Source: a virus. From it: 61,195 nt of DNA. The stretch spans positions 1 to 61,195 of the IMG/VR virus record IMGVR_UViG_3300024320_000838, one strand, 5' to 3'. Below are positions 1-61,195 of this stretch, one piece after another (position 1 is the first letter of the stretch; every line of letters starts with the position of its first letter). A model generated the notes under the pieces. The model saw nothing but the letters and a program-made list of their open reading frames with translations, searched no databases and was not told the DNA's origin. Position numbers and translations under genes: made by a program.

Positions 1-19
1 TTACATGGACCAACCTACT
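1..19 (-). repeat. Copy A of a dispersed ~23-nt motif, AGTAGGTNNGTCCATGTAA
   Basis: Directly 3' of tRNA-Glu, the minus strand reads AGTAGGTTGGTCCATGTAA, 18/19 identical to the copy at 20498-20520 and 17/19 to the inverted copy at 49097-49119. The copy runs off the window edge, so its CCGG end is not visible here. Function unknown. Confidence 0.75.
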
Positions 20-26
20 GATTTTG

Positions 27-98
27 TAGCCCGTAAGGTAATCGAAACCTTGTCTCCGCGATGAAAACGCGATGTCCTAACCACTAGACGAACGGGCC
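27..98 (-). tRNA. tRNA-Glu (anticodon TTC)
   Basis: Read on the minus strand this is a 72-nt cloverleaf. The 7-bp acceptor stem pairs GGCCCGT with ACGGGCT (one G-U at the end), the D-arm contains TAGTGGTTAGGA, and the anticodon stem CGCG/CGCG closes a loop TTTTCAT that puts TTC at positions 34-36. The T-loop is GGTTTCGATTACC-like, and A is the discriminator base. No CCA is encoded after the discriminator (CAAA follows), so it needs a CCA-adding enzyme; one is encoded in this window. Confidence 0.93.
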
Positions 99-108
99 AT
101 TGAGTTAT

Positions 109-276
109 TTACTCATCTTGATTATCTTCGTCTTCGTATACAATTTCTATTTCGTCTTCTCTTTTCATAACACATTCTGCACAACATTGACCTTGTCCAT
201 GACTTGCTGTAACTGGTGAGAAAAAACTCATGGCTGCTGCCATAATAAAAGTTAATATTTTAAATAATTTATTCAT
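109..276 (-). CDS. Small secreted, cysteine-containing protein, 55 aa
   Basis: ATG overlaps the stop of the preceding gene (ATGA). Residues 1-25 (MNKLFKILTFIMAAAMSFF...) look like a signal peptide. The short mature part has three cysteines (CCAEC) and a very acidic tail (VYEDEDNQDE). No family recognised. It is the last gene before tRNA-Glu in a run of small membrane or exported proteins. Confidence 0.6.
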   Translation of the reverse strand: MNKLFKILTFIMAAAMSFFSPVTASHGQGQCCAECVMKREDEIEIVYEDEDNQDE

Positions 277-491
277 TTTTCTTTATTCTTATTTATACCA
301 AAACTAGATTTATACCATACTCTTTCATGTATGTAATATAAAATCATCTTTGTAAATAACTCTGCACTTCCAATACTAAAGCCTATTAATGGATCTCCAC
401 TTATTACCCAAGCTATTAACATAGTATCCAAGGTACCTATAATTCTCCAAGTAATGGTTTTTAATAGGTGTCTTTTTCTATTGATATTCAT
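273..491 (-). CDS. DUF2061-type small membrane protein, 72 aa
   Basis: The sequence ITWRIIGTLDTMLIAW...IGSAELFTKMILYYIHERVW matches the DUF2061 pattern: two membrane spans with a conserved WR(I/L)xGTxDT start and a YxxHERxW end. The frame is open further upstream, but the Met at 491 gives an ATGA overlap with the preceding gene and precedes the conserved region directly, so I chose it. Function in phages is unknown. Confidence 0.8.
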   Translation of the reverse strand: MNINRKRHLLKTITWRIIGTLDTMLIAWVISGDPLIGFSIGSAELFTKMILYYIHERVWYKSSFGINKNKEK

Positions 492-709
492 TTTAGTTTT
501 TCTTCTATAAACCAAGGGGCTGTTATATGCCCTTTCTTATTTGTTTCTGCATCTTTTCTCCAAGGGGAGTTTGGAAATACGGTTCCATCTACTGATACAA
601 TCTTATACTTGTTTTGGCCATGTACCTCAACAACTTCACAATATTTCTTTTCTCCTAGAAATCTTGCTAATACTCTGTCTCCAACTTTAAGTTTAGTACC
701 TTGTCTCAT
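488..709 (-). CDS. Hypothetical protein with SH3/Tudor-like fold pattern, 73 aa
   Basis: The pattern KVGDRVLARFLGEKKYCEVVEVHGQNKYKIVSVDGTVF resembles small beta-barrel (Tudor/SH3-like) domains: a GDxVLAR entry strand, then a short hairpin. This is a fold impression only. It overlaps the genes on both sides by a few bases, as in a translationally coupled operon. Confidence 0.6.
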   Translation of the reverse strand: MRQGTKLKVGDRVLARFLGEKKYCEVVEVHGQNKYKIVSVDGTVFPNSPWRKDAETNKKGHITAPWFIEEKLK

Positions 710-1244
710 TTCTAATTATATTTAAGTATTCGTGCGCAACTGCAAAAACAGTGTCCATTGTAAAAAGCGGCTGATTTACTTCTGAATAAGACTTATTTGC
801 CTTTTCTTTATTTACTTTATACCATTCTTTATAGCCATTTGAATCTAGGCTAGTGGCATTCATAAACGCTTGGTCTAATCTTAGTCTTCTAAGGAATAAA
901 TAATGGTCCCATCTTCCTGTTTCTATATACTTTTCCACTGCATCTTTAGCGACCATTAATCCGCACTGTTCTTTAGTCTTGAATTCTTTTACTGCCCTTA
1001 GCTTTTCTCCTCTTCTAACAAGAGTTTCTAAATTATAAACCCAAGAAGGTTTATAAAAGTCATCTAAGAATTTTTTAATATCTATGTCGGTAGGATGGCC
1101 GCATTCTCCCATCTTTACATTCTCTCTAGATTTGACAATTTGTTTGCCCTTAGGTAAACTGAAACTTGACTTCTTCTTATTAAACTTTTTCTTTTTCACG
1201 CTTTTTCTTTTTAGGTGGAAATCTTCCCCAATTACCATGACCAT
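693..1244 (-). CDS. Hypothetical basic protein, up to 183 aa
   Basis: No family recognised. The N-terminal 45 residues are very lysine-rich; residues 45-183 look globular and mostly helical. The Met at 1244 overlaps the upstream gene by 65 nt. A GTG at about 1199 or the Met at 1112 (MGECGHPT) would give a less overlapping start, so the N-terminus is uncertain. The 3' end overlaps the next gene by 17 nt. Confidence 0.6.
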   Translation of the reverse strand: MVMVIGEDFHLKRKSVKKKKFNKKKSSFSLPKGKQIVKSRENVKMGECGHPTDIDIKKFLDDFYKPSWVYNLETLVRRGEKLRAVKEFKTKEQCGLMVAKDAVEKYIETGRWDHYLFLRRLRLDQAFMNATSLDSNGYKEWYKVNKEKANKSYSEVNQPLFTMDTVFAVAHEYLNIIRNETRY

Positions 1245-1362
1245 CGTAGTCTATAAAGTCATCTATTTTAATGACTTCTTCTTTCTCTTCCTTTTCAGTG
1301 AATGAGAAAAGAACATAACTTGAAAATATTAGAACACCTATAATAAAAATCAGCAGTTCCAT
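1180..1362 (-). CDS. Small single-span membrane protein, 60 aa
   Basis: Residues 2-20 (ELLIFIIGVLIFSSYVLF) form one hydrophobic span. A charged cytoplasmic-type tail follows, ending in a run of lysines. It starts directly after the stop of the next upstream gene (1363) and so belongs to the operon of membrane mini-proteins at 1180-2009. No function assigned. Confidence 0.6.
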   Translation of the reverse strand: MELLIFIIGVLIFSSYVLFSFTEKEEKEEVIKIDDFIDYDGHGNWGRFPPKKKKREKEKV

Positions 1363-1575
1363 TTATTCTTGAGTTTCTAGTTCTTTACTATTTTCTGAAT
1401 CAGCCAACTCTTCTAAAATAGACTTCATGGCTTGAACTTTCCAACTTTGAATTTCAGGGTCTTTCTCAAACTCTTCTCTTTGTTTTTCATGAGATGTGTT
1501 TATCATCTTTACAAGAAAGTACAAATAAGTTACAAAGATAGTTAAACCTACTCCAAATATTATAGATTCTATCAT
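1363..1575 (-). CDS. Small single-span membrane protein, 70 aa
   Basis: One N-terminal membrane span (IIFGVGLTIFVTYLYFLV, residues 5-22) is followed by a soluble, acidic helical tail. The ATG overlaps the preceding stop (ATGA at 1572-1575). No family recognised. Confidence 0.6.
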   Translation of the reverse strand: MIESIIFGVGLTIFVTYLYFLVKMINTSHEKQREEFEKDPEIQSWKVQAMKSILEELADSENSKELETQE

Positions 1576-1736
1576 TTTTTTGAGGTGTTAAAATAGTTAG
1601 CAAGTCCTAAAATTGATGGTACCCAAATACCAACGAACATTCCTTCATCTTTATATCCTAAGAACCAAAGTGATACTGAGAATAAAAAACTAACAAATGC
1701 TAGTGCTATTGGATAATGTTTTCTTATGTTTTTCAT
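1572..1736 (-). CDS. Small two-span membrane protein, 54 aa
   Basis: MKNIRKHYP is followed by two hydrophobic stretches (IALAFVSFLFSVSLWFLGY and MFVGIWVPSILGLANYF) separated by KDEG, which predicts a helical hairpin. It overlaps the next gene by ATGA. No family recognised. Confidence 0.55.
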   Translation of the reverse strand: MKNIRKHYPIALAFVSFLFSVSLWFLGYKDEGMFVGIWVPSILGLANYFNTSKK

Positions 1737-1790
1737 AATTTATATTTTTATACTTATTATATAAGAAACTTTAATTTTGTTTAAAATATC

Positions 1791-2009
1791 TTAGTCTAAT
1801 AGTGCGTCAAAGATACCCATGTCAAGTACCTTCACCATTATCGAGAATCCTATTATGAATCCAAATGCAGAACAAGGCAGTAATAGTATCAAAAACATTG
1901 TCTGTGACAATCCAAAACACGTTGCCATAATCATAGCTGGTGCTAACATAATTGCAATAATTGCTGACATAAATACTGTAAATCCTAAAATCATTTTAAT
2001 CGTTTTCAT
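1791..2009 (-). CDS. Two-span membrane protein, 72 aa
   Basis: Nearly all of the protein is hydrophobic: residues 5-35 and 38-65 form two long membrane segments. It is the first gene after a copy of the conserved early-type promoter (2024-2080), with the start codon about 15 nt downstream of the element. No family recognised. Confidence 0.6.
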   Translation of the reverse strand: MKTIKMILGFTVFMSAIIAIMLAPAMIMATCFGLSQTMFLILLLPCSAFGFIIGFSIMVKVLDMGIFDALLD

Positions 2010-2023
2010 TTTATTTGTTTAAT

Positions 2024-2080
2024 TTGTTATAATATAAATATAACAATAAAAAACGACATAAAAAAATCTGGAGTGATTTA
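2024..2080 (-). promoter_or_regulatory. Conserved early-type promoter element, copy 1
   Basis: On the minus strand this reads CTCCAGATTTTTTTATG, then TCGTTTTTTATTGTTATA, then TTTATATTATAAC. It is one of eight near-identical copies in the window, all reading leftwards 15-40 nt upstream of a start codon. This copy precedes the membrane-protein gene starting at 2009. Confidence 0.75.
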
Positions 2081-2311
2081 TTTTTGATTTTTAGATTTAA
2101 ACCTTTTAGATTCGCTTGTTTTACTATGTTTTGTTTTTCTACCTTTTACTCTTTTTCTCCAAAGTTTAAATGAACTTTCTTTTAGGTTTGACCTCATCAG
2201 TTTTCTAACATCATTTTCTTTCAAGCCAAACTGAAGCTCAATAGCCTCAAAAGGAGTACGGTCTTCCCATGCCATTTCTATGATTCTATCTAGGTCCTCT
2301 TCTTTACTCAT
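2078..2311 (-). CDS. TIGR03643-like small basic protein, 77 aa
   Basis: The pattern IIEMAWEDRTPFEAIELQFG followed by KENDVRKLMR and SSFKLWRKRVKGRKTKH matches the small conserved TIGR03643 family, which is common in marine bacteria including Bacteroidetes. It has a helix-turn-helix look, and its basic tail suggests nucleic-acid contact, but the function is unknown. It lies 3 nt after the glycosyltransferase gene at 2314 in gene order. Confidence 0.75.
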   Translation of the reverse strand: MSKEEDLDRIIEMAWEDRTPFEAIELQFGLKENDVRKLMRSNLKESSFKLWRKRVKGRKTKHSKTSESKRFKSKNQK

Positions 2312-2313
2312 CT

Positions 2314-3486
2314 CTATTTTTGAGTGATTGAATTATCTTCTATGCTGTAATTGTATTTCTTGAAGTTTCCAGAAACAAGGTCTTCAAGTAACATGTTGTA
2401 GTCTTGAATTAACTTTTCGCTATTTCTAGTATATCTTGTTATTGTCTCTCTATTCTTCTTAAGATATTGTTCGCTATTTTCTTGATGAGAATTCATTGCC
2501 TCTTTCACCTTGTTAGCCCCTTCTTCTACATCAAAGCCTTCATAATAATATCCAACATCAGGACATAAGTGTGCGTTGTGAATTACAGGATACCCCATCC
2601 AAGCAGCATCTAAATAAAGATAGTTGAGGGCATTTAACATCTGCCAAGAAACTATACAATGTGCATAGTTGGTTAATATTTTCGGAGTTGGATGCCTAGA
2701 TTCAGCAGAAAGCTTTCCTTCTTTTTTCAAAGAACTAGAAAGAAGTAGCTGCCTGGTTCTTTCATACTTTTTAACGATATCAGTGCTTAAGAAATATACA
2801 CTATCAACCTCTTCTTCTTTATTTACTTTTTCTAAAATACATAATGGAATTAAAAAGTTCTTCATTACTGAGAGGTTTGGCTCCATAACTGCAAACTTAT
2901 TTACTGGCATGTCTTTTGAATAAATACCACCCTTGTATTTTTGAAAGTATTTTTCAATAAGAATTGGGTCCCAAACAAAAGGAACTACTGTAACATTATC
3001 TGTATTTTTCATGTAGCCCATCCAGTGCTCATTTGTTTGAATGTGTTGAGGAATAGTCCAAACAGCATCTACTTGAGCATCTTTTTGAGTAGTTTGGTCA
3101 TAGTGAGATGCCCTTCCAGGCGTTGTATTATGGACTGACATTTCCATATCTGTCATGAAATCATTTCCACATTGATAGGTTACAAGTTTAATATCTTTAT
3201 TTTGTTTTCTCCATCTAGCTGCTAAAGATTCATCTACCTTATATCCTAAACATAGGACTACATCGTATGAATTATCGAAACTTTCTTTATATTCTACTGC
3301 TTTTACATTTGGCAAATCAGAGATAGCGTCTAAAACATCTATCATTGGTGCTTTGCTTTGATAAGTTATCAAATGAACATTATGTCCTGCCCTGTCTAGC
3401 ATCATTGCTACATATAAAGCGTTTTGATTTATTCCAGAACTAAAAATGCTGGTTTGATGAAAAGATATTGTGATTCCTATTTTCAT
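2314..3486 (-). CDS. DUF2827-like glycosyltransferase, 390 aa
   Basis: The N-terminus KIGITISFHQTSIFSSGINQNALYVAMML and the later LVTYQCGNDFMTDME, WTIPQH and PNLSVMKNFLIPL segments fit the DUF2827 glycosyltransferase family (GT-B fold, nucleotide-sugar dependent). Such enzymes decorate surface polysaccharides; the acceptor cannot be read here. It is grouped with a GT2 enzyme (3500-4333) and a GH16 hydrolase (4352-5080), which suggests a glycan-modifying module acting on the host envelope or on virion glycans. Confidence 0.72.
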   Translation of the reverse strand: MKIGITISFHQTSIFSSGINQNALYVAMMLDRAGHNVHLITYQSKAPMIDVLDAISDLPNVKAVEYKESFDNSYDVVLCLGYKVDESLAARWRKQNKDIKLVTYQCGNDFMTDMEMSVHNTTPGRASHYDQTTQKDAQVDAVWTIPQHIQTNEHWMGYMKNTDNVTVVPFVWDPILIEKYFQKYKGGIYSKDMPVNKFAVMEPNLSVMKNFLIPLCILEKVNKEEEVDSVYFLSTDIVKKYERTRQLLLSSSLKKEGKLSAESRHPTPKILTNYAHCIVSWQMLNALNYLYLDAAWMGYPVIHNAHLCPDVGYYYEGFDVEEGANKVKEAMNSHQENSEQYLKKNRETITRYTRNSEKLIQDYNMLLEDLVSGNFKKYNYSIEDNSITQK

Positions 3487-3499
3487 AATTCTTATTTTA

Positions 3500-4333
3500 T
3501 TAAAGGTCCCAAACCCCTTTCATGTGACATCTTACATAATATTCTATGCGTAGAAGTCCAGCATGTTTGGCTTCTTCTCCTTTTAATGTTATTGGTTTAA
3601 TAAAAGCATTGTCTTCTGAAACTGTGCTGCTACTACTGTCTCCCCATTCCCATTCAGGCCAGCCTCTTTTATGTAAAAATTGTGCTGTTGAAATTGGAAG
3701 AACTTTTTGGTCTCTTTTATCTCTAAAAACAGTTTTAACAGATTGCCATACACCTTCAAGTCCTTCTATTTCAAAAGGTGATCCAATTGATTCTCTTTTA
3801 TGGTCTCTTTTTAATTCAACACCTGATTCAATCTTAGCCTCTATCAAATCTTCTATTTGCATCAATGCTAAATTTTCTATAATACATTCATTGAAAATAT
3901 ATCTAAGTTCTAGATTGGTTTTGTTCAACTTCATGTCTTCTGCTCGTTGAATTTGCTTTAAAATATCGTCAACGCCTTCTCTTAAAAATATATCATCGCT
4001 GTCTAAATAACATATCCAATCTCCTGTTGCTATTTTGACTCCTTCTTTTCTTGGAGCTCCTCTATAGAATTTATCTCCAGAAAGAGAATAAACATACATT
4101 TTAGATTCTTCTGGTTTTTCAACCATTTTAAATTTAATATTTCTATAGTTCTTAAAATGAGTGTTATAGAGTCTTTCTGTAATTTCACAACCATCTGAAA
4201 CTATTATCAATTCCCAATTAGGAGAAGTCTGTGCAATTACTGAATAAACAGCCCTAATAAACTTTTCTTCAGGTTTAGACCTAGCTCCCGGATAATCTCC
4301 AAGATATGATTGCATGATGATGCTTAATTTCAT
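3500..4333 (-). CDS. GT2 family glycosyltransferase, 277 aa
   Basis: This is a GT-A family 2 enzyme. The N-terminus KLSIIMQSYLGDY, then FIRAVYSVIAQTSPNWELIIVSDG, then GVKIATGDWICYLDSDDIF give the nucleotide-binding strand and the metal-binding DSDD (DxD-type) motif. The catalytic domain covers roughly residues 1-125; the rest holds the acceptor region. It transfers a sugar from a nucleotide donor to an unknown acceptor. The gene is 13 nt from the next glycosyltransferase and 18 nt from the GH16 gene. Confidence 0.85.
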   Translation of the reverse strand: MKLSIIMQSYLGDYPGARSKPEEKFIRAVYSVIAQTSPNWELIIVSDGCEITERLYNTHFKNYRNIKFKMVEKPEESKMYVYSLSGDKFYRGAPRKEGVKIATGDWICYLDSDDIFLREGVDDILKQIQRAEDMKLNKTNLELRYIFNECIIENLALMQIEDLIEAKIESGVELKRDHKRESIGSPFEIEGLEGVWQSVKTVFRDKRDQKVLPISTAQFLHKRGWPEWEWGDSSSSTVSEDNAFIKPITLKGEEAKHAGLLRIEYYVRCHMKGVWDL

Positions 4334-4351
4334 AAAGTATATATCCGAAGA

Positions 4352-5080
4352 CTAGAGGTTATATGGATAGAATTTAGAATATCTAAAATTCTTACAAACC
4401 ATTTTTGTGACTAATTCTTTATCATCAGAAGGATATCCAGGTTGAGTATGTGTATTAATGATAATGTTCATTGGCATATCTCTTAACTGCATTAAAGTCT
4501 TTTCATCTTTGATGGTTCTTACAAGCCTATCATCGAATAATATATTGACTTCATTTGGAAACCACTCAACGCTGTATTTATGAAAATCTTCGCTTGGACA
4601 TTTCCATCCTAACCAGTGTCTTTTTGCGCCATATTGGTAATTATCTGGCTGAACTCCTAAATGTAAATTACTTTTGACATTCCAAAAATTACCCCAAAGA
4701 GCATCGATGTTCCAATTAAAGTAACTTCCCTTTTTATTAGAGTATCCCTCAAATACATCTATTTCAGGTGGCCAAGATTCATAAGACCACATCCAAAATG
4801 CTGGCCATAAAAGGGGTCCTTTAGGTAATTTAATATCAATATCAAATCTACCATATTCGAACTTTTCTTTACAATTAATAAGACCTACTCCTGTATTTAC
4901 AGTTTTATCTTTGAATTTTCTAGGGTTATAATGAGTATATAGTTCTAATTCACCATCTTCGCTGATTTTAACAGCGTCTTTATCATAGTAGCATATTGGT
5001 TTTTCTGGGTGAATTATTCCCCATCTTTCTCCAATTTGCCATTCATAGCCTTCCCAAATAATTGTCTTTCTTCTTGCCAT
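4352..5080 (-). CDS. GH16 family glycoside hydrolase, 242 aa
   Basis: GH16 enzymes are beta-jelly-roll endohydrolases of beta-1,3 or beta-1,4 glucans and galactans (laminarin, agar, carrageenan). The catalytic signature ExDxxE is intact as EIDVFE (E106, D108, E111). Upstream comes YGRFDIDIKLPKG and WPAFWMW, and later FHKYSVEWFPNEVNILFDD, all typical of the fold. There is no signal peptide, so the protein is either a virion depolymerase component or acts after lysis. Its length is that of a bare catalytic domain. Substrate is not decidable from sequence. Confidence 0.88.
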   Translation of the reverse strand: MARRKTIIWEGYEWQIGERWGIIHPEKPICYYDKDAVKISEDGELELYTHYNPRKFKDKTVNTGVGLINCKEKFEYGRFDIDIKLPKGPLLWPAFWMWSYESWPPEIDVFEGYSNKKGSYFNWNIDALWGNFWNVKSNLHLGVQPDNYQYGAKRHWLGWKCPSEDFHKYSVEWFPNEVNILFDDRLVRTIKDEKTLMQLRDMPMNIIINTHTQPGYPSDDKELVTKMVCKNFRYSKFYPYNL

Positions 5081-5085
5081 TTTTA

Positions 5086-5304
5086 CTAATATTTTTTTAT
5101 CATTTTTGTCATGTTGTAGGTATCAATCCACTCCTTTCCCCATTTAATAGCAGATTGTGGATTGGCAAACCCACTGCTACAAACTTCTGTTATCCAGGAG
5201 GCTTTTCCCTTTCTAAGTACACCAACAATCCATTCTTGTTCAGGAACGGTTCTTGCTAGCGGGCTAACTTGTAACCACCATCCTTTTTCATATAGTTCTT
5301 CCAT
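5086..5304 (-). CDS. Hypothetical protein, 72 aa
   Basis: A small globular protein with several Trp residues and the segment EQEWIVGVLRKGKASWITEV; no family recognised. It is the first gene of the leftward glycan module and faces the divergent plus-strand island across a 182-nt intergenic region with a perfect inverted repeat. Confidence 0.6.
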   Translation of the reverse strand: MEELYEKGWWLQVSPLARTVPEQEWIVGVLRKGKASWITEVCSSGFANPQSAIKWGKEWIDTYNMTKMIKKY

Positions 5305-5341
5305 ACTATTTATATATCTATTTGATTGAAAAGTTTACAAT

Positions 5342-5377
5342 GACATAAAGTATTATATGGTACTAATACTTTATGTC
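5342..5377. promoter_or_regulatory. Perfect 14-bp inverted repeat in a divergent intergenic region
   Basis: GACATAAAGTATTA (5342-5355) and TAATACTTTATGTC (5364-5377) are exact inverted complements separated by 8 nt. The repeat lies between the divergent genes starting at 5304 (minus) and 5487 (plus). A position upstream of both genes suits an operator or an mRNA leader hairpin better than a terminator. The rest of 5305-5486 is AT-rich leader without a gene. Confidence 0.7.
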
Positions 5378-5486
5378 TATATGACTATAGTACTTAAGTA
5401 TTATTTTTACGTTAAAGTCACTTAAAATATGGAACTATTGCGCACGTTTGACATAGATACATCAAACAAATAAATTATTTAAAATT

Positions 5487-5852
5487 ATGAAAAGAAACGT
5501 TACAAAAACACTATTAACCTTAGCACTTTTAACAAGTGGAAATGCAATGAGTCAATATGACTTTATTCAAAAACCGGATGTTGTAGAATCTTCAAACATG
5601 TTAGAAAACTTCAGAGTTAGAATCTACCCAAATCCTTCTTTTATTTCAGAAGTAAAAATGGAATGGGAAGACTGGGCAGAAATAACAACGGTCGAGTTAC
5701 TTAACACTGATACTGGACAAACTAAAATTGTAGAAATAGAAGAAGGCAGAAGAAAAGTAAGAATTGAAAACTTATTAGAAGGAAATTACATTGCCAAATT
5801 TTATCAGAAAGATACTTTATTCGGTACTAAAAAAGTTATAGTTATTAATTAA
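5487..5852 (+). CDS. Secreted stand-alone T9SS C-terminal sorting domain, 121 aa
   Basis: Residues 1-22 (MKRNVTKTLLTLALLTSGNA, then MSQ) form a signal peptide. The mature part has FRVRIYPNPS near residues 42-51, then alternating strands, a GNYIAKFY strand and a KKVIVIN end. This is the layout of the type A C-terminal domain by which Bacteroidota export and anchor proteins through the type IX secretion system. In ordinary cargo the domain follows a large passenger; here there is almost none. It is on the plus strand, opposite to the phage core, and was probably taken from a host. Confidence 0.75.
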   Translation: MKRNVTKTLLTLALLTSGNAMSQYDFIQKPDVVESSNMLENFRVRIYPNPSFISEVKMEWEDWAEITTVELLNTDTGQTKIVEIEEGRRKVRIENLLEGNYIAKFYQKDTLFGTKKVIVIN

Positions 5853-5954
5853 ATGGAATCTAGATTAAAAGATTTAAAAGCAGGAGGAGCATTGTTTATA
5901 TCAATACTCTTTCTGCTTCAACTGACAAGACTTATTATTATAAGCACAATTTAA
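5853..5954 (+). CDS. Single-span membrane mini-protein, 33 aa
   Basis: The ATG follows directly on the stop of the preceding gene (TAAATG). It encodes MESRLKDLKAGG and then one hydrophobic span (ALFISILFLLQLTRLIIIS). It sits inside the plus-strand island, 32 nt before the subtilisin-like gene. It is short, but coupling and composition support a real gene. Confidence 0.5.
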   Translation: MESRLKDLKAGGALFISILFLLQLTRLIIISTI

Positions 5955-5986
5955 AAAAACAAAAATAAATTAAAATAGATATAAAG

Positions 5987-7471
5987 ATGAAAACAACAGT
6001 AAAAACCTTAGCGCTATCATTATTAGCAATTTTCTTAACTTCCATGTCATTTGCACAGGGCGTAGTGTGGGCAACAGTTAAAAATCCAAATCAAATAACA
6101 GAAAAAGAAGAATGGCAGATTTTAGATGCTCAATATAACCTTTCAATAGAACAGGCATTACCAGCATCTAGAAATGAAAGACTTCTAAATGTTTATGAAA
6201 TTAAATGTGACTGTGACGTAAATGACCTTTATGTAAGTATGGTAGAAATGCAAGGAATCAAAGGAGTTGAATTTGGACCTAATTACAAATCATTAGAAGA
6301 ACCTATAGATTATGGGGTATTTAATAATTACGGAGTAGCACCAACAGATCCTGGATATTGGTCTCACTGGCCTTTAAAATTAACAAACGCTGCGCAGGCT
6401 TGGAATTTCTCAAAAGGAGATTCTGCAACTGTTGCAATATCTGATCAAAATTACTTTGTAAATCACGAAGAAATTGTAGGAAAGGTAGTTCATTATGATA
6501 ACACAAATACATCTAGTCAAGGTCATGGTACTGCAGTTGCTATTCTTGCTGCTGGAAATACCAATAACCCACTTAATGCCAATGGTTTAGGACTTGCCAG
6601 CCATGGTTACAATTCTAAACTTGCACTTTATAGAATGAACTACAATGAAGTTCTAGAAGCTTCATATTCAGGTTACAGAGTTATAAATATGAGTTGGACT
6701 AGCGGATGTACGTTCAATCAATATATTCAAGACGCAATGAATGAAATATATGATAATGGTACATTTTTAGTTGCAGCTGCCGGAAATGGTTCAACATGTG
6801 GAGGTTCTGAAGCTCTTGTTTACCCAGCAGCATTCGAAAATGTATTCGCAGTATCTAGTGTTGGTGCTGATGATAAACACTGGAATACTTATGGAAGTGG
6901 TGGAACTCACCAACATAATGCAAGTGTAGATTTAATGGCTCCTGGTTATGTAGTACCTTTATCTGCAGCACCTAACTGGTATCTATTCGGAAGCGGAACT
7001 TCTTATGCTGCTCCTATGGTTACAGGTACAGTTGGTCTTATGCTTTCTTTAGACCCTACAATAACTAATGAAGAAATTGATAGTATACTAAGATTCACTG
7101 CAAGAAATATAGACGATTTAAACCCTGATTATATAGGGCAAATGGGAGCTGGAAGATTAAATGCAGGATACGCAGTTTCTCAAGTTCAAAGAAACTTAGA
7201 TATTGAAAATTCACAAGGTGGAATATCACCAATAGATGACGTCATTATCATATCTAAACCAGATGCTCAAATAGATTCAAACTCAGATGCAAGTGCAATA
7301 ATCATATCTAATGGAGAAGGTACTCCGGCTAATGTTTTAAAGACTATTAAAGAAGAAAATCTTAAAATAATAAACATGATGGGTCAAGAGGTTAATCCTG
7401 ATAAACTTTCTACTGGAATCTATATGATTATAAAAGAAAACATTGTAATTCAGAAGATAGTAGTTAATTGA
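5987..7471 (+). CDS. Secreted subtilisin-like (S8) protease with T9SS-like C-terminal domain, 494 aa
   Basis: Residues 1-23 are a signal peptide (ends SMSFAQ). The S8 catalytic triad is complete: Asp153 in VAISDQNY, His180 in GHGTAVA and Ser339 in GSGTSYAAPM, with the oxyanion Asn267 in AAAGNGS. Residues 24-110 look like an inhibitor-type propeptide. The last ~40 residues (KIINMMGQEV...LSTGIYMII...QKIVVN) match the end of a type A T9SS sorting domain. The enzyme would be exported through the host Sec and type IX systems and cut surface or extracellular proteins. It is on the strand opposite to the virion genes. Confidence 0.88.
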   Translation: MKTTVKTLALSLLAIFLTSMSFAQGVVWATVKNPNQITEKEEWQILDAQYNLSIEQALPASRNERLLNVYEIKCDCDVNDLYVSMVEMQGIKGVEFGPNYKSLEEPIDYGVFNNYGVAPTDPGYWSHWPLKLTNAAQAWNFSKGDSATVAISDQNYFVNHEEIVGKVVHYDNTNTSSQGHGTAVAILAAGNTNNPLNANGLGLASHGYNSKLALYRMNYNEVLEASYSGYRVINMSWTSGCTFNQYIQDAMNEIYDNGTFLVAAAGNGSTCGGSEALVYPAAFENVFAVSSVGADDKHWNTYGSGGTHQHNASVDLMAPGYVVPLSAAPNWYLFGSGTSYAAPMVTGTVGLMLSLDPTITNEEIDSILRFTARNIDDLNPDYIGQMGAGRLNAGYAVSQVQRNLDIENSQGGISPIDDVIIISKPDAQIDSNSDASAIIISNGEGTPANVLKTIKEENLKIINMMGQEVNPDKLSTGIYMIIKENIVIQKIVVN

Positions 7472-7488
7472 TATCTGAATAAATCTTA

Positions 7489-7528
7489 AAAAGAATGGAC
7501 TGTTAAAATATTAGCAGTCCATTTCTTT
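7489..7528. terminator. Bidirectional intrinsic terminator between convergent genes
   Basis: AAAGAATGGACTG (7489-7502 region) pairs with CAGTCCATTTCTTT, with one bulged base; a T-run lies on the right side and an A-run on the left. It lies between the plus-strand protease gene (stop 7471) and the minus-strand gene ending at 7511, whose stop codon is within the hairpin. Confidence 0.75.
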
Positions 7529-8041
7529 TATCTTTATATTGATATTATGTGGAGCTGTTTCATCTCCTCCAAAATAAGGATATAATTTATATTTAATGTA
7601 ATTGCCAGAACAGGGTCTAGGCGTGTATTTAGAAACTCTATCGACTGTCACAACATAGAAACCATCTATAATATCAATTTCTAAATTTACTGGTTTGTCA
7701 ATTTCTATATTTTTTATTTTTTCGAAAATAAATTCACTACCCTCATGTTTGAACCAATGAAGTTCTAAATTTCCATTTAACCATCTCCAACCAAATCTAA
7801 TAGAACATCTCATGTGGTGTTCACCACAATCACTAATTCCCCATAATTTATTTATATCGTACTGGTTTATTGGGTCTTTAGACTTGTATTTTGCAGTCTC
7901 ATCAAAAATTACCTGAAGTTTAAAATTTGTTTTTTTCGTAGTTCTTGCTCTCCAAACTGACCTATGTCTATTTTTACGGATTTTATATTTTTTAAATCCA
8001 TTCTTATCAATACCTAATAAACATCTCCAGAATCTTTTCAT
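7511..8041 (-). CDS. Jelly-roll carbohydrate-lyase/lectin-like protein, 176 aa
   Basis: The C-terminal pattern YIKYKLYPYFGGDETAPHNINIKIKEM and the WGISDCGEHHMRCSIRFGWRW segment resemble beta-sandwich polysaccharide lyase or concanavalin-like domains. I cannot place the family, and no catalytic residues can be assigned. A basic N-terminus (KNRHRSVWRARTTKK) replaces any signal peptide. It overlaps the next gene by 4 nt and probably belongs to the virion or depolymerase set. Confidence 0.5.
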   Translation of the reverse strand: MKRFWRCLLGIDKNGFKKYKIRKNRHRSVWRARTTKKTNFKLQVIFDETAKYKSKDPINQYDINKLWGISDCGEHHMRCSIRFGWRWLNGNLELHWFKHEGSEFIFEKIKNIEIDKPVNLEIDIIDGFYVVTVDRVSKYTPRPCSGNYIKYKLYPYFGGDETAPHNINIKIKEMDC

Positions 8042-8394
8042 TCTTCTATTAATTCTATTTCTAAAACAAGTTTATTTGTACCTTTAATAAGTCTGTGATA
8101 CTCTCCTTTATTAATTAATATTGATTTATTTACTTCTAATTTTTCGGGCAATTGATTGTCTAGTTGAAACTTCCAATCATTTTCTTCTGTTGCCTTTATA
8201 ATTCTAGATTCTGGGTCAATATGCCATTTGAATAAATGGTCTTCTGCTTTGGGATCGAATTTCCTTATGATTTTATTTTTGCCAATAAAGTCTTCAGTAA
8301 AAGGTCTTGTAAAGTCAGTCATCTTTTCTTCGATGGAAGCCCATTCTTCTTTACCACATTTACATGTTTGGCATTTACAAGGTTTATCTACCAT
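8038..8394 (-). CDS. Hypothetical protein with N-terminal Cys cluster, 118 aa
   Basis: CKCQTCKC at residues 6-13 forms a compact metal-binding-type cysteine cluster. The rest (DHLFKWHIDPESRIIKA...WKFQLDNQLPEKLEVNK) looks like a small beta domain. ATGA-type overlaps occur on both sides. No function assigned. Confidence 0.6.
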   Translation of the reverse strand: MVDKPCKCQTCKCGKEEWASIEEKMTDFTRPFTEDFIGKNKIIRKFDPKAEDHLFKWHIDPESRIIKATEENDWKFQLDNQLPEKLEVNKSILINKGEYHRLIKGTNKLVLEIELIEE

Positions 8395-8927
8395 GGGTTA
8401 TCTGATTTAAGACCTAATTGCTTTCCAAAAAGAGTTGGCCCATAACAAGCCCAAAATCCAGCCTTATCAGGATTCATCTTTTCCTTTTTATCACAACCAT
8501 GTCTAGCCCAAAAATTAGCAGCCCTACCTGGATCGTCATTTTTTACAGTAGTACTAGGATCGCCCCATTGAACAATCTTTGCAACAATATTACCCTCTTT
8601 GTCAGTTCTACCACTATTTCTATAAACTCTAAATTTAGCCTTTCCTCCTCTTTCTGGACTATCTAATTTTACGTTTATTTGATTTCCACCTCTTGGTTTA
8701 TAAACAGCTTTTTTACCTACTTCTAGGTTTTTTGCCATCCAACCGCTAGGTCCTTTAAGAATAATATTACCTTTATCCCAGTATTCTTTTACTTCTTCAA
8801 ACAATTTAGTGTAAGCCTCGCTTCCTAATCTAAAGAAAGAATTAGTTAAATCTAACCCCTCTTCTACGTGTTGTTTAAGACCTTCTGATACATTGTTGTA
8901 GTCTTGGAATGATTTTACAAATTTCAT
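8388..8927 (-). CDS. Predicted internal virion protein with DUF5872-like C-terminus, 179 aa
   Basis: The N-terminus MKFVKSFQDYNNVSEG resembles the capsid-targeting peptides of T4 internal proteins, with a possible cut after VSE (residue 15). The C-terminal half (DPGRAANFWARHGCDKKEKMNPDKAGFWACYGP) is a small conserved domain type found in large phages and related to the tail of the 1142-aa polyprotein. The function after injection is unknown. It is the last gene of the internal-protein run 8388-14996. Confidence 0.5.
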   Translation of the reverse strand: MKFVKSFQDYNNVSEGLKQHVEEGLDLTNSFFRLGSEAYTKLFEEVKEYWDKGNIILKGPSGWMAKNLEVGKKAVYKPRGGNQINVKLDSPERGGKAKFRVYRNSGRTDKEGNIVAKIVQWGDPSTTVKNDDPGRAANFWARHGCDKKEKMNPDKAGFWACYGPTLFGKQLGLKSDNPW

Positions 8928-8946
8928 ATCTATTATATTATTAAAG

Positions 8947-9480
8947 TTACTTTAGTTTACTCTGGTTATATTCTTCGTATAGCATTATATGTAAAGACTC
9001 TTTTATGCCTGCTACTTCAGCAATTGATGAAGTGAAAACATTATAAGGTACTCTGTGTCCTCCTTTGTAAGAACTATATTTAAAAGTTCCCGTGCCGTGT
9101 GAAGCAAAGTATTTTTTAACGCCATCTCCTGGAATTACTCTATCTTTATCTCCTAAATAAACATTATTTTGATTTCCTTTTTTATTAGAATCATCAACTG
9201 CAGGTTCCATACTTCTACTATGAACTGCTGGGTTAAATAGACATGTTTTAATTTTAAGAGTACTTCCAATAATATAACTAAAATATCCGCCCATTGAAGA
9301 ACCAATAATAAGATCTGGGTTCATTGACTTAATTTTACTTAAAAGGTCTTTGAAAGTCTTTTCATTTCTATAATCAATTTGGGGAGCATATACCTCATCA
9401 AAATTGGCATTTAACCATTTTATCTTAGGATTCGATGGCCTTGATGTTGACTCTAGACCATGTAAATATACAACTTTCAT
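8947..9480 (-). CDS. YqiA/UPF0227-like alpha/beta-hydrolase (esterase), 177 aa
   Basis: MKVVYLHGLESTSRPSNPK is the oxyanion strand-turn of the YqiA family. GSSMGGYFS (around residues 60-68) holds the nucleophile Ser, LGDKDRVIP the acid Asp and KGGHRVP the catalytic His. It would hydrolyse short ester bonds; the natural substrate is unknown. It carries no capsid-targeting peptide although it lies between predicted internal proteins. Confidence 0.82.
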   Translation of the reverse strand: MKVVYLHGLESTSRPSNPKIKWLNANFDEVYAPQIDYRNEKTFKDLLSKIKSMNPDLIIGSSMGGYFSYIIGSTLKIKTCLFNPAVHSRSMEPAVDDSNKKGNQNNVYLGDKDRVIPGDGVKKYFASHGTGTFKYSSYKGGHRVPYNVFTSSIAEVAGIKESLHIMLYEEYNQSKLK

Positions 9481-9482
9481 AT

Positions 9483-10064
9483 TTATATTTTAGGTCTACC
9501 TACAAGTATCTTAGTATGCATCTGACCTCCTATTTTTCTGCTGTACCATCCATTTCCAGGAATAGTATTATCTTTAGGATGTTGTCCATGCCATTCGACA
9601 TTTTTACCACCAATAGCAGCTTCTACTTCTGCTTCATCAGATACTGCAGGAACTCCATATTTAATTAGTAAAATTTCTGCTAGTTTACCAGAGACTTCAC
9701 CATAATATCCTAGTTTTTTAAGGTCGCTGCCTTTATGATTTAAGTATTCTTTTCTGCTGTCTCTTTCACCATCATGACCGACTCCTGCAAATTTAACGCC
9801 ATACTTGGTATCTTTACCCCAAATAATAAGGTCTAAGTCTGGAGAACCATGAAGGTCTATTCCTCTCCAAAAAGTCCAGTCTTTATCAGCAAATACGTCT
9901 TCTGGTTTATTGATTTTAACATGGCCTCCTATTTCAGCATATGCAACATTTATTAAATCGTAAAAATGGTCATCTAGGTCCTTATCTTTTTTAGGATCGA
10001 TTTTAGTCCATTTACCCCTAGATGCTTCTTTTATAAATTGTTCAAATAATACTACTTTTTTCAT
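9483..10064 (-). CDS. Predicted internal head protein with capsid-targeting N-terminus, 193 aa
   Basis: The first residues MKKVVLFEQFIKEA closely resemble the T4 internal-protein leader MKTYQEFIAE, which is cut by the prohead protease after (L/I/F)xE. The predicted cut is after IKE (residue 13). The mature domain has DWTFWRGIDLHGSPDLDLIIWG, FAGVGHDGERDSRKEYL and a C-terminal GGQMHTKILVGRP strand; family not recognised. The adjacent genes at 10069 and 11165 share the leader, so it would be packaged and injected with the DNA. Confidence 0.6.
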   Translation of the reverse strand: MKKVVLFEQFIKEASRGKWTKIDPKKDKDLDDHFYDLINVAYAEIGGHVKINKPEDVFADKDWTFWRGIDLHGSPDLDLIIWGKDTKYGVKFAGVGHDGERDSRKEYLNHKGSDLKKLGYYGEVSGKLAEILLIKYGVPAVSDEAEVEAAIGGKNVEWHGQHPKDNTIPGNGWYSRKIGGQMHTKILVGRPKI

Positions 10065-10068
10065 AATC

Positions 10069-11160
10069 TTAGTCCATATTTCCTTTAGATACTCTTACAT
10101 CTAATTTAGGATAGTTTTTATTTAAAAATGCTTCAACCTTATTGTAAATTCTTTCAGGTCCTACATTTCCTTGTGAATATGCTCTTAAGAATTTTTCATC
10201 ATTAATATATAAGCCGCTTCCAAGAACAGAAGAACCTTTATCTCCTACTTCATCCATAACTTCAATACACATATCTATTATTTCTTTTCTATGTTCATCT
10301 GAAATTTTAAATTGTTTGAAAGCACTTGTTCCTTTTTTATGTGCTAACACATAATTCATAAAGTCTCTACCACTTGACTTTTCCATAATTAAAGTAGATT
10401 TGTCTAATGCTTCATAATTACCTTCTTCTAGTTTCTGAGCCATTTTTATACCTTCAATAATTTCTTCAATCATTTGATAAAGTCTATCACCCACTTCAAC
10501 TATATCTTTATATTCTTTTTTGTTTTTGTCATTCCATATTCCTGCATCTAGCATTTTCTCAACTTTAGCACCTAAAATAAGATTTGTAGATATTCCTCCA
10601 AATTCTTCTTTCTTTTTACTATCTTTAAGATATTTTTCAATTTGAGCATCTGCTGTTTTTTCGAATTTTTTAAATAATTTTTCTAACTGCACAACTGATT
10701 TATCAAACTTTGCATTTCCAGTTTTAGGATTTTTATTATAGAAATATAAAAAAGAATGTACGTCGTATTGAGAAAACTGCGGAGTAGCAGTATCTTTCAA
10801 ATTACTTTTTAAAGTATTTAATTGAGATAACAGAGTATCGTATCTAAATGTGTTTCTATCATATTTACCAGCATATTTAGCAAGTATTTCCTTAATAAAG
10901 TTGTCAAGAGCGTCTTCTAATGCTTCTTCAGGAGTTTCATTTCGATCTATTCTTAACCAATCTGGTGTATCTCCGTCATTATAGAATCTATAATATCCGG
11001 TAAATATCTTGTCTTTTTCCATCTTATCCTGTGTTGAAAGAATATCTTTTCTATATAACCAGGCCATTAAATCGTCTACGTTATCTAATCTTCCTTGCCA
11101 TGCTCTCCCGGCATTTGACCTTTCTTCTATAAATTTTTCAAATAATACTACTTTGCTCAT
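10069..11160 (-). CDS. Predicted internal head protein with capsid-targeting N-terminus, 363 aa
   Basis: It starts MSKVVLFEKFIEERS, the same leader as its neighbours, with a predicted cut after IEE (residue 13). The mature part is long, charged and mostly helical, with no motif I recognise. Gene spacing of 4-5 nt on either side shows one operon with the other internal proteins. Confidence 0.58.
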   Translation of the reverse strand: MSKVVLFEKFIEERSNAGRAWQGRLDNVDDLMAWLYRKDILSTQDKMEKDKIFTGYYRFYNDGDTPDWLRIDRNETPEEALEDALDNFIKEILAKYAGKYDRNTFRYDTLLSQLNTLKSNLKDTATPQFSQYDVHSFLYFYNKNPKTGNAKFDKSVVQLEKLFKKFEKTADAQIEKYLKDSKKKEEFGGISTNLILGAKVEKMLDAGIWNDKNKKEYKDIVEVGDRLYQMIEEIIEGIKMAQKLEEGNYEALDKSTLIMEKSSGRDFMNYVLAHKKGTSAFKQFKISDEHRKEIIDMCIEVMDEVGDKGSSVLGSGLYINDEKFLRAYSQGNVGPERIYNKVEAFLNKNYPKLDVRVSKGNMD

Positions 11161-11164
11161 AATC

Positions 11165-11557
11165 TTAATATTTTGTTTCTCCGTGTTTACCTATCTTTGT
11201 TTTACTGCCATCTGACATTACTCTATAACCGGGTCTTCCAGTTTCAGCATATACCATAGACTTTACTAGATTTTCTTTAGACTTTTCAGATCCTTCACCC
11301 TTATATAACCAGGCATCTACTGCATCTTGGTCTTCATATTTATATACGACAAATATTTCACCATCTGGAGAATAGGTAAATTTAGTATCTTGGTCGATAG
11401 TTTCTCCGCCAGATTTCTTAGCTAATTTAAGTATCTCTGACCTTTTATTTTTTGCATCGAATTCAGTCTCCGCGTTTTTAATTTTTTCTACGAATTCCGG
11501 AATTCTTTTGTTAATGTTCTCATTAACAAATTGTTCAAATAATACTACTTTTTTCAT
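11165..11557 (-). CDS. Predicted internal head protein with capsid-targeting N-terminus, 130 aa
   Basis: It starts MKKVVLFEQFVNEN, nearly identical to the leader of the gene at 9483, with a predicted cut after VNE (residue 13). That VNE also matches the motifs repeated inside the 1142-aa protein just upstream. The mature domain is a small alpha/beta protein (FTYSPDGEIFVVYKYEDQD). No family recognised. Confidence 0.58.
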   Translation of the reverse strand: MKKVVLFEQFVNENINKRIPEFVEKIKNAETEFDAKNKRSEILKLAKKSGGETIDQDTKFTYSPDGEIFVVYKYEDQDAVDAWLYKGEGSEKSKENLVKSMVYAETGRPGYRVMSDGSKTKIGKHGETKY

Positions 11558-11567
11558 AACTTATATA

Positions 11568-14500
11568 TTATAGTTTTTTATCGTGACCACCATCTCTTAC
11601 CTCTTTAGCCATATCTTTGTCAGCTTTGCCCCAAGTTCCATCACCCTTTGTTAAGAATGAATTTACTCTAGCATAACCCCATTGAGTTGAATTAGTTCCA
11701 GGTCTGTGACCACTTTTCCAAGCTGCCATTCCTCTTCTCATAATAACTCTTAAAATTCCAATTGGAACTCCAGTTTCATCAGCCTTTTTCTTAAGACCAG
11801 TTTCTATACCTTCACCGTCTATTTTGCTTTTATCGTTAGTTTGGTCTTTCTCTTCATTAACTGATTCATTTAAGTCTGAGTATGTAATATCAAATTCTCC
11901 AGGTTCCTTAAGGTCCATTGCAATAGAATAAATTTTTCTATTTTTATTAATTACTCTAAAACTTTCTTGCGAAGGATAATTATCGCCTTTAGAAATTGAC
12001 GTAACTGTAAAATCTTTTAGAGTTTTATCTAAATGGTCACGGATATCTTCTAAATTCTCAAGTCCTTTAGATTTTAATGCCATTCTTCTATCTGCATTAA
12101 AATATGGCTTTACTGGTTTTATTTTCTTATACTTATTAATAGTATCTAAAATAAGATCGAATGTATCAGATATTTCTCCCTCATTGATGGATTCTCTAAG
12201 ACTTTCTGTTCCTTTAGGTAGCATTACTGAATAGTCTTTAGCCATATATTTCTTAAATAGCCTTCTTTCCTCATCATATTCCGCTGAAAGTTCTTTCTTT
12301 TTCTTTTTATCCATATCGAAATAGTCTTCTCTATATTCCATCGACCATCTTTGTACACTTACTAAGTCAGTTAATTTCTTAATCTTTTTAGCCTTAAGTC
12401 CTTTGATTTGTTGAGCATATTTTCTATGTAGTTGTAAATAAAGATTGTCTTTCTCTTCATTTACTGATTCTTCAATTACATAAATAGTGTCTGTATCATA
12501 ACCATGAGAATCTGCATAGTCTTCTAATCTATCAAAATCTCTTTTTGGTAAAACATAATATTGGTCTCCGCTGTCATGTTGATAGTCTAGATTTCTGGAA
12601 AGACTTTTAGTCATTAAAAATTTATTATCTAAATTTCCATCATCTATTGTAAACACAACATCATCTGTACCTTCATTTACTGATTCAGCTAATCCCATTT
12701 CCTCCATTGCATAATCAATAATCTTTTCCAATTCATCTGGTTTAAGCATGTTTGCCAATGGCATTGAATTTAATCGATTCTTAAGAGTTGTCCTGCTAGC
12801 AGATTTTCCTCTCATCTGTTTTGCTAAGTTTCTTGCTGCTGATTGTAAAAATCTATCAGTTGCAGCTTCATGTACTTTAGATTCATTAAGGTTATCCATA
12901 ATGATTATTTCTACATCTAATGGTAAAACATCATTTGCTAATAAACCTCTATCTTCTAAAGAGTTTCTTATCTCTTTAGCTGCTTTTTCAGCATTTTTAC
13001 CCTTTAGTTTTTTATATTTCTTCAATACATCTTTTACTTCTGCTTCTGCTTCAGCAGGTTGATATCTTGGAAAGAATTGGGCAGCGCTGTCTAGCGCAAC
13101 TACAACATTTTGAGCGACTGCATCTGCATTATATCCCTCTTTAATAACCGCCCAATCATTTGCAAACTCTTCAAGACTTTTAACTTTCTTGAATTTTTTA
13201 TGATACGCACTAGTATGTTTTGATTTCTTCATGTCGCCTTTTTCTCTGGCCTCTTTGTCTCCTGGCATATCTTTATATGCATTTGGATCGTCATCGTCCA
13301 TGGCAGCCTGCTTTTTCATTTGCTCCTCTTTATCCTCTTCGTCGCCATCACTTAAACCGGTCATGTAAGGATCTGGACCTGGCTTCTTTTCATCTATAAA
13401 ATTTTCTAAAGAAGTTAAATGATTCAACTCTTCTTTTACATAGGGTGCTCTTACATCAATTGCACCACCTTGTAGTTTTTTTGCAACTTGTTGAACCTGT
13501 TCTGGTTCAATCTTAGGCATATCTGCTCTTGGTGGAGCTCCAGCTGGAGGACCAACTCTTTGTAAAAGATTCAATGCACTTTGTATTTTCTTTTCACCTT
13601 GCTCTTCAAACCAAGCAATTGCTTTATCTCTGTTATAAAACTGAGGATTCATATATTTACCATCATATATAGCGTCTTTGACATCATCTAAAGTTGCTTT
13701 GAAAATATTTTGGTCTCCTCCTTTTGGTGGAAGACCTCTTTTATTTCCAAGTGCATCTCCTGCTTGTCTAAGAACTGGTACTAAATCTCCAATTTTAAGT
13801 TCTGCTTGAACCCCTCCTACCCTTGCTTTAGGGTTATTAAAGATAGTAGCTGCCCATCTATGATGACCATCTAAGATTCTATTGTCTTGTGATATAACAG
13901 CTTCAAGATTTCCGCCTTCAACACCACCAATAGCCATGCCAAGTGCTTTTCCTAAATATACTGCATCTTGTGATGGTTTTAATTGGCTTGCTTGTATTTT
14001 TACAGGTCTAGTCTTAACAACATCGTCCATTACCTCTTCATCTTTATAACCTCTTTTAAAGAAATTCTTATCTGATTTGTAAGGATTTTGAAAAGCATTT
14101 GGGTCTATTTCTTGTGTAGGCAATTCTTCATTTACAAATGATTCTTTGACAAGAGCTAATACTTTATCAATAACACCTCCTATATTTTTTTCGACACCAG
14201 AAGTAGTAGTATATCCACCGCTTATAAGAACACTTCCGATATTTTCAGTGGTTATATTTTCTACGCCATTTTTAATTGCCCATGGCCATGAACCTTCTTT
14301 CAATCTATTTGCTACTTCTTTTGCGATGATATTCCAATCAACTTTACCTTCATTTACAAATGATTCTAATGTCATTACATGTCTAGATTCTTTCAGTACA
14401 ACATCTCCATCATATCTTACTCGATATGGGCCTTCTTTCCAGTTTTTAGGGTCTGTTTTTACTCCAGTGTAAATTTGATATCCTTCTGATTCTTCTTGTT

Positions 14501-14996
14501 TCCAAGCACCTCCACCGTCTTTAAAGTTAACGACAAAAGGGTAAGATTCGTACCAAGTCCATTCTCCATCAGAATGCTGTGCAACCCACCCAGCCCAAGT
14601 TGGAATATCTTTATGCTTTACAATTCCTTTAGGAAGTTTGACTTTAGCTTCATTAACCATCGATTCATTCATTTTATTAACGTATCTTTTCATTGCTTTA
14701 ATAATAGTCTTAGCATCACCTACTTTTACTTCTCTTCCTGTATCATATCCAGTATCGGTATATAATTCGAATTCAGTGTAACTTCCTCTAGGTATTACGT
14801 ATAACTCAGTTTCTATTCCAGCTGCTCTTAATGTAACATGGTCTCTAAATCTAAGTTCTCCTGGTTTACCCCATTGAGAAGGGCCAACTGAAACATCTAT
14901 ATTATCTGCTAAAATTTTTGATTTTTCTAATTCTTTTACAAAATCATTAGACGCATCTAAATATGTGTTTTCATTTATAAATTTGTTTTTCATCAC
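11568..14996 (-). CDS. Predicted internal-protein polyprotein, 1142 aa
   Basis: The protein begins MMKNKFINEN and then carries repeated short motifs ending in NE or similar: MVNE (113-116), FVNE (213-216), FVNE (287-290), FIDE (533-536), VIKE (617-620), KVHE (707-710), SVNE (772-775), SVNE (844-847), SINE (936-939) and SVNE (1044-1047). Each is preceded by a charged ES-type segment and followed by G, A, E or K. They match the (L/I/F)xE logic of T4 prohead protease sites and separate unrelated small domains. Domain ~291-530 contains ILDGHHRWAA, a ParB/sulfiredoxin-like motif. The last domain (VPIGILRVIMRRGMAAW, then WGYARVNSFL) is DUF5872-like. I infer a capsid-packaged polyprotein cut into about ten pieces. 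Confidence 0.6.
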   Translation of the reverse strand: MMKNKFINENTYLDASNDFVKELEKSKILADNIDVSVGPSQWGKPGELRFRDHVTLRAAGIETELYVIPRGSYTEFELYTDTGYDTGREVKVGDAKTIIKAMKRYVNKMNESMVNEAKVKLPKGIVKHKDIPTWAGWVAQHSDGEWTWYESYPFVVNFKDGGGAWKQEESEGYQIYTGVKTDPKNWKEGPYRVRYDGDVVLKESRHVMTLESFVNEGKVDWNIIAKEVANRLKEGSWPWAIKNGVENITTENIGSVLISGGYTTTSGVEKNIGGVIDKVLALVKESFVNEELPTQEIDPNAFQNPYKSDKNFFKRGYKDEEVMDDVVKTRPVKIQASQLKPSQDAVYLGKALGMAIGGVEGGNLEAVISQDNRILDGHHRWAATIFNNPKARVGGVQAELKIGDLVPVLRQAGDALGNKRGLPPKGGDQNIFKATLDDVKDAIYDGKYMNPQFYNRDKAIAWFEEQGEKKIQSALNLLQRVGPPAGAPPRADMPKIEPEQVQQVAKKLQGGAIDVRAPYVKEELNHLTSLENFIDEKKPGPDPYMTGLSDGDEEDKEEQMKKQAAMDDDDPNAYKDMPGDKEAREKGDMKKSKHTSAYHKKFKKVKSLEEFANDWAVIKEGYNADAVAQNVVVALDSAAQFFPRYQPAEAEAEVKDVLKKYKKLKGKNAEKAAKEIRNSLEDRGLLANDVLPLDVEIIIMDNLNESKVHEAATDRFLQSAARNLAKQMRGKSASRTTLKNRLNSMPLANMLKPDELEKIIDYAMEEMGLAESVNEGTDDVVFTIDDGNLDNKFLMTKSLSRNLDYQHDSGDQYYVLPKRDFDRLEDYADSHGYDTDTIYVIEESVNEEKDNLYLQLHRKYAQQIKGLKAKKIKKLTDLVSVQRWSMEYREDYFDMDKKKKKELSAEYDEERRLFKKYMAKDYSVMLPKGTESLRESINEGEISDTFDLILDTINKYKKIKPVKPYFNADRRMALKSKGLENLEDIRDHLDKTLKDFTVTSISKGDNYPSQESFRVINKNRKIYSIAMDLKEPGEFDITYSDLNESVNEEKDQTNDKSKIDGEGIETGLKKKADETGVPIGILRVIMRRGMAAWKSGHRPGTNSTQWGYARVNSFLTKGDGTWGKADKDMAKEVRDGGHDKKL

Positions 14997-15018
14997 TAAT
15001 TAGTATGTTTATTATGAT

Positions 15019-15028
15019 ATTATATATC
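15019..15028 (-). promoter_or_regulatory. Late-type promoter box GATATATAAT
   Basis: The minus strand reads GGATATATAATATC, 23 nt upstream of the polyprotein start (14996). The same box precedes many virion genes and resembles a T4-type late TATA box in position and brevity. Confidence 0.5.
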
Positions 15029-15532
15029 CTATTTATGTTCGCACTTAAATTCTATCTCAGAAGAATTTAAAAGTTCAAAAGGGGCTGGAAAACCCATTAT
15101 ATCTTTCCATAATTTTCTAGCGTGTTTTTCAGCGCTTTTTTCCCATGGCCTATCCTTCCAATCTAAATATTCTTTATATTCTTCTCCTTTCCATCGGATT
15201 GGCATTTGTTCTAATCTGCCTTTGTGGAAATCAATAATATGACCTACTTCGTGAAATAAAGCCCAAGTTCTTAGAATATTATCGGTTCTAAATACAGATA
15301 AAGATATTTGATAAAGATACTTATTATATTGATAAGTTACCCCGTTAAATGCTCTATTTAAAGGTGAGTATGGTTGATAAATAATTGTGACATCATCGTC
15401 ATTAATATATTTTTGGGCTGCTTTAGTTAAAAAAACTATTTCTGCTGGAGAAGAACTAGGATGAAAGTTAATAGTTTGAGATTTTGTAATAAATGATGTT
15501 ATTAAAATAAGTAGGAGTAGGATACGTTTCAT
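15029..15532 (-). CDS. Secreted zinc metallopeptidase-like protein, 167 aa
   Basis: Residues 1-18 (MKRILLLLILITSFITKS) are a signal peptide. FHEVGHIIDFHKG (from about residue 93) carries the HExxH zinc motif (HEVGH), and WEKSAEKHARKLW further on supplies a likely third ligand (E or H). It is probably a small gluzincin-type peptidase exported to the host periplasm. Its ATG overlaps the stop of the preceding gene. Confidence 0.72.
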   Translation of the reverse strand: MKRILLLLILITSFITKSQTINFHPSSSPAEIVFLTKAAQKYINDDDVTIIYQPYSPLNRAFNGVTYQYNKYLYQISLSVFRTDNILRTWALFHEVGHIIDFHKGRLEQMPIRWKGEEYKEYLDWKDRPWEKSAEKHARKLWKDIMGFPAPFELLNSSEIEFKCEHK

Positions 15533-15684
15533 GTTTCTTCATTATTTTTAAGGTTTTCAAGCAAAGCTTTCTTTTCATTATATTCCTTTATAAGACCTTT
15601 TAATGTCCATCCATCATAATATGAATCCATGGTTATTTCTTCTTTTAATACTCTTAATCTTTCTTGTATTTTTTTAATATCCAT
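15529..15684 (-). CDS. Hypothetical small helical protein, 51 aa
   Basis: MDIKKIQERLRVLKEEITMDSYYDG... is charged, helical and coiled-coil-like. ATGA overlap with the metallopeptidase gene supports coupled translation. No family recognised. Confidence 0.5.
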   Translation of the reverse strand: MDIKKIQERLRVLKEEITMDSYYDGWTLKGLIKEYNEKKALLENLKNNEET

Positions 15685-15714
15685 AGTTGTTATATTTGTG
15701 ATGTGTATTATTGT

Positions 15715-16041
15715 TTAAATTCTATCATAAAAATCATTAAAAAGTTTAGAATAATCTGAATACTTCATGTTAGATAGAAATTTACATTTTTCAAATTCTT
15801 CTCGATCTTCAAAGTATTTTACCATTTCTTCTTGGACTACTTCTTCAAACTTCTGCATTGAAAGCATCTTATAAAAGTCAAATGGTAAATATACCAAGTC
15901 TATAATTCCGGTTGTAAATAAAAGTTCATCGATTGTTATCTCTCCTGAAAGAATTTTATAACCATTTTCCATAGACCTCTCTAAAAGTTCTTCTTGGCTC
16001 TCACTATATTCTTCAAAATTGTCAAAATTGAACTCTTCCAT
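15715..16041 (-). CDS. Hypothetical acidic protein, 108 aa
   Basis: A soluble, acidic, helical protein with no recognised motif. It lies 7 nt after the stop of the collagen-repeat protein gene (16049) and is probably co-transcribed with it. Confidence 0.6.
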   Translation of the reverse strand: MEEFNFDNFEEYSESQEELLERSMENGYKILSGEITIDELLFTTGIIDLVYLPFDFYKMLSMQKFEEVVQEEMVKYFEDREEFEKCKFLSNMKYSDYSKLFNDFYDRI

Positions 16042-16048
16042 CTCTTAT

Positions 16049-17479
16049 TTAGAATGTAATTATATCGTAAAATATTTTAATAATCAATTGTCCATCTCCT
16101 CCAGTCAGTGTAGAGGGTGTTTTCAATTGAAATTGTAAAGCAGAACCTAAGCTATTTGCACCTGTAGCGAATCCTATGACTTTATCTGCACTTCCACTTG
16201 ACATGACTCCACCAACAAAAGATTCCAGCCTAGCACTAGGTACCAACAAATTTCCATTTCCGAAACCGGATATAGTATATGGTGTAGTTCCAAAATGATA
16301 TTCAAATGTAATTTCAAATTTATAGTACTCATTTGCTGCAGGTGCAGGTAGTAAATCTACTAAATTGTTTGCAAGTAAATCTGCTTGAGTATAAGTATAA
16401 GTACCTGTTAAACTAGAACCGGCTGGTCCAGTTGGTCCAGTTGGTCCAGCAGGTCCAGCAGGTCCTGTTGCTCCAGCAGGTCCAGCTGCTCCTGTTGCTC
16501 CAGTAGGTCCAGCTGCTCCAGATAAAAGATAATCGTAGTCTTTTTCATATTCTACAGTTACCATTACCTCTTCGTTACTTCCACCTGTATTATTACCAGC
16601 GACTTTATGACCTCTAACTACTAAAACATCTCCAGCTGTTACACTAAGAGAAATTGCAGATGACTCTTCAAAGAAATGATTTCCATCTGTATTTGCAAAA
16701 GTTAAATTTAAAACGTTATTTCCACCAGCATAATCTACATAATTTGCATTATCCGATGAAGCGCCCGGTGAAGTTAATTTACCTACACTTATTTGATAAT
16801 CGAAGGCTGCATCTACACTTGCTGCTGTAGTGTCTAGATACTTAACAGATACTTTCGTTATTTTCATATCGAAAGGTATGTGCAAAGCAGAATTATTAGT
16901 TGAAGCCGGACTTAATGTTCCGTTCCAATCTACAAATTCAGGGTTTGTTCCAACTGCAAAGTTAGTAATAAGACCTGAAATAATACCATTGGTTGTTAAT
17001 GTTCCTATACTTGCAGGCGGTGTATATGCTGATATCTCTATAGTTTCATTAGCACCTGTATTTTGTTTAGTAATATTGACGTTTGCTCCAGCAACAATCT
17101 TATCTTCTAAATATCCTGAAGTTGTATCAGCTGCTGAAATTTTTACGTTTTCATCTGTTGAAACTCCGGCAGCGGGTGCTACAGTCCAATACCAACCTTC
17201 TGTGACATCATATTTTAATTGTAAGAATTTATTGTCATCTCCAGTAAAATCTTCTACTGCAACTCCTGTAGAACCAGGAGGTAATGCAGATGGATAAATT
17301 CTATAATTTGCTAAAGTTCCTGTAAGAACTTTGTAGTTATAGTCCGCCTCGACATGTTTAAGGGGTCTATTCAATTCACTTGGATAAATTGGTTTCCAGT
17401 ATCCGTCAGCCTCTCTATGAATATTATCTGCAAAGGCTTGTGAATCTAGTGCTGTGTATTGGTCTAAAGGTTTACTCAC
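16049..17479 (-). CDS. Virion fibre-like protein with collagen-type repeats, 476 aa
   Basis: Residues ~1-320 are beta-rich, with WTVAPAAGVSTDENVKISA and KITKVSVKYLDTTAASVD segments typical of fibre modules. Around residues 325-360 there are about ten Gly-X-Y collagen triplets (GPTGATGAAGPAG, GPAGPTGPTGPAG), which form trimeric rods in phage fibres. The C-terminal ~120 residues are probably the receptor-facing tip. Likely a tail fibre or head/whisker fibre. It differs from the second collagen-repeat protein at 24598. Confidence 0.7.
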   Translation of the reverse strand: MSKPLDQYTALDSQAFADNIHREADGYWKPIYPSELNRPLKHVEADYNYKVLTGTLANYRIYPSALPPGSTGVAVEDFTGDDNKFLQLKYDVTEGWYWTVAPAAGVSTDENVKISAADTTSGYLEDKIVAGANVNITKQNTGANETIEISAYTPPASIGTLTTNGIISGLITNFAVGTNPEFVDWNGTLSPASTNNSALHIPFDMKITKVSVKYLDTTAASVDAAFDYQISVGKLTSPGASSDNANYVDYAGGNNVLNLTFANTDGNHFFEESSAISLSVTAGDVLVVRGHKVAGNNTGGSNEEVMVTVEYEKDYDYLLSGAAGPTGATGAAGPAGATGPAGPAGPTGPTGPAGSSLTGTYTYTQADLLANNLVDLLPAPAANEYYKFEITFEYHFGTTPYTISGFGNGNLLVPSARLESFVGGVMSSGSADKVIGFATGANSLGSALQFQLKTPSTLTGGDGQLIIKIFYDIITF

Positions 17480-17481
17480 TT

Positions 17482-17985
17482 TTATTTTATTTTTTTGTAT
17501 AGTGTTATTAAGTCGTCGTATCTTTCATTTGTTACCATCTCAATATAATCACATCCAATGTAACCATATTCTATGTAAGGAAAACAAACATATTCTCCGT
17601 AAAGTTTATTAAGTTCTACATTTATAGATTTTATCTTAGTTAAACCTTTAAAATGAATATTATTGATTTTATCTGGTTTGGCAGTTTCAAATCTATTTGG
17701 AAGATTGTTTACATAAACAAGCTCTCCCTTGTTTTTAAAACTAAAACTTACTAAATTATATATTCCCTCATTACTAGTGAGACAATTACAATTTGATGCT
17801 GGTACGTATGGATAAAATGAATCTATAAATTCCTTAAGTTCTTCTAATGAATTAAACTTAGGAATTGATTTTGTTCCATAGTCGTTTTTTCTATTCAACA
17901 AAATAGACTCTATTTTACCGTCATTTCTATCGATCGGTAAAAGAGACCTATAAATTGTTATTAATGATATTCTATCTGCAACCAT
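17482..17985 (-). CDS. Hypothetical protein, 167 aa
   Basis: No family recognised. The protein is alpha/beta, with the segment FDSFYPYVPASNCNCLTSNEG-like (CNC) and a C-terminal YIEYGYIGCDYIEM. Its position directly before the fibre gene (2 nt) suggests a virion or fibre-assembly role; inference only. Confidence 0.55.
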   Translation of the reverse strand: MVADRISLITIYRSLLPIDRNDGKIESILLNRKNDYGTKSIPKFNSLEELKEFIDSFYPYVPASNCNCLTSNEGIYNLVSFSFKNKGELVYVNNLPNRFETAKPDKINNIHFKGLTKIKSINVELNKLYGEYVCFPYIEYGYIGCDYIEMVTNERYDDLITLYKKIK

Positions 17986-17986
17986 C

Positions 17987-18370
17987 TTAAAAGTTTCCTG
18001 TTATTAAAAAAGCCAACATACCTAATAAAGTAGTTATAACCATCCATCCCATCTTTGTGATTTGGCTTTTCCACTTCATAAGTTCTTTGTGCTCTGTTAA
18101 TAGATCGATTCCAAGGTCTCCCTTTTCTTCCATTTTCTGTCTGAATTCTGTGTTTTTGATTGTTTCTACAACAACCCCACTATATGGATTTAAGATTTCT
18201 TTCTTTAAACCTGAAATAGCTTCCTTCATATCGTTTTGGTTTTCGATAAGCTGTTTTATAGAACTTTCTAAATAAACTCTATTTGGGTCTTCAATTTTAG
18301 TCTTTAAGTCCGTAAAGGCATCAATTAATTCTTTTACTAATTCAGCATTTGATTTGTCTGGCATAATCAA
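17987..18370 (-). CDS. Coiled-coil protein with C-terminal membrane anchor, 127 aa
   Basis: Residues 1-100 are a charged helix with coiled-coil spacing (ELVKELIDAFTDLKTKIED, IKQLIENQNDMKEAISGLK). The last ~20 residues (MGWMVITTLLGMLAFLITGNF) form a membrane anchor. The topology resembles haemolysin XhlA-type or spanin-associated proteins, but I do not assign one. A late-type box lies 13 nt upstream. Confidence 0.55.
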   Translation of the reverse strand: MIMPDKSNAELVKELIDAFTDLKTKIEDPNRVYLESSIKQLIENQNDMKEAISGLKKEILNPYSGVVVETIKNTEFRQKMEEKGDLGIDLLTEHKELMKWKSQITKMGWMVITTLLGMLAFLITGNF

Positions 18371-18382
18371 TCTATCTTTTCT

Positions 18383-18392
18383 TTTATATATC
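18383..18392 (-). promoter_or_regulatory. Late-type promoter box GATATATAAA
   Basis: The minus strand reads TAGATATATAAAAG, 13-22 nt upstream of the start at 18370. It matches the box seen before other late-type genes. Confidence 0.45.
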
Positions 18393-18429
18393 TAAAATAT
18401 ATTTAAGATAGATTTGATATGGGATTATT

Positions 18430-20436
18430 TTAGAGTAATTCTATTATCCATTCTTTATTAGTAACATCAATTGGTGAAAATGCGTATTTCCCATTAAATG
18501 CAAAATTAAGGTCGTCAACTAAATCTTTGAAATTATCTCGTAAATCTGCTTTTGTCCAATCACCATCACTAAGAGAGTCGTATGGATAAATTTTATATTG
18601 GTTTTTATTTGTAACAGAAACTTTAACCCTGTCTCCTCCAACATTAACTAAACCATTTTCTAATGCGTCTTTAATTTCACTAGTTAGGTTTTTTTTTTCA
18701 GTAACAAAACTTTCATAAGTTTTTAGATGCTCGAATGGAAGTTCTAATTGAGTATACTCTAGACCAATATCCATGATTCCCCATCCAACTTTTACGATAT
18801 GACTAGCGCTTTCTGGTTCTTGTTTATTCCATTTCCATTGCTCTTCTTCTCTATGTCTTTTAAAATCAAATACTCCTGATCTTGTTGACATACCTTCTTC
18901 ATGCTGGAAATATTCATATTGGTTATATGCTCGGTCATATTTTCTAAATATGTAAACCTCTCCTGGCTTAATCGCTAAACAGAAATATTCAAATCCTCCA
19001 GTACCTACAAATAATTTATATAAATAACCCTTTTTAGGAATTAGTTCAACATAGTCATTTACATAATTTCCATCTGCTCTAGTTTTAAATTTAGGCTTAA
19101 AGAATTTCTTAACCATTGGGTCTTTCATATTAAGGTCTGCAAGTTCTTGTGCATGGTTAGGTCCACCATAATCATTTGCATTTCTTCCAATTCTACAAGG
19201 AAGGGTTTTAAGTTCTCTGACATGACTTCCTTTTTTGTGACCCCAGTGGGTTAAACCTTTTTCTAATTGTTCTGGCCATGGGCCTCCTTTTTTCTCATTC
19301 ACAATTGATTCATCAAAAAGTCGTTTTACGTGAAATTGCATTCCTGTACCTGCTTGAACATTTTGAGTTTCTCCATCTACGTATGTTATAGTATAAATTT
19401 CTTTTCTCTTATCAATCAATTCTATACTTTTGATTTTTTTTCGCATAAATTCATCTCCAGGCGCATAGTGGCTCACAAATTTAGCTTCGTTAAATACAGA
19501 TTCTTCGATAGTCATTCCTTTTGCAGGGTTTGGAAGTTGTTTAAAGTTTTTATAAGCCCATTCTTCAGCTTGTTCTTCGTCTTTAGCTTTTGACATTGCT
19601 GCTTCTACTCTTTTTGCGAAATTAGCCTCGTATTCTTTTCCAAATACTTTTTTAAGTGGCCATTCTTTGTCCCACATATCTTTGGTAACTTCAGTACCTT
19701 CATTAACTTTTGATTCCCAAGCTTGACCAAGCTCCATTGCAATATGTTTTGTTAATTCTTTAGATTTTTTCTTAATCAAATACTCATGTGGCTCTTTTTC
19801 ACCATCATCAAAATTCATGATTCGAAGTTTAGATAAAGCTTTTGCTATTATCTTTTCCTTTTCTTTCGAATCTTTATGTGTAGAATGGGTTGCAAACTCT
19901 CTGAAATCTTCAACGTTGTCATAATCACCTAACCAATTTTCAACAGCTACTGTAATAGCTTCGACCGAAGATTTTTCTTTTGCGCTAAAACCTTCATTAA
20001 CAGATTCTGACATGTCTAATTCTACATTCTTATCAAGTCCTTTAATAAACCCTTCTACTTCTTTCTCTGCTTCTTTCTTCTCAGCATTTAATTTCTTTAA
20101 AGTATCTAAATGTTCTTTTTCTTTAGCACCATTTCCATTTTCTTTAGCATCTTTCCATAAAAGAACGGTTGCTTTCAAATCTTGAGTAATTCTTGTGATT
20201 TCGCCAAGAGCCTTATCTAATTGCTTTCTTGTAACTTTTTTAGCTTCAAATAAAGTAACAATACTTTCCATACACTGCATTTGCCATTGTGTGTTTAAAT
20301 AGTATGCTGCATATTCTTCCCTTGTTAAACCATTTATCTGTGCATTCATTTCTAAATAATCTTCCCATTCTCCTGAATGTTGAATATCTAAACCGTTGAC
20401 TAACATAAATGCCTCTGACGTTAAAACTCTACTCAT
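18430..20436 (-). CDS. Predicted internal-protein polyprotein, 668 aa
   Basis: This is built like the 1142-aa protein: domains are separated by SVNE (145-148), KVNE (243-246), FNE (315-317), IVNE (378-381) and FVTE (577-580). The last site sits in LKTYESFVTEKK, which is almost the T4 internal-protein leader MKTYQEFIAE, but placed inside a longer chain. Residues 1-140 are a charged helical domain (LFEAKK at 62-67 may be another site). Residues 382-575 hold a beta-rich domain with YLYKLFVGTGGFEYFCLA. I infer prohead-protease processing into about six pieces; their functions are unknown. Confidence 0.58.
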   Translation of the reverse strand: MSRVLTSEAFMLVNGLDIQHSGEWEDYLEMNAQINGLTREEYAAYYLNTQWQMQCMESIVTLFEAKKVTRKQLDKALGEITRITQDLKATVLLWKDAKENGNGAKEKEHLDTLKKLNAEKKEAEKEVEGFIKGLDKNVELDMSESVNEGFSAKEKSSVEAITVAVENWLGDYDNVEDFREFATHSTHKDSKEKEKIIAKALSKLRIMNFDDGEKEPHEYLIKKKSKELTKHIAMELGQAWESKVNEGTEVTKDMWDKEWPLKKVFGKEYEANFAKRVEAAMSKAKDEEQAEEWAYKNFKQLPNPAKGMTIEESVFNEAKFVSHYAPGDEFMRKKIKSIELIDKRKEIYTITYVDGETQNVQAGTGMQFHVKRLFDESIVNEKKGGPWPEQLEKGLTHWGHKKGSHVRELKTLPCRIGRNANDYGGPNHAQELADLNMKDPMVKKFFKPKFKTRADGNYVNDYVELIPKKGYLYKLFVGTGGFEYFCLAIKPGEVYIFRKYDRAYNQYEYFQHEEGMSTRSGVFDFKRHREEEQWKWNKQEPESASHIVKVGWGIMDIGLEYTQLELPFEHLKTYESFVTEKKNLTSEIKDALENGLVNVGGDRVKVSVTNKNQYKIYPYDSLSDGDWTKADLRDNFKDLVDDLNFAFNGKYAFSPIDVTNKEWIIELL

Positions 20437-20457
20437 TTTCTTAATTTATTTTTATTA

Positions 20458-20467
20458 ATTATATATC
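20458..20467 (-). promoter_or_regulatory. Late-type promoter box GATATATAAT
   Basis: The minus strand reads AAGATATATAATTAAT, 22 nt upstream of the 668-aa polyprotein start (20436). It is the same box as at 15019. Confidence 0.5.
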
Positions 20468-20497
20468 TTTTTTATTAGTGGCGTTTTTATATGCTGG

Positions 20498-20520
20498 CCG
20501 GTTACATGGACCTACCTACT
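20498..20520 (-). repeat. Copy B of the dispersed 23-nt motif
   Basis: The minus strand reads AGTAGGTAGGTCCATG then TAACCGG; 22/23 identical to the inverted copy at 49097-49119. The copy covers the last sense codons and the TAG stop of the transglycosylase gene (20512), so the motif encodes that protein's C-terminal Ser-Arg. Confidence 0.8.
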
Positions 20521-21000
20521 AACTTGCATCTCCGATTGAACTTTAGCCCAATAATGATCTGTCCCTGAATATTTATATCCTAAGGGCCCTCCATTCCAAC
20601 ATCTTGCTATTTTTTCATCGCTTGAATTTTTATGGTGGTGGTATTTCCAAACCTCAAACATTTCAATTGATTTTTCTCTGCTAGCCCGGTCTTTTAAAGT
20701 ATATACTTCTTTTCCAAGAATTCTATTTACTTCTTTAACCATAATAGGTCTAATTTGTAAAACTCCAATTGATGGAACGTCCATGTGAGTATCTCCAACT
20801 GCAGCTTCATTTCCTCTGCTCTCTACTTGAATCATTGCTTCTAAAAGATTTGATTCTTCTTCTATTACCTCTACAACTTTTACAACTTCTATCTTCTCTT
20901 CTCTTTCAATAACAATTGAAGATTTAAAGTTTTCTCCAATTGGAAAAAGTGGAATGTATAAAAAAGTAAGGCAAAGATTTATTCTATTTAAAATTACCAT
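20512..21000 (-). CDS. SLT-type lytic transglycosylase-like protein, 162 aa
   Basis: An N-terminal hydrophobic segment (LNRINLCLTFLYIPLFPIG) anchors or exports the protein. LLEAMIQVESRGNEAA contains the catalytic Glu in the usual VESRGN setting, PSIGVLQIRP is the conserved GxxQI(R/M)P, and IARCWNGGPLGY corresponds to the AYNGGP motif. It would cleave glycan strands of peptidoglycan, either for lysis or as a tail-borne entry enzyme. It starts within the end of the 49-aa gene at 20984. Confidence 0.82.
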   Translation of the reverse strand: MVILNRINLCLTFLYIPLFPIGENFKSSIVIEREEKIEVVKVVEVIEEESNLLEAMIQVESRGNEAAVGDTHMDVPSIGVLQIRPIMVKEVNRILGKEVYTLKDRASREKSIEMFEVWKYHHHKNSSDEKIARCWNGGPLGYKYSGTDHYWAKVQSEMQVSR

Positions 21001-21133
21001 AAGACAAATATCTAATTAATAAAAGTTTTTTTGCTATTTTAAAATCTCTAACTAGATTCAACTTAAGACCATGGTCTCTAGCAACTGATTCTAGATGAGG
21101 CATCACTTCTGATATTCTTTTGTTTTTAAACAT
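20984..21133 (-). CDS. Hypothetical small basic protein, 49 aa
   Basis: MFKNKRISEVMPHLESVARDHG... is a small basic helical protein. Its last 17 nt overlap the start of the transglycosylase gene. No family recognised. Confidence 0.45.
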   Translation of the reverse strand: MFKNKRISEVMPHLESVARDHGLKLNLVRDFKIAKKLLLIRYLSYGNFK

Positions 21134-21167
21134 ATATTTTATATTAACGGTTTTTAAAATGTTTCTA

Positions 21168-21680
21168 TTAGGCTAGTTTGAATCTAGAAAGGAATTCTCT
21201 CATTTCTAATACCCAAGTTGCATCCTCGCCAAAGAGGTTTTTGTAATGTGCTATTGGGCCCAAACCGGTTTGTACCTTTTGGCCCCTATGAGTTCCATCC
21301 CATTCAGGATATTTCTCTTTGTTCCAAACTCGCTCATCTACTAAAAAGACTACGGCAGTTAATTGGTCTCCAAGATCTGGTTCATGGAAGGTTGACAATT
21401 GAACACCCATTGAATATAATTCAGATTCTGCGTAATTCAATGTACCTGGAGATTCAGGATTGGTACTAGTTGTTCCACCATTCAGGATAATGAATGTCTT
21501 ATCATTTCTTGCCCATTGAGTATAAGTACAAACTTTATCATTAATTACACGTGTTCTTCCATGTTCTAAACCATATTCTACTACTGCATGGCCGAATTGA
21601 ATTCCTTGTTGAATTGGGCTAATGTTATATGGTACCAATCCGTACATTCTGTATTCTAATCTATTTTTCGTTTTTTTCAT
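21168..21680 (-). CDS. Peptidyl-tRNA hydrolase 2-like protein, 170 aa
   Basis: ISPIQQGIQFGHAVVEYG resembles the Pth2 helix that carries QxxHA. DKTFIILNGG and MGVQLSTFHEPDLGDQLTAVVFLVD resemble its central strand and the EPDLG...TA segment. Pth2 releases amino acids or peptides from stalled peptidyl-tRNA. The match is to the fold and not to every catalytic residue, so this is moderate. It would fit with the phage tRNAs and CCA-adding enzyme. Confidence 0.5.
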   Translation of the reverse strand: MKKTKNRLEYRMYGLVPYNISPIQQGIQFGHAVVEYGLEHGRTRVINDKVCTYTQWARNDKTFIILNGGTTSTNPESPGTLNYAESELYSMGVQLSTFHEPDLGDQLTAVVFLVDERVWNKEKYPEWDGTHRGQKVQTGLGPIAHYKNLFGEDATWVLEMREFLSRFKLA

Positions 21681-21825
21681 TATGTAATTTTATTAGATTT
21701 TGATTATTAAATAGGGTTAGCATTGCCCACCATGTAATTGTGCCTGCTGCTTCTGGTTCTGTGATGTAGTAGTATCCTGTCATTGTTAAACACCAGAATA
21801 CCATTAAAGTTAAAAATATTTTCAT
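21661..21825 (-). CDS. Small membrane protein, 54 aa
   Basis: An N-terminal hydrophobic stretch (MKIFLTLMVFWCLTMTGYYY) acts as signal or anchor. The rest is short with two Trp. It overlaps the start of the Pth2-like gene by 20 nt. Confidence 0.5.
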   Translation of the reverse strand: MKIFLTLMVFWCLTMTGYYYITEPEAAGTITWWAMLTLFNNQNLIKLHNEKNEK

Positions 21826-21837
21826 TTGTTTTTGTTT

Positions 21838-22080
21838 TTATTTGTTATTGTAAATTTCTATCATTCTTGTAATTCCTAACATTGCTAAGAATCCTCCTAA
21901 CAAAACAACCAGTGCTATTGTTGGATAGAGAAACATCATTGTAAAAAACCATACTGCGAATGATATTACCGAGTACATTGCCCATAATGAGAATATTGCT
22001 ATTGTAGTATACATGCAAATGGTTTTTAATATTTTTAGCGTTTCTGCTAGGTCTATGTTTTTGAATTTGAGGTCTTCCAT
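21838..22080 (-). CDS. Two-span membrane protein, 80 aa
   Basis: Hydrophobic segments at about residues 20-48 (MYTTIAIFSLWAMYSVISF) and 50-70 (FLYPTIALVVLLGGFLAML). No family recognised; holin-like in size only. Confidence 0.55.
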   Translation of the reverse strand: MEDLKFKNIDLAETLKILKTICMYTTIAIFSLWAMYSVISFAVWFFTMMFLYPTIALVVLLGGFLAMLGITRMIEIYNNK

Positions 22081-22083
22081 AAT

Positions 22084-22263
22084 TTACTTATTAAGTTTTT
22101 GATATCTTTCTGTGAAATCTTCTTCTTCCCACAGATCTTGCCATTCTTTATGGCTCATGCCTAATTTTTTCTGACATTTTGTGTTTTCTCTTTGGGAACC
22201 TATTGCAATACCCATTAAAAGTATTGATGAACCCATTAAAAAGTATGCTCCGAATGTTATCAT
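22084..22263 (-). CDS. Single-span membrane protein, 59 aa
   Basis: MITFGAYFLMGSSILLMGIAIGS is a membrane segment; a charged soluble tail follows (HKEWQDLWEEEDFTERYQK). The start overlaps the stop of the upstream gene (ATGA). No family recognised. Confidence 0.5.
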   Translation of the reverse strand: MITFGAYFLMGSSILLMGIAIGSQRENTKCQKKLGMSHKEWQDLWEEEDFTERYQKLNK

Positions 22264-22394
22264 AATATTGGTTTTGTGTTAATAATTGCTAGTCGTATTG
22301 CGCCTCCTAAATCTGCATCATTTGGATACTTCTTAGCTAGCTCCTTAATAAGCTTAAAAATTGAGGTGTCGTCTAATTGTTGTTCTTTTTTCAT
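22260..22394 (-). CDS. Hypothetical protein, 44 aa
   Basis: A short soluble helical protein (MKKEQQLDDTSIFKLIKE...). ATGA overlap with the next gene supports a real reading frame. No family recognised. Confidence 0.42.
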   Translation of the reverse strand: MKKEQQLDDTSIFKLIKELAKKYPNDADLGGAIRLAIINTKPIL

Positions 22395-22405
22395 GGTTTC
22401 TGTTT

Positions 22406-22594
22406 TTATTTGATTTTTAAATTATTAAGTCTTTTATTAATTACTTTTTCGGTTGCATCTGTTATCAACCTTTGTAAGTCTTTCATAAGAGGGTCGTTAG
22501 CTGAAGTCGGATAATTACCAACTACTAATGCCGTTTGAATTCGATCTAAAATCGATTGTCTCTCTTCTACTGATACTAATCTTTCTTTTATCAT
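22406..22594 (-). CDS. Hypothetical helical protein, 62 aa
   Basis: A small charged helical protein (SVEERQSILDRIQTALVVG, then LMKDLQRLITDATEKV). It lies in a tight operon of short early-type genes (20984-23051). No family recognised. Confidence 0.5.
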   Translation of the reverse strand: MIKERLVSVEERQSILDRIQTALVVGNYPTSANDPLMKDLQRLITDATEKVINKRLNNLKIK

Positions 22595-22611
22595 TTTTAT
22601 TTGTTTTTAAA

Positions 22612-22827
22612 TTATCTTTCTAAAATTACGAATGATCCGAAGTTTTTATCAAATACCTCTAAAAGGTTTTCATAATCTCCTGACATCATATCGTCTTCGA
22701 TTGGTTGATGTGGTATTCCTAGTTGCTTAGCCAGTCTTCTAGCCTTTCCAAGTAGTACGAATGCGTTTCCATCTGGACCTGTTAGGTCTATGATGATTTC
22801 TCTGTTGGGTTGTTTCTTTCTGATCAT
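22612..22827 (-). CDS. Hypothetical protein, 71 aa
   Basis: An alpha/beta mini-protein: REIIIDLTGPDGNAFVLLGKA then a helix and FGSFVILER. The pattern DLTGPDGNAFxLLGxA recurs in small proteins of large phages, with no known function that I can name. Confidence 0.58.
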   Translation of the reverse strand: MIRKKQPNREIIIDLTGPDGNAFVLLGKARRLAKQLGIPHQPIEDDMMSGDYENLLEVFDKNFGSFVILER

Positions 22828-22832
22828 GTCTA

Positions 22833-23051
22833 TTATATTTGGTCGTTATATTCTCCGTAAGATTCTAAATTTCTTAGTTCTAACATAACAACTTCTTTTA
22901 CGCCGTTATAATAAGGATCGAGAAAACAGTTATTTAGGATTTCATCGAATTCTGCTTTGTACTGATACGCTCTATTAAAGTAAATTTGAGCTGCTGCTTT
23001 ATATTGACCTTTTCTTATTTGGTCTAAAAAGTGTTGAATTGTTTGGTTCAT
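22833..23051 (-). CDS. Hypothetical protein, 72 aa
   Basis: Soluble helical protein (MNQTIQHFLDQIRKGQYKAAAQIYFNRAYQY...). It is the first gene after early-type promoter copy 2 and heads the operon of small proteins running down to 20984. Confidence 0.55.
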   Translation of the reverse strand: MNQTIQHFLDQIRKGQYKAAAQIYFNRAYQYKAEFDEILNNCFLDPYYNGVKEVVMLELRNLESYGEYNDQI

Positions 23052-23085
23052 TTTGTGTGTTTTAAAGGTTATTATTAATTGTTAA

Positions 23086-23145
23086 CTACAGTATAAATAT
23101 AATCATTATAAACGACATAAAAAAATCTGGAGTGAATTATTTTCA
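23086..23145 (-). promoter_or_regulatory. Conserved early-type promoter element, copy 2
   Basis: The minus strand reads CACTCCAGATTTTTTTATG, TCGTTTATAATGATTATA, TTTATACTGTAG. It lies 35-40 nt upstream of the gene starting at 23051. Near-identical to copy 7 in its core. Confidence 0.75.
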
Positions 23146-23152
23146 ATTATTT

Positions 23153-23299
23153 TTAGTTTAAAATTGTGTGAATTTGTAACTCATTTAATCTGTTAATAAA
23201 ATTAGGTACTGCTGTATGCCACCTCTTACCATATAAATTAATAGCATATTGCTTAATTTGTATTTTTTCATTTATTGACAATTGAGTGTACTGTTTCAT
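23153..23299 (-). CDS. Hypothetical protein, 48 aa
   Basis: A small basic protein (MKQYTQLSINEKIQIKQYA...YGKRWHTAVPNFINRLN) between promoter copies 2 and 3. It lies 5 nt after the gene at 23305 and so is the second gene of that transcript. No family recognised. Confidence 0.45.
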   Translation of the reverse strand: MKQYTQLSINEKIQIKQYAINLYGKRWHTAVPNFINRLNELQIHTILN

Positions 23300-23304
23300 A
23301 ATTT

Positions 23305-23619
23305 TTATTTTAATTTGCAAACATATAATGTAACGTAATTATATGAAAATGCTCTATGTGGTTCTTCAATAATACCAGCATTTATTAGTGCTGTAAGAAT
23401 ACCTTCGTTCTCGCTATAGTTTTTTATTATAACATCATTCTCGTCGATATTGACCATCTCATGTTCTAAGGCTACAGATGCTGTGCAAAAAGTAAATCCA
23501 TCTTCTGAATCTACCAATCTTAGGCAGTTTTGACCGTTTGCGTACTTTTCTCTCCATACTTCACAGATAGTTCCGGCGAATCCTAATGTTTGTGTTTTAA
23601 ATTCTTGTGTCATTTTCAT
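23305..23619 (-). CDS. Hypothetical protein, 104 aa
   Basis: A beta-rich soluble protein with no recognised motif. It starts 22 nt downstream of promoter copy 3, and the leader CAAAACAACAACA precedes the ATG. That leader is shared with the ACG-start gene at 48919. Confidence 0.6.
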   Translation of the reverse strand: MKMTQEFKTQTLGFAGTICEVWREKYANGQNCLRLVDSEDGFTFCTASVALEHEMVNIDENDVIIKNYSENEGILTALINAGIIEEPHRAFSYNYVTLYVCKLK

Positions 23620-23640
23620 TGTTGTTGTTTTGATTAATTA

Positions 23641-23700
23641 ATTATAGTATAAATATAACAATAAAAAACGACATAAAAAAATCTGGAGTGAATTATTTTC
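23641..23700 (-). promoter_or_regulatory. Conserved early-type promoter element, copy 3
   Basis: The minus strand reads CACTCCAGATTTTTTTATG, TCGTTTTTTATTGTTATA, TTTATACTATAATT. It drives the gene starting at 23619 and is nearly identical to copy 8 (48940), including the AATTAATTAATCAAAACA leader. Confidence 0.78.
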
Positions 23701-23730
23701 ATCCAGATTTCAAAAAGTTTTCAAGAGTTT

Positions 23731-24348
23731 TTAAAATTCTATAACTCTTTCTTCCCCATCAGGGTATAATTTTAAAAAGTTCTTTGGTCTTCCGTATTTG
23801 CCAGCAAACCAGAACTTAGCATCATCTCCACTATAACTTTTTATGAATTTAAGTCCGTCCTCAGTTGGAGAGTCCCAAACAAGTGGCTCTTTATGGTCTT
23901 TTCTAATGGCATCTAACATTTTCTTATTAATGCTATTTCTCTTATAACCTGGTCTGGTACTCATCATTTCAATAATAAGATATCCTTCAGTTACCTGTCC
24001 CTCTATACAAGACCATATCATTTCTGAATTTTCAATTCTTTTATTATAACTCTTTTTCCAAATATCTGTGATAGGTGACGCCCCATATTGACTAAGACTT
24101 CCTCTCATCGGGTTAAACATCAAAATTCCAGCTTTACCTTCATCATATAAAGGTAACCATTTTTCATCATGAAAATATGCAAGTACCTTTCCAGCTGGAA
24201 ACATTATATTCTGTTTCTCATTAAAAAACACAGTGATGTTGTCATTTACTGCATCTAATGAAAGTGCTTTTAACGGAAGTCCTGTTGCAGTATCAACTAA
24301 ATGTTTTCCTTGCTTAGAAAAAGCTGCAAATTCTTTTAAATGCTTCAT
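23731..24348 (-). CDS. Hypothetical GNAT-like protein, 205 aa
   Basis: The segment GYLIIEMMSTRPGYKRNSINKKMLDAIRK resembles the acetyl-CoA-binding strand and helix of GNAT acetyltransferases (R/Q-x-x-G-x-G/A region is only partly conserved). VWDSPTEDGLKFIKSYSG fits the end of such a fold. The N-terminus MKHLKEFAAFSKQ has some likeness to the capsid-targeting leaders but lacks a clear xxE cut site. Uncertain. Confidence 0.42.
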   Translation of the reverse strand: MKHLKEFAAFSKQGKHLVDTATGLPLKALSLDAVNDNITVFFNEKQNIMFPAGKVLAYFHDEKWLPLYDEGKAGILMFNPMRGSLSQYGASPITDIWKKSYNKRIENSEMIWSCIEGQVTEGYLIIEMMSTRPGYKRNSINKKMLDAIRKDHKEPLVWDSPTEDGLKFIKSYSGDDAKFWFAGKYGRPKNFLKLYPDGEERVIEF

Positions 24349-24578
24349 TATTTTAATTGCTTTTCTAGTTCTTTTAAAAATGGCTTATAATTATGTTCTC
24401 CATAAGTATCTTCTAATTGTAGTGCAACTGCAGCTGCAAGTTCTTTGTAGTCTAAATTCTCATCTATAAGATTAATTGCTCTATCTAACATAAATTGTAA
24501 TTGACGAGCTTTTGAGCCTTTAGGAGACTTAACTTCTTCATTTAATGTCTCTTCGAATATTTGTTTCCATTTTTCCAT
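24348..24578 (-). CDS. Small protein with capsid-targeting-like N-terminus, 76 aa
   Basis: MEKWKQIFEETLNEEV fits the internal-protein leader pattern, with a possible cut after LNE (residue 14). The mature ~60 residues are helical. The ATG overlaps the following gene by one base. A TATATAA box lies a few nt upstream, as for the other late-type genes. Confidence 0.48.
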   Translation of the reverse strand: MEKWKQIFEETLNEEVKSPKGSKARQLQFMLDRAINLIDENLDYKELAAAVALQLEDTYGEHNYKPFLKELEKQLK

Positions 24579-24597
24579 AACTTATATATTTGGTTTT

Positions 24598-26127
24598 TTA
24601 CATTTCAGTAAGATTAAACTTATATTTCTTACCAGTTTTTCTATTAATTAAAAATAAATCGTCAGAACCTTCTTGAATCGACCAGTGTCCAGAAGTACCA
24701 TCTACTTCATTTTCTCTTCCTTCATTATTTAGGTTAATATCACCCACAAGTAGATTAGGCGTTTTTATCTGATCGCCTTCGGCCTTTATCCAAGTATCTC
24801 CAATATACATTGAGTTATCACTTAAGAAAAGGTGTCTGATTTTATATTCTGCATTTCCTAAATCATATTGTGCGTTTGCGCTTGGAATAATATGTCCATC
24901 TAAATTACCATTAAGGTAGTCTGCAACATCACTATCTGTATATGCATTGTTTCCATCTGCCCCAGCAGGTCCTTGAGGTCCTGTTGCACCATCATCACCT
25001 TTTAGTCCTGGTATACCAGTTAAGTTGATATTCCAATTAGAACTAAATGAAGATTGTGTACTTTGATAAATGTTATTCCATGTTATTACACCAGTAGCAC
25101 TATCATATGAAGTTACTTGTACTATATCAAAATTATCTGGACCAGCATCTAAAGATACTATAGCATAATCACCACTTTGGTAAGATAAACCAGTATCTAC
25201 AGTTACTGAACCTAACGTTACATTACCTGGATTTCTATCATCACCTAGTGAATGTGGACCGTTAAATGTAGTTGCATATTTTACTGAAGTTCCATCAGCG
25301 CCGTCGTCTCCTTTAGCACCTTCAGCTCCTACAAGTACAAAATATACTTCAGTACTTCCTGTGTTAACTGCTATCTGGTCATACGATACATTATATACAT
25401 CAAATACATAATTTCCATTAGCATCTATACTTGCTCCTACTATTTGGTAAACATTGTTATGTCCAGGGTTGGCATCAAGTATTGTTTTAATTTGACCAGA
25501 TTTTGCGTTTAAATATTGGTCTAAAAATGTTGATTGGTCGTCTCCATTTGCATCTTCTTTATGAAATGTTAACTGTGTAGCCTCGCCATAAGTTGAAGCT
25601 CCGCCATATTCCATATTTCCAGCTTGAAAACCTGGAGCCTGACCCATCCAATTTGACCATTTAGATTTACCGGATGAAGGTATTGAAGAATTTACAGCAG
25701 CTGAAGCCGCTAATTGTACAGTTTTCAATGCATAAGAATTTTGACTAACAACTAGTGAATCTCCCTCACTACTAATACCATCTGTTAAGTCGCTATCTAT
25801 AATAATATCACCAGATAAACCTACAACTCTAAAAACATGTTCTGGAATAGTTGTAGTAAATGCAACTGCACTGTGATGAGGAGCCCACTGTAAATTAATA
25901 CTTGTATTTTCAGCTGAAACCGCACCGTATAATTCCCATGAAGAAGTATCTGTGTTGTAAAAATAAACGGAATATTCTCCTCCTTCTGAGTGAACAAAAA
26001 TACCGGTTTGTCCTTCACTTTTTTCAATTCCTGTTTCTACAGTAGGTTCTTGCAATAATACAACGTCAACGTCGACGCCTGCTTTAAACCTATTAATTTT
26101 TTCAAATTTATTTATTAATTGTGCCAT
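24598..26127 (-). CDS. Tail-fibre-like protein with collagen-type repeats, 509 aa
   Basis: Two short collagen-like stretches are visible: GAKGDDGADG near residue 270 and GLKGDDGATGPQGPAGADG near residue 385. After the second, SANAQYDLGNAEYKIRHLFLSDN is the shaft-end repeat common in T4-type and cyanophage fibres, next to IYGDTW-like strands. The C-terminus (GHWSIQEGSDDLFLINRKTGKKYKFN) is a typical fibre end module. It probably forms a trimer and is attached to the virion. Confidence 0.75.
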   Translation of the reverse strand: MAQLINKFEKINRFKAGVDVDVVLLQEPTVETGIEKSEGQTGIFVHSEGGEYSVYFYNTDTSSWELYGAVSAENTSINLQWAPHHSAVAFTTTIPEHVFRVVGLSGDIIIDSDLTDGISSEGDSLVVSQNSYALKTVQLAASAAVNSSIPSSGKSKWSNWMGQAPGFQAGNMEYGGASTYGEATQLTFHKEDANGDDQSTFLDQYLNAKSGQIKTILDANPGHNNVYQIVGASIDANGNYVFDVYNVSYDQIAVNTGSTEVYFVLVGAEGAKGDDGADGTSVKYATTFNGPHSLGDDRNPGNVTLGSVTVDTGLSYQSGDYAIVSLDAGPDNFDIVQVTSYDSATGVITWNNIYQSTQSSFSSNWNINLTGIPGLKGDDGATGPQGPAGADGNNAYTDSDVADYLNGNLDGHIIPSANAQYDLGNAEYKIRHLFLSDNSMYIGDTWIKAEGDQIKTPNLLVGDINLNNEGRENEVDGTSGHWSIQEGSDDLFLINRKTGKKYKFNLTEM

Positions 26128-26129
26128 TT

Positions 26130-27284
26130 TTATAGTAATTTTTTAAATTTTTCTGTTTCTATTTCTTTTATTTTATCTCCAATTGCAGAACCTTTAAGAC
26201 CAAATTCTTTCATTATTTGACCTCCATTCGTAGAAGGTTTGTATTTAAAGAATGCCTTTACTAATTTAAGGTCTAGTTTATTTATCTTAGAAAATTCTAA
26301 AAGTAATTTTTTATCTAATTTTGCAATTTTCCATTCCTTACTTAATTGAAACGCAGTTTCTGGTTTAAGTTCTAAAAATCTTTTAAAGAATATAATTGTA
26401 TCTATTTCTTGATTTGAAAAAGACATCTTATTTAATTCTTTTTTAAGAAGTTCTTCTTGGTTATCTCCAAACAACTGAGTAATTTGCAAAAGCCAATTAT
26501 TAGTATCTAAAAATGTTTTGTTGATTTCCAAGCCGGGAAACATTACTCCCCAAAGACTAAATTCCGAAACCATATCTAAGTAGAACTTGGCAGACTTTGC
26601 GCTTTCTACAGATTTCTTAAACTCGTCTCTAATTCTTTCGCTACTGATATCTTCTAAGCTGTTATCGCTAATTATAGCCTCTGCTGTATTCTTTTCAAGT
26701 TTACTTCCTGTTCTACCTGCAAATCTCAATGCTCTTAATTTTCTTAATGGGTCTTCATCAAATCTTTCTTGAGCTCGACCAACTGTTCTAATTGTGTTAC
26801 TTTGAATATCTGCAACTCCTCCTACCAGGTCAACTACTTTTTGACTTTCAATATCGTAAAACAACGCGTTGATTGTAAGGTCTCTTCTAAGAACATCTTT
26901 ATCTATTGTTGAGTATTCTACAGCATCAGGTCTTCTACCCTTTCCAATGTCTTCTCTAAATGTAGCAATTTCCATTCCTTCTGCAAAATTTGGTGTTTTT
27001 GCAATTACAACTCCAAACTGATGACCAACTTCTCCAATTGTTGGAACTCCTCCAGATTTTAAGATTTTTATAACCTCTTCTGGCTTAGCATCGGTTGCTA
27101 AATCAAAGTCTTTTGGTTTTTGGCCAAGAAGTGCATCTCGGACAGCTCCTCCAACAATGTATAATTCCCTTTTATTCTTCTTAAAAAGTTTATGAAGGTC
27201 TTTAACATCTTTTGGTACATTTAATTTTAGATTCTGCTGTGCTTCTAAAATATTCATGAATTCATTTATTGGTTTAATTCTCAT
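26130..27284 (-). CDS. cca: CCA-adding enzyme (tRNA nucleotidyltransferase), 384 aa
   Basis: A class II tRNA nucleotidyltransferase. ELYIVGGAVRDALLGQKPKD (from about residue 40) is the GGxVRDxLLG motif, followed by catalytic Asp59/Asp61 in KDFDLAT. DVLRRDLTINAL and RFDEDPLRKLRALRFAGR are the later conserved motifs. It builds or repairs the 3' CCA of tRNAs from CTP and ATP. Both tRNAs in this window lack an encoded CCA. The first 15 residues (MRIKPINEFMNILEA) extend before the catalytic core and resemble the phage's internal-protein leaders. It is under early-type promoter copy 4. Confidence 0.92.
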   Translation of the reverse strand: MRIKPINEFMNILEAQQNLKLNVPKDVKDLHKLFKKNKRELYIVGGAVRDALLGQKPKDFDLATDAKPEEVIKILKSGGVPTIGEVGHQFGVVIAKTPNFAEGMEIATFREDIGKGRRPDAVEYSTIDKDVLRRDLTINALFYDIESQKVVDLVGGVADIQSNTIRTVGRAQERFDEDPLRKLRALRFAGRTGSKLEKNTAEAIISDNSLEDISSERIRDEFKKSVESAKSAKFYLDMVSEFSLWGVMFPGLEINKTFLDTNNWLLQITQLFGDNQEELLKKELNKMSFSNQEIDTIIFFKRFLELKPETAFQLSKEWKIAKLDKKLLLEFSKINKLDLKLVKAFFKYKPSTNGGQIMKEFGLKGSAIGDKIKEIETEKFKKLL

Positions 27285-27300
27285 AAGTTATATATTGATT

Positions 27301-27352
27301 TTATATAGTATAAATATAATCATAATAAACGACAAGTAAAAATCTGAGGGCA
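27301..27352 (-). promoter_or_regulatory. Conserved early-type promoter element, copy 4
   Basis: The minus strand reads GCCCTCAGATTTTTACTTG, TCGTTTATTATGATTATA, TTTATACTATATAA. A small variation (ACTTG for TATG) separates it from the other copies. It lies 17-24 nt upstream of the CCA-adding enzyme and directly abuts the terminator of the gene before. Confidence 0.75.
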
Positions 27353-27378
27353 TAAAAAAGGACTCCTTAGAGTCCTTA
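27353..27378 (-). terminator. Intrinsic terminator
   Basis: On the minus strand AAGGACTC-TAA-GGAGTCCTT forms a stem with a short loop, followed by TTTTTATG. It ends the transcript of the gene at 27384 immediately before promoter copy 4. Confidence 0.8.
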
Positions 27379-27383
27379 ATGTT

Positions 27384-27557
27384 TTAAGCTGGGCCACCTA
27401 CTCCGAAAAGAAACATATCATCATCTGATTCATCATCTGTACCTTCGCTTAAGAAGATACCGAAAAGATCTTCTTGTTGTAAGGTTTTTTCAAACTCCTC
27501 CTGAGGTTGAATTGGTTTCATTTCAGAAGTTTTGGCTTCTTCTGAAATTCTGTCCAT
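27384..27557 (-). CDS. Hypothetical very acidic protein, 57 aa
   Basis: MDRISEEAKTSEMKPIQPQ and a tail rich in D/E (GTDDESDDDMFLFGVGGP). It is followed at once by an intrinsic terminator. A TATATAATATAAT box lies upstream near 27585-27597. The acidic composition could suit a DNA-mimic or a scaffold-type peptide, but nothing shows this directly. Confidence 0.55.
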   Translation of the reverse strand: MDRISEEAKTSEMKPIQPQEEFEKTLQQEDLFGIFLSEGTDDESDDDMFLFGVGGPA

Positions 27558-27617
27558 CTTTAATAAATGTTTTTAGGGTTTATTATATTATATATACATG
27601 AAATTCAGAAAAGTTTA

Positions 27618-28250
27618 TTACCTCCATGAATTAAGTCTAGTTTGATTTACATCATGCAAAATAATTGTCTTATCGTTAATACTATTTGAATAAAAATAGT
27701 CTTTACTTAAAATCAGCATATCAGTGTCTATATTATTTAATATTTCATTGCTAAACATTCTTCCACCATTTGCCCAGTTAACATTATTATAAGTTCCTAA
27801 TATTAAATTTATAGTTCTAGAATTTTTTGCAGCGCCGTAAACAGTACAGTCTACAATCCAACCCATTTTTTCTTCATTAACCTTGTCGTTCCATCTTACT
27901 CTTTTAATTCCAGCAAAAAAAGTATGCTCATCGTTACATTTATTTAAAATAATGTCGAAAGGTCTTATTGGTTTCGAATCAACATCAACATAAACTCCTC
28001 CAAAATCTCTTAATAATAGGAGCCTTACCCTATCACTTATATACGCCCATTTGTATAGCTTTGGATTTTTTATATAATTTTGTAAAAAGATGTCATCTTT
28101 ATATAACTCTGTAAATAGTTCATTGCCCCATAAATGATACTCCCATTCAGGGTGCATTTTTTTCATTTCTTCTGAAAATTCCGTGCAATGTTGTGGAATT
28201 GGGTCTGGACCAATCCATATTTGATGGATTATTCTGGGTATTTTATTCAT
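27618..28250 (-). CDS. Glycosyltransferase with DXD motif (Gly_transf_sug family), 210 aa
   Basis: KIPRIIHQIWIGPDPIP, then YKWAYISDRVRLLLLRDFGG and VYVDVDSKPIRPFD are the hallmarks of the DXD-containing capsular/OCH1-like glycosyltransferase family. The metal-binding DVD is intact. The enzyme transfers a sugar from a nucleotide donor; the acceptor is unknown. The stop overlaps the ATG of the next gene in order. Confidence 0.87.
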   Translation of the reverse strand: MNKIPRIIHQIWIGPDPIPQHCTEFSEEMKKMHPEWEYHLWGNELFTELYKDDIFLQNYIKNPKLYKWAYISDRVRLLLLRDFGGVYVDVDSKPIRPFDIILNKCNDEHTFFAGIKRVRWNDKVNEEKMGWIVDCTVYGAAKNSRTINLILGTYNNVNWANGGRMFSNEILNNIDTDMLILSKDYFYSNSINDKTIILHDVNQTRLNSWR

Positions 28251-28837
28251 TATCTATGTGCTTTTTTCGCCTTAATAGTAGAAATGGTCACATTTGGATA
28301 TTCGTCTTCTAAAGATTTTACTAATCTTAAGTTGGCATCATCGTCGTCGTAGAATTGCAGGTCATTAAAACCTTTATCAATAATTTCTCTAAATGCTTCC
28401 TTTTTTCTATCAGCAATATCACCTTTAAATTTATGGTGTGCGTTATCATTTACAGCAAAAACTAAATCTGAATCTATTGGATATTTCAAATGCTCCTTTA
28501 ACCATCTATAAATCATTCTATGGTCATCTCTTGCTGTTACAATAGCAATTGCTATTTTATTTCTATATGCTTCTTTAAAGATTTTGAAATAGTAATTAAT
28601 CAACTTCCCAGCTTTCATAATTTCTAAACTTTGAAATTCATCAAAATTTAAAATCTGGCTAGGTTTCTTTTGAAAGGTGTTAAACTCTTCTGGTGTCAAA
28701 GAGAACTTTTCACCAGTAGTTTTATTGGTTACCCAGATTCTGGCTGCCGATACTATAATGGTGTCATCAAGATCGAACACTAGAATCTTTCCTTTGTCTT
28801 TATAGGGTTTTGCTTCGTTTAACTCGTTTGGGCTCAT
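28250..28837 (-). CDS. HAD-superfamily phosphatase (PseT 3'-phosphatase-like), 195 aa
   Basis: KILVFDLDDTIIVSAARIWV holds the HAD nucleophile motif DLDDT, IAIVTARDD motif II, and LQFYDDDDANL the acidic motif. The overall look is that of the phosphatase half of T4 polynucleotide kinase (PseT), without the kinase half. It would remove phosphates from nucleic-acid ends or small molecules. A short leader SPNELNEA precedes the domain. Confidence 0.75.
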   Translation of the reverse strand: MSPNELNEAKPYKDKGKILVFDLDDTIIVSAARIWVTNKTTGEKFSLTPEEFNTFQKKPSQILNFDEFQSLEIMKAGKLINYYFKIFKEAYRNKIAIAIVTARDDHRMIYRWLKEHLKYPIDSDLVFAVNDNAHHKFKGDIADRKKEAFREIIDKGFNDLQFYDDDDANLRLVKSLEDEYPNVTISTIKAKKAHR

Positions 28838-28843
28838 AACGGT

Positions 28844-29116
28844 TTATATATCACCGTTTTTATTTAAAGTTAATAAAGTTTGAATGTTAGAAAATATAAC
28901 GCCTGCTAAAATAAGAAAGGCATACATGACTGGTTGATTTATGAATTCTCTCATCATAAGAGTAAAACCTGAAAGAAATATAAGTTTGATACCTAGACTT
29001 CCCCATACAAGTCCTATGCCATATTTAGGAAATTGCTTGTAAACTTTAAGGACCATGTAATTTAAAAATACTAGAAATGCGGCTCCAAAAAAGCCATAAA
29101 ATAGAGAACTTAACAT
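28844..29116 (-). CDS. Three-span membrane protein, 90 aa
   Basis: Hydrophobic segments at about residues 3-22, 32-55 and 62-80 (FYGFFGAAFLVFLNYMVL, GIGLVWGSLGIKLIFLSGFT, PVMYAFLILAGVIFSNIQTL). Adjacent to the MscS-like mini-protein. No family recognised. Confidence 0.6.
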   Translation of the reverse strand: MLSSLFYGFFGAAFLVFLNYMVLKVYKQFPKYGIGLVWGSLGIKLIFLSGFTLMMREFINQPVMYAFLILAGVIFSNIQTLLTLNKNGDI

Positions 29117-29128
29117 TTGTTTTTAGAT

Positions 29129-29434
29129 TTAATCGTTATTATTTAAGGGTAATTGTTTTTCTATGTCTAGTTTCCAAAGCATAGAGTTTGGAATAATGAA
29201 TTTTCTTTGATGTGGAAAAACATAAAATGTTGTCTTCCATATATTTTGTCTGACTATTCTTGCCTTTTTATTTCCTTTAATGTATACAATATCGTCTACA
29301 TCAAAATCATGACCCCATAAGAATTGAAGTCCTATAAAAAAGTTTTGTATTAGGTCTTTTAATGCAAATCCTAAAAATGCAGAAAGGGCAATTAATGCCC
29401 ACTCTATAATGTGACTTGAAACAAGTTCTTTCAT
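29129..29434 (-). CDS. MscS-like mini-channel protein, 101 aa
   Basis: One membrane segment (IIEWALIALSAFLGFALKDL) is followed by LIQNFFIGLQFLWGHDFDVDDIVYIKG, RIVRQNIWKTTFYV and KFIIPNSMLW. This is the order of the pore helix and beta-domain of MscS-type mechanosensitive channels (GxALxD..., F.VGD.V.I.G, T....., (I/V)PN(S/A)). Normal MscS has about 280 residues and three spans; only the pore helix and beta domain remain here. It could be a dominant modifier of host MscS or a small pore. Confidence 0.6.
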   Translation of the reverse strand: MKELVSSHIIEWALIALSAFLGFALKDLIQNFFIGLQFLWGHDFDVDDIVYIKGNKKARIVRQNIWKTTFYVFPHQRKFIIPNSMLWKLDIEKQLPLNNND

Positions 29435-29718
29435 TCACCTTGGATTTTTTTGAGTTCTTCTTTTAACTCATATAATCTCCACTCATAATCAAAAAGTTCT
29501 TCTCTTTGTAATTTACCAGCTTTCCATGCTCTTTTAGCGGCAGAGTATTCTTTTTCTAATCTTTTAATATTTCTTTTAAGGTCTTGCTCAGAAAGAGTTA
29601 ATTCAGTTTCTACAACTTCTCTATAATATTCATCTGATTCTGAATATTTACCGGACTTTGTTACTACTAAATCAAAGTCTGAAAAAAGCTCTAAGAATTT
29701 ATTTATATTATTTTTCAT
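29431..29718 (-). CDS. Hypothetical coiled-coil protein, 95 aa
   Basis: A charged helical protein with coiled-coil spacing in the second half (EQDLKRNIKRLEKEYSAAK, REELFDYEWRLYELKEELK). Four-base overlap with the MscS-like gene. No family recognised. Confidence 0.58.
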   Translation of the reverse strand: MKNNINKFLELFSDFDLVVTKSGKYSESDEYYREVVETELTLSEQDLKRNIKRLEKEYSAAKRAWKAGKLQREELFDYEWRLYELKEELKKIQGE

Positions 29719-29729
29719 AATGCTGTTTT

Positions 29730-29927
29730 TTATATATATCCCGATCCTGCCAAGTCTTCTTGACTAGCGTATCCTATGTTTTTCTTACAAGCCTTACAGA
29801 CTTTTCTTAAACTTCCCTCTATCAATTCAATATTGTATTCTTCGTGGGTACAGTTTTCTTGAATTGCTTCTAGTTCTTTTTGAAGTTTATTGATATTATC
29901 TAATATTTCTTTAACTTCCTGATTCAT
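29730..29927 (-). CDS. Small zinc-ribbon-like protein, 65 aa
   Basis: An N-terminal coiled coil (EILDNINKLQKELEAIQ) is followed by CTHEEYNI and KVCKACKKNIGYA, a C-x-H plus CxxC arrangement that could bind zinc. The start overlaps the preceding stop. No family recognised. Confidence 0.58.
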   Translation of the reverse strand: MNQEVKEILDNINKLQKELEAIQENCTHEEYNIELIEGSLRKVCKACKKNIGYASQEDLAGSGYI

Positions 29928-30118
29928 GATTCAGCTAACGCAGGGTCACTTTTTTTGTCAACTGGAAAGTTATTCAATATTTCTTTAGTAGTTACATTCA
30001 CTGCGCTAAATGTTAATGCTGCATCCTGCATCGAAAGTATTCCAGCTTTTTGAGCTAATTCTGCAACTTGATGTAGAACTTTTACTGCTTCTTGTAATGT
30101 CATTTCTTTATTTTCCAT
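29924..30118 (-). CDS. Hypothetical helical protein, 64 aa
   Basis: Soluble helical protein (MTLQEAVKVLHQVAELAQKAG, then MQDAALTFSAVNVTTKEIL). A TATATAAT-type box precedes it. No family recognised. Confidence 0.55.
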   Translation of the reverse strand: MENKEMTLQEAVKVLHQVAELAQKAGILSMQDAALTFSAVNVTTKEILNNFPVDKKSDPALAES

Positions 30119-30148
30119 AAATATTATATAAGGTTTATTTAATTAGTT

Positions 30149-31054
30149 TCAAAGACTTAATAGCATTTCTATAAGTTCTGGCTGTGGAAACATATCACTT
30201 TTATCTTTTCTGACATTTGTATGATTTATGATTCCCTTTATTTTACCTTCACATACTGCTTTATTCCATTCAAATGCATTAACGTTTGAGTGAAGCATTG
30301 CTGCCATTCCTTCTTTTATATTGATTGAATGCTTTTCTCCTAAAAATATTAAAAGTGCTTTCAAAGATTTTATTTGTTCTTCTGAATATTTATGGAATGC
30401 TTTATATCCTCTAAAGGGTTTGTCTAAAATACAAACTTGACTTGGGTCAACTTCTTCTTTAAACCAAGTGTACCATTTTCCATTTTTCTGCTTTAAACCA
30501 CCTGCACTACAAACTTCTATACTTATTGAATTTTCTTTAAGTGCATAGATTCCACCTTTTCCTATATGCCATCCAAAGTACTCATCATCAATTGCTCTTA
30601 AGACTTTACCATCATGTTTTGCATCTTTTCCATTTGAAGACGTACCACCAATTACATAATTGGTACCTACTCTACCTCTGCTATCTCTAGCCCAATGGTC
30701 TATACATTTGTAAGGGTTATGTCTTCCTGCTGTATGGTGCAGCATTATCCATTCTTTATTAGTTATTTTATGAATATATTCTCCTTTTGGAAGATGATAT
30801 TTTTCTATCCAATTTTCGTATGAAGACCTATCAGTGTCTAATTCAAATTCTATTGGGTCATATCCTAAAGACTTCCATGTTAATGGACCTACGATGCCAT
30901 CTGCTGCTAATTTTTTTGATTTTTGGAATTTTGTTACCGCAGTGTGTGTTAATTTACCAAAGTGATTATCTACCCTGATACCTAAGATTCCTTGCAGTAT
31001 TCCAACAAGTTCTCCTTCGCTTCCAAATTTAAGAATTATATTTTTTGAGCTCAT
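30149..31054 (-). CDS. Endolysin: N-acetylmuramoyl-L-alanine amidase with PG-binding domain, 301 aa
   Basis: Residues ~8-66 are a PG_binding_1 domain (FGSEGELVGILQGILG, then FGKLTHTAVTKFQKSKKLAADGIVGPLTW). From residue ~95 comes an Amidase_2 domain: WIMLHHTAG with a zinc-ligand His, TNYVIGG, GWHIGKGG and a late LHSNVNAFEW region. It cleaves the bond between MurNAc and the stem peptide at lysis. There is no signal peptide, so release would need a holin; several small membrane proteins nearby are candidates. Confidence 0.9.
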   Translation of the reverse strand: MSSKNIILKFGSEGELVGILQGILGIRVDNHFGKLTHTAVTKFQKSKKLAADGIVGPLTWKSLGYDPIEFELDTDRSSYENWIEKYHLPKGEYIHKITNKEWIMLHHTAGRHNPYKCIDHWARDSRGRVGTNYVIGGTSSNGKDAKHDGKVLRAIDDEYFGWHIGKGGIYALKENSISIEVCSAGGLKQKNGKWYTWFKEEVDPSQVCILDKPFRGYKAFHKYSEEQIKSLKALLIFLGEKHSINIKEGMAAMLHSNVNAFEWNKAVCEGKIKGIINHTNVRKDKSDMFPQPELIEMLLSL

Positions 31055-31457
31055 AGTTCAAGTGTTCTTTTATTTGTTTTATTGTTTTATATATTTCACT
31101 TTCATTTTTAGTAAAATGTTCAAACTTCCAAATTTGCTTATATTCATTTATTTTATAAAGAGATACTTTTATTCTAAAATGAGGGGCTTCTGTGTTCTGA
31201 TTTTTTATGGCTGCATTTTTTAATTGTTTAGCAGCACTTCCAGCAATAATGTAGTTGGGTATTATTCTAGCTGAAAGAGTAAAGCCAGAAGATACGTCTA
31301 AGTCCATAAAATAATAATCTGAGTTGACTTCGCTTTTTATCATAAAGATTCTTTTGATAACTGTGAAGCTTTCATCTTTAATATTTTTTAAAGAATTATT
31401 TTCTATCGGCTTTGTTAAATACAGATCAGGTAATCTAAAACCTATATCATTTATCAT
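31029..31457 (-). CDS. Hypothetical protein, 142 aa
   Basis: An alpha/beta protein (FTVIKRIFMIKSEVNSDYYF, FRIKVSLYKINEYKQIW). It overlaps the endolysin start by 26 nt and the upstream gene by 11 nt, indicating translational coupling in the lysis-region operon. No family recognised. Confidence 0.58.
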   Translation of the reverse strand: MINDIGFRLPDLYLTKPIENNSLKNIKDESFTVIKRIFMIKSEVNSDYYFMDLDVSSGFTLSARIIPNYIIAGSAAKQLKNAAIKNQNTEAPHFRIKVSLYKINEYKQIWKFEHFTKNESEIYKTIKQIKEHLNYELKKYNS

Positions 31458-32061
31458 CCTCTTCTTTTAAAATATTAGACCTTTTATTATCTTCATTTTC
31501 CTTAGTAGCAATATCTAGAGGGTCTATTTCAGACTCTTCTGGATATAATTCAAAATCATGTGGCATGTATTCTGGATTTCCTGGAGGATCTAAAATATCG
31601 TCTAACTCTTCTTTAAGTTCTTCAGTCTCTCCTGGTTTAATATAGTCTACTAAGGACTTAATAAACCCTAAAGCGACTAAAGGTAAAATACCAGCAGCAA
31701 CAAGTGAAAAGACTCTTTTTTGAAATAATGGCTCTTCTTCAGATAACCAAAACAATTCTGACCACTGGGTATAGTCTCCGATATGGGTAAATGCATGATA
31801 AAGATTTCCCTGCATCTGCATTAATGTAATTGCTATAAAAAGGGCCCAAACTAAACTTTTATTCATCTTGTCTAAAATAACAAGAGAGGCTAAAGAAGCT
31901 GCTGCTCCAATTTCAAAAGCTATTGCTAAGGTTATCGCCATCCAACTTGGGTTTGCTATTTCAAAAAAGTCAATAACGTGGACAGTTGATATTAATGATA
32001 CTAGGATATAAAGTGAACAAAATATTCCTATAATGAATTTTCTTACTAAACTTGGTTTCAT
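31447..32061 (-). CDS. Multi-span membrane protein, 204 aa
   Basis: Residues 1-145 contain about four membrane spans (FIIGIFCSLYILVSLISTV, WMAITLAIAFEIGAAASLAS, SLVWALFIAITLMQMQ, RVFSLVAAGILPLVALGFI). The last 60 residues are acidic and soluble. Position just upstream of the endolysin gene suggests a lysis or membrane role; not a typical holin in size. Confidence 0.6.
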   Translation of the reverse strand: MKPSLVRKFIIGIFCSLYILVSLISTVHVIDFFEIANPSWMAITLAIAFEIGAAASLASLVILDKMNKSLVWALFIAITLMQMQGNLYHAFTHIGDYTQWSELFWLSEEEPLFQKRVFSLVAAGILPLVALGFIKSLVDYIKPGETEELKEELDDILDPPGNPEYMPHDFELYPEESEIDPLDIATKENEDNKRSNILKEEDDK

Positions 32062-32363
32062 TAGTTTTCTTCTTTATTCTTAAAAGAATTAATTGGAATT
32101 CTATTCTTGTCACTTAATTCTTCTATTTCTAGAGTTCTCCATGCTGGAGTGTTTTTAATAATCTCTATCATTTCTGGAGCTGATATGATTTTCTCTCCGA
32201 ATTCTTTTCTAATCTCTTCAACTTTATTATCTACCACTTCGATGTTTTCATCTACTCTAGCTACAGATCTTGAAGTTGAACATGACTTGAAATAATTTAA
32301 GAGTAAAAGCACACAAAGTACTTTTATTCCGTGTTCTTTAAAAAATTGATTGAATTTATTCAT
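32061..32363 (-). CDS. Membrane-anchored protein, spanin-like topology, 100 aa
   Basis: One N-terminal membrane segment (GIKVLCVLLLLNYFKSC) is followed by a periplasmic-type helical tail (VARVDENIEVVDNKVEEIRKEFG). FKSCSTSRS could be a lipobox-like end. Its place in the lysis region suggests a spanin or tail-anchor function, but this is inference. Confidence 0.52.
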   Translation of the reverse strand: MNKFNQFFKEHGIKVLCVLLLLNYFKSCSTSRSVARVDENIEVVDNKVEEIRKEFGEKIISAPEMIEIIKNTPAWRTLEIEELSDKNRIPINSFKNKEEN

Positions 32364-32384
32364 AGTTCTATTTTTTTTTAATAA

Positions 32385-32394
32385 GTTATATATC
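32385..32394 (-). promoter_or_regulatory. Late-type promoter box GATATATAAC
   Basis: The minus strand reads TTAGATATATAACTTATT, 22 nt upstream of the start at 32363. It would serve the lysis cassette 30149-32363. Confidence 0.48.
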
Positions 32395-32398
32395 TAAT

Positions 32399-33181
32399 TT
32401 AATAATTAAATTTGTCACGGAAAGCTTTTCTTATCTCCATGAAACTCTTATAATAATATTCTAAGTCATCCTTAGTGAGTTCAAAACATTGTGGCATTAA
32501 ATCTATTTCATTGGCTATCCATATCTCAGCGCCATCTGCTTTTATTCCAGTTCTATCCCAATAAGCAATCCAATAGGCTGCAGTCTGTCTGAAATAATCT
32601 TGAATCCATTCTCTTCTTTTAGGTTTTCTAGAGTTTTTATAGTCAATGATTTTTACAGTACCATCTTTTAATCTTGATACATTATCCAGGGTTCCAGCGA
32701 ATTCACCACCTTTGACAGTCCATAAAAATCTTTCTGATTCTAGAACTTCATCAACCTTTCCAAAAAATCTACTATTATTGTACCAGAACTTATCGAACAT
32801 TTTCCAAGCCTCATTATAGTAAAGCTGCCCATTTTCAAGATCTGTTATTTCTATAACTTCTGAATCTTTTGCTGCAGTGTCTTCTAAATAATCTCTCTTT
32901 TCTTGAGGTGAACCTGGCAGGGGTTTATATAATTCTATAAGTCGGTGCATGATGGTCCCTCTATTCATCGAAAGTTTACTGATTCTATCAGCCTCTTCTT
33001 CACCAACCCTTTGCCGCCATTTTTCTAGGCCAGACTTATCAGCCATAGAGCCCATAACGGTTGTTACTGAGGGCAAAGTTGCTATAACTTTACCATCTTG
33101 AGTCACTTCATAAAAACGTTTTCCGTCTTCTTTATAGACTCTTTTTATTTCTTCTATCATATTTGAAATGAATTTGGCCAA
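32399..33181 (-). CDS. PD-(D/E)XK superfamily nuclease (RecB/Cas4-like), 260 aa
   Basis: The order of motifs fits RecB-type exonucleases: LPSVTTVMG start, NRGTIMHRLIE (the conserved His helix), EFAGTLDNVSRL (motif D), TVKIIDYKNSRKPK (motif (D/E)xK with Asp and Lys) and FRQTAAYWIAYW (motif QxxxY). It would degrade or process DNA ends in replication, recombination or host DNA breakdown. Confidence 0.82.
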   Translation of the reverse strand: MAKFISNMIEEIKRVYKEDGKRFYEVTQDGKVIATLPSVTTVMGSMADKSGLEKWRQRVGEEEADRISKLSMNRGTIMHRLIELYKPLPGSPQEKRDYLEDTAAKDSEVIEITDLENGQLYYNEAWKMFDKFWYNNSRFFGKVDEVLESERFLWTVKGGEFAGTLDNVSRLKDGTVKIIDYKNSRKPKRREWIQDYFRQTAAYWIAYWDRTGIKADGAEIWIANEIDLMPQCFELTKDDLEYYYKSFMEIRKAFRDKFNY

Positions 33182-33348
33182 TGATTCATGAATTCATCAT
33201 GAAATGGCGATTTAGGGTCATAAGGCAGGTTATCTATAAAGTAAGATACTGCATTACCATTTCTTACGATTTTAAAAATAAAGGTTTCTCCTTCTACTTC
33301 TACCTCAAACTCCTTGATTATATCAATCTTCTTTACTTTTATCAGCAT
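33157..33348 (-). CDS. Hypothetical protein, 63 aa
   Basis: A small beta-rich protein (KKIDIIKEFEVEVEGETFIFK). It overlaps the nuclease start by 25 nt and the gene upstream by 26 nt. No family recognised. Confidence 0.55.
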   Translation of the reverse strand: MLIKVKKIDIIKEFEVEVEGETFIFKIVRNGNAVSYFIDNLPYDPKSPFHDEFMNHWPNSFQI

Positions 33349-33460
33349 TATTATCTCTAACTTTTTTTAAAATTTCTAAAAGCCATTCGTAATCTTCGTG
33401 ATTTCTAGTTGCCAATAACCTAAAAGAAATTTCGTCTGCGTATTTTTTTAAATCTTCCAT
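33323..33460 (-). CDS. Hypothetical helical protein, 45 aa
   Basis: MEDLKKYADEISFRLLATRNH... is a small charged helical protein. It overlaps the start of the next gene by 26 nt and lies directly after the gene at 33464. No family recognised. Confidence 0.42.
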   Translation of the reverse strand: MEDLKKYADEISFRLLATRNHEDYEWLLEILKKVRDNNADKSKED

Positions 33461-33463
33461 ATT

Positions 33464-33949
33464 TTACAATAAATTATATATAAAGTCCCAGATAATTGAT
33501 AAAACACCTGTTTTCATAATAAGTTTTATAATTATATAATTCGCAAAAAGCCATGCAGAAGAACCCAATATATTTAAAAGAATTGACATCAAATCAAGTT
33601 TATCAAGTACTGGCCAAAATATAACTAAATATGCGCCAGATCCTTTAATTTCTTGCATTTGAGGATATACAATATTTGAAAGATTCAACTCAGTCATTAC
33701 AGAACCAAATCTTCCCATTTCTTTTAAAACATATGCTTGTTGAATTTCTTCAGCTGCGCCTAAAACTTCATCAGGAACATTTACAACTCCGTAAACTCTT
33801 CCTATCCAATCTACTCTTAATTCATTTTTTTCTAATAATTCTCTATTAGACTTTGATTTATTCATAAACAAAAGCCAAATTCTCATTTCTTGAAAAAAGC
33901 CAAACCAGTGTAAGAATGGGTAAAGTATGTAATTCTTTATAAGTTTCAT
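33464..33949 (-). CDS. Membrane-associated protein, 161 aa
   Basis: A hydrophobic N-terminus (YILYPFLHWFGFF) and a hydrophobic C-terminal third (YLVIFWPVLDKLDLMSILLNI, LFANYIIIKLIMK) flank a soluble helical middle (VPDEVLGAAEEIQQAYVLKEM). No family recognised. A TATATAAT-type box lies 5-15 nt upstream of the start. Confidence 0.55.
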   Translation of the reverse strand: MKLIKNYILYPFLHWFGFFQEMRIWLLFMNKSKSNRELLEKNELRVDWIGRVYGVVNVPDEVLGAAEEIQQAYVLKEMGRFGSVMTELNLSNIVYPQMQEIKGSGAYLVIFWPVLDKLDLMSILLNILGSSAWLFANYIIIKLIMKTGVLSIIWDFIYNLL

Positions 33950-33980
33950 ATTTATTATATATGCTTTTTAGATTTTGTTC

Positions 33981-34004
33981 AAAAAGGGGCCGTTAAGCCC
34001 CTTA
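33981..34004 (-). terminator. Intrinsic terminator after the histone-like gene
   Basis: On the minus strand AAGGGGC-TTAAC-GGCCCCTT forms a GC-rich stem followed by TTTTTGAAC. It lies 15 nt after the stop of the H1-like gene (34019). Confidence 0.85.
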
Positions 34005-34018
34005 AATTAAAACTTCAA

Positions 34019-34213
34019 TTAAGCCTTGTTTGCTTCTGAAACAGCAACTCTTACGTTTTGAGCCAATGTCTTAATTGTTTGCATTTGCTTACGTACTCTA
34101 GTACCAGCTGCTTTGTTTCCTTTTTCACTAAATTTTGTAGCATCTTCTTGTACATCATTTAATGTAACTTGTAATTGTTCTAATAGTTCTAACATTACTT
34201 CTCGTTCACTCAT
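34019..34213 (-). CDS. Histone H1-like (Hc1-type) DNA-binding protein, 64 aa
   Basis: The core KFSEKGNKAAGTRVRKQMQT followed by IKTLAQNVRVAVSEANKA matches the short Bacteroidota Hc1 histone H1-like proteins, which have the signature KGNKAAGTRxRK. Such proteins bind DNA through a basic helix and compact the nucleoid. In the phage it could condense genomes for packaging or act on host chromatin. It forms its own short transcript with a strong terminator and an upstream TATATAA box. Confidence 0.78.
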   Translation of the reverse strand: MSEREVMLELLEQLQVTLNDVQEDATKFSEKGNKAAGTRVRKQMQTIKTLAQNVRVAVSEANKA

Positions 34214-34269
34214 TTTTTAAATTTTAAAAGTTATGGTTTTTATATAAGGTTTTTAGATTTTGTTTAAAA

Positions 34270-34297
34270 CAAAAAAGCCCTAAATTAATAGAGCTTT
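34270..34297 (-). terminator. Intrinsic terminator after tRNA-Ala
   Basis: On the minus strand AGCTCTA-TTAATT-TAGGGCT forms a 6-7-bp stem with one U-G pair, followed by TTTTTTG. It begins 5 nt after the 3' end of tRNA-Ala. Confidence 0.8.
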
Positions 34298-34301
34298 GTT
34301 G

Positions 34302-34375
34302 TGGAGGATATCAGAGTCGAACTGATGACCCCTTGCGTGCAAGGCAAGTGCTCTAGCCAGCTGAGCTAATCCCCC
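34302..34375 (-). tRNA. tRNA-Ala (anticodon TGC)
   Basis: A 74-nt cloverleaf on the minus strand. The acceptor is GGGGGAT/ATCCTCC (one G-U). The D-arm is AGCTCAGCTGGCTAGAGC, and the anticodon stem CTTGC/GCAAG closes loop CTTGCAC with TGC at 34-36. The T-arm has GTTCGACTC. The discriminator is A, followed by CAAC, so no CCA is encoded. Confidence 0.95.
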
Positions 34376-34381
34376 GAACGG

Positions 34382-34687
34382 TTATTTTTTATCTTCTTTT
34401 TCAGCGTCAGAAGGAAGTTCTTCTTTCAACATATTATCGATTGAAAATCTAATACTTGCAGCTAATTGTTGAATTGCTTCTTCTTCTGAATCTGTTTGAT
34501 AGATTCTAAGAGTTCCATAACTGTTAACTAGCTGATCGATTGAAAGACCTTTCTGCCAATCTTTTGTTTCAACTGCTAAAACTTCGTTATCTTCTCCATC
34601 CCTAGCTAAAAATATTTTGACTTCTTCGGTTAATGATTCTCTAACCGTATTTAAGATAGTATCTAATATGTGTTCTTTTTCTGCCAT
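34382..34687 (-). CDS. Hypothetical acidic protein, 101 aa
   Basis: Soluble alpha/beta protein (VKIFLARDGEDNEVLAVETKD, then LRIYQTDSEEEAIQQLAAS). It is the gene directly upstream of tRNA-Ala, so the tRNA may be processed from its transcript. No family recognised. Confidence 0.6.
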   Translation of the reverse strand: MAEKEHILDTILNTVRESLTEEVKIFLARDGEDNEVLAVETKDWQKGLSIDQLVNSYGTLRIYQTDSEEEAIQQLAASIRFSIDNMLKEELPSDAEKEDKK

Positions 34688-34705
34688 TGTTTTTCTTTTT
34701 GTTTT

Positions 34706-34715
34706 ATTATATATC
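34706..34715 (-). promoter_or_regulatory. Late-type promoter box GATATATAAT
   Basis: The minus strand reads AAGGATATATAATAAAAC, 19 nt upstream of the start at 34687. It could drive both that gene and tRNA-Ala up to the terminator at 34270. Confidence 0.5.
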
Positions 34716-34735
34716 CTTTTTTTATTTTGTTTTAC

Positions 34736-35455
34736 TTACTCTTTTAACATCCACTCATAAATAGTTCCATAAAGTTCTTTTTCAATATCTTTAAAATTAT
34801 TTAATTTTTCTTTTAATAAAATATTTGACCATTGATTTTTCTTAGCATGAAAATTATGCCTTTTTCGTTCATATTTGTAATCTTCAAAAATATTATAAAA
34901 CTTGGTTATTTTATCTGCTGCATTTCTAGTGTCAACATTTAACTCCTTTTCATAATCAATGTGTATGGTGTTTGGTTTTGTATATTCTTGAATAGCGCTG
35001 TTTGTCAGATCCATTCTTTGGAAAATGTTAAAAATTGATTTAACTTTATTTTCATCAATTGTTACTGTTTTTGAACCTTTTATTTTTCTAGCTTTTTTAA
35101 AATGTCCACTTGAAAGTATGGCTAAATAATTATTTCTTTTGATTGTTACAAAGTCAAATTTATCTGATAGCATTTCTATACCTTCGCGGAGGTCAACTTT
35201 AAGACCTAAAAAATGCATTGGTTTAATATGTATTAAAAGAAGCTTTCCTTCTTTTTCAGCAGATTTTATCATTTTACTAATATGGTCATTGTACCAGTGA
35301 GCATCTCCATCTTTAAGATAACCATTATAATGTTCTCTATTAACATTTAAAGGCTCTTTATTCTCATGAAACCAAAAATTAGAATTGTTTAATAATTGGT
35401 CAACAATAGCATTTGTACCAGAACAACCATAAGATATGATAGCAATATGTTTCAT
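34736..35455 (-). CDS. Sulfotransferase-like protein, 239 aa
   Basis: The N-terminal strand-loop HIAIISYGCSGTNAIVDQLL matches the PAPS 5'-phosphosulfate loop of sulfotransferases (typically GxxRSGTT/S). FVTIKRNNYLAILSSGHFKKA (around residues 130-150) is in the place of the 3'-phosphate motif (RNP...S). It would move sulfate from PAPS to a hydroxyl or amine; the acceptor is unknown. Part of a four-gene cluster reaching 37842. Confidence 0.72.
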   Translation of the reverse strand: MKHIAIISYGCSGTNAIVDQLLNNSNFWFHENKEPLNVNREHYNGYLKDGDAHWYNDHISKMIKSAEKEGKLLLIHIKPMHFLGLKVDLREGIEMLSDKFDFVTIKRNNYLAILSSGHFKKARKIKGSKTVTIDENKVKSIFNIFQRMDLTNSAIQEYTKPNTIHIDYEKELNVDTRNAADKITKFYNIFEDYKYERKRHNFHAKKNQWSNILLKEKLNNFKDIEKELYGTIYEWMLKE

Positions 35456-35457
35456 TT

Positions 35458-36258
35458 TTATTCGTATTTTTTATAAATAAAAGAATCTATATGATTCAAT
35501 TCTCTTAATTGAGTATATAGCTCTTTCGGTATTTCATATGTTTTAGTAGATACATTCTTTCTAGTCGTATCCCATACTATTTCTTTATTTATTATAGAGC
35601 TAATATCGTTTTTTATAGAATTTACATTTTTTGTGGTGTAAACTTTATCTAAAAAATCATAAGTCTCTATTACGTCTTCTTGCATAATATCTATTTTTTG
35701 ATGTGGCCATAAATTAGAATGATTATGTAATAGATATTTGGACTGTGCATTATGTTGAGACTTTGTTTTTATTTGTCTTTGAATATCTGTATCGTTATTT
35801 CTGTTATTTGCTTGATAATTAATTTTGGATTCTATAAAACTTACAGTTTCTCTAATACATGTAAAAAGAAAAAGTTTACCGCCGGTGGATTCAACAGCTG
35901 TTCTTAATTTTATTAATTTATCTTTTAAATCAAATATACCAGGATATCCCATGTGATGATGAACATAGACAGTATCGAATCTGCTATTAATTATATTGTC
36001 TAAAAAATCGTTTATTTGTCTACTACACTCATTTCTTACTCCGAGATCTTTAAGAGATGAAACAGGAAGTCTATTAAAATTGTAACAAATACTCTTTCCT
36101 GTTTTATCTTTTAGATTTTTATTATTTTTGAGTAATTCTATTTCTGATTCTAAATATGGGCTTTTTGGATGAATATTGCTATCAGCGTTTTGTTGCAAAT
36201 TCCTAGCAATGAAAGTTCCGGCGCATTTAGGTAAATGATAATAGTAAATTAAATTCAT
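35458..36258 (-). CDS. Sulfotransferase-like protein, 266 aa
   Basis: YYYHLPKCAGTFIARNLQ is the HIPKxGGTS-type PAPS loop of the carbohydrate (sulfotransfer_2 / heparan-type) sulfotransferase families. LFLFTCIRETVSFIESKINY is in the position of the 3'-phosphate-binding R..S segment. It lies 2 nt after the next gene and overlaps the upstream one by 4 nt. Confidence 0.72.
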   Translation of the reverse strand: MNLIYYYHLPKCAGTFIARNLQQNADSNIHPKSPYLESEIELLKNNKNLKDKTGKSICYNFNRLPVSSLKDLGVRNECSRQINDFLDNIINSRFDTVYVHHHMGYPGIFDLKDKLIKLRTAVESTGGKLFLFTCIRETVSFIESKINYQANNRNNDTDIQRQIKTKSQHNAQSKYLLHNHSNLWPHQKIDIMQEDVIETYDFLDKVYTTKNVNSIKNDISSIINKEIVWDTTRKNVSTKTYEIPKELYTQLRELNHIDSFIYKKYE

Positions 36259-36947
36259 GAATATCCCAGTTTTTTTTCTGTATTAGAATTAAAATATCCA
36301 TGCCTTCTAATAAAGTCGATGTCTATATAATGAACATTATTTGATTTAATAAACTTCTTACTTTTATTCTTTTTATAATATTCGATTTTGGCGATATTGT
36401 GGTGCTTTCTTTTTATTTTAAATTTATTTTCTATATTTTTTAAAGTGTTTATGTAATCATCTCTAAGATCTTCATATTTTATTAAAATATAGTTATCGAC
36501 TAAACTTGGCATAGTATTACATAAATAATCTAACTTAACTTCTCTGCACTCAAATATATTTTTATATCTATTTCCTGTTTTAATATTTCTATCTTCGATA
36601 ATTTCAGAATTTAGTTTTTTTGTAACTCCCTTAACATTTTCTTCAAGATGTTGCCACTTTGTATTTTCATTATTGATACTAAAAAACTCATCGTTTAAAA
36701 ATCCGTAAATGTCAGTATAATATTCTAAGTGCCATGGCTTCTTATAAAGGCTATTAAGCCATTCATGTGGGTCTCTAACAATTCCTATAAATAAAGTTTC
36801 GTTGGTATTTATTAATTGGTCATGGCCAAAAAAATGTTTCCAGCCAAAATCCCAAGTTAATTCAATATTAAAATTGTAATTTATTGCTTCCTCTAAAAAA
36901 GAAGTTCCAGAGGCTCTTTCGCCATAAATTGTATAATTTTTAATCAT
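36255..36947 (-). CDS. Sulfotransferase-like protein, 230 aa
   Basis: NYTIYGERASGTSFLEEAI is a GERxSGTS PAPS-loop and LFIGIVRDPHEWLNSLYKKPWH a canonical RDPxxWxxSxxxxPWH segment, which binds the 3'-phosphate. This is the clearest sulfotransferase of the three. DNYILIKYEDL is the usual later conserved strand. Overlaps its neighbours on both sides by a few nt. Confidence 0.8.
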   Translation of the reverse strand: MIKNYTIYGERASGTSFLEEAINYNFNIELTWDFGWKHFFGHDQLINTNETLFIGIVRDPHEWLNSLYKKPWHLEYYTDIYGFLNDEFFSINNENTKWQHLEENVKGVTKKLNSEIIEDRNIKTGNRYKNIFECREVKLDYLCNTMPSLVDNYILIKYEDLRDDYINTLKNIENKFKIKRKHHNIAKIEYYKKNKSKKFIKSNNVHYIDIDFIRRHGYFNSNTEKKLGYS

Positions 36948-37842
36948 ATTTTCCTTCTCTAATTTCTTTTATTAAATTAAATAAACCGCTTAATCTATTT
37001 AAAAAATTGGTATATGAATCATCCATGGTTTTATTATAATGGCTAAGGCGTATTATCCTACCTGTAATTAAGTGTTTGACGTCTTCCTTTGGCCTGTCTT
37101 TAATACCAAATAGTACATCGCTATTTTTCCAAATATCCCAAATTCCAGGAATATTTAAAACTCTAAGAAGTTCTGCCTTATCGCCGACGCCATATGTCAT
37201 ATTTGAATTAAAAGTAATCTTTGATGTGTTTTTAAAAATCAATTGAGGTTCTTTCTTTTGATATTTATTTAGTTTTTCTGGTAAAAATATGTCATCATTT
37301 GAATGAATTCTTATCTGTGGAATAGCAATATATTCGACACTGCTGTCTACATTTGTTAAGATACTATTGAAATCTTCTAGTAAAAATGAATTAGAATCTA
37401 AAATAAAGCTCCACTTATATTTCTTTTTGCAATAGTCAAGCGCAAAATTTCTAGCACCGTTAATATTAATAACGTATCTATTTAGGTATTTGAGACTTTC
37501 ATAAATCTCTCTTTGTCGATATTTATTTTTTAAAATATTTTTAAGTGTTTTTGAATCACTCCATTTTTTACAAACATCTTCAATTTCATACCATTTATCG
37601 AAATCTTCTTTTAAAAATTTTATCTCTAGATAATCAGTGTTGTATTTATTTAAAAGATTGATTATTCTTTTGCGCTTTTCTTTATTTACAATCCTATTTA
37701 GAATATAGAGTTTATCAGTGTTTTGGAAATCTTGTTCGTGTGTTAATGTAAATTCTAAATTTGAAAAAGTTTGATTTTCTCCATGAATACCGCTAAGATC
37801 GTTACCAAGTATGCGTACAATGCAATTTTTCATTTTAAACAA
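36940..37842 (-). CDS. Glycosyltransferase-like protein, 300 aa
   Basis: CIVRILGNDLSGIHGENQTFSNLEF opens the protein. NINGARNFALDYCKKKYKWSFILDSNSFLLEDF resembles the GT-A core (GARNxAL...xxDxD), with DSN where DxD is expected. The C-terminal FNSNMTYGVGDKAELLRVLNIPG region is unlike GT2. It is the first gene of the sulfotransferase cluster behind a late-type box, so the four proteins probably build or modify one sulfated glycan. Confidence 0.58.
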   Translation of the reverse strand: MFKMKNCIVRILGNDLSGIHGENQTFSNLEFTLTHEQDFQNTDKLYILNRIVNKEKRKRIINLLNKYNTDYLEIKFLKEDFDKWYEIEDVCKKWSDSKTLKNILKNKYRQREIYESLKYLNRYVININGARNFALDYCKKKYKWSFILDSNSFLLEDFNSILTNVDSSVEYIAIPQIRIHSNDDIFLPEKLNKYQKKEPQLIFKNTSKITFNSNMTYGVGDKAELLRVLNIPGIWDIWKNSDVLFGIKDRPKEDVKHLITGRIIRLSHYNKTMDDSYTNFLNRLSGLFNLIKEIREGKYD

Positions 37843-37860
37843 TGTATATTCTGAGTGAAT

Positions 37861-37870
37861 ATTATATATC
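37861..37870 (-). promoter_or_regulatory. Late-type promoter box GATATATAAT
   Basis: The minus strand reads CAGGATATATAATATTCA, 19 nt upstream of the glycosyltransferase-like start (37842). The box also overlaps the stop codon region of the gene at 37862. It would drive the whole sulfotransferase cluster. Confidence 0.5.
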
Positions 37871-38029
37871 CTGTTTATTTTCTACAATTTCCCACTTAAA
37901 AGCTTCTCTATTTCTTTGATATTGTTCCATATAAAATTCTAAAGAACTTTCTGTTAAAGCCTCTACTTCTATGATAGAAGTTTCTCCTGAAACATAATAG
38001 GTTATTTTTATGAGTTTACTATTTTTCAA
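37862..38029 (-). CDS. Hypothetical protein with TTG start, 55 aa
   Basis: The open frame runs (L/M)KNSKLIKITYYVSGETSI...LEFYMEQYQRNREAFKWEI. The only sensible start is a TTG that overlaps the stop of the preceding gene (GCATTGAAAAATAG). The small beta-alpha pattern looks coding. No family recognised. Confidence 0.5.
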   Translation of the reverse strand: MKNSKLIKITYYVSGETSIIEVEALTESSLEFYMEQYQRNREAFKWEIVENKQDI

Positions 38030-38204
38030 TGCAATGAGTGTTTAGTATTTCGTCTATTTCTTTTGTCGTAAGAGTATCTAAGTACTTAGTATCGATTCTT
38101 AATTTCTTTTTTAAGAAATGCTCTTCTATTAAAATTATTTTCATAGCTCTAGAGTTTAATCTTACTAACATCTCTACTTCTTTTTCTGTTAAATCTTTAT
38201 CCAT
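38019..38204 (-). CDS. Hypothetical helical protein, 61 aa
   Basis: A small charged protein (DKDLTEKEVEMLVRLNSRAMK, then TKYLDTLTTKEIDEILN). It lies 2 nt after the sigma factor gene in the same transcript; it could be a partner of the sigma factor, but no motif shows it. Confidence 0.52.
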   Translation of the reverse strand: MDKDLTEKEVEMLVRLNSRAMKIILIEEHFLKKKLRIDTKYLDTLTTKEIDEILNTHCIEK

Positions 38205-38206
38205 TT

Positions 38207-38806
38207 TTAAATATTTTCTGCGATTAATACTTTACCTCTACGAATTCTGTTTTTAACAGTTTGAAGATTAACGTTGTGCTTATCTGCAATATCTTCATAT
38301 TTCATGTTTTTGATAAGACGGTCTTCCATGATACCTTTATACATTGGCTTTAAATCATTGATTGCTTTAAGAGCTCCATAATACTGGTCCATGATTTCTT
38401 CATCTTCCATAATGAAGTCTTCTTCAGTTTTTTGTTCAAAACTTGCAATTAGACCTGAGATAGAATCATTAACAACTCCACTGCTTGAAAGCTGAACTCC
38501 AGCATCTCTCATTCCATCTAGAGAAGACTTTTTGTTTCTTTCTCTAATATAAGCAAGAGACTCATTGAATGCAATTTTATATAACCAAGTTGTGATTTGC
38601 CATTCTGGATTGTATTGGTCTATTTTAGTCCACAATTTTACTAGAGTATTAGAAAGTAAATCTTCAGCCACTTCGCTGTCTTTTACCATTTTGAATATGT
38701 AATTCTTTAGACCTGGTTTAACTCTTAAATAGAGCTTGTTATAGTCTTTTTCTGTTCGTGTGTTGTAGAAGTTTTCTCCTAATTCTCTGTAAGTCGCTTG
38801 TTTCAT
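38207..38806 (-). CDS. ECF-like RNA polymerase sigma factor, 199 aa
   Basis: Region 2 is visible in YIFKMVKDSEVAEDLLSNTLVKLWTKID and WQITTWLYKIAFNESLAYIRERN (the -10-recognising and core-binding helices). Region 4 is in MKYEDIADKHNVNLQTVKNRIRRGK, a helix-turn-helix. The layout is that of group 4 (ECF) sigma factors. It is the first gene after early-type promoter copy 5. By analogy with T4 gp55 it may direct host RNA polymerase to the GATATATAAT-type late boxes; inference. Confidence 0.9.
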   Translation of the reverse strand: MKQATYRELGENFYNTRTEKDYNKLYLRVKPGLKNYIFKMVKDSEVAEDLLSNTLVKLWTKIDQYNPEWQITTWLYKIAFNESLAYIRERNKKSSLDGMRDAGVQLSSSGVVNDSISGLIASFEQKTEEDFIMEDEEIMDQYYGALKAINDLKPMYKGIMEDRLIKNMKYEDIADKHNVNLQTVKNRIRRGKVLIAENI

Positions 38807-38820
38807 ATTTTTTATGTTTT

Positions 38821-38880
38821 TTAATTATAGTATAAATATAACAAAAATAAACGACATAAAAAAACTTTATGGCATTTATT
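38821..38880 (-). promoter_or_regulatory. Conserved early-type promoter element, copy 5
   Basis: The minus strand reads GCCATAAAGTTTTTTTATG, TCGTTTATTTTTGTTATA, TTTATACTATAATT. The left end differs from the CTCCAGA or CCTCAGA of the other copies, while the core is retained. It lies 15-24 nt upstream of the sigma factor start. Confidence 0.75.
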
Positions 38881-38891
38881 TTCAATTTTTT

Positions 38892-39419
38892 TTATCCTAT
38901 TTCATTGAGAAGACCTAGTATTGATTCTAAATCTTGTGGTTTATAGTTACATTGCTCTACGCTGCAATTAATAACTTTATTTTTGGGATTAGTTTTGTAT
39001 TTTCTATTTGGATACCCAATAATATTATAAGATCCCTTGGATTTGTTTTTCCATTCCTTTAAAGGCCAATATGAGTAAACTCTGTTTTTTTCAGCATCAA
39101 AACAGACGTCATCAATAATTTTGACTTTTTCAGGTAGCGTATCTTTTTGCCAAAGCTCTAATAAAGGAGCATCTGTTTCTGCTTGAATAAAATAAATTTC
39201 TCGGCCATTAAGAGCCATTACTGAATCGTAAGCTGTTTTAGGGTCCCATGCAAAGTTACCTAAATGATATACAACGTCTCTGTTCGTAACAGTATCATTC
39301 CAATTCTTAATTAGAGTTTCTGTCATTTCATCAACATTCTTGAAAGGCCGTTTCCATTTTCCAATGGCAGAAGGCCTTCCAAGTTGCATGTTTGATGTTA
39401 TATAAGTTTTACCTTCCAT
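38892..39419 (-). CDS. Degenerate calcineurin-like metallophosphoesterase, 175 aa
   Basis: The fold signature is clear: KTYITSNMQLGR, RPFKNVDEMTETLIKNWN, DVVYHLGNFAW and LNGREIYFIQAETD correspond to SDTHFGH, RPF..vdEMd..li..WN, D.vYhLGDfa and LnGrkiliiGNHD of phage metallophosphoesterases. However, nearly every metal ligand is changed: D to N and H to Q in the first motif, D to N in LGNF, and GNHD to QAETD. It should therefore be catalytically dead and may act as a binding protein. Confidence 0.8.
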   Translation of the reverse strand: MEGKTYITSNMQLGRPSAIGKWKRPFKNVDEMTETLIKNWNDTVTNRDVVYHLGNFAWDPKTAYDSVMALNGREIYFIQAETDAPLLELWQKDTLPEKVKIIDDVCFDAEKNRVYSYWPLKEWKNKSKGSYNIIGYPNRKYKTNPKNKVINCSVEQCNYKPQDLESILGLLNEIG

Positions 39420-39426
39420 ATAAATC

Positions 39427-39975
39427 CTATCCCTCGCTAGTTAACGTTGGTTCGACTTCTTCTCTGTTTTCTGCATCTTCTAAATGTTGGATAGTTCCAT
39501 CAACGTCATTTAGTTCTACATGTAAATCAGTCATGACTTTATTAGACTCTGACATTTCAGTCATTGCTGTTGTAACTGATTCTCCTACTAATGTTAGCAT
39601 TCTAATGAATTTTCTAGCATTTTCAATACCTTCGCCATTTACATTCAATAGGGCTTGGTAAAGTCCGTTAAGCTCATATGCTTTTAACTCTAGAACTGGT
39701 TGATAATCAGCAACCTCTTGGTCTGTTTCGAGTTCAGCAAATTCTTTAGTGATTCGAGTTCTTTCAGTTTTCAATTTATCGTATAAAGTTACGATAATTG
39801 CTGCATTTTTTGTAGTCCATGTGTAACCTTTGTTAAGGTGGTCTTGGATTGTTTTAATCATTTTCACATCATCAATTTCTACTGTGAAAATTTTGGATGC
39901 TTCTAATTCAGCTAATCTTGTTGCTTCAGCTTCTAGTTCATCTCTTTTTGTTTTTAAGTCTTCTAGTTTTGACAT
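39427..39975 (-). CDS. Hypothetical coiled-coil protein, 182 aa
   Basis: An N-terminal coiled coil (LEDLKTKRDELEAEATRLAEL) and two further helical segments. No family recognised. It lies 8 nt upstream of the degenerate phosphoesterase gene. Confidence 0.6.
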   Translation of the reverse strand: MSKLEDLKTKRDELEAEATRLAELEASKIFTVEIDDVKMIKTIQDHLNKGYTWTTKNAAIIVTLYDKLKTERTRITKEFAELETDQEVADYQPVLELKAYELNGLYQALLNVNGEGIENARKFIRMLTLVGESVTTAMTEMSESNKVMTDLHVELNDVDGTIQHLEDAENREEVEPTLTSEG

Positions 39976-39998
39976 TTAATATAAATTTTAGGGTGTTA

Positions 39999-40008
39999 GT
40001 TATATATC
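39999..40008 (-). promoter_or_regulatory. Late-type promoter box GATATATAAC
   Basis: The minus strand reads AAGATATATAACTAAC, 24 nt upstream of the start at 39975. Confidence 0.42.
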
Positions 40009-40009
40009 T

Positions 40010-40483
40010 TTAAAATTCGGAATTCGTTACCCTTAAATCGAATTCTTCAAAGTTTTTAAATTGCTTTTCATCTGCCTCAAATCTACGCTCTAATGTATCG
40101 TTTTTATCATCGCGTAAGATTAATCGGACTAATCTGGTAGTTGGTTCGATATCTAAATAGATTATCATACATTGTTTTTTAATATCTTCTGGTAAAAGTT
40201 CTAGACCTTCTGGAGACATAATAAGTATGTCGCCTTTATCAAACTCTTCTCTTGTTAAACCATAATAGGTTCCTTTAAATATCATGTGTTCTAACATTTC
40301 TCCAGAATCTATAAGCTCTTTAAATTTCTCTTCTGTAGTATAATGATAGTCTACTCCGTCTGTTTCTGTTTTTCTTGGAGGACGTGTTGTATGACTTACA
40401 CCAGAAATAAAAGATTTATGTTCTAATCTTTCTCTTAAATAATCTTTTCCTGCTGCTGCTTTTCCTACTAAAATAAGTTTCAT
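40010..40483 (-). CDS. Guanylate kinase-like nucleotide kinase, 157 aa
   Basis: LILVGKAAAGKDYL is a P-loop (GxxxxGK). ISGVSHTTRPPRKTETDGVDYHY is the guanylate kinase signature (T(S/T)RxxRxxExxGxxYxF). FKGTYYGL and IYLDIEPTTRLVRLILR are further family segments. It would phosphorylate GMP or dGMP with ATP to feed DNA synthesis. It is shorter than typical bacterial Gmk (about 200 aa); the lid and C-terminal helix are compact. Confidence 0.88.
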   Translation of the reverse strand: MKLILVGKAAAGKDYLRERLEHKSFISGVSHTTRPPRKTETDGVDYHYTTEEKFKELIDSGEMLEHMIFKGTYYGLTREEFDKGDILIMSPEGLELLPEDIKKQCMIIYLDIEPTTRLVRLILRDDKNDTLERRFEADEKQFKNFEEFDLRVTNSEF

Positions 40484-40519
40484 GTGTATTATATAAAAAA
40501 GTTAAAAATAGTTTATCAC

Positions 40520-40684
40520 TTAGCGTAAAACATTAGAAAACTTTAAATTTTCTAATTTAGTTCTTGCTACTTCGGTTCTTAGTTGTCTTACTTTTTCAGA
40601 AGATCTTTTTCCTGGTACTTTTTCTAATTCTTGAATCTGCTCTAATAATGAATTAAGCTGATTTTCATATTCCTTTCTTGTCAT
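40520..40684 (-). CDS. Hypothetical coiled-coil protein, 54 aa
   Basis: MTRKEYENQLNSLLEQIQELEK... is a helical, basic mini-protein. Its ATG directly abuts the stop of the gene at 40685. No family recognised. Confidence 0.48.
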   Translation of the reverse strand: MTRKEYENQLNSLLEQIQELEKVPGKRSSEKVRQLRTEVARTKLENLKFSNVLR

Positions 40685-40873
40685 TTAATATGGTGTTTGG
40701 TCCGTGTAAATTCTTACCCATTCAGTTTGTCTTTCTTTACAGTCAGTTTCTTCAAAATTAAATAGTACACAGCTATCTTCATTTTCCAGGTACTGTTCTA
40801 TTTCTTGCTTAGAAAGATCTGCCTCGTAAGTAATTGTTTTTTGTATTATTACTGTTTTTATTAATTTTGCCAT
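40685..40873 (-). CDS. Hypothetical protein, 62 aa
   Basis: A small alpha/beta protein (KTVIIQKTITYEADLSKQEIE, CVLFNFEETDCKERQTEWVRI). No family recognised. Confidence 0.52.
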   Translation of the reverse strand: MAKLIKTVIIQKTITYEADLSKQEIEQYLENEDSCVLFNFEETDCKERQTEWVRIYTDQTPY

Positions 40874-40879
40874 TTTAGT

Positions 40880-41056
40880 TTATTTTACCCAATCATTAAA
40901 TGCATGGGTGAACGCATCTACTATTTCCATAGTTGGGTATTCTTTTATTATTTTTGTAGCCGTGTTCTCTACTTCCCATCTTAAACCGTGCTTTTCTGCT
41001 TCTTTAAGAATTAAATTAACATGCTCGTAGTCTTTCTGTGTATTTTGTTTTGTCAT
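40880..41056 (-). CDS. Hypothetical protein, 58 aa
   Basis: MTKQNTQKDYEHVNLILKEAEKHG... and a C-terminal AFTHAFNDWVK. The HAFNDW-like end resembles the C-terminal part of the protein at 44405 (SHAFKNWRNSK). ATGA overlap with the membrane protein gene upstream. Confidence 0.5.
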   Translation of the reverse strand: MTKQNTQKDYEHVNLILKEAEKHGLRWEVENTATKIIKEYPTMEIVDAFTHAFNDWVK

Positions 41057-41376
41057 AGTAGTGTACTTATATAATATGCTAATTTGTATCCTGTGAACCC
41101 TCCTAGTGCAGTAGGAATAGGGAATAATAGAAACTTTGCAAGACTGGTAACGTATTTAGGTCTGTTAATAACCTTGCTAATATAGAAGTAATGAATCATG
41201 TAACAAATAAGAACTGCAATATCTAGTCTTACAGCAATAAATGGAACTATGATAGCTCCACTTAAACCAAAGAAAAAGTTCTCTAAAATAACATGTCTGA
41301 ACTCACCAGGTTTAAGAGTTTTATACTCTTCTTTCATTACTTTAATTGTCTTCACGCTCTTTTTATTTTTTGCCAT
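41053..41376 (-). CDS. Membrane protein, 107 aa
   Basis: A basic N-terminus (MAKNKKSVKTIKVMKEEYK) is followed by two or three membrane spans (ILENFFFGLSGAIIVPFIAV, DIAVLICYMIHYFYI, LLFPIPTALGGFTGYKLAYYI). No family recognised. Confidence 0.58.
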   Translation of the reverse strand: MAKNKKSVKTIKVMKEEYKTLKPGEFRHVILENFFFGLSGAIIVPFIAVRLDIAVLICYMIHYFYISKVINRPKYVTSLAKFLLFPIPTALGGFTGYKLAYYISTLL

Positions 41377-41650
41377 TTCTCCTTATATATCTGTTAATAT
41401 TTCTAACATATTCATATTCTAATTCTACCGTATCTTTATAAGAAAATCGCAATGTTTTTTGAGGAAAACAAGCTCCACTTAAATTATAATGTGGAGTCTC
41501 TATTTCATAGTTATAAGTTACAGGAATCTGTTCTTTTATTGTAACTACTCTGGTTCCGCATGAAGCTAAAAGAATTACTCCTAAAAGAAATAAAAGGAAA
41601 GCCATTAAAAGTCTACTATCTCTCTCCCACATCTTCTCCAAAAATTTCAT
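41363..41650 (-). CDS. Small lipoprotein, 95 aa
   Basis: A signal-peptide-like helix (LLMAFLLFLLGVILLASCGTR) ends in the lipobox LASC, so the mature protein would be lipidated on Cys (about residue 31) and sit in the envelope. A phage lipoprotein expressed with early-type genes could serve superinfection exclusion; inference. It overlaps both neighbours. Confidence 0.6.
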   Translation of the reverse strand: MKFLEKMWERDSRLLMAFLLFLLGVILLASCGTRVVTIKEQIPVTYNYEIETPHYNLSGACFPQKTLRFSYKDTVELEYEYVRNINRYIRRNGKK

Positions 41651-41885
41651 TCATATAACTACATTTTGGGTTATGTGACTTAACAACTTTTCCAGTTGAA
41701 CATGCACAGTCAACTTGCATAACCTCTATAAATAAATCTACCCAATTGTCTATGACGTTTGGGAATATCTTTTGTGTTCTTTTGGCCCACTTTTCAGCCC
41801 AAGAAGTTGCTACAGTTTTTTGTTCTTCTGTTTTGCAACTACCTACAATTTTTTTAACGTATGTTATTTGTTCTTTTAAATGCAT
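41616..41885 (-). CDS. Hypothetical cysteine-containing protein, 89 aa
   Basis: Helical protein with five Cys (SCKTEE, VDCACST, PKCSYM). Segments VATSWAEKWAKRTQKIFP and NVIDNWVDLFIEVMQVDC. A zinc site is possible. It overlaps the lipoprotein start by 35 nt. No family recognised. Confidence 0.55.
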   Translation of the reverse strand: MHLKEQITYVKKIVGSCKTEEQKTVATSWAEKWAKRTQKIFPNVIDNWVDLFIEVMQVDCACSTGKVVKSHNPKCSYMNEIFGEDVGER

Positions 41886-41895
41886 ATTTTTAATA

Positions 41896-41924
41896 TAAAA
41901 GCAGAGTGAATAGTTTCACTCTGC
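41896..41924 (-). terminator. Intrinsic terminator after the Nampt-like gene
   Basis: On the minus strand GCAGAGTGAA-ACTA-TTCACTCTGC is a perfect 10-bp stem followed by TTTTATATT. It lies 19 nt after the stop of the Nampt-like gene and closes the NAD-related operon. Confidence 0.88.
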
Positions 41925-41942
41925 TGTATTTATCTATGATTT

Positions 41943-43460
41943 TTATTTAACCAATTTAGGGTTTGTAATTAAGTTAGAGATTTTATTTCTAACTTCAGTT
42001 AAGGTAGTTCTATTGTAGAATTTACCGTCTTTGAAGATAGTTTTCAATTCTCCTTCTGCTTCTGTTTTTCTAGAAACCATATCTCTTAGTTCTAGTTCTC
42101 CAGTTTCTGGGTTCTTACTTACATGTAATAAACCTTTTGCAGATTTTTTGGTTCCATCATCTGTGATAGGGTCTTTAAAGATTTCTCTTCCTTTTCCTTC
42201 AACTTCAACATAGGTTGCTTTCATCGCGAAACCAAATGTATCTCTAGTGTTGTACTGATAAGTGTAACTTCCAATACCTAGAACTACGTTTGTAGAAGCG
42301 AATCCTTTTCTAGCAAGTCTTTCAATAATTTGTCTTGCTCGATCTGGAGTAATACTATCTCCATAAATTGCTCCAATATGCTGGTCTAAGACTTTGTAAC
42401 CCTGTGAATTTGTGGTTCCTCCAAAGGTTTCCCATAAAAGTTCAATTAAACCTTTATTAGCAGGATGTGCATCACCCACAGTGATTGCCTTGCCCTTGAA
42501 CTCGTCTGTCGTAAGAGAGTTATATCCACAAAGAATATCTACTGGGTCTCCACTGTCAGGTCGAATAACTATTTTACCATCTCGACTCATGATTTCGTCT
42601 TTTAAAGTTGGTAAATAATCAGTGACTACTGTCCATAAGTCCCAAGTATCAGATACAATACTTAATATTCCTGTTGGATAAGTCTCCATAAGTCTTCTAA
42701 AGGTTCCTAATTCATCTCCTTTAGTTCCAGCACACATTACTGAATGCTCTGTAGCGTTTACTGAACCGACGATAAAACCATCTTCATCATAGTAGTTTCT
42801 GGCTGCTGCAATAACTGGCAAAGAATCACTTCCACTAAATGCGGCAGCGTGTCCTAGTCCACTTAAGATGGTACTCATAAATCCTCCCATTCCTCTCATA
42901 GAAAAGTCATGTCCTTGGAAGTCTACGAAACCAATTGCATCTTTATCCGTTTTTAAAGCACCTTCAGTTAAAATTCGCTTATATAATAAAGCGATTGTTG
43001 CTGAAGTCATTGGTTGCCATAACATGTTAGAGAAAATAGTCTCTAAAAAGTTAGTCAACCATCCAAAGTTTCCAGTATTTTGCACTGTCAACATTGGAAC
43101 TCTTAAAGGAACTTCAATTCCTTCTTCTATAGATTTCACTTCAATAGGAAGATAACCTAAATCGTGAAGTTCTTCAAAATGAGTTACATCATAGTCTGTA
43201 TTTAAGTACATTGACAATTCAGTTTTCATTTGGCCACAAACTTCTTCTTTAGGCTGACTAAAAAAGTTTTCATTGAAATGGTCTACTAACCATTGAATTA
43301 CCATTTGTTGTCCAAATGAAACAACTTTATCACAACCTCTCGGTGCGTACTTGTTTCCTCTTGGTGTCCAGTTGGAATAAACAGTGTTTGTTCCTTTTGG
43401 ATATTGTTGATGGTGTCCTGTTTTGTAACCATCTGTTAAAAATAAGCTATTCATTTTCAT
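41943..43460 (-). CDS. Nicotinamide phosphoribosyltransferase-like (Nampt/Namat), 505 aa
   Basis: TDGYKTGHHQQYPKGT opens the fold. SNWTPRGNKY, FQGHDFSMRG, NATEHSVM with the catalytic-type His239, and IRPDSGDPVDI (299-309) are all characteristic of Nampt. The known reaction joins nicotinamide and PRPP to NMN. In recently described phage NAD+ reconstitution pathways, a Nampt homologue (Namat) instead joins nicotinamide to ADP-ribose pyrophosphate to form NAD+ directly. The partner kinase-like gene lies 11 nt upstream. A dedicated early-type promoter (copy 6) and terminator frame the pair. Confidence 0.93.
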   Translation of the reverse strand: MKMNSLFLTDGYKTGHHQQYPKGTNTVYSNWTPRGNKYAPRGCDKVVSFGQQMVIQWLVDHFNENFFSQPKEEVCGQMKTELSMYLNTDYDVTHFEELHDLGYLPIEVKSIEEGIEVPLRVPMLTVQNTGNFGWLTNFLETIFSNMLWQPMTSATIALLYKRILTEGALKTDKDAIGFVDFQGHDFSMRGMGGFMSTILSGLGHAAAFSGSDSLPVIAAARNYYDEDGFIVGSVNATEHSVMCAGTKGDELGTFRRLMETYPTGILSIVSDTWDLWTVVTDYLPTLKDEIMSRDGKIVIRPDSGDPVDILCGYNSLTTDEFKGKAITVGDAHPANKGLIELLWETFGGTTNSQGYKVLDQHIGAIYGDSITPDRARQIIERLARKGFASTNVVLGIGSYTYQYNTRDTFGFAMKATYVEVEGKGREIFKDPITDDGTKKSAKGLLHVSKNPETGELELRDMVSRKTEAEGELKTIFKDGKFYNRTTLTEVRNKISNLITNPKLVK

Positions 43461-43471
43461 ATTATATAGGT

Positions 43472-44329
43472 TTATTTGTTACAATTTATAATAGTAAGAC
43501 TCTTTGATTCAAATTCACGAACAATAGAGTCTGTGGTGTATACATGGTCGACATGTTCGATCGGAAGACCTTTAGTAAAGAGACCATGTGTTACTGCTAA
43601 AACTATTCTAGCATTTTCTTTTTCTTTTTTTATAACTTTAGCAAGTTCAAGGAAGGTTCTACCTCCATCGCATATATCATCAAAGATAACATAGGTTGCG
43701 TTTGAGATATTTATGTCTTTCAGTCCTGAAATAGAAGTATGTGTTATTTGACCTTTAACATCTCTATTTTTAGAGCCAATTACAAGATTTTCAATCTTTG
43801 TAGCTTTCTGAATTTTGAATACTTTTTTGAGAGCTCCTGCATCTGGAGATACAAGTACCACTGGGTATTCCGATGTTGGGTAATATTGGTCTTTTACATC
43901 TTTTAAAACCTGATCAGCAAAATCAAGAGTATCGATTCCTTTGAAGTTATTAAGACACGCTTCTATTACATCTGAATGTGGGTCTAAAACAGTAACTCTA
44001 TCAAAGTTTTGACTGTTAATAATTGGACAAACTACTGTTTTTAAATAGTTTGAAGTTCCTTCTTCGAATTTTCTATCACTTCTACCACCTAAGAAATATG
44101 GGGTATATAAACTGACTTTTTGAACTCCCATTTCTTTAAGGGCTTGGTTAGCACAGATTATTAATTCTAAATCTAGGAATGAAGTAAAAGGGCTTACAAT
44201 TTCTACCTCTAAAACATCATGCTGAAATGCAAAATCTTCTATTTTAATAGATTGTTGACCATCTGGAAATTTATAAATTTCGTAGTCGATTCCTTTTTTT
44301 TGATTTGGATATAAGTTGAGTTGTATCAT
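43472..44329 (-). CDS. Ribose-phosphate pyrophosphokinase-like (Prs or Adps), 285 aa
   Basis: Prs-type fold: KFPDGQQSIKI corresponds to FPDGE, LYTPYFLGGRSDRKF to the ATP-binding PYxxYARQDR, TVLDPHSD to the DxH loop, and YVIFDDICDGGRTFLELA to the PRPP-binding DDxxDTxGT. The loops are diverged from housekeeping Prs. It either makes PRPP from ribose-5-phosphate or, as in the phage NARP1 pathway, pyrophosphorylates ADP-ribose. Which one cannot be told by eye. It is the first gene after promoter copy 6. Confidence 0.88.
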   Translation of the reverse strand: MIQLNLYPNQKKGIDYEIYKFPDGQQSIKIEDFAFQHDVLEVEIVSPFTSFLDLELIICANQALKEMGVQKVSLYTPYFLGGRSDRKFEEGTSNYLKTVVCPIINSQNFDRVTVLDPHSDVIEACLNNFKGIDTLDFADQVLKDVKDQYYPTSEYPVVLVSPDAGALKKVFKIQKATKIENLVIGSKNRDVKGQITHTSISGLKDINISNATYVIFDDICDGGRTFLELAKVIKKEKENARIVLAVTHGLFTKGLPIEHVDHVYTTDSIVREFESKSLTIINCNK

Positions 44330-44340
44330 ATTGTTAATTT

Positions 44341-44400
44341 GTTATAGTATAAATATAAGAATAAAAAACGACATAAAAAAATCTGAGGGCATTTATTTTC
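44341..44400 (-). promoter_or_regulatory. Conserved early-type promoter element, copy 6
   Basis: The minus strand reads GCCCTCAGATTTTTTTATG, TCGTTTTTTATTCTTATA, TTTATACTATAAC. It lies 12-17 nt upstream of the Prs-like start, the closest spacing of all copies. Confidence 0.78.
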
Positions 44401-44404
44401 ACTT

Positions 44405-44947
44405 TTATTTATAAATTTTTGAATTGCGCCAATTTTTAAATGCATGGCTAATTTCTTCATCTACAGGTTTTATAGTCGTTTTTTGCACTTTGTTTTCTTT
44501 TTTCGGCATAAACTCTTTAAATATCTTAGTCAATTGATTCCATTGTCCTTTTGAGATGTCTCTTTTATCTAAGGCCCTTTGAAGAGTATAGGTTACCTTT
44601 TCCCAATCTTCAAGTTCTACCCACAACATGCAATCCTTTCCGACTTTTTCGAAACTTTTTTCGTTTCCGACAAAAGCAGTAGAACAACATTTTCCAGATG
44701 TCAGCTTTTCTTTTTTAGAACTAGTTCCAGATCTTAAACTTCTTAGAGTTCCAAACCCAGTCCTTTGAGTTAATTTGTTTGCCTGTTCTGCATCTTTTCT
44801 AGAAAGTACTTCGATTGTATTTCCAGTCTTGTGCTGTACAACATCGACGCAGCCATACTTTTCTACTTCTGAACATTCAACACAAACAGAGTAACCTAAA
44901 TCTGCCCTTCCTTGTGGAATACTTTCGCTACATTTTCTGCAAATCAT
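44405..44947 (-). CDS. Zinc-ribbon protein, 180 aa
   Basis: MICRKCSESIPQGRADLGYSVCVECSE holds two CxxC pairs (residues 3-6 and 22-25), a zinc ribbon like those in DksA-type or transcription-related proteins. The middle has another Cys pair (SGKCCSTAF). The C-terminal third is basic (FKEFMPKKENKVQKTTIKP). A nucleic-acid or RNA-polymerase-binding role is likely but not shown. Confidence 0.65.
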   Translation of the reverse strand: MICRKCSESIPQGRADLGYSVCVECSEVEKYGCVDVVQHKTGNTIEVLSRKDAEQANKLTQRTGFGTLRSLRSGTSSKKEKLTSGKCCSTAFVGNEKSFEKVGKDCMLWVELEDWEKVTYTLQRALDKRDISKGQWNQLTKIFKEFMPKKENKVQKTTIKPVDEEISHAFKNWRNSKIYK

Positions 44948-45096
44948 GATTTTGATTCTTTAATTGTTTGTAAATGACCAATCACATGTTCATCGTATGC
45001 TTCAATTATATCTAGTATAGTCCAATGATCTGGTAATTGACTTACTTTAGTTCTTTGTAACATTTCTTTATCAGTGTATCTTTCTTCTTTACTCAT
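44944..45096 (-). CDS. Hypothetical protein, 50 aa
   Basis: MSKEERYTDKEMLQRTKVSQ... LPDHWTILDIIEAYDEHVIG is a small helical acidic protein. ATGA overlap with the zinc-ribbon gene supports coupling. Confidence 0.48.
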   Translation of the reverse strand: MSKEERYTDKEMLQRTKVSQLPDHWTILDIIEAYDEHVIGHLQTIKESKS

Positions 45097-45134
45097 CTTT
45101 GTTTTGGTTTTTATCTAAATACTTTTTGAGTGTC

Positions 45135-45566
45135 TTATAATTCATAAAATGCACAAGTTATTCCGCGGGATAGCTCATTAGTGAACCATTCTATAAACGA
45201 CTCGTCACTTCCTTGTGAATCCTCCCAATTGTCTGGAAACAACTCCTTACAAATTTCTAACAATTCTGGTCCTGTTCCTGTATATACAAAGGGTTCTTCA
45301 TGATCTACATAAACCATTAATAAAGGTTTATTGATATCAAAATCAGGTAGTATTGGGCCGTATTGCTTTGTGATTAAGCTGAGTAAACTGTCTGTATCAG
45401 CATGGTTTATATAGTCATTGTAAATATCTTCCATTATCTCTCTTCTCCATTTCTTAAAGTCTTGTAGATTAGTTTTACCCTGTCTTTCTCTTTCTTTTGA
45501 GTCATAAGCCCATTCACCCCACTTTGATGCTGCAATTAAAGCTTCTATAATAATTTCTTTGCTCAT
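45135..45566 (-). CDS. Hypothetical acidic protein, 143 aa
   Basis: Soluble alpha/beta protein with an aromatic acidic C-terminus (FPDNWEDSQGSDESFIEWFTN). No family recognised. Part of the operon led by the DNA ligase gene (promoter copy 7). Confidence 0.58.
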   Translation of the reverse strand: MSKEIIIEALIAASKWGEWAYDSKERERQGKTNLQDFKKWRREIMEDIYNDYINHADTDSLLSLITKQYGPILPDFDINKPLLMVYVDHEEPFVYTGTGPELLEICKELFPDNWEDSQGSDESFIEWFTNELSRGITCAFYEL

Positions 45567-45576
45567 ATTCTTTGTT

Positions 45577-45663
45577 TTATTTTAGTGAATCGTTGTCATA
45601 TATACCGGCAATAAGGGCTATTCCCATTAATACCACTAATATTATAAATATTGTTGTCATCAT
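45577..45663 (-). CDS. Membrane mini-protein, 28 aa (paralogue of 45680)
   Basis: MMTTIFIILVVLMGIALIAG followed by IYDNDSLK. The same pattern (xxIFIIxVVxxG...NDSL) occurs in the protein encoded just upstream at 45680, so this is a tandem duplication. Similar leaders (AAACCAAAAACAAAGA) precede both. Confidence 0.48.
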   Translation of the reverse strand: MMTTIFIILVVLMGIALIAGIYDNDSLK

Positions 45664-45679
45664 TTTCTTTGTTTTTGGT

Positions 45680-45766
45680 TTATAGAGAATCGTTAAAGTC
45701 TTTTAAAGCGTAAATAAAGGTTACTCCCAAAATTACCACTCCTATTATAAATATTATTCTAATCAT
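45680..45766 (-). CDS. Membrane mini-protein, 28 aa (paralogue of 45577)
   Basis: MIRIIFIIGVVILGVTFIYA followed by LKDFNDSL. It is a single membrane span with a short charged tail, paralogous to the next gene. It lies 13 nt after the DNA ligase stop. Confidence 0.48.
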   Translation of the reverse strand: MIRIIFIIGVVILGVTFIYALKDFNDSL

Positions 45767-45779
45767 CTTTGTTTTTGGT

Positions 45780-47090
45780 TTATACGTAATCAACTCTTCC
45801 GTTTTGGTAGACTGCTTTAATCACTGGGAACCTCAATGAATGGGTGCCATTTTGATTTGTAGTCTCTTCAAAGTACTGAACAGTTATGGTCTTACCTAAA
45901 ATTTTATTAGGATTTTCAAAATAGTTTCTTCTCTCATCGATTGTGAAACCACTTCCAACCTGTACTCTATTTCCTTTGTGTTCTATGATGACGTTCTTTA
46001 GCATCATCTCTTCCACTTCAAGTCCATCGACAATTACACGATTGGGGGAGTTCTCTACGTCTACGACGATATATTCTTCATCATAGAATTTCTTTACCTT
46101 TAAGATATCAGTACTGCGTTTTCCTTGGTACTTATCGTCTTTTCGTAGCATTAGACCTTCCCAACCGCTTTGAACGGCAAGGTCCATCTTAGACTCAAAC
46201 ATATCCCAACTGGTTAAGAGGTCTTGTTCAAGTACTCTGTTGTATATTAGTGCGTCTTCTAGTCTTTCCATTACGAGCCAAAGATTATCAAGTCTCTCAC
46301 TTAATTTTTCCCTAGAAGTCTTATTCTCAAAGTCTTCTAAAGATATCATATCGAAAATTTGAAATAATGGGTTTTCGATGGTGTGGTCTTTTCTTTTGAT
46401 TTCTTTGATGATTGATTGAAAATCTTCATCACCATTTTCATCAACGATGCAAATCTCTCCATCCATCACGGTGTTGTAGAGTTTCAGTTTTTCAAGTTCT
46501 TTGGCTACATTTCCAAGTGTTTCAAATGGTTTGCCACTTCTACTTTTGAAAGTAACAGTTCCGAAATTATCGAAGAATGCTAAACATCTGACTCCGTCCA
46601 ATTTTCTAGAAAGGTACCATTCATCAGAATCAAGATTGACTTTCTTTTTGGTTTTCTCATCATAGGTTGCGGCTAATGCTACATCGAATGTTGGAACCAA
46701 ACCTGGTACAACTTTGTTAATCATTGAAGTTGTAGAACGGGTCTTAAGATTCCGGTCGAAGATGTTATAAATAAGGTCTTCATATTGTCTGTTCTCGAGA
46801 ATGAATCTGTTTACTGCTGCAATTGCATCATGTCCAGTAATAACTCGATCATTTAAAGTATCTAATAGGGTAAATATAGTACCGAATTGATTTCCTATGG
46901 GGCTAACCAGATCACTTCTCTTTTTAAGATTTTTTGAAGTAACATAATACTGTTTAAATGGAGAATATACATACCTAAGGGCTTGAAGGACCTCCTGGTC
47001 TGATATATAGTCTCTTAAGACATTTAATTTATCAGTGTTTGAGTTTGTTGAGTTACTTCTCTCTACGAATTGCTGTAATCTATCTAGCAT
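45780..47090 (-). CDS. ATP-dependent DNA ligase (T4 gp30-like), 436 aa
   Basis: SRKLDGVRCLAFF is the ligase active-site motif KxDGxR, with nucleophile Lys163. VTFKSRSGKPF, VMDGEICIVD, EGLMLRKDD and ILKVKKFYDEEYIV are motifs III, IIIa, IV and V. The C-terminal OB domain (GNRVQVGSGFTIDERRNYF) follows. It seals DNA nicks in replication and repair using ATP. It is transcribed from early-type promoter copy 7. Confidence 0.93.
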   Translation of the reverse strand: MLDRLQQFVERSNSTNSNTDKLNVLRDYISDQEVLQALRYVYSPFKQYYVTSKNLKKRSDLVSPIGNQFGTIFTLLDTLNDRVITGHDAIAAVNRFILENRQYEDLIYNIFDRNLKTRSTTSMINKVVPGLVPTFDVALAATYDEKTKKKVNLDSDEWYLSRKLDGVRCLAFFDNFGTVTFKSRSGKPFETLGNVAKELEKLKLYNTVMDGEICIVDENGDEDFQSIIKEIKRKDHTIENPLFQIFDMISLEDFENKTSREKLSERLDNLWLVMERLEDALIYNRVLEQDLLTSWDMFESKMDLAVQSGWEGLMLRKDDKYQGKRSTDILKVKKFYDEEYIVVDVENSPNRVIVDGLEVEEMMLKNVIIEHKGNRVQVGSGFTIDERRNYFENPNKILGKTITVQYFEETTNQNGTHSLRFPVIKAVYQNGRVDYV

Positions 47091-47121
47091 ATTTTAAAGG
47101 TTTTAAAGGTTATTATTAATT

Positions 47122-47182
47122 TGTTATAGTATAAATATAATCATTATAAACGACATAAAAAAATCTGGAGTGATTTATTTTC
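47122..47182 (-). promoter_or_regulatory. Conserved early-type promoter element, copy 7
   Basis: The minus strand reads CACTCCAGATTTTTTTATG, TCGTTTATAATGATTATA, TTTATACTATAAC. It lies 32-39 nt upstream of the DNA ligase start. Confidence 0.77.
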
Positions 47183-47190
47183 ACTTTTTT

Positions 47191-47529
47191 TTATCTTAGT
47201 TGATTTAATTTATCATGAATATACCTATTAATTCTCTCCCATCTACTGAGTCCTGAACCCCATAGAACTCTTTCGTCCATATTAATACACCAATAATTCC
47301 ATTTTTTAAATAAAAATAAAATATCGATTGTTAGTTCTCCAGCATGTGTAATTGTTGGGAAATGCCATGTGATTTCGAATAGAGAGCCTGACCATATAAA
47401 TCCTCTATCTATGTTAAGTATCTGAAATCCAAATTTTTGATTATCTCCACCTAAATAAATACTGAATAAACTTATTTTAGTAGTCCAATTATTTGTTTTC
47501 CATGCTATTTTCTGTAGTATCTTTCTCAT
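47191..47529 (-). CDS. Hypothetical protein, 112 aa
   Basis: A Trp-rich beta protein (FGFQILNIDRGFIWSGSLFEI, WNYWCINMDERVLWGSG). The frame is open upstream to 47586, but the Met at 47529 (MRKILQKIAW) follows the stop of the preceding gene directly and avoids a 55-nt overlap, so I chose it. No family recognised. Confidence 0.55.
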   Translation of the reverse strand: MRKILQKIAWKTNNWTTKISLFSIYLGGDNQKFGFQILNIDRGFIWSGSLFEITWHFPTITHAGELTIDILFLFKKWNYWCINMDERVLWGSGLSRWERINRYIHDKLNQLR

Positions 47530-47531
47530 TT

Positions 47532-47726
47532 CTAAAATTTTTTCGATGGTAGACCATTTCGTGCTCGGTCTAAAAAGTGTAACCATACTGCTCCATTAAT
47601 TCCTATCCAAATGTTGTTTTCAAGGCTGTAAGGTTCGATCCATTGGCCGTATATAATTACTGGAAGACTGAATAAAGCGATCATTTGTACTAGTGCGAAT
47701 AATTTGTATTTTAAAATGTTTTTCAT
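47532..47726 (-). CDS. Two-span membrane protein, 64 aa
   Basis: Hydrophobic N-terminal span (YKLFALVQMIALFSLPVIIYG) and a second weaker span (IWIGINGAVWLHFL). No family recognised. Confidence 0.52.
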   Translation of the reverse strand: MKNILKYKLFALVQMIALFSLPVIIYGQWIEPYSLENNIWIGINGAVWLHFLDRARNGLPSKKF

Positions 47727-47739
47727 TTTTATTTTATTT

Positions 47740-47940
47740 TTATGTTAATAATGTATATGCTTCTCCATATATTTCGTTTAATTCTTTCATGGGCAAACTT
47801 TCTAAATCTTTTAATTTTTGGATATTTTTACTTCTTAAAAAAGAAACCCATTCCTTTCTCATTACTTCTGGCCATTCGAATTCAGTTGTTACCCATTCTA
47901 TCTGGTCTATTGTGTGTTTTCTGTTTAATGTTATTTCCAT
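47740..47940 (-). CDS. Hypothetical protein, 66 aa
   Basis: A small acidic helical protein (EWVTTEFEWPEVMRKEWVSFL, LESLPMKELNEIYGEAY). No family recognised. Confidence 0.52.
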   Translation of the reverse strand: MEITLNRKHTIDQIEWVTTEFEWPEVMRKEWVSFLRSKNIQKLKDLESLPMKELNEIYGEAYTLLT

Positions 47941-47941
47941 T

Positions 47942-48403
47942 TTAGTTTAATTTATATCCTTTAAAATTTTTATGAGTTTCAAATACCCATTGCTCTTTTG
48001 CATCTAGGGTTTCGTACCATTTAATAAGACTTTGAATAGTACCGTTTTTACGCTTCATTATTTTATCTAAATCGGTTTTCATTCTTCTTGCGTCTTCTTC
48101 GGTATGATTGTTAAACCATTCTTGAAGTTTTGGTTTTACATGTAAATATCCTTCTTCAAATAATATAAAGGTTGCATTACATAAAAGCTCTGTTGTCTTA
48201 TTTAATCTTTGTGCAAAATCTTTAGCTGCTATTTTTGCAGTTTGAAGTTCTGCTTCAAGCTTTAATTCTTTTTCAGTTTTAGATTCTTCTAATCGTTTTT
48301 CAAGTCTTAAAACTTCTTTTCGAAGAGCTTCGTTTTCATCTAATTGTCTTTGAGTCCTGTGGTCATCTAAATAATCGTAGGCTCCTGCATCTGAACATGG
48401 CAT
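47942..48403 (-). CDS. Hypothetical coiled-coil protein, 153 aa
   Basis: Starts MPCSDAGAYDYLDDHRTQR and then a long coiled coil (ENEALRKEVLRLEKRLEESK, ELQTAKIAAKDFAQRL). The MPCSDxG...Y opening recurs in small phage proteins of unknown function. The C-terminal WYETLDAKEQWVFETHKN is compact. Confidence 0.58.
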   Translation of the reverse strand: MPCSDAGAYDYLDDHRTQRQLDENEALRKEVLRLEKRLEESKTEKELKLEAELQTAKIAAKDFAQRLNKTTELLCNATFILFEEGYLHVKPKLQEWFNNHTEEDARRMKTDLDKIMKRKNGTIQSLIKWYETLDAKEQWVFETHKNFKGYKLN

Positions 48404-48423
48404 AATTTTTGGTTTTTAAGGGT

Positions 48424-48630
48424 TTATAATTTACTATTTATGTAGGCTATAATTACGCCTACTGTGATTGTTAATCCTATTACGAATAATCCTACTGTAA
48501 GAGGTAGCCATAAGGGTGCGGTTATCCACCACCATGACCAAGCAGCTACCTGTCCTATTTCAGCCAGTTTTAAAGTTAGAAATATTAGAAATATTATTGT
48601 AAATATTGGAAATGATTTTTTCTTTGACAT
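48424..48630 (-). CDS. Two-span membrane protein, 68 aa
   Basis: KSFPIFTIIFLIFLTLKLAEIG and ITAPLWLPLTVGLFVIGLTIT form two membrane segments separated by a Trp-rich turn (AAWSWWW). It lies 1 nt after the ACG-start gene upstream. No family recognised. Confidence 0.55.
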   Translation of the reverse strand: MSKKKSFPIFTIIFLIFLTLKLAEIGQVAAWSWWWITAPLWLPLTVGLFVIGLTITVGVIIAYINSKL

Positions 48631-48631
48631 C

Positions 48632-48919
48632 TTATAATGATTTTAAAAGGTTAGGTGATACTTTGAATTTTTGTGTTGCAAAAGGGTTTGTTGAATATTC
48701 AACTACTGAGATAGTTTTTCTATTGATTCTTTCAATTACAAAAACCTCTTCTGGGTCTCTGCTTTCGTGAACAATTGTAACTTTATCTCCAATTTTGAAT
48801 TGGCTTTTTTCTTCTTCCTGAACAAGAGTTACTGCTCTGTTAAAAATAGTTCTAATTTCATTTAGCTCCTTTCGGTTAGCTGTTCTAATGAAATCTTTAA
48901 CGTTTTCTAAATTTGTCGT
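48632..48919 (-). CDS. Hypothetical KOW/SH3-like protein lacking ATG; probable ACG start, 95 aa
   Basis: The open frame TTNLENVKDFIRTANRKELN...FKIGDKVTIVHESRDPEEVFVIERINRKTISVVEY... contains no Met at all. It begins at an ACG placed exactly where the ATG stands behind promoter copy 3: the leaders AATTAATTAATCAAAACA and AACAAC are shared, with ACG for ATG. IGDKVTIVHES is a typical small beta-barrel entry strand. It either starts at ACG or has lost its start codon recently. Confidence 0.5.
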   Translation of the reverse strand, partial: TTNLENVKDFIRTANRKELNEIRTIFNRAVTLVQEEEKSQFKIGDKVTIVHESRDPEEVFVIERINRKTISVVEYSTNPFATQKFKVSPNLLKSL

Positions 48920-48939
48920 TGTTATTGTTTTGATTAATT

Positions 48940-48996
48940 AATTATAGTATAAATATAACAATAATAAACGACATAAAAAAATTCGGAGTGACTTTT
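48940..48996 (-). promoter_or_regulatory. Conserved early-type promoter element, copy 8
   Basis: The minus strand reads CACTCCGAATTTTTTTATG, TCGTTTATTATTGTTATA, TTTATACTATAATT. It lies 21-27 nt upstream of the ACG-start gene (48919). Confidence 0.76.
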
Positions 48997-49009
48997 TTTT
49001 AAAAAAGTT

Positions 49010-49093
49010 TTATTTATTTGGCCACTTTTTGTCAATGTGGTTTAAGGCAAAGCCTATTACGAAAAATGCAAGAACTGCTGTTAATGTGGCCAT
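49010..49093 (-). CDS. Single-span membrane mini-protein, 27 aa (or 33 aa)
   Basis: MATLTAVLAFFVIGFALNHID... is one membrane span with a KKWPNK tail. An in-frame ATG at 49111 would add MDLPTK; that upstream start lies inside motif copy C. No family recognised. Confidence 0.42.
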   Translation of the reverse strand: MATLTAVLAFFVIGFALNHIDKKWPNK

Positions 49094-49096
49094 TTT

Positions 49097-49119
49097 AGTA
49101 GGTAAGTCCATGTAACCGG
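49097..49119 (+). repeat. Copy C of the dispersed 23-nt motif, inverted relative to copies A and B
   Basis: The plus strand reads AGTAGGTAAGTCCATG then TAACCGG, 22/23 identical to copy B (20498-20520). It fills the gap between two mini-genes, and its complement carries an ATG that is in frame with the membrane mini-protein at 49010. Confidence 0.8.
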
Positions 49120-49120
49120 G

Positions 49121-49252
49121 TTATTTGCCCTGTCCTCTGTACTTCTTTTTATAGTTTTTAGATTCTTTAGACCTAGATGTGTTGTTTTTAGAATGCACTC
49201 CTGGTCTTTTTGTTTTTTGTACCTTGTCTTTAGATGAAGTTAATCTTGCCAT
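49121..49252 (-). CDS. Small very basic protein, 43 aa
   Basis: MARLTSSKDKVQKTKRPGVH and a tail of Lys/Arg/Ser (SKESKNYKKKYRGQGK). It looks like a ribosomal-protein-like or nucleic-acid-binding peptide; the segment TKRPGVHSKN...S is common in Bacteroidota mini-proteins of unknown role. Confidence 0.52.
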   Translation of the reverse strand: MARLTSSKDKVQKTKRPGVHSKNNTSRSKESKNYKKKYRGQGK

Positions 49253-49256
49253 TTTA

Positions 49257-49457
49257 CTATTTTTTCTTTATATATTCTAACGCCTTTGATTGATTTTCAT
49301 GTTTTTTGAAAAAATCGTATTCTTGTTTATCGCTTAACTGAACTTCATCTATATGTCCATCTTTAAATATTACCGATAGTTTTTTATTAGATACATTATA
49401 GGCTGAACCTGTAATATTGCTGTCGTTATAAAATGCAGTTTCTCTGATTAAAGACAT
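49257..49457 (-). CDS. KTSC-domain-like protein, 66 aa
   Basis: The pattern NDSNITGSAYNVSNKKLSVIFKDG followed by DEVQLSDKQEYDFF fits the small KTSC fold (SS.i....Y......L.v.F..G..y.y). It is a diverged paralogue of the protein at 49448. Overlap with the upstream gene is 10 nt. Confidence 0.6.
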   Translation of the reverse strand: MSLIRETAFYNDSNITGSAYNVSNKKLSVIFKDGHIDEVQLSDKQEYDFFKKHENQSKALEYIKKK

Positions 49458-49684
49458 TCTTCCTGAAAGATTTTAGTGTTTTCTAAATTTTTAATGTATT
49501 CATTGAATGACTTTCCAGTTGACAAACCATCTCTAAAAAATTCATAATTTATGATAGGCACCATTTTATATTCGTATACTGCACCAGTATTAAACATAAC
49601 CTCTAACGTGTAATCGTTAAAATTATAATGAGATGATTTTACCGTACTTGATTTGTACTTTACTGTTTCGGATAATTTTGACAT
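49448..49684 (-). CDS. KTSC-domain protein, 78 aa
   Basis: VKSSHYNFNDYTLEVMFNTG then AVYEYKMVPIINYEFFRDG and STGKSFNEYIKNL are the KTSC family pattern in full: SSHxxxxxYxxxxLxVxFxxGxxYxYxxVP and the final (S/T)xGxxFNxxIK. Function of KTSC domains is not well known. Confidence 0.72.
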   Translation of the reverse strand: MSKLSETVKYKSSTVKSSHYNFNDYTLEVMFNTGAVYEYKMVPIINYEFFRDGLSTGKSFNEYIKNLENTKIFQEECL

Positions 49685-49730
49685 ATTTTTTATTTTTATT
49701 TATATGTTATATGCGAAATTCTAAAAAAGT

Positions 49731-52700
49731 TTAACCCATGGGTTCTTTTACTCTTATAATAGCTTCTCCACTTGTCAATATATCTATTAATTCTTGCATG
49801 TTTCCTCCTGCAGGTGTTACAGCCGGAGCTGGTTGAGGTTCTGGTTCTCCAATAGGTGTTGGTTGGTTAGCCATCCATGCTGGCATCTCTGTCATAGCAG
49901 TGCTTGATTTTTCAATTTGAGTACCTAACTCTTGGTTTGATTCTTTAGCATCTTCTACAGTTTGTTCAAAATTGGCTATCATAGATGCAAGTTCTTTAAC
50001 TGCTTCAATTAAACTATCACCAAGCGTAGCCATTGCATCTTCTCCTCCATTTTCAGTAAGATATGCAAGTGCTTTAAACATTTCTGTTGATTTTTCAAGG
50101 GCTTCTAAATTCATTCTTTGAGAAGTCTCCTGTATTTTACCATAAGATATTGCGATCGATCTAAAACTTTTTGCAGTTTCTGTTAATTTAGCAGCATGTG
50201 CTATTTTTATCATTTTATTAATTCCCATGTGGGCAAATGGCCCTACTTCACCTATTTGAGTATATGCGTCTGCCATTCTTTGGAATGCATGTGCAGTTCT
50301 TCCTAATCTTTGGAATTTTAAAAGAGCTCCTAAACCTTTGACACCATCTTGCCAAGATTTTAAAAAGAAGCGTACTGCTTTTCCTAAAAACATTATTTTA
50401 AATGAACCTACTTTATCAAAACCTAAAAGAGCATGTGCCATCTCTTTCATAGTACGTGCTGCAATACTACCAAGTTTAACTACAGAAGGGTCCTTTACTA
50501 TTCCTTTTATTCCAGCAAATACATAAGCTAAAGCCATTGGTAAACCTTTTGCAAGATTCATACCTTTCGAAACATCACTTTTAGGAGGTCCAACTTTGAA
50601 GCCAAACATTGTGTCATCTCCGCCATATTTCTTACCTATTCTACCAAATGCATCCATTGGGTAATAAATCATCATGTATATGTTTTTACCTAATTTCTTT
50701 AAATTATCTCCTGCTAAAGTTTTGTAACCTGTTATTTTATCTGGACGTGAAGGGTCACCATATTCAGGAAATCTAAGTTTAGCCATATATGCGTATCCCA
50801 TTGCTATTGTTGCTAAAGTTCTTCCTAAATATTTTGCTGATGATATACCTTGACCAGCTGGTCCTGATAGCCGTGAACCAAAAAGTCCTTTTGGTGGACC
50901 CATTGGATATTTCTTACCTATTCTACCAAATGCATCCATTGGATAATAAATCATCTGGAATATATTCTTAGCCACTTTCTTAGGAGCATCTCCTGTCATT
51001 GTGTCATAACCTACAATTCTTTTACCTTTATATCTAGGGAATTTCAATATGGCAAACCAGCTAATACCTCTTGCAAGATTTCCCAGTACTCTACCTAAAT
51101 ATTTACCCTGTGCAATACCAGCACCTACATCACCTGTATTATTAATACCCATTTCTCCTAGGAGACCAGACGCTCTTTTGAAAGGATATTTCTTACCTAT
51201 TCTACCAAAACCGTCCATAAGAGAAACGATCATGTCAACGATATTATCTGTAACCTTTTGCATACCTCCACTGGTTAAAGAAGTATACCCTACTAACTTT
51301 TTACCTTTATATTCCGGGAATTTAAGAGTTGAAAAGTCTTTTAAACCTTTACCAAGTTCTGATATTACTCCTCCCATTCCGGATGCTTGCTTAACACCTT
51401 CACCAACTTTTCCATCTGGTGCGTATCTAGTAGCGCCCCACCAAGTTTTATATTTTCTTCTAGGGAATCTTCTAGCAACATTACCAAAACCAGTAGCAAG
51501 TGATAAAATCATATCTACGATGTTTGCAGTTACTTTCTTAAGAACATTTCCTTTTGTTAAATCAATATATTCTTTGATTTTAGTTCCTTCATATACTGGG
51601 AATTTAAGTGTTGAAAAGTCTTTTAAGCCCGCACCAATTCCAGCAACAACTCCACCCATACCAGAAGATTGCTCGATACCAACACCTACCGGACCTGTAG
51701 TCGTATAAGTTGTACCAAAGAAGCCCTTGTGTTTTTTCTTTGGATATCTTCTACCTATTGTTGCAAAACCTCCTGCTAAAGAAACAACCATCATAACTAT
51801 ATTGTCAGTTACTTTTTTAAGTACATCTCCTTTGGTTAAATCAATTGTCTCTGTTATTTTCTCAGGTTTTGAAGGGTCATCATATTTATGAAATTTAAGA
51901 GTTGAAAAGGATTTCATACCTTCGGCAATTCCACCAAGTGCAGAACCCATACCGGAAACAGATTGAATACCTGTTTTTACAGGGTTGTCAGTTCCTCCTA
52001 AGAAACCCCATAAACCTGATTTTGGTTTATTAGGAAACATTCTACCCACTCTACCAAATGCGCCTGCTAGACTTTCTACCATCATAGCAACATTTGCTGA
52101 AATTTTATTCATAGCACCCTTGTCAACTGTTATATACTCAGTTATTTTTCCAGGGTCATTAGGGTCTCCATAAGTTGGGAATCTAAGTACTGAAACGGCT
52201 TTCATACCTTTTGCGATACTTGTTAAAGCTTCTCCCATTCCCATTGTTGATTGAATACCATCATATAAAGCACCGGCTCCTAAACCAAAGAAACCAGCAC
52301 CTCCGTATTTTTTACCAATTCTACCAAATGCACCTGCTATAGACTCTACCATAACAGAAATATTTTTGGCTACTTTTTTATCTATTTTGTGCTTCATGAA
52401 ATCGGCAATACCCTTACCTATTTTTATTAAAGAATTACCCACAACAATCATTGCTGCAGCTCCAGCTCCAATATTTATAGAACCGAAACCAAATTTGAAT
52501 GCTTCTCCTAATGAATTTATTAAAAGTTGAATATTTGTTTGTGCTGACGCTCCTATTCCCATAAAACCTCCTGATTTTGGGTTTCCTTTAGTGGAAATCA
52601 TATCTCTCCAACCGTTTCCTTTAAATACAGGCATCATTGCTTTTATACCTTTTGCTATTGGTGACAATGCTAAACCAACAGCACCTAATGCTACAGCTCC

Positions 52701-54371
52701 TGCTAAAATCATACCAGAGTTTAATGGGTTCCATGCAAAACCATAACCGATTGCTTCCATTAAAGTTTGAAAATTAGATACTGGTCCTGCACCCATTCCC
52801 AAAATACCTTTAGATTGATGGTGAGTACCTACCATTGCTTTCCATTCTTTTCCTGCAAATATAGGTACAAAGCCTTTAAGTCCAAAAGATACAGCTTTCA
52901 ATGCTAATCCAGTAGCTCCCATTGCTGCGGCTCCTAATCCTATTAATACAGATGCTGCACCCCAACCGGCTGCCATAACTCCCATTCCAACAAGAAATAC
53001 TCCAAGTTCAGCCATAAACATCCAAGGATTTCCAGTACTATTTAAGGCGTCTGCCATTGATTTAACTCCCCATCCCATAACTGCAAGTGCTATTCCAGTA
53101 CCTGCAAGTACTAGTGCTCCGTATCCTATTTCTTTCCATTTCTTTCCATAACCCCACATTATTACACCTAAACCTACAAGTGCTACTCCTAATTGAGCAA
53201 AGAATTCCCATGGGTTTGGAGGTAATGCTTTATGGAATTTTTTAATAGCATATGCTAATACTACAATGGCAAGTCCAGTCAGAGCTAAGCCTATTGCACC
53301 TTTTTTCATTTTTTTATACATTTTTCCAACTAGCCACATCGCAAATGCAACGCCTACAAGCACTAGCATTGTAAATCCTAAAGTTTGAAAAGTTTCTTTT
53401 GTTGGTGGAAATAATAGTCCAAAAATAAATAAAGCGGCACCTAATACTAATATGGCTATACCTACCTTTTGTAATGCTTCACCAGATTTATTCACTGATT
53501 TTACAAAACCTATTTTATCTAATAAAAAGAATACTAATGCAAATCCAAGTATTACACCTAAAACAATGGGCATTGCCTGAAGTGCGAACGTATATACAAG
53601 CCCACTTAGAGCTATAGCAGCACCAAATAAGAGTATTGATATCCCAAGATCTTTTAGACCATTGAGTTTTTCTAACGCCTCTTTGTCTGTTAAACGCCCT
53701 ATTAAAGTAAGAGCGCCCAACATTAATAACAGTGTTGGTATTACGACAACTAATGCGAGTAATGCAAATGGATATACTAGTAATGAAAGTGCTAGCATTC
53801 CTCCAAATTTAAAAATGGCATCTCCAACATCTCCTAAAAGAGCCATAGATTTATAGGCTTCTTTTGAATTTTCAGCTAATTTATTAAGTATTGACATTAC
53901 GAACATAATACCTAACATCAGAACTGCCACGAGTGGAACTACCAATATTGCAACCATAAGGAAAGGTAGAGCAAGTGTTAAAAGAATAGCAAATTTAAGA
54001 ATTTTAGGGGCTATACCCATTACAGCTTCGATACCGGTTGCGATAGCATCCATTTTTTCTTTGGCTTCTTTACCGCCAGTTTGCATACCATCTATAACTT
54101 CGGCGATAGCACCTAGACCTTTACCTACCGCTTGAAGACCTTTTTCACCTAGAAGTTTCCAGGCAATGGCCTCTTTCATTGTTAAACCGGCAAATAAACT
54201 TACTTTAGTTTTGGCTTCGTCTTTTTCTATTCTCTCTTCAGTACCTTGAAGCTGCTTTAGAATTTCTTCAAATAAACTGAACAGCTCTCCTCCTGGGGAA
54301 AGCTGTTCAATTATTACTTTTTGATTATCTCCTGATAATTTCTCGAATGGAGATGCGAATGGTTTTGCCAA
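49731..54371 (-). CDS. Tape-measure-like tail protein with seven tandem repeats, 1546 aa
   Basis: The largest gene of the window, directly after the tail-assembly gene pair. Residues ~1-115 are helical and charged. From ~120 to ~600 there are many long hydrophobic segments (FAILLTLALPFLMVAILVV and others), as in tape measure proteins that insert into the host membrane at infection. From about residue 660 to 1240, seven repeats of about 90-96 aa carry NIxxMxxSxxxxFGRIGKKYP followed later by GxGIxxxxGMG and LKFPxY. The C-terminal part is helical and ends with a Pro-rich linker (GEPEPQPAPAVTPAG). At 1.5 A per residue it would suit a tail of roughly 200 nm, well over T4. Confidence 0.72.
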   Translation of the reverse strand: MAKPFASPFEKLSGDNQKVIIEQLSPGGELFSLFEEILKQLQGTEERIEKDEAKTKVSLFAGLTMKEAIAWKLLGEKGLQAVGKGLGAIAEVIDGMQTGGKEAKEKMDAIATGIEAVMGIAPKILKFAILLTLALPFLMVAILVVPLVAVLMLGIMFVMSILNKLAENSKEAYKSMALLGDVGDAIFKFGGMLALSLLVYPFALLALVVVIPTLLLMLGALTLIGRLTDKEALEKLNGLKDLGISILLFGAAIALSGLVYTFALQAMPIVLGVILGFALVFFLLDKIGFVKSVNKSGEALQKVGIAILVLGAALFIFGLLFPPTKETFQTLGFTMLVLVGVAFAMWLVGKMYKKMKKGAIGLALTGLAIVVLAYAIKKFHKALPPNPWEFFAQLGVALVGLGVIMWGYGKKWKEIGYGALVLAGTGIALAVMGWGVKSMADALNSTGNPWMFMAELGVFLVGMGVMAAGWGAASVLIGLGAAAMGATGLALKAVSFGLKGFVPIFAGKEWKAMVGTHHQSKGILGMGAGPVSNFQTLMEAIGYGFAWNPLNSGMILAGAVALGAVGLALSPIAKGIKAMMPVFKGNGWRDMISTKGNPKSGGFMGIGASAQTNIQLLINSLGEAFKFGFGSINIGAGAAAMIVVGNSLIKIGKGIADFMKHKIDKKVAKNISVMVESIAGAFGRIGKKYGGAGFFGLGAGALYDGIQSTMGMGEALTSIAKGMKAVSVLRFPTYGDPNDPGKITEYITVDKGAMNKISANVAMMVESLAGAFGRVGRMFPNKPKSGLWGFLGGTDNPVKTGIQSVSGMGSALGGIAEGMKSFSTLKFHKYDDPSKPEKITETIDLTKGDVLKKVTDNIVMMVVSLAGGFATIGRRYPKKKHKGFFGTTYTTTGPVGVGIEQSSGMGGVVAGIGAGLKDFSTLKFPVYEGTKIKEYIDLTKGNVLKKVTANIVDMILSLATGFGNVARRFPRRKYKTWWGATRYAPDGKVGEGVKQASGMGGVISELGKGLKDFSTLKFPEYKGKKLVGYTSLTSGGMQKVTDNIVDMIVSLMDGFGRIGKKYPFKRASGLLGEMGINNTGDVGAGIAQGKYLGRVLGNLARGISWFAILKFPRYKGKRIVGYDTMTGDAPKKVAKNIFQMIYYPMDAFGRIGKKYPMGPPKGLFGSRLSGPAGQGISSAKYLGRTLATIAMGYAYMAKLRFPEYGDPSRPDKITGYKTLAGDNLKKLGKNIYMMIYYPMDAFGRIGKKYGGDDTMFGFKVGPPKSDVSKGMNLAKGLPMALAYVFAGIKGIVKDPSVVKLGSIAARTMKEMAHALLGFDKVGSFKIMFLGKAVRFFLKSWQDGVKGLGALLKFQRLGRTAHAFQRMADAYTQIGEVGPFAHMGINKMIKIAHAAKLTETAKSFRSIAISYGKIQETSQRMNLEALEKSTEMFKALAYLTENGGEDAMATLGDSLIEAVKELASMIANFEQTVEDAKESNQELGTQIEKSSTAMTEMPAWMANQPTPIGEPEPQPAPAVTPAGGNMQELIDILTSGEAIIRVKEPMG

Positions 54372-54388
54372 CGTTTTTAAGTATTTTT

Positions 54389-54398
54389 ATTATATATC
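54389..54398 (-). promoter_or_regulatory. Late-type promoter box GATATATAAT
   Basis: The minus strand reads AGAGATATATAATAAAAA, 18 nt upstream of the tape-measure start at 54371. Confidence 0.5.
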
Positions 54399-54399
54399 T

Positions 54400-54648
54400 C
54401 TAAAACTTAGGCATTTTCATACCAGACATTTTAGGCATTTTCATTCCATAGTCACTCATTTTGGGGACCTTAGGAGTTTGTGTGCTGTACTGTTCCTGCA
54501 TTTGTTCGTTTTGCTCCTGCTCTTCTTTATTCTGCTTCTTGAGATGTTCAGTAAGATTTTGTACATAATACTGATATTCATAAAAATCAAGAGCATCGAT
54601 TTCACTAGGCTGGAGATGCAAATGGAAACCCAGATAGAATTTAGCCTT
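54400..54648 (-). CDS. Frameshift extension of the gp26-like protein (tail assembly chaperone GT-type), 82 aa
   Basis: The frame continues from the end of the 337-aa gene: KAKFYLGFHLHLQPSEID then YEYQYYVQNLTEHLKKQNK and a Met/Lys/Pro tail. It has no ATG before NEQM, and its only upstream start is a GTG at 54732 inside the other gene. At 54647-54652 the upstream gene ends CTT-CTT-TAA. A +1 slip on CTT-T, as at the prfB (RF2) site, would join both frames and give a 418-aa product. GGAG lies 5 nt before the slip codon. Confidence 0.55.
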   Translation of the reverse strand, partial: KAKFYLGFHLHLQPSEIDALDFYEYQYYVQNLTEHLKKQNKEEQEQNEQMQEQYSTQTPKVPKMSDYGMKMPKMSGMKMPKF

Positions 54649-55660
54649 AAAGAAGTTCTCCAGCGAGATCTGAAATAATGAAAAGGCCTTTGACTCCACC
54701 TGGGAAATCGAGAGGGACCATAACGTCCTCACCCTCGATGTTTACTTCCATTTCTGGTTGAGCACCGATTCTCATTTTTTCTGCTAATCTATATACTACC
54801 ATGTACTTCTTCTCATTCCAACCCTGGAATTCAATTTCACTATTAAAGATTTCTTTTGAACCGAAACCTCTCCAGTCTAATTGAATATAAGGTAAAATTT
54901 GAATAAATGCCTGGTCCCATCTTTTCTTAGTTTCTTGTTGAGTTCTAATATACTTAGTAACTTCTTCCATAACTCCAATAGATGGGGGTCTCATTAGAAT
55001 TTCACCAGAAGAACGAGTTTGAATTCTAAAACATCTTGAAACCGTGTCATAGTATTTTTCAATCTCTTCTGGAATTTCATTCGCAGTAAAGTTTTGTGTA
55101 GCTACTTCAACTTCTCTAGATTCACCATAACTATTCTCGGCCTTTACAATGATTTTGTTTTCCGGCTCTGGAAAAGTAAGGTCTCTAATTGCTAAAAGTA
55201 CTGCAATTCTGTCTTCTTCCATAAGGTCTTTATAAGACAATTTTTTAGACTTAGATTCAAATCGCATACAAGATTTTACGATATTGTTTAATTTTTCTTC
55301 AATGTCTAAGATATTCTCTTCGTTCATTGTTGAAAAATGTCTAATTTCTGCTACTTTAGCAGATCTAACATGGATACTAGCATCTTGTGGGTAAAATCTA
55401 CCTTTAGAAAAAAGAGTTTCCATTGCTAAAGGTACATAACCTAAAACAGTATCGGTAGAATCTGCTCTTTGGCGTCCATAATTTGCCATATTTACAGAAC
55501 CTAATCCTTTTTTCTCAATAGCCTCCTCAATAGGGTCTACTTCTTCGGCAGCTTCGTTCGTTTCATTTGAAGCCGGGTTTGATGTATCATCAAAACCATT
55601 GCCTTCTTCTTTTTTGTTTAAGAATTTATCAAATTCTTCATTGTTGTTTTCTTCCGTCAT
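54647..55660 (-). CDS. gp26-like baseplate/tail assembly protein, 337 aa
   Basis: Residues 1-60 are acidic and disordered (TEENNNEEFDKFLNKKEEG). From about residue 75 the protein matches the T4 baseplate hub assembly family around gp26: PLAMETLFSKGRFYPQDASIHVR, VRSAKVAEIRHFSTMNEEN, IVKSCMRFESKSKKLSYKDL and EEDRIAVLLAIRDLTF. Such proteins assist hub and tail tube initiation. It lies directly before the tape-measure gene, and its 3' end overlaps a second frame, as in lambda G/GT. Confidence 0.7.
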   Translation of the reverse strand: MTEENNNEEFDKFLNKKEEGNGFDDTSNPASNETNEAAEEVDPIEEAIEKKGLGSVNMANYGRQRADSTDTVLGYVPLAMETLFSKGRFYPQDASIHVRSAKVAEIRHFSTMNEENILDIEEKLNNIVKSCMRFESKSKKLSYKDLMEEDRIAVLLAIRDLTFPEPENKIIVKAENSYGESREVEVATQNFTANEIPEEIEKYYDTVSRCFRIQTRSSGEILMRPPSIGVMEEVTKYIRTQQETKKRWDQAFIQILPYIQLDWRGFGSKEIFNSEIEFQGWNEKKYMVVYRLAEKMRIGAQPEMEVNIEGEDVMVPLDFPGGVKGLFIISDLAGELL

Positions 55661-55695
55661 CTTTAATGAATTTTTAAGGTTTATATTAGTTTAAT

Positions 55696-55908
55696 TTATT
55701 TTGTTTCAGAATTGTTTATATTATCAATTCTTTTTATTTCTTTTTTAACTAGCTCTCTAACAAAAGCGCTAACTGACTTAGGTCTTTGTTTATTTTTTAA
55801 AGCCTCGCTTAAGATTATGTTATTTAACTCCTCAAACTCCGGCTCTGTTAATAAAACTTGTATCTTTTTAATTAACTTATCTACTAAATAATCTTTCTTA
55901 TTGGACAT
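55696..55908 (-). CDS. Small ribbon-helix-helix-like protein, 70 aa
   Basis: A basic N-terminus and FEELNNIILSEALKNKQRPK followed by SVSAFVRELVKKEI resemble a CopG-type ribbon-helix-helix or a small homo-oligomeric regulator. Weak. It interrupts the tail genes between tube (gp19) and gp26-like, where T4 has the portal gene. Confidence 0.48.
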   Translation of the reverse strand: MSNKKDYLVDKLIKKIQVLLTEPEFEELNNIILSEALKNKQRPKSVSAFVRELVKKEIKRIDNINNSETK

Positions 55909-55940
55909 ATTAAAATATTATTATATTATGTTTTCGGTGT

Positions 55941-55976
55941 AAAAAAAGAGAAGACATTAATATTGTCTTCTCTCTT
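55941..55976 (-). terminator. Intrinsic terminator after the tail-tube gene
   Basis: On the minus strand AGAGAAGACA-ATATTAA-TGTCTTCTCT is a 10-bp perfect stem followed by TTTTTTACA. It lies 13 nt after the stop of the gp19 gene. Confidence 0.88.
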
Positions 55977-55988
55977 ATAGGTTTGTTA

Positions 55989-56543
55989 TTATGCTAACTC
56001 TTCTGACCAGTTGTCAGCTCTCCAAACAACGTCAATTGCTTGTGCGTCTCCTGTTTCGTAGTTATTTTCAGCCAAAGGATTTATTGGTGAGAAAACGAAA
56101 CAATCATCTAATGTGATTTTTCTAAAAATATCACCTTTTCTGTTAAATTGAACAATAACCATCTGTCCAACATAGTCTTTTTTAAGACCTGTTTCTCCAG
56201 TTTCTGGGTTATATGCCAATCTGTACCAGTCTCTCATTGTTTTGTAAAGATACATTTGATTTGCATCGTTTAAGTTTAATGAGAAGTTAACGGTAACGTC
56301 TAAGAAGGAATCTCCAGGAACACCTGTGAAAGACCTTGTAGACCACTTAAATTTTTGAGTTACTGTTCCCAAATCTTTATGAAGTTCTAAACCTGATATT
56401 TGATTAATATGTTGAATTAATAATTCTTGACCTCCAACTCCTGCTGGTGGAAGAATAGTTACCTCAAACATATTCGCTAATACTGGTTCAAAATTCTTAC
56501 CTTTCTTGCTAGTTTGGTCGTTTGAATAATGTGGTAATGCCAT
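55989..56543 (-). CDS. Tail tube protein (T4 gp19-like), 184 aa
   Basis: MALPHYSNDQTSKKGKNFEPVLA is followed by NMFEVTILPP, ISGLELHKDLGTVTQKFKWS, TRSFTGVPGDSFLDVTVNF and NQMYLYKTMRDWYRLAYNPE. This is the T4-type tube subunit, which stacks in hexamers within the sheath. Its length (184 aa) is close to T4 gp19 (163 aa). A late-type box precedes it and a strong terminator follows, giving its own abundant transcript. Confidence 0.9.
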   Translation of the reverse strand: MALPHYSNDQTSKKGKNFEPVLANMFEVTILPPAGVGGQELLIQHINQISGLELHKDLGTVTQKFKWSTRSFTGVPGDSFLDVTVNFSLNLNDANQMYLYKTMRDWYRLAYNPETGETGLKKDYVGQMVIVQFNRKGDIFRKITLDDCFVFSPINPLAENNYETGDAQAIDVVWRADNWSEELA

Positions 56544-56569
56544 TTCTTTATTTTTATTTTTATTTATGT

Positions 56570-56579
56570 TTTATATATC
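56570..56579 (-). promoter_or_regulatory. Late-type promoter box GATATATAAA
   Basis: The minus strand reads TTAGATATATAAAACA, 27 nt upstream of the tail tube start (56543) and downstream of the sheath terminator. Confidence 0.5.
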
Positions 56580-56598
56580 TAATTCTTTTTTAAAATTT

Positions 56599-56626
56599 AT
56601 CAGGAAAGACCGAAGTCTTTCCTGAT
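56599..56626 (-). terminator. Intrinsic terminator after the tail-sheath gene
   Basis: On the minus strand ATCAGGAAAGAC-TTCG-GTCTTTCCTGAT is a perfect 12-bp stem with a stable TTCG tetraloop, then AAATTTTAAAAAAG. It lies 16 nt after the sheath stop. Confidence 0.9.
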
Positions 56627-56641
56627 TTATCTTAATTATTT

Positions 56642-58897
56642 TTAGAAGTTACCTGAAGCTATATCTCCAGTATTAAGTACAGTAGTTCTATGTACAATAA
56701 TTTCTAAACCTTTAACTGGTTCTACAAATGTATCAAGGATACCGATGTTATTATCAATAACGTCGTTAGTATTGTTAGTTTGGTCTATTACGTTATTATA
56801 TGCATAAACTCCACTGTCTGCTAAAACTCCTTCCATGAATGCATCTGCAAGAGTTTTAATTTCTAATCTAGTCTGTGCAGTGTTAAACTCAAATAAGTAA
56901 TCCTTAAGAATATCTGCTAATCCGTTTTCGATGAAGATTAATACTTCTCTTACGTGAGCAGAACTTAAAGCTGATTTTACAGTTTGTTGTGCAGTTTTAT
57001 TACCTTTGATGTTCAATCCAACTCCTCTTTCGAATACGATTGGGTTGATTCCAAATGGTTCTAAATTATCTCTATCATCTTTATCGAATGGATATTCAGC
57101 ACCGATAACGTTAGTTCCAGTGATAACTCCTCTTCTAGGTCCTGATACGATAGACCAAGGAAGAGCATTTGTAAATTTATCAATGTAGTTATTAGATACG
57201 TAAGCAGCTGGTACAACTGTTTTAATTTTACCTGCTTCTCTTACTTCTAATCCTGGTCCATAATAGAAACCATAGTTAGCTCCTTCTGCAATTGAAGGTA
57301 AAGCGTAGATTCCTGTTGGATTTTGTGATAAATCTCCACCGTCTTTTATAAATCTAGTATTGAATTTTCCAGTTAATGCATCTTTAAAAGATGGGTCTGA
57401 TGATTTTTTAAATTCTGCAACAGTTGGTGCATTTAAGATACATGATACGTTCTTTCTAGCTTTAGCAACTCTTGTGAATTCGTTTTTATTTAAAAGTGCT
57501 CCACCTTCATATGAACCAAATGTATCTACGATATATCTTAAATCGATAACATCTCTATCAGTTAAAGCTGAATATAAACCTCCTGATGAGAATGCTGTTA
57601 AACAATCTACTATAGTTTGTTCAGAAATTACAATTTTATCAAGATTAAATAAGCTGTATTCTGTAGCTGCTTTATGGAAAGACTTAAACGCTACGTCTGT
57701 AGCTGGGTCAAAACCATTATCTGGTGCTTCTGAACACGTTATAGTATAAATTGTTGGTGCAGTACCTGCTTGAGAAATTCTATTTACTCTTGCTAATTTA
57801 CCAGTTTGAGTAGGCATATAATCTCCTACTTCTAAATCTAAATCATCATCAGCAGCTGAAGTAAATGTAAATGTAGCTCCAGTTGAAGCAAATACAAAGT
57901 CAGTTGCTGAAAAATCGATTCCTCTAGCTCCTGCTAAAGTCTTATAAGATAATAATTCGAAATCAGAAGCATTGTCTGCAATACCTTTTAGATTTGAATT
58001 TCCTTCTTCTACTGCTTCTTCATTAACAGCACAGAATAAACCAGTTCTTCTAGTTTCTGAGTTAATAATTTGCTCTAAATATAAACCGTTTCCTTCTAAA
58101 TCTTGGAATCCTGGTAAAATTGAACCAGTGTATTGTGCCAATAAAGAAACAGATCTTTCATCTGCGAAATCATTTAATTTGTCTTTTAATAAACCAGTTG
58201 TTGAGAAGTAATCTCCATATACTGGGTCAACATCCATTGCAGATGCATCGAATTTACCTTTAAATACGAATACGTCTACCATGTAATCTGAAATATAGTC
58301 AAATTCAGAAACTCCATCTGGAAGATTTCCTTCTCCGTACCATTCTCTAGCAGTTACTTCGAATGCTTTAACATCTTGTGCTTGTCTTACGATAATTGAT
58401 AAATTGTCTTGTCCAAGATTTACAAGGTTTAATGCTTCAGTTGAAGTTGCAGTACCACCAATAGTAGCTAAAACTTCTTCATCTGATGGATACATGAATT
58501 TGTCAGTGTTATGAAAATCTTCATACTCTTTATCTGCAACTGTACTAGCTGCTGTAGAGTCTGTAGCATCTGTAACGATTGCAGCGTAATCAGCCTTATC
58601 AGCTGAATCAAAATCTGCTAAATTCATAGCTAGAATAGGACCTCTTTTAAGAGCTTCTAAACAGCTTCTATGAAAGAACATTCCCTTCTTTTCTAATTTT
58701 TTGTCGATATTACCAAAGATAAGAGTAAAAGATTCTGTATCTTCGCAATATACTGGTGTGTTGTAAGGTCCTTTTCTAGAGTGACCAGCAACCAACCTAA
58801 TAGTCTCTGCAGTAACGTTAGATACTTGAGACTTATCAAATTCTAGACGGTAAACACCACTAGATTTGAATTGCAATAATTGAGGACTTAGTGCCAT
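56642..58897 (-). CDS. Tail sheath protein (T4 gp18-like), 751 aa
   Basis: MALSPQLLQFKSSGVYRLEFDKS begins the N-terminal sheath arm, followed by VAGHSRKGPYNTPVYCED (LVGxSxKGPxN). The C-terminal domain has GPRRGVITGTNVIGAEYPFD, RDNLEPFGINPIVFERGVGLNIKGNKTA and AHVREVLIFIENGLADILKDYLFEFN, the classic contractile sheath end. It forms the outer contractile tube. It is a little longer than T4 gp18 (659 aa) owing to surface insertions in the middle. Confidence 0.95.
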   Translation of the reverse strand: MALSPQLLQFKSSGVYRLEFDKSQVSNVTAETIRLVAGHSRKGPYNTPVYCEDTESFTLIFGNIDKKLEKKGMFFHRSCLEALKRGPILAMNLADFDSADKADYAAIVTDATDSTAASTVADKEYEDFHNTDKFMYPSDEEVLATIGGTATSTEALNLVNLGQDNLSIIVRQAQDVKAFEVTAREWYGEGNLPDGVSEFDYISDYMVDVFVFKGKFDASAMDVDPVYGDYFSTTGLLKDKLNDFADERSVSLLAQYTGSILPGFQDLEGNGLYLEQIINSETRRTGLFCAVNEEAVEEGNSNLKGIADNASDFELLSYKTLAGARGIDFSATDFVFASTGATFTFTSAADDDLDLEVGDYMPTQTGKLARVNRISQAGTAPTIYTITCSEAPDNGFDPATDVAFKSFHKAATEYSLFNLDKIVISEQTIVDCLTAFSSGGLYSALTDRDVIDLRYIVDTFGSYEGGALLNKNEFTRVAKARKNVSCILNAPTVAEFKKSSDPSFKDALTGKFNTRFIKDGGDLSQNPTGIYALPSIAEGANYGFYYGPGLEVREAGKIKTVVPAAYVSNNYIDKFTNALPWSIVSGPRRGVITGTNVIGAEYPFDKDDRDNLEPFGINPIVFERGVGLNIKGNKTAQQTVKSALSSAHVREVLIFIENGLADILKDYLFEFNTAQTRLEIKTLADAFMEGVLADSGVYAYNNVIDQTNNTNDVIDNNIGILDTFVEPVKGLEIIVHRTTVLNTGDIASGNF

Positions 58898-58927
58898 AAT
58901 TGAAATTATTTTTTTTAGTTTGTTAAA

Positions 58928-58937
58928 GTATATATCT
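58928..58937 (-). promoter_or_regulatory. Late-type promoter box GATATATACT
   Basis: The minus strand reads AAGATATATACTTTAAC, 31 nt upstream of the tail sheath start (58897). Confidence 0.48.
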
Positions 58938-58956
58938 TAGTGTTATGGAGATTATT

Positions 58957-60771
58957 CTATAATAGGTCATAAATATCAAAATTTAAGTCTCCTTGGTCTT
59001 CATTGTCTTTAAATAGAGTCATTTCCATGAAATCATGAATATCCGGATCTATTATATCTAGCATTTCTTCTATAGAATCTGCATATGCCGTGGTATTAAA
59101 AAATTCTGTTGCTATAATACTTGACATTGCAAGGTCATCATGACCCATCTGAGCACCATAGTTTCCTGAAGGTAAAGTACCGAAAAGACTTATCTCATTA
59201 GTTGTTTCAAATTCAGTTATATTGATTTTATTATTTTCATATAAAGATTTAAAATTCTGACAAAATATTGGCTTATTATCATTTTTTATCTTTATTCCAT
59301 GTTTTAAACCTTTACTATCATGTCTATGTTTAAATCTTAAAATCATCTCTTCATCAAAATCATTTGTTCTAGGAAATACTGTTTGTAGATATTTTAAAAG
59401 AACCGCACCATAAGTGTTGAATTCTATAATCATTTTGGTATTTTCATTATATAGTAATTCTACTCCTATTAAATAAAGTATTTTTGAAAAATCTTCAATA
59501 ATATGTTCATTGCTTCTGAAAACACCGACTTGATTTAACTTAAAGAAATCATACATTGCTCCTGGTGTTACAACATTTTCTATTTGCTTCTTAGTCATTG
59601 GATCGACTCTAAATATATTAATAATGGAATAGTCTCCTCCGTTTCCTTCAGCAATATCAACTGTTAATAGCCAATATTTATCTTTATCTCCTAAAGTTTC
59701 AACATCAAATCCTGGATGCCAACTTAAAAAGCCTTTTATATCTATATGATTGTCTGTAAAACAATCAAAATCATGATGAACATATTCTTTCATTGAACTT
59801 CTCATCTTCTTCATAGAACCTGGGTCTAAAAGAAGATTTGATGAACTTACAAATTCATTTCCATATTGTCTGTTAAAAGCCTCGACAGTTCCTAAGTTAC
59901 CAAGTTCTCTTTTATACCAAGCATCGTCTCTATCAGGGTGTTGCCACCAATCTATTCTCATCGGATGATATTCGTTATCACCACGTTCTGCTGCGCTGTA
60001 TATCTTATAAAACTTATTAAACCCATTTGGAGTACTTGTAATAATAATCCTAGACACCTTAGAAGCAGAAAGCGTTGGATAAACGTTTTCATAAAATGCG
60101 TCAACTATGGAAGGGTGTATATGTGCAAACTCATCTAAGAATAGTAAGTGAATTGTAAAACCAATACCTGCTTTAGCAGTTGTACTTTGACCAACAAGCC
60201 TGCAACCATTATCACATTTAACATTCATTACGTCGTATTTCGTAATACCAGGTTTCATAAAGAATGGAAGATTTTCTATAACAACCTTTGCTTTATCGAT
60301 AATTTCTTTTGTTGTATCAGATTTGTTTGCTAATAACAGTGTGTTTTTATCTGTGTTGAATGTTAAGAACCATGCATTAAAAATACTGGCCATAACTGTT
60401 TTACCCATCTGACGGGCTGCTAAACATATATTAAATCTATTGTTTTGAAAGTTTCTCAACATATCTTTTTGATAGTCTCTCAACTTTACTTGCTGGATTC
60501 CCTCATCAGTAAGAACAACTGCATACTTTTCTGCAAAATATACAATATCTGACGCACATCTAGCCAGCTCTTGAATCTCTTCATCAGTGTATTCAAATAC
60601 AATATTACCCCTTCTTAAAAATTGCTTTCCTTCATAGAAAGGCATCTTAACTTGTGGCTTATAACCCTGGTCAAGCGCAATTTCTAAATCATTGATTTTT
60701 TTAGTTGACCAAACAAGTCTTTCTGAAGTTGCTTGGCCCGTTTCCTTTGGAATCCAAACGTTATCACTCAT
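58957..60771 (-). CDS. Terminase large subunit (T4 gp17-like), 604 aa
   Basis: FNICLAARQMGKTVMASIF (about 113-131) is the Walker A region of gp17-type terminases. IHLLFLDEFAHIHPSI holds Walker B and the catalytic carboxylate, and IIITSTPNGFNKFY is the coupling motif (TSTPNG). The C-terminal RNase H-like nuclease follows: LLTVDIAEGNGGDYSII has the first Asp, and MIIEFNTYGAVLLKYL and GHDDLAMS the later ones. It pumps DNA into the prohead and cuts concatemers. Overlap of 8 nt with the small subunit gene. Confidence 0.97.
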   Translation of the reverse strand: MSDNVWIPKETGQATSERLVWSTKKINDLEIALDQGYKPQVKMPFYEGKQFLRRGNIVFEYTDEEIQELARCASDIVYFAEKYAVVLTDEGIQQVKLRDYQKDMLRNFQNNRFNICLAARQMGKTVMASIFNAWFLTFNTDKNTLLLANKSDTTKEIIDKAKVVIENLPFFMKPGITKYDVMNVKCDNGCRLVGQSTTAKAGIGFTIHLLFLDEFAHIHPSIVDAFYENVYPTLSASKVSRIIITSTPNGFNKFYKIYSAAERGDNEYHPMRIDWWQHPDRDDAWYKRELGNLGTVEAFNRQYGNEFVSSSNLLLDPGSMKKMRSSMKEYVHHDFDCFTDNHIDIKGFLSWHPGFDVETLGDKDKYWLLTVDIAEGNGGDYSIINIFRVDPMTKKQIENVVTPGAMYDFFKLNQVGVFRSNEHIIEDFSKILYLIGVELLYNENTKMIIEFNTYGAVLLKYLQTVFPRTNDFDEEMILRFKHRHDSKGLKHGIKIKNDNKPIFCQNFKSLYENNKINITEFETTNEISLFGTLPSGNYGAQMGHDDLAMSSIIATEFFNTTAYADSIEEMLDIIDPDIHDFMEMTLFKDNEDQGDLNFDIYDLL

Positions 60772-61195
60772 CTTCTTCTGGTTTTATATCTTCTATATCT
60801 GCCTGATTAATACCTGCCTGTATTTGATTCATTAAGTCTTTAGTTCCTCTTTGAATATTTCCATTTTCATTAGAACCTCCGCTATCTTGAACAGCGCCAT
60901 CTCTATCTCTCTTTTTATAGAGTTCAATATCTCTAGCTATTCGCTTTGCACTTTCTTCAGTAGCCATCAAATACATGGTCTGACTTTTAATTATATCAAG
61001 CATTGATTTTTGTAACGTAGCAAGTACTTCAAACATTCTAGGAGCAAGTTCTCCTCCTTCAATAGTTTCCAATAATGTAGTAAGTGCTCTTTCACCTGCT
61101 TTTAACTGATAAACGAGAGAACCCATTGTCATCTCATCCATTTTCTTTTTAGCCTGTAAATATTCGTCTCTTTCGATAATTTCTGAATCTAAATA
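60764..61195 (-). CDS. Terminase small subunit (T4 gp16-like), 5'-truncated by the window edge
   Basis: The frame stays open to the window end (YLDSEIIERDEYLQAKKKM before the first internal Met at 61141), so the real start is probably beyond 61195. The pattern LKAGERALTTLLETIEGGELAPRMFEVLATLQKSMLD resembles gp16 (...[28 protein letters not shown]), the central coiled-coil oligomerisation region. It recognises phage DNA and stimulates the large subunit. Position directly before gp17 agrees with T4. Confidence 0.85.
   Translation of the reverse strand, partial: YLDSEIIERDEYLQAKKKMDEMTMGSLVYQLKAGERALTTLLETIEGGELAPRMFEVLATLQKSMLDIIKSQTMYLMATEESAKRIARDIELYKKRDRDGAVQDSGGSNENGNIQRGTKDLMNQIQAGINQADIEDIKPEEDE

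Follow-up and report, generated by a model that had tools for sequence, protein, structure and literature searches.

A phage cassette of an S8 protease, a membrane micropeptide and a cargo-less type IX sorting domain, possibly captured from Bacteroidota for use at the infected cell's surface

In a fragment of a T4-like phage we find an island of three plus-strand genes amid minus-strand genes, which encode a lone type A sorting domain of the type IX secretion system (T9SS), a small membrane peptide and a subtilisin-type protease, and relatives of which recur together in other phages. We tentatively read this cassette as a captured host secreted-protease module whose products would be exported by Sec and the T9SS and act at the cell surface, a reading that comes close to an even chance without quite reaching it. 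The cassette appears to derive from marine or freshwater bacteria and to be built for exit via their secretion machine.

The island and its three genes

The window, by which we mean the whole stretch of 61,195 nucleotides that was analysed, encodes a terminase whose nearest relatives belong to uncultured phages of 462-642 kb, followed by Tenacibaculum phage PTm1. An identical island, over 2,301 aligned bases, lies on a contig of 78,889 bases (G424) that reaches past the window on both sides. The coordinates and strand given for the three genes in the original prediction are right, and the other long plus-strand open reading frames of the window are all nested in longer minus-strand ones. The island comprises the following features:

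5341..5378, no strand: 14-bp inverted repeat, GACATAAAGTATTA / TAATACTTTATGTC, read from the sequence in the gap between the minus-strand gene starting at 5304 and gene 1
5441..5486, plus strand: region upstream of gene 1, GCGCACGTTTGAC plus ATAGATA at -34; putative promoter
5487..5852, plus strand: gene 1, lone type A T9SS sorting domain, 121 aa (TIGR04183/PF18962 matches, orthologues, seven-strand model)
5853..5954, plus strand: gene 2, single-pass membrane micropeptide, 33 aa, MESRLKDLKAGGALFISILFLLQLTRLIIISTI (relatives in all 20 phage loci whose contig continues)
5987..7471, plus strand: gene 3, S8 (subtilisin-type) protease, 494 aa (PF00082, E 6e-30; 12-sequence alignment, model, tree)
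7493..7524, plus strand: hairpin resembling a terminator, with a T-rich tail, where the protease gene and the minus-strand gene 7511-8041 converge

Conserved relatives rule out chance open reading frames for all three genes. Gene 1 had been predicted to be a sorting domain without cargo, and its layout agrees with this: a predicted signal peptide (about residues 1-22) and a short linker of about 20 residues are followed by a complete type A C-terminal domain (CTD; residues 46-121), with no cargo between them. The CTD covers model positions 1-71 of the 72 of TIGR04183 (E 1.1e-4, 22.1 bits against a cut-off of 23) and 1-75 of PF18962 (E 4.1e-4, 21 bits against a cut-off of 27), and the relative of gene 1 in the phage locus L004 lies above both cut-offs, with 26.3 and 28.1 bits, respectively. 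The predicted structure, which is confident in the CTD only (pLDDT about 90 over residues 51-110), shows seven beta strands after an unstructured N-terminal part, in agreement with the seven-strand Ig-like sandwich of type A sorting domains. Its top viral structural match is annotated 'Secretion system C-terminal sorting domain', a fold search of the PDB ranked generic FN3/Ig folds first, and a sequence search of the PDB using the lone-CTD profile gave zero matches. Orthologues of gene 1 were found in the phage loci L003 and L004 and in Crocinitomicaceae.

The protease consists of a signal peptide (about residues 1-23), a propeptide (24-97), a catalytic domain, a linker and a short CTD (about 458-494). 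Its phage relatives share about 47-53% identity, and in the alignment of 12 phage sequences the triad D153, H180 and S339 and the oxyanion residue N267 are invariant. The body of the AlphaFold model is poor (mean pLDDT 48), and we used the model for the propeptide alone; residues 24-97, its sole confident part, are arranged as beta-alpha-beta-beta-alpha-beta, and since this is the strand and helix order of an S8 propeptide, the enzyme is likely made as a zymogen. The tail lacks the YPNP half and contains motifs B, D and E as known from short type A CTDs: across the 12 sequences Gly466 and Gly477-x-Tyr479 do not vary, and Lys490 hardly does. A profile comparison aligns the tail with the long CTDs found in cellular relatives (hhalign 91%). 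The Peptidase_S8 match, the invariant triad and the three tail motifs confirm the predicted S8 protease with a complete triad and a T9SS-like C-terminus. In the profile searches with both C-termini, gene 1 gave full-length matches just below both cut-offs, and no public curated CTD model matched the protease tail at reporting thresholds. The signal peptides of both proteins were judged by eye and show the features of Sec signals, namely a short charged start, a hydrophobic core and a cleavage site before Gln. As putative T9SS cargo, gene 1 and the protease would be exported in a PorV/SprA-dependent manner. The claims of phage-encoded T9SS-type proteins, of a lone sorting domain and of an S8 protease with a T9SS-like end are supported.

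When a phage collection was searched for relatives of the protease, S8 matches were only partial, at 24-30% identity, and no relative of the pair was found. PADLOC assigned the protease to a generic 'subtilase' profile (E 4.9e-20) and gave gene 1 a marginal match (E 0.006), with no match that had partner genes; the reading as a known anti-phage defence system was rejected on this generic profile and the lack of a partner gene.

The 33-aa membrane peptide predicted between genes 1 and 3 is a real gene, since it is conserved across phage loci. Members of its family have 32-39 aa and a single membrane segment, and one lies directly after the protease or the lone CTD, a few bases past its stop codon or overlapping it, in each of the 20 phage loci that run on (12 distinct sequences); the four phage loci that lack it all end inside the protease. 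A profile of the 12 distinct sequences recovered its members from the 4,738 short open reading frames of all loci. After these, the profile scored best with a 68-aa membrane peptide of cells, encoded near S8 genes (E 4e-4), where E-values for such short membrane peptides are soft and membrane segments yield false matches; the resemblance is weak, with 0.1 bits for the window peptide alone and 79% in a profile-profile comparison. The protease probably requires the micropeptide as a partner at the inner membrane.

Conservation in phages and kinship with Flavobacteriales

All three genes occur together in three divergent phages, ordered CTD-peptide-S8 in the window, S8-CTD-peptide in L003 and CTD-S8-peptide in L004, and other phages carry S8-peptide. 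That the genes keep company though their order is reshuffled speaks for the cassette being a functional unit, in which the lone CTD is dispensable, since most phage loci are without it beside the protease; most of the phage contigs are fragments, and the lone-CTD counts cover the surroundings of the protease only. In the 10 loci inspected, the cassette or protease lies directly 3' of a gp23-like major capsid gene. Often the cassette is followed 3' by a gene for another secreted protein with a CTD-like tail (with GEVED, fn3 or CUB domains); the window's phage has one such gene immediately beyond the left edge of the window (L122:351-1391). That the island, with its own strand and terminator-like hairpin, is an autonomous, host-derived secreted-protease cassette is a proposition we put only just below an even chance.

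The surroundings of the cassette hold further genes that we record here. L022:5092-5781, a phage gene directly before the protease, combines SprB repeats (PF13573, E 3.6e-10) with a signal peptide and a short CTD; SprB is the gliding adhesin. At L003:9247-9916 there are two short open reading frames resembling pieces of a major capsid protein. To the left of the window on contig G424, L122:2521-5456 encodes three tandem paralogues of about 300-340 aa with motifs of the type IYRGAS...FLSFTTSL, which look like ADP-ribosyltransferases by these motifs; two of them were searched against Pfam, with no match. The same phage encodes a NAMPT.

The sequence TATCTAT occurs 32-47 bases before all 12 cassette-leading genes of the relatives and before 17 of 198 open reading frames overall, 14 of the 17 being cassette-region genes. 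In the window its reverse complement, ATAGATA, is found at -34 of gene 1, and the GCGCACGTTTGAC upstream of this gene resembles the CACCTTTGACC stretch ahead of cellular lone-CTD genes. TATCTAT is absent upstream of the cellular S8 and lone-CTD genes, many of which have a TTTG-type stretch, a Bacteroidota promoter type, at the same distance. The element upstream of gene 1 may serve as a promoter. Elsewhere in the window, rGATATATAA has 11 copies, all on the minus strand and many shortly before genes (positions 5319, 15029, 18393, 20468, 32395, 34716, 37871, 40009, 41392, 54399 and 56580), and is likely a late promoter motif of this phage. TTTATGTCGTTT followed by a TATATTTATACTATAA-like sequence has seven minus-strand copies (2062, 23121, 23677, 38860, 44377, 47159 and 48977), some before metabolic genes, e.g. 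that of DNA ligase; these sites probably form a second, early promoter class. An inverted repeat, CTATTGG...CCAATAG, lies just before the start codon of the protease in L012, L013, L022 and L029, the version in L029 being CTATTAG...CTAATAG, an apparent compensatory change.

The search for both genes in related phages and host genomes recovered, beside the phage cassettes, relatives in Flavobacteriales and Crocinitomicaceae. Protease relatives lie on 35 GTDB contigs, nearly all from Flavobacteriales, and end in long CTDs. In the phylogenetic tree the phage proteases form one clade (support 98/96), whose sister comprises seven Flavobacteriales sequences (94/86; L032-L043) and is distinct from the cellular clade beside the 68-aa peptide. 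Since the tree places the phage enzymes beside this other cellular clade, capture of all three genes from a single donor is unsupported, and the tree lends no support to the S8 gene having been taken directly from the lineage beside the 68-aa peptide.

A whole-genome profile search found a full-length lone-CTD orthologue in 6 of 20 host genomes picked for carrying the protease (E 1e-28 to 1e-41), and a pattern-based scan of genome contigs with the three phage CTDs had confirmed no orthologue. Most of the cellular genes occupy a conserved chromosomal site between a def/lipoprotein pair and coaX, and such chromosomal orthologues rule out the lone CTD as a phage invention. Across 240 genomes of the family Crocinitomicaceae, lone-CTD genes, single or doubled, occur in 12 and the 68-aa peptide in 14 (one a weak match), all 12 being among the 14; the peptide-bearing genomes also have S8 genes, which in most cases share a contig with the peptide and lie near it. 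This co-occurrence may be explained by shared ancestry, because the genomes may be one lineage. They encode PorV (13 of 13) and SprA (12 of 13), and have 52-94 PF18962 matches each. One Crocinitomicaceae lineage holds cellular relatives of the protease and the lone CTD, and likely of the micropeptide too; host identity is based on gene kinship only.

The lone CTD may simply be a detached CTD of the protease, given that the best two non-lone matches in the 240 genomes are CTDs of this family's S8 proteases; in a tree of the CTDs, however, the S8 CTDs fall well outside the lone CTDs, on long branches, and the 20 genomes of the whole-genome search had been picked for the protease.

Related cellular genes deserve mention. 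Lishizhenia genomes (G008 contig C3, G020 contig C4) contain arrays of genes for small secreted CTD-like proteins of about 112 aa, to which a single gene at L092:1492-1830 is related. The cellular lone-CTD proteins of L102, L109 and L112 (224-237 aa) have two apparent tandem CTDs. A cellular S8 gene and the main porV are separated by about 15 kb in at least six genomes (G005 C4, G006 C5, G010 C1, G163 C9, G299 C1 and G002 C22).

A possible surface-acting module and its rivals

Under the reading we favour, the protease would leave the cytoplasm through Sec, be kept inactive by its propeptide and be passed across the outer membrane by SprA and PorV by way of its short CTD. Its substrates would then be proteins at or close to the outside of the infected cell, adhesins or other surface proteins being the most probable ones, and their cleavage would keep progeny from being caught on the spent cell and leave late-coming phages with fewer receptors. 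The micropeptide would serve the protease at the inner membrane, in protection, activation or export, and the lone CTD, rather than poisoning PorV, the translocon or the sortase, would work through one of them as a trans-acting accessory. In F. columnare, gld and spr mutations confer phage resistance (PMC9233685), and T9SS-dependent surface features therefore matter for phage entry in this group. Because loss of such features gives resistance, adhesins or receptors are, by analogy, plausible targets, and the stripping of surface receptors that had been suggested is possible for the putative exported protease. A stronger version, in which the protease, micropeptide and lone CTD are a three-part Crocinitomicaceae system whose CTD-only protein influences export or anchoring by the T9SS in trans, captured by phages as a portable surface-remodelling device, we consider doubtful.

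The cassette could instead aid lysis or release, the micropeptide disturbing the inner membrane late in infection in the manner of a holin or spanin and the protease loosening the envelope or extracellular matrix. The universal coupling of protease and micropeptide and the site directly behind the major capsid gene in the 10 loci inspected are what one would expect of such a role; however, the signal peptide and CTD point past the outer membrane, the cellular 68-aa membrane peptide beside an S8 gene suggests a normal cellular role, and the upstream element of the cassette is unlike the late-type rGATATATAA motif of the phage, which leads us to rate this reading unlikely. That the genes are passengers, benefiting the host through nutrients released by the secreted protease or carried at random, with no part in the phage cycle, is a further step down, to improbable. 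Moron genes are typically set on the opposite strand with a terminator of their own, and the protease and lone CTD have clear cellular relatives, but the upstream element is phage-specific, and the retention of triad, propeptide, CTD motifs and micropeptide across deep divergence argues for long selection in phages.

Two other readings concern the lone CTD. It could act as a regulator, signalling from the surface in the manner of PorA and raising T9SS expression so that more of the phage's secreted proteins are exported. PorA, a small protein with a CTD, provides input to the PorXY-SigP pathway (PMC7712824), and several secreted proteins whose tails resemble a CTD are encoded in and around the cassette, yet the phage protein has no separate N-terminal domain like that of PorA, only about 20 linker residues preceding its CTD, and the gene is missing from most phage loci; we find this quite improbable. 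Least probable of all, to the point of being very hard to sustain, is the decoy put forward in the original prediction; spelt out, the lone CTD would sit on PorV, the SprA translocon or the sortase, bring T9SS export and gliding to a stop and thereby shut out superinfecting phages. It has in its favour a complete CTD without cargo, energy-independent loading of substrates on the translocon (PMC10994853) and the phage resistance of Flavobacterium columnare T9SS mutants (PMC9233685). Against it, the protease of the same cassette would itself need the T9SS, T9SS-positive Crocinitomicaceae keep the lone CTD as an ordinary chromosomal gene, and in Flavobacterium johnsoniae all highly produced sfGFP-CTD type A fusions were handled, which led the authors of that study to infer an excess or a recycling of PorV (PMC12618676). 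On these grounds a blocking role is disfavoured, and the decoy claim is unsupported.

Comparison with known systems

No conserved grouping of an S8 protease with a micropeptide and a lone CTD turned up in the literature that was searched. A whole phage clade retains an apparently host-derived secretion cassette over deep divergence, and because the clade keeps it, phage use of the T9SS for surface remodelling of infected Bacteroidota is now testable. A cargo-less sorting domain kept in cells and phages questions the view of the CTD as an address label only, and the universal membrane peptide of 32-39 aa would give a secreted protease a partner that is new and simple to test.

The presence of T9SS cargo in a phage had been called unexpected, which is too strong: in 2020, cargo with type A sorting domains was reported on Cryophage, with superinfection exclusion as a suggested role (PMC7468147). 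As far as the parts of that report available to us go, the cargo is an endoglucanase, a GH39 and a PA14 protein, and an S8 protease, micropeptide or lone CTD is not described. With the type A cargo of Bacteroidota (TIGR04183/PF18962) the island shares signal peptides, a CTD starting with YPNP, a GxY motif and a basic end, and gene 1 the seven-strand model; it differs in that gene 1 is free of cargo, the protease has the short form of CTD only, without the YPNP half, and both are phage-borne. The catalytic domain is common to subtilisin/thermitase-type S8 proteases (PDB 1dbi, 1thm), to which the phage enzyme adds its own propeptide and short CTD. Short CTDs in Prevotella intermedia support cleavage and glycosylation and have been modelled binding PorV (PMC11969387); like the phage protease tail they have motifs B, D and E close together and a three-strand prediction, whereas they come from another branch of Bacteroidota and the phage tails are unrecognised by public CTD models.

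A close counterpart of gene 1 is the Crocinitomicaceae chromosomal lone-CTD gene (L067-L072, L097-L099), with 31-47% full-length identity, the same combination of signal peptide and CTD and the signature PNP...KVK..W.DWA; unlike the phage gene, the cellular copies lie between def/lipoprotein and coaX genes with no adjoining protease. PorA of Porphyromonas gingivalis is likewise a small secreted CTD protein acting on the T9SS itself, but, at 246 aa with an N-terminal domain of its own, it differs from the phage protein (PMC7712824).
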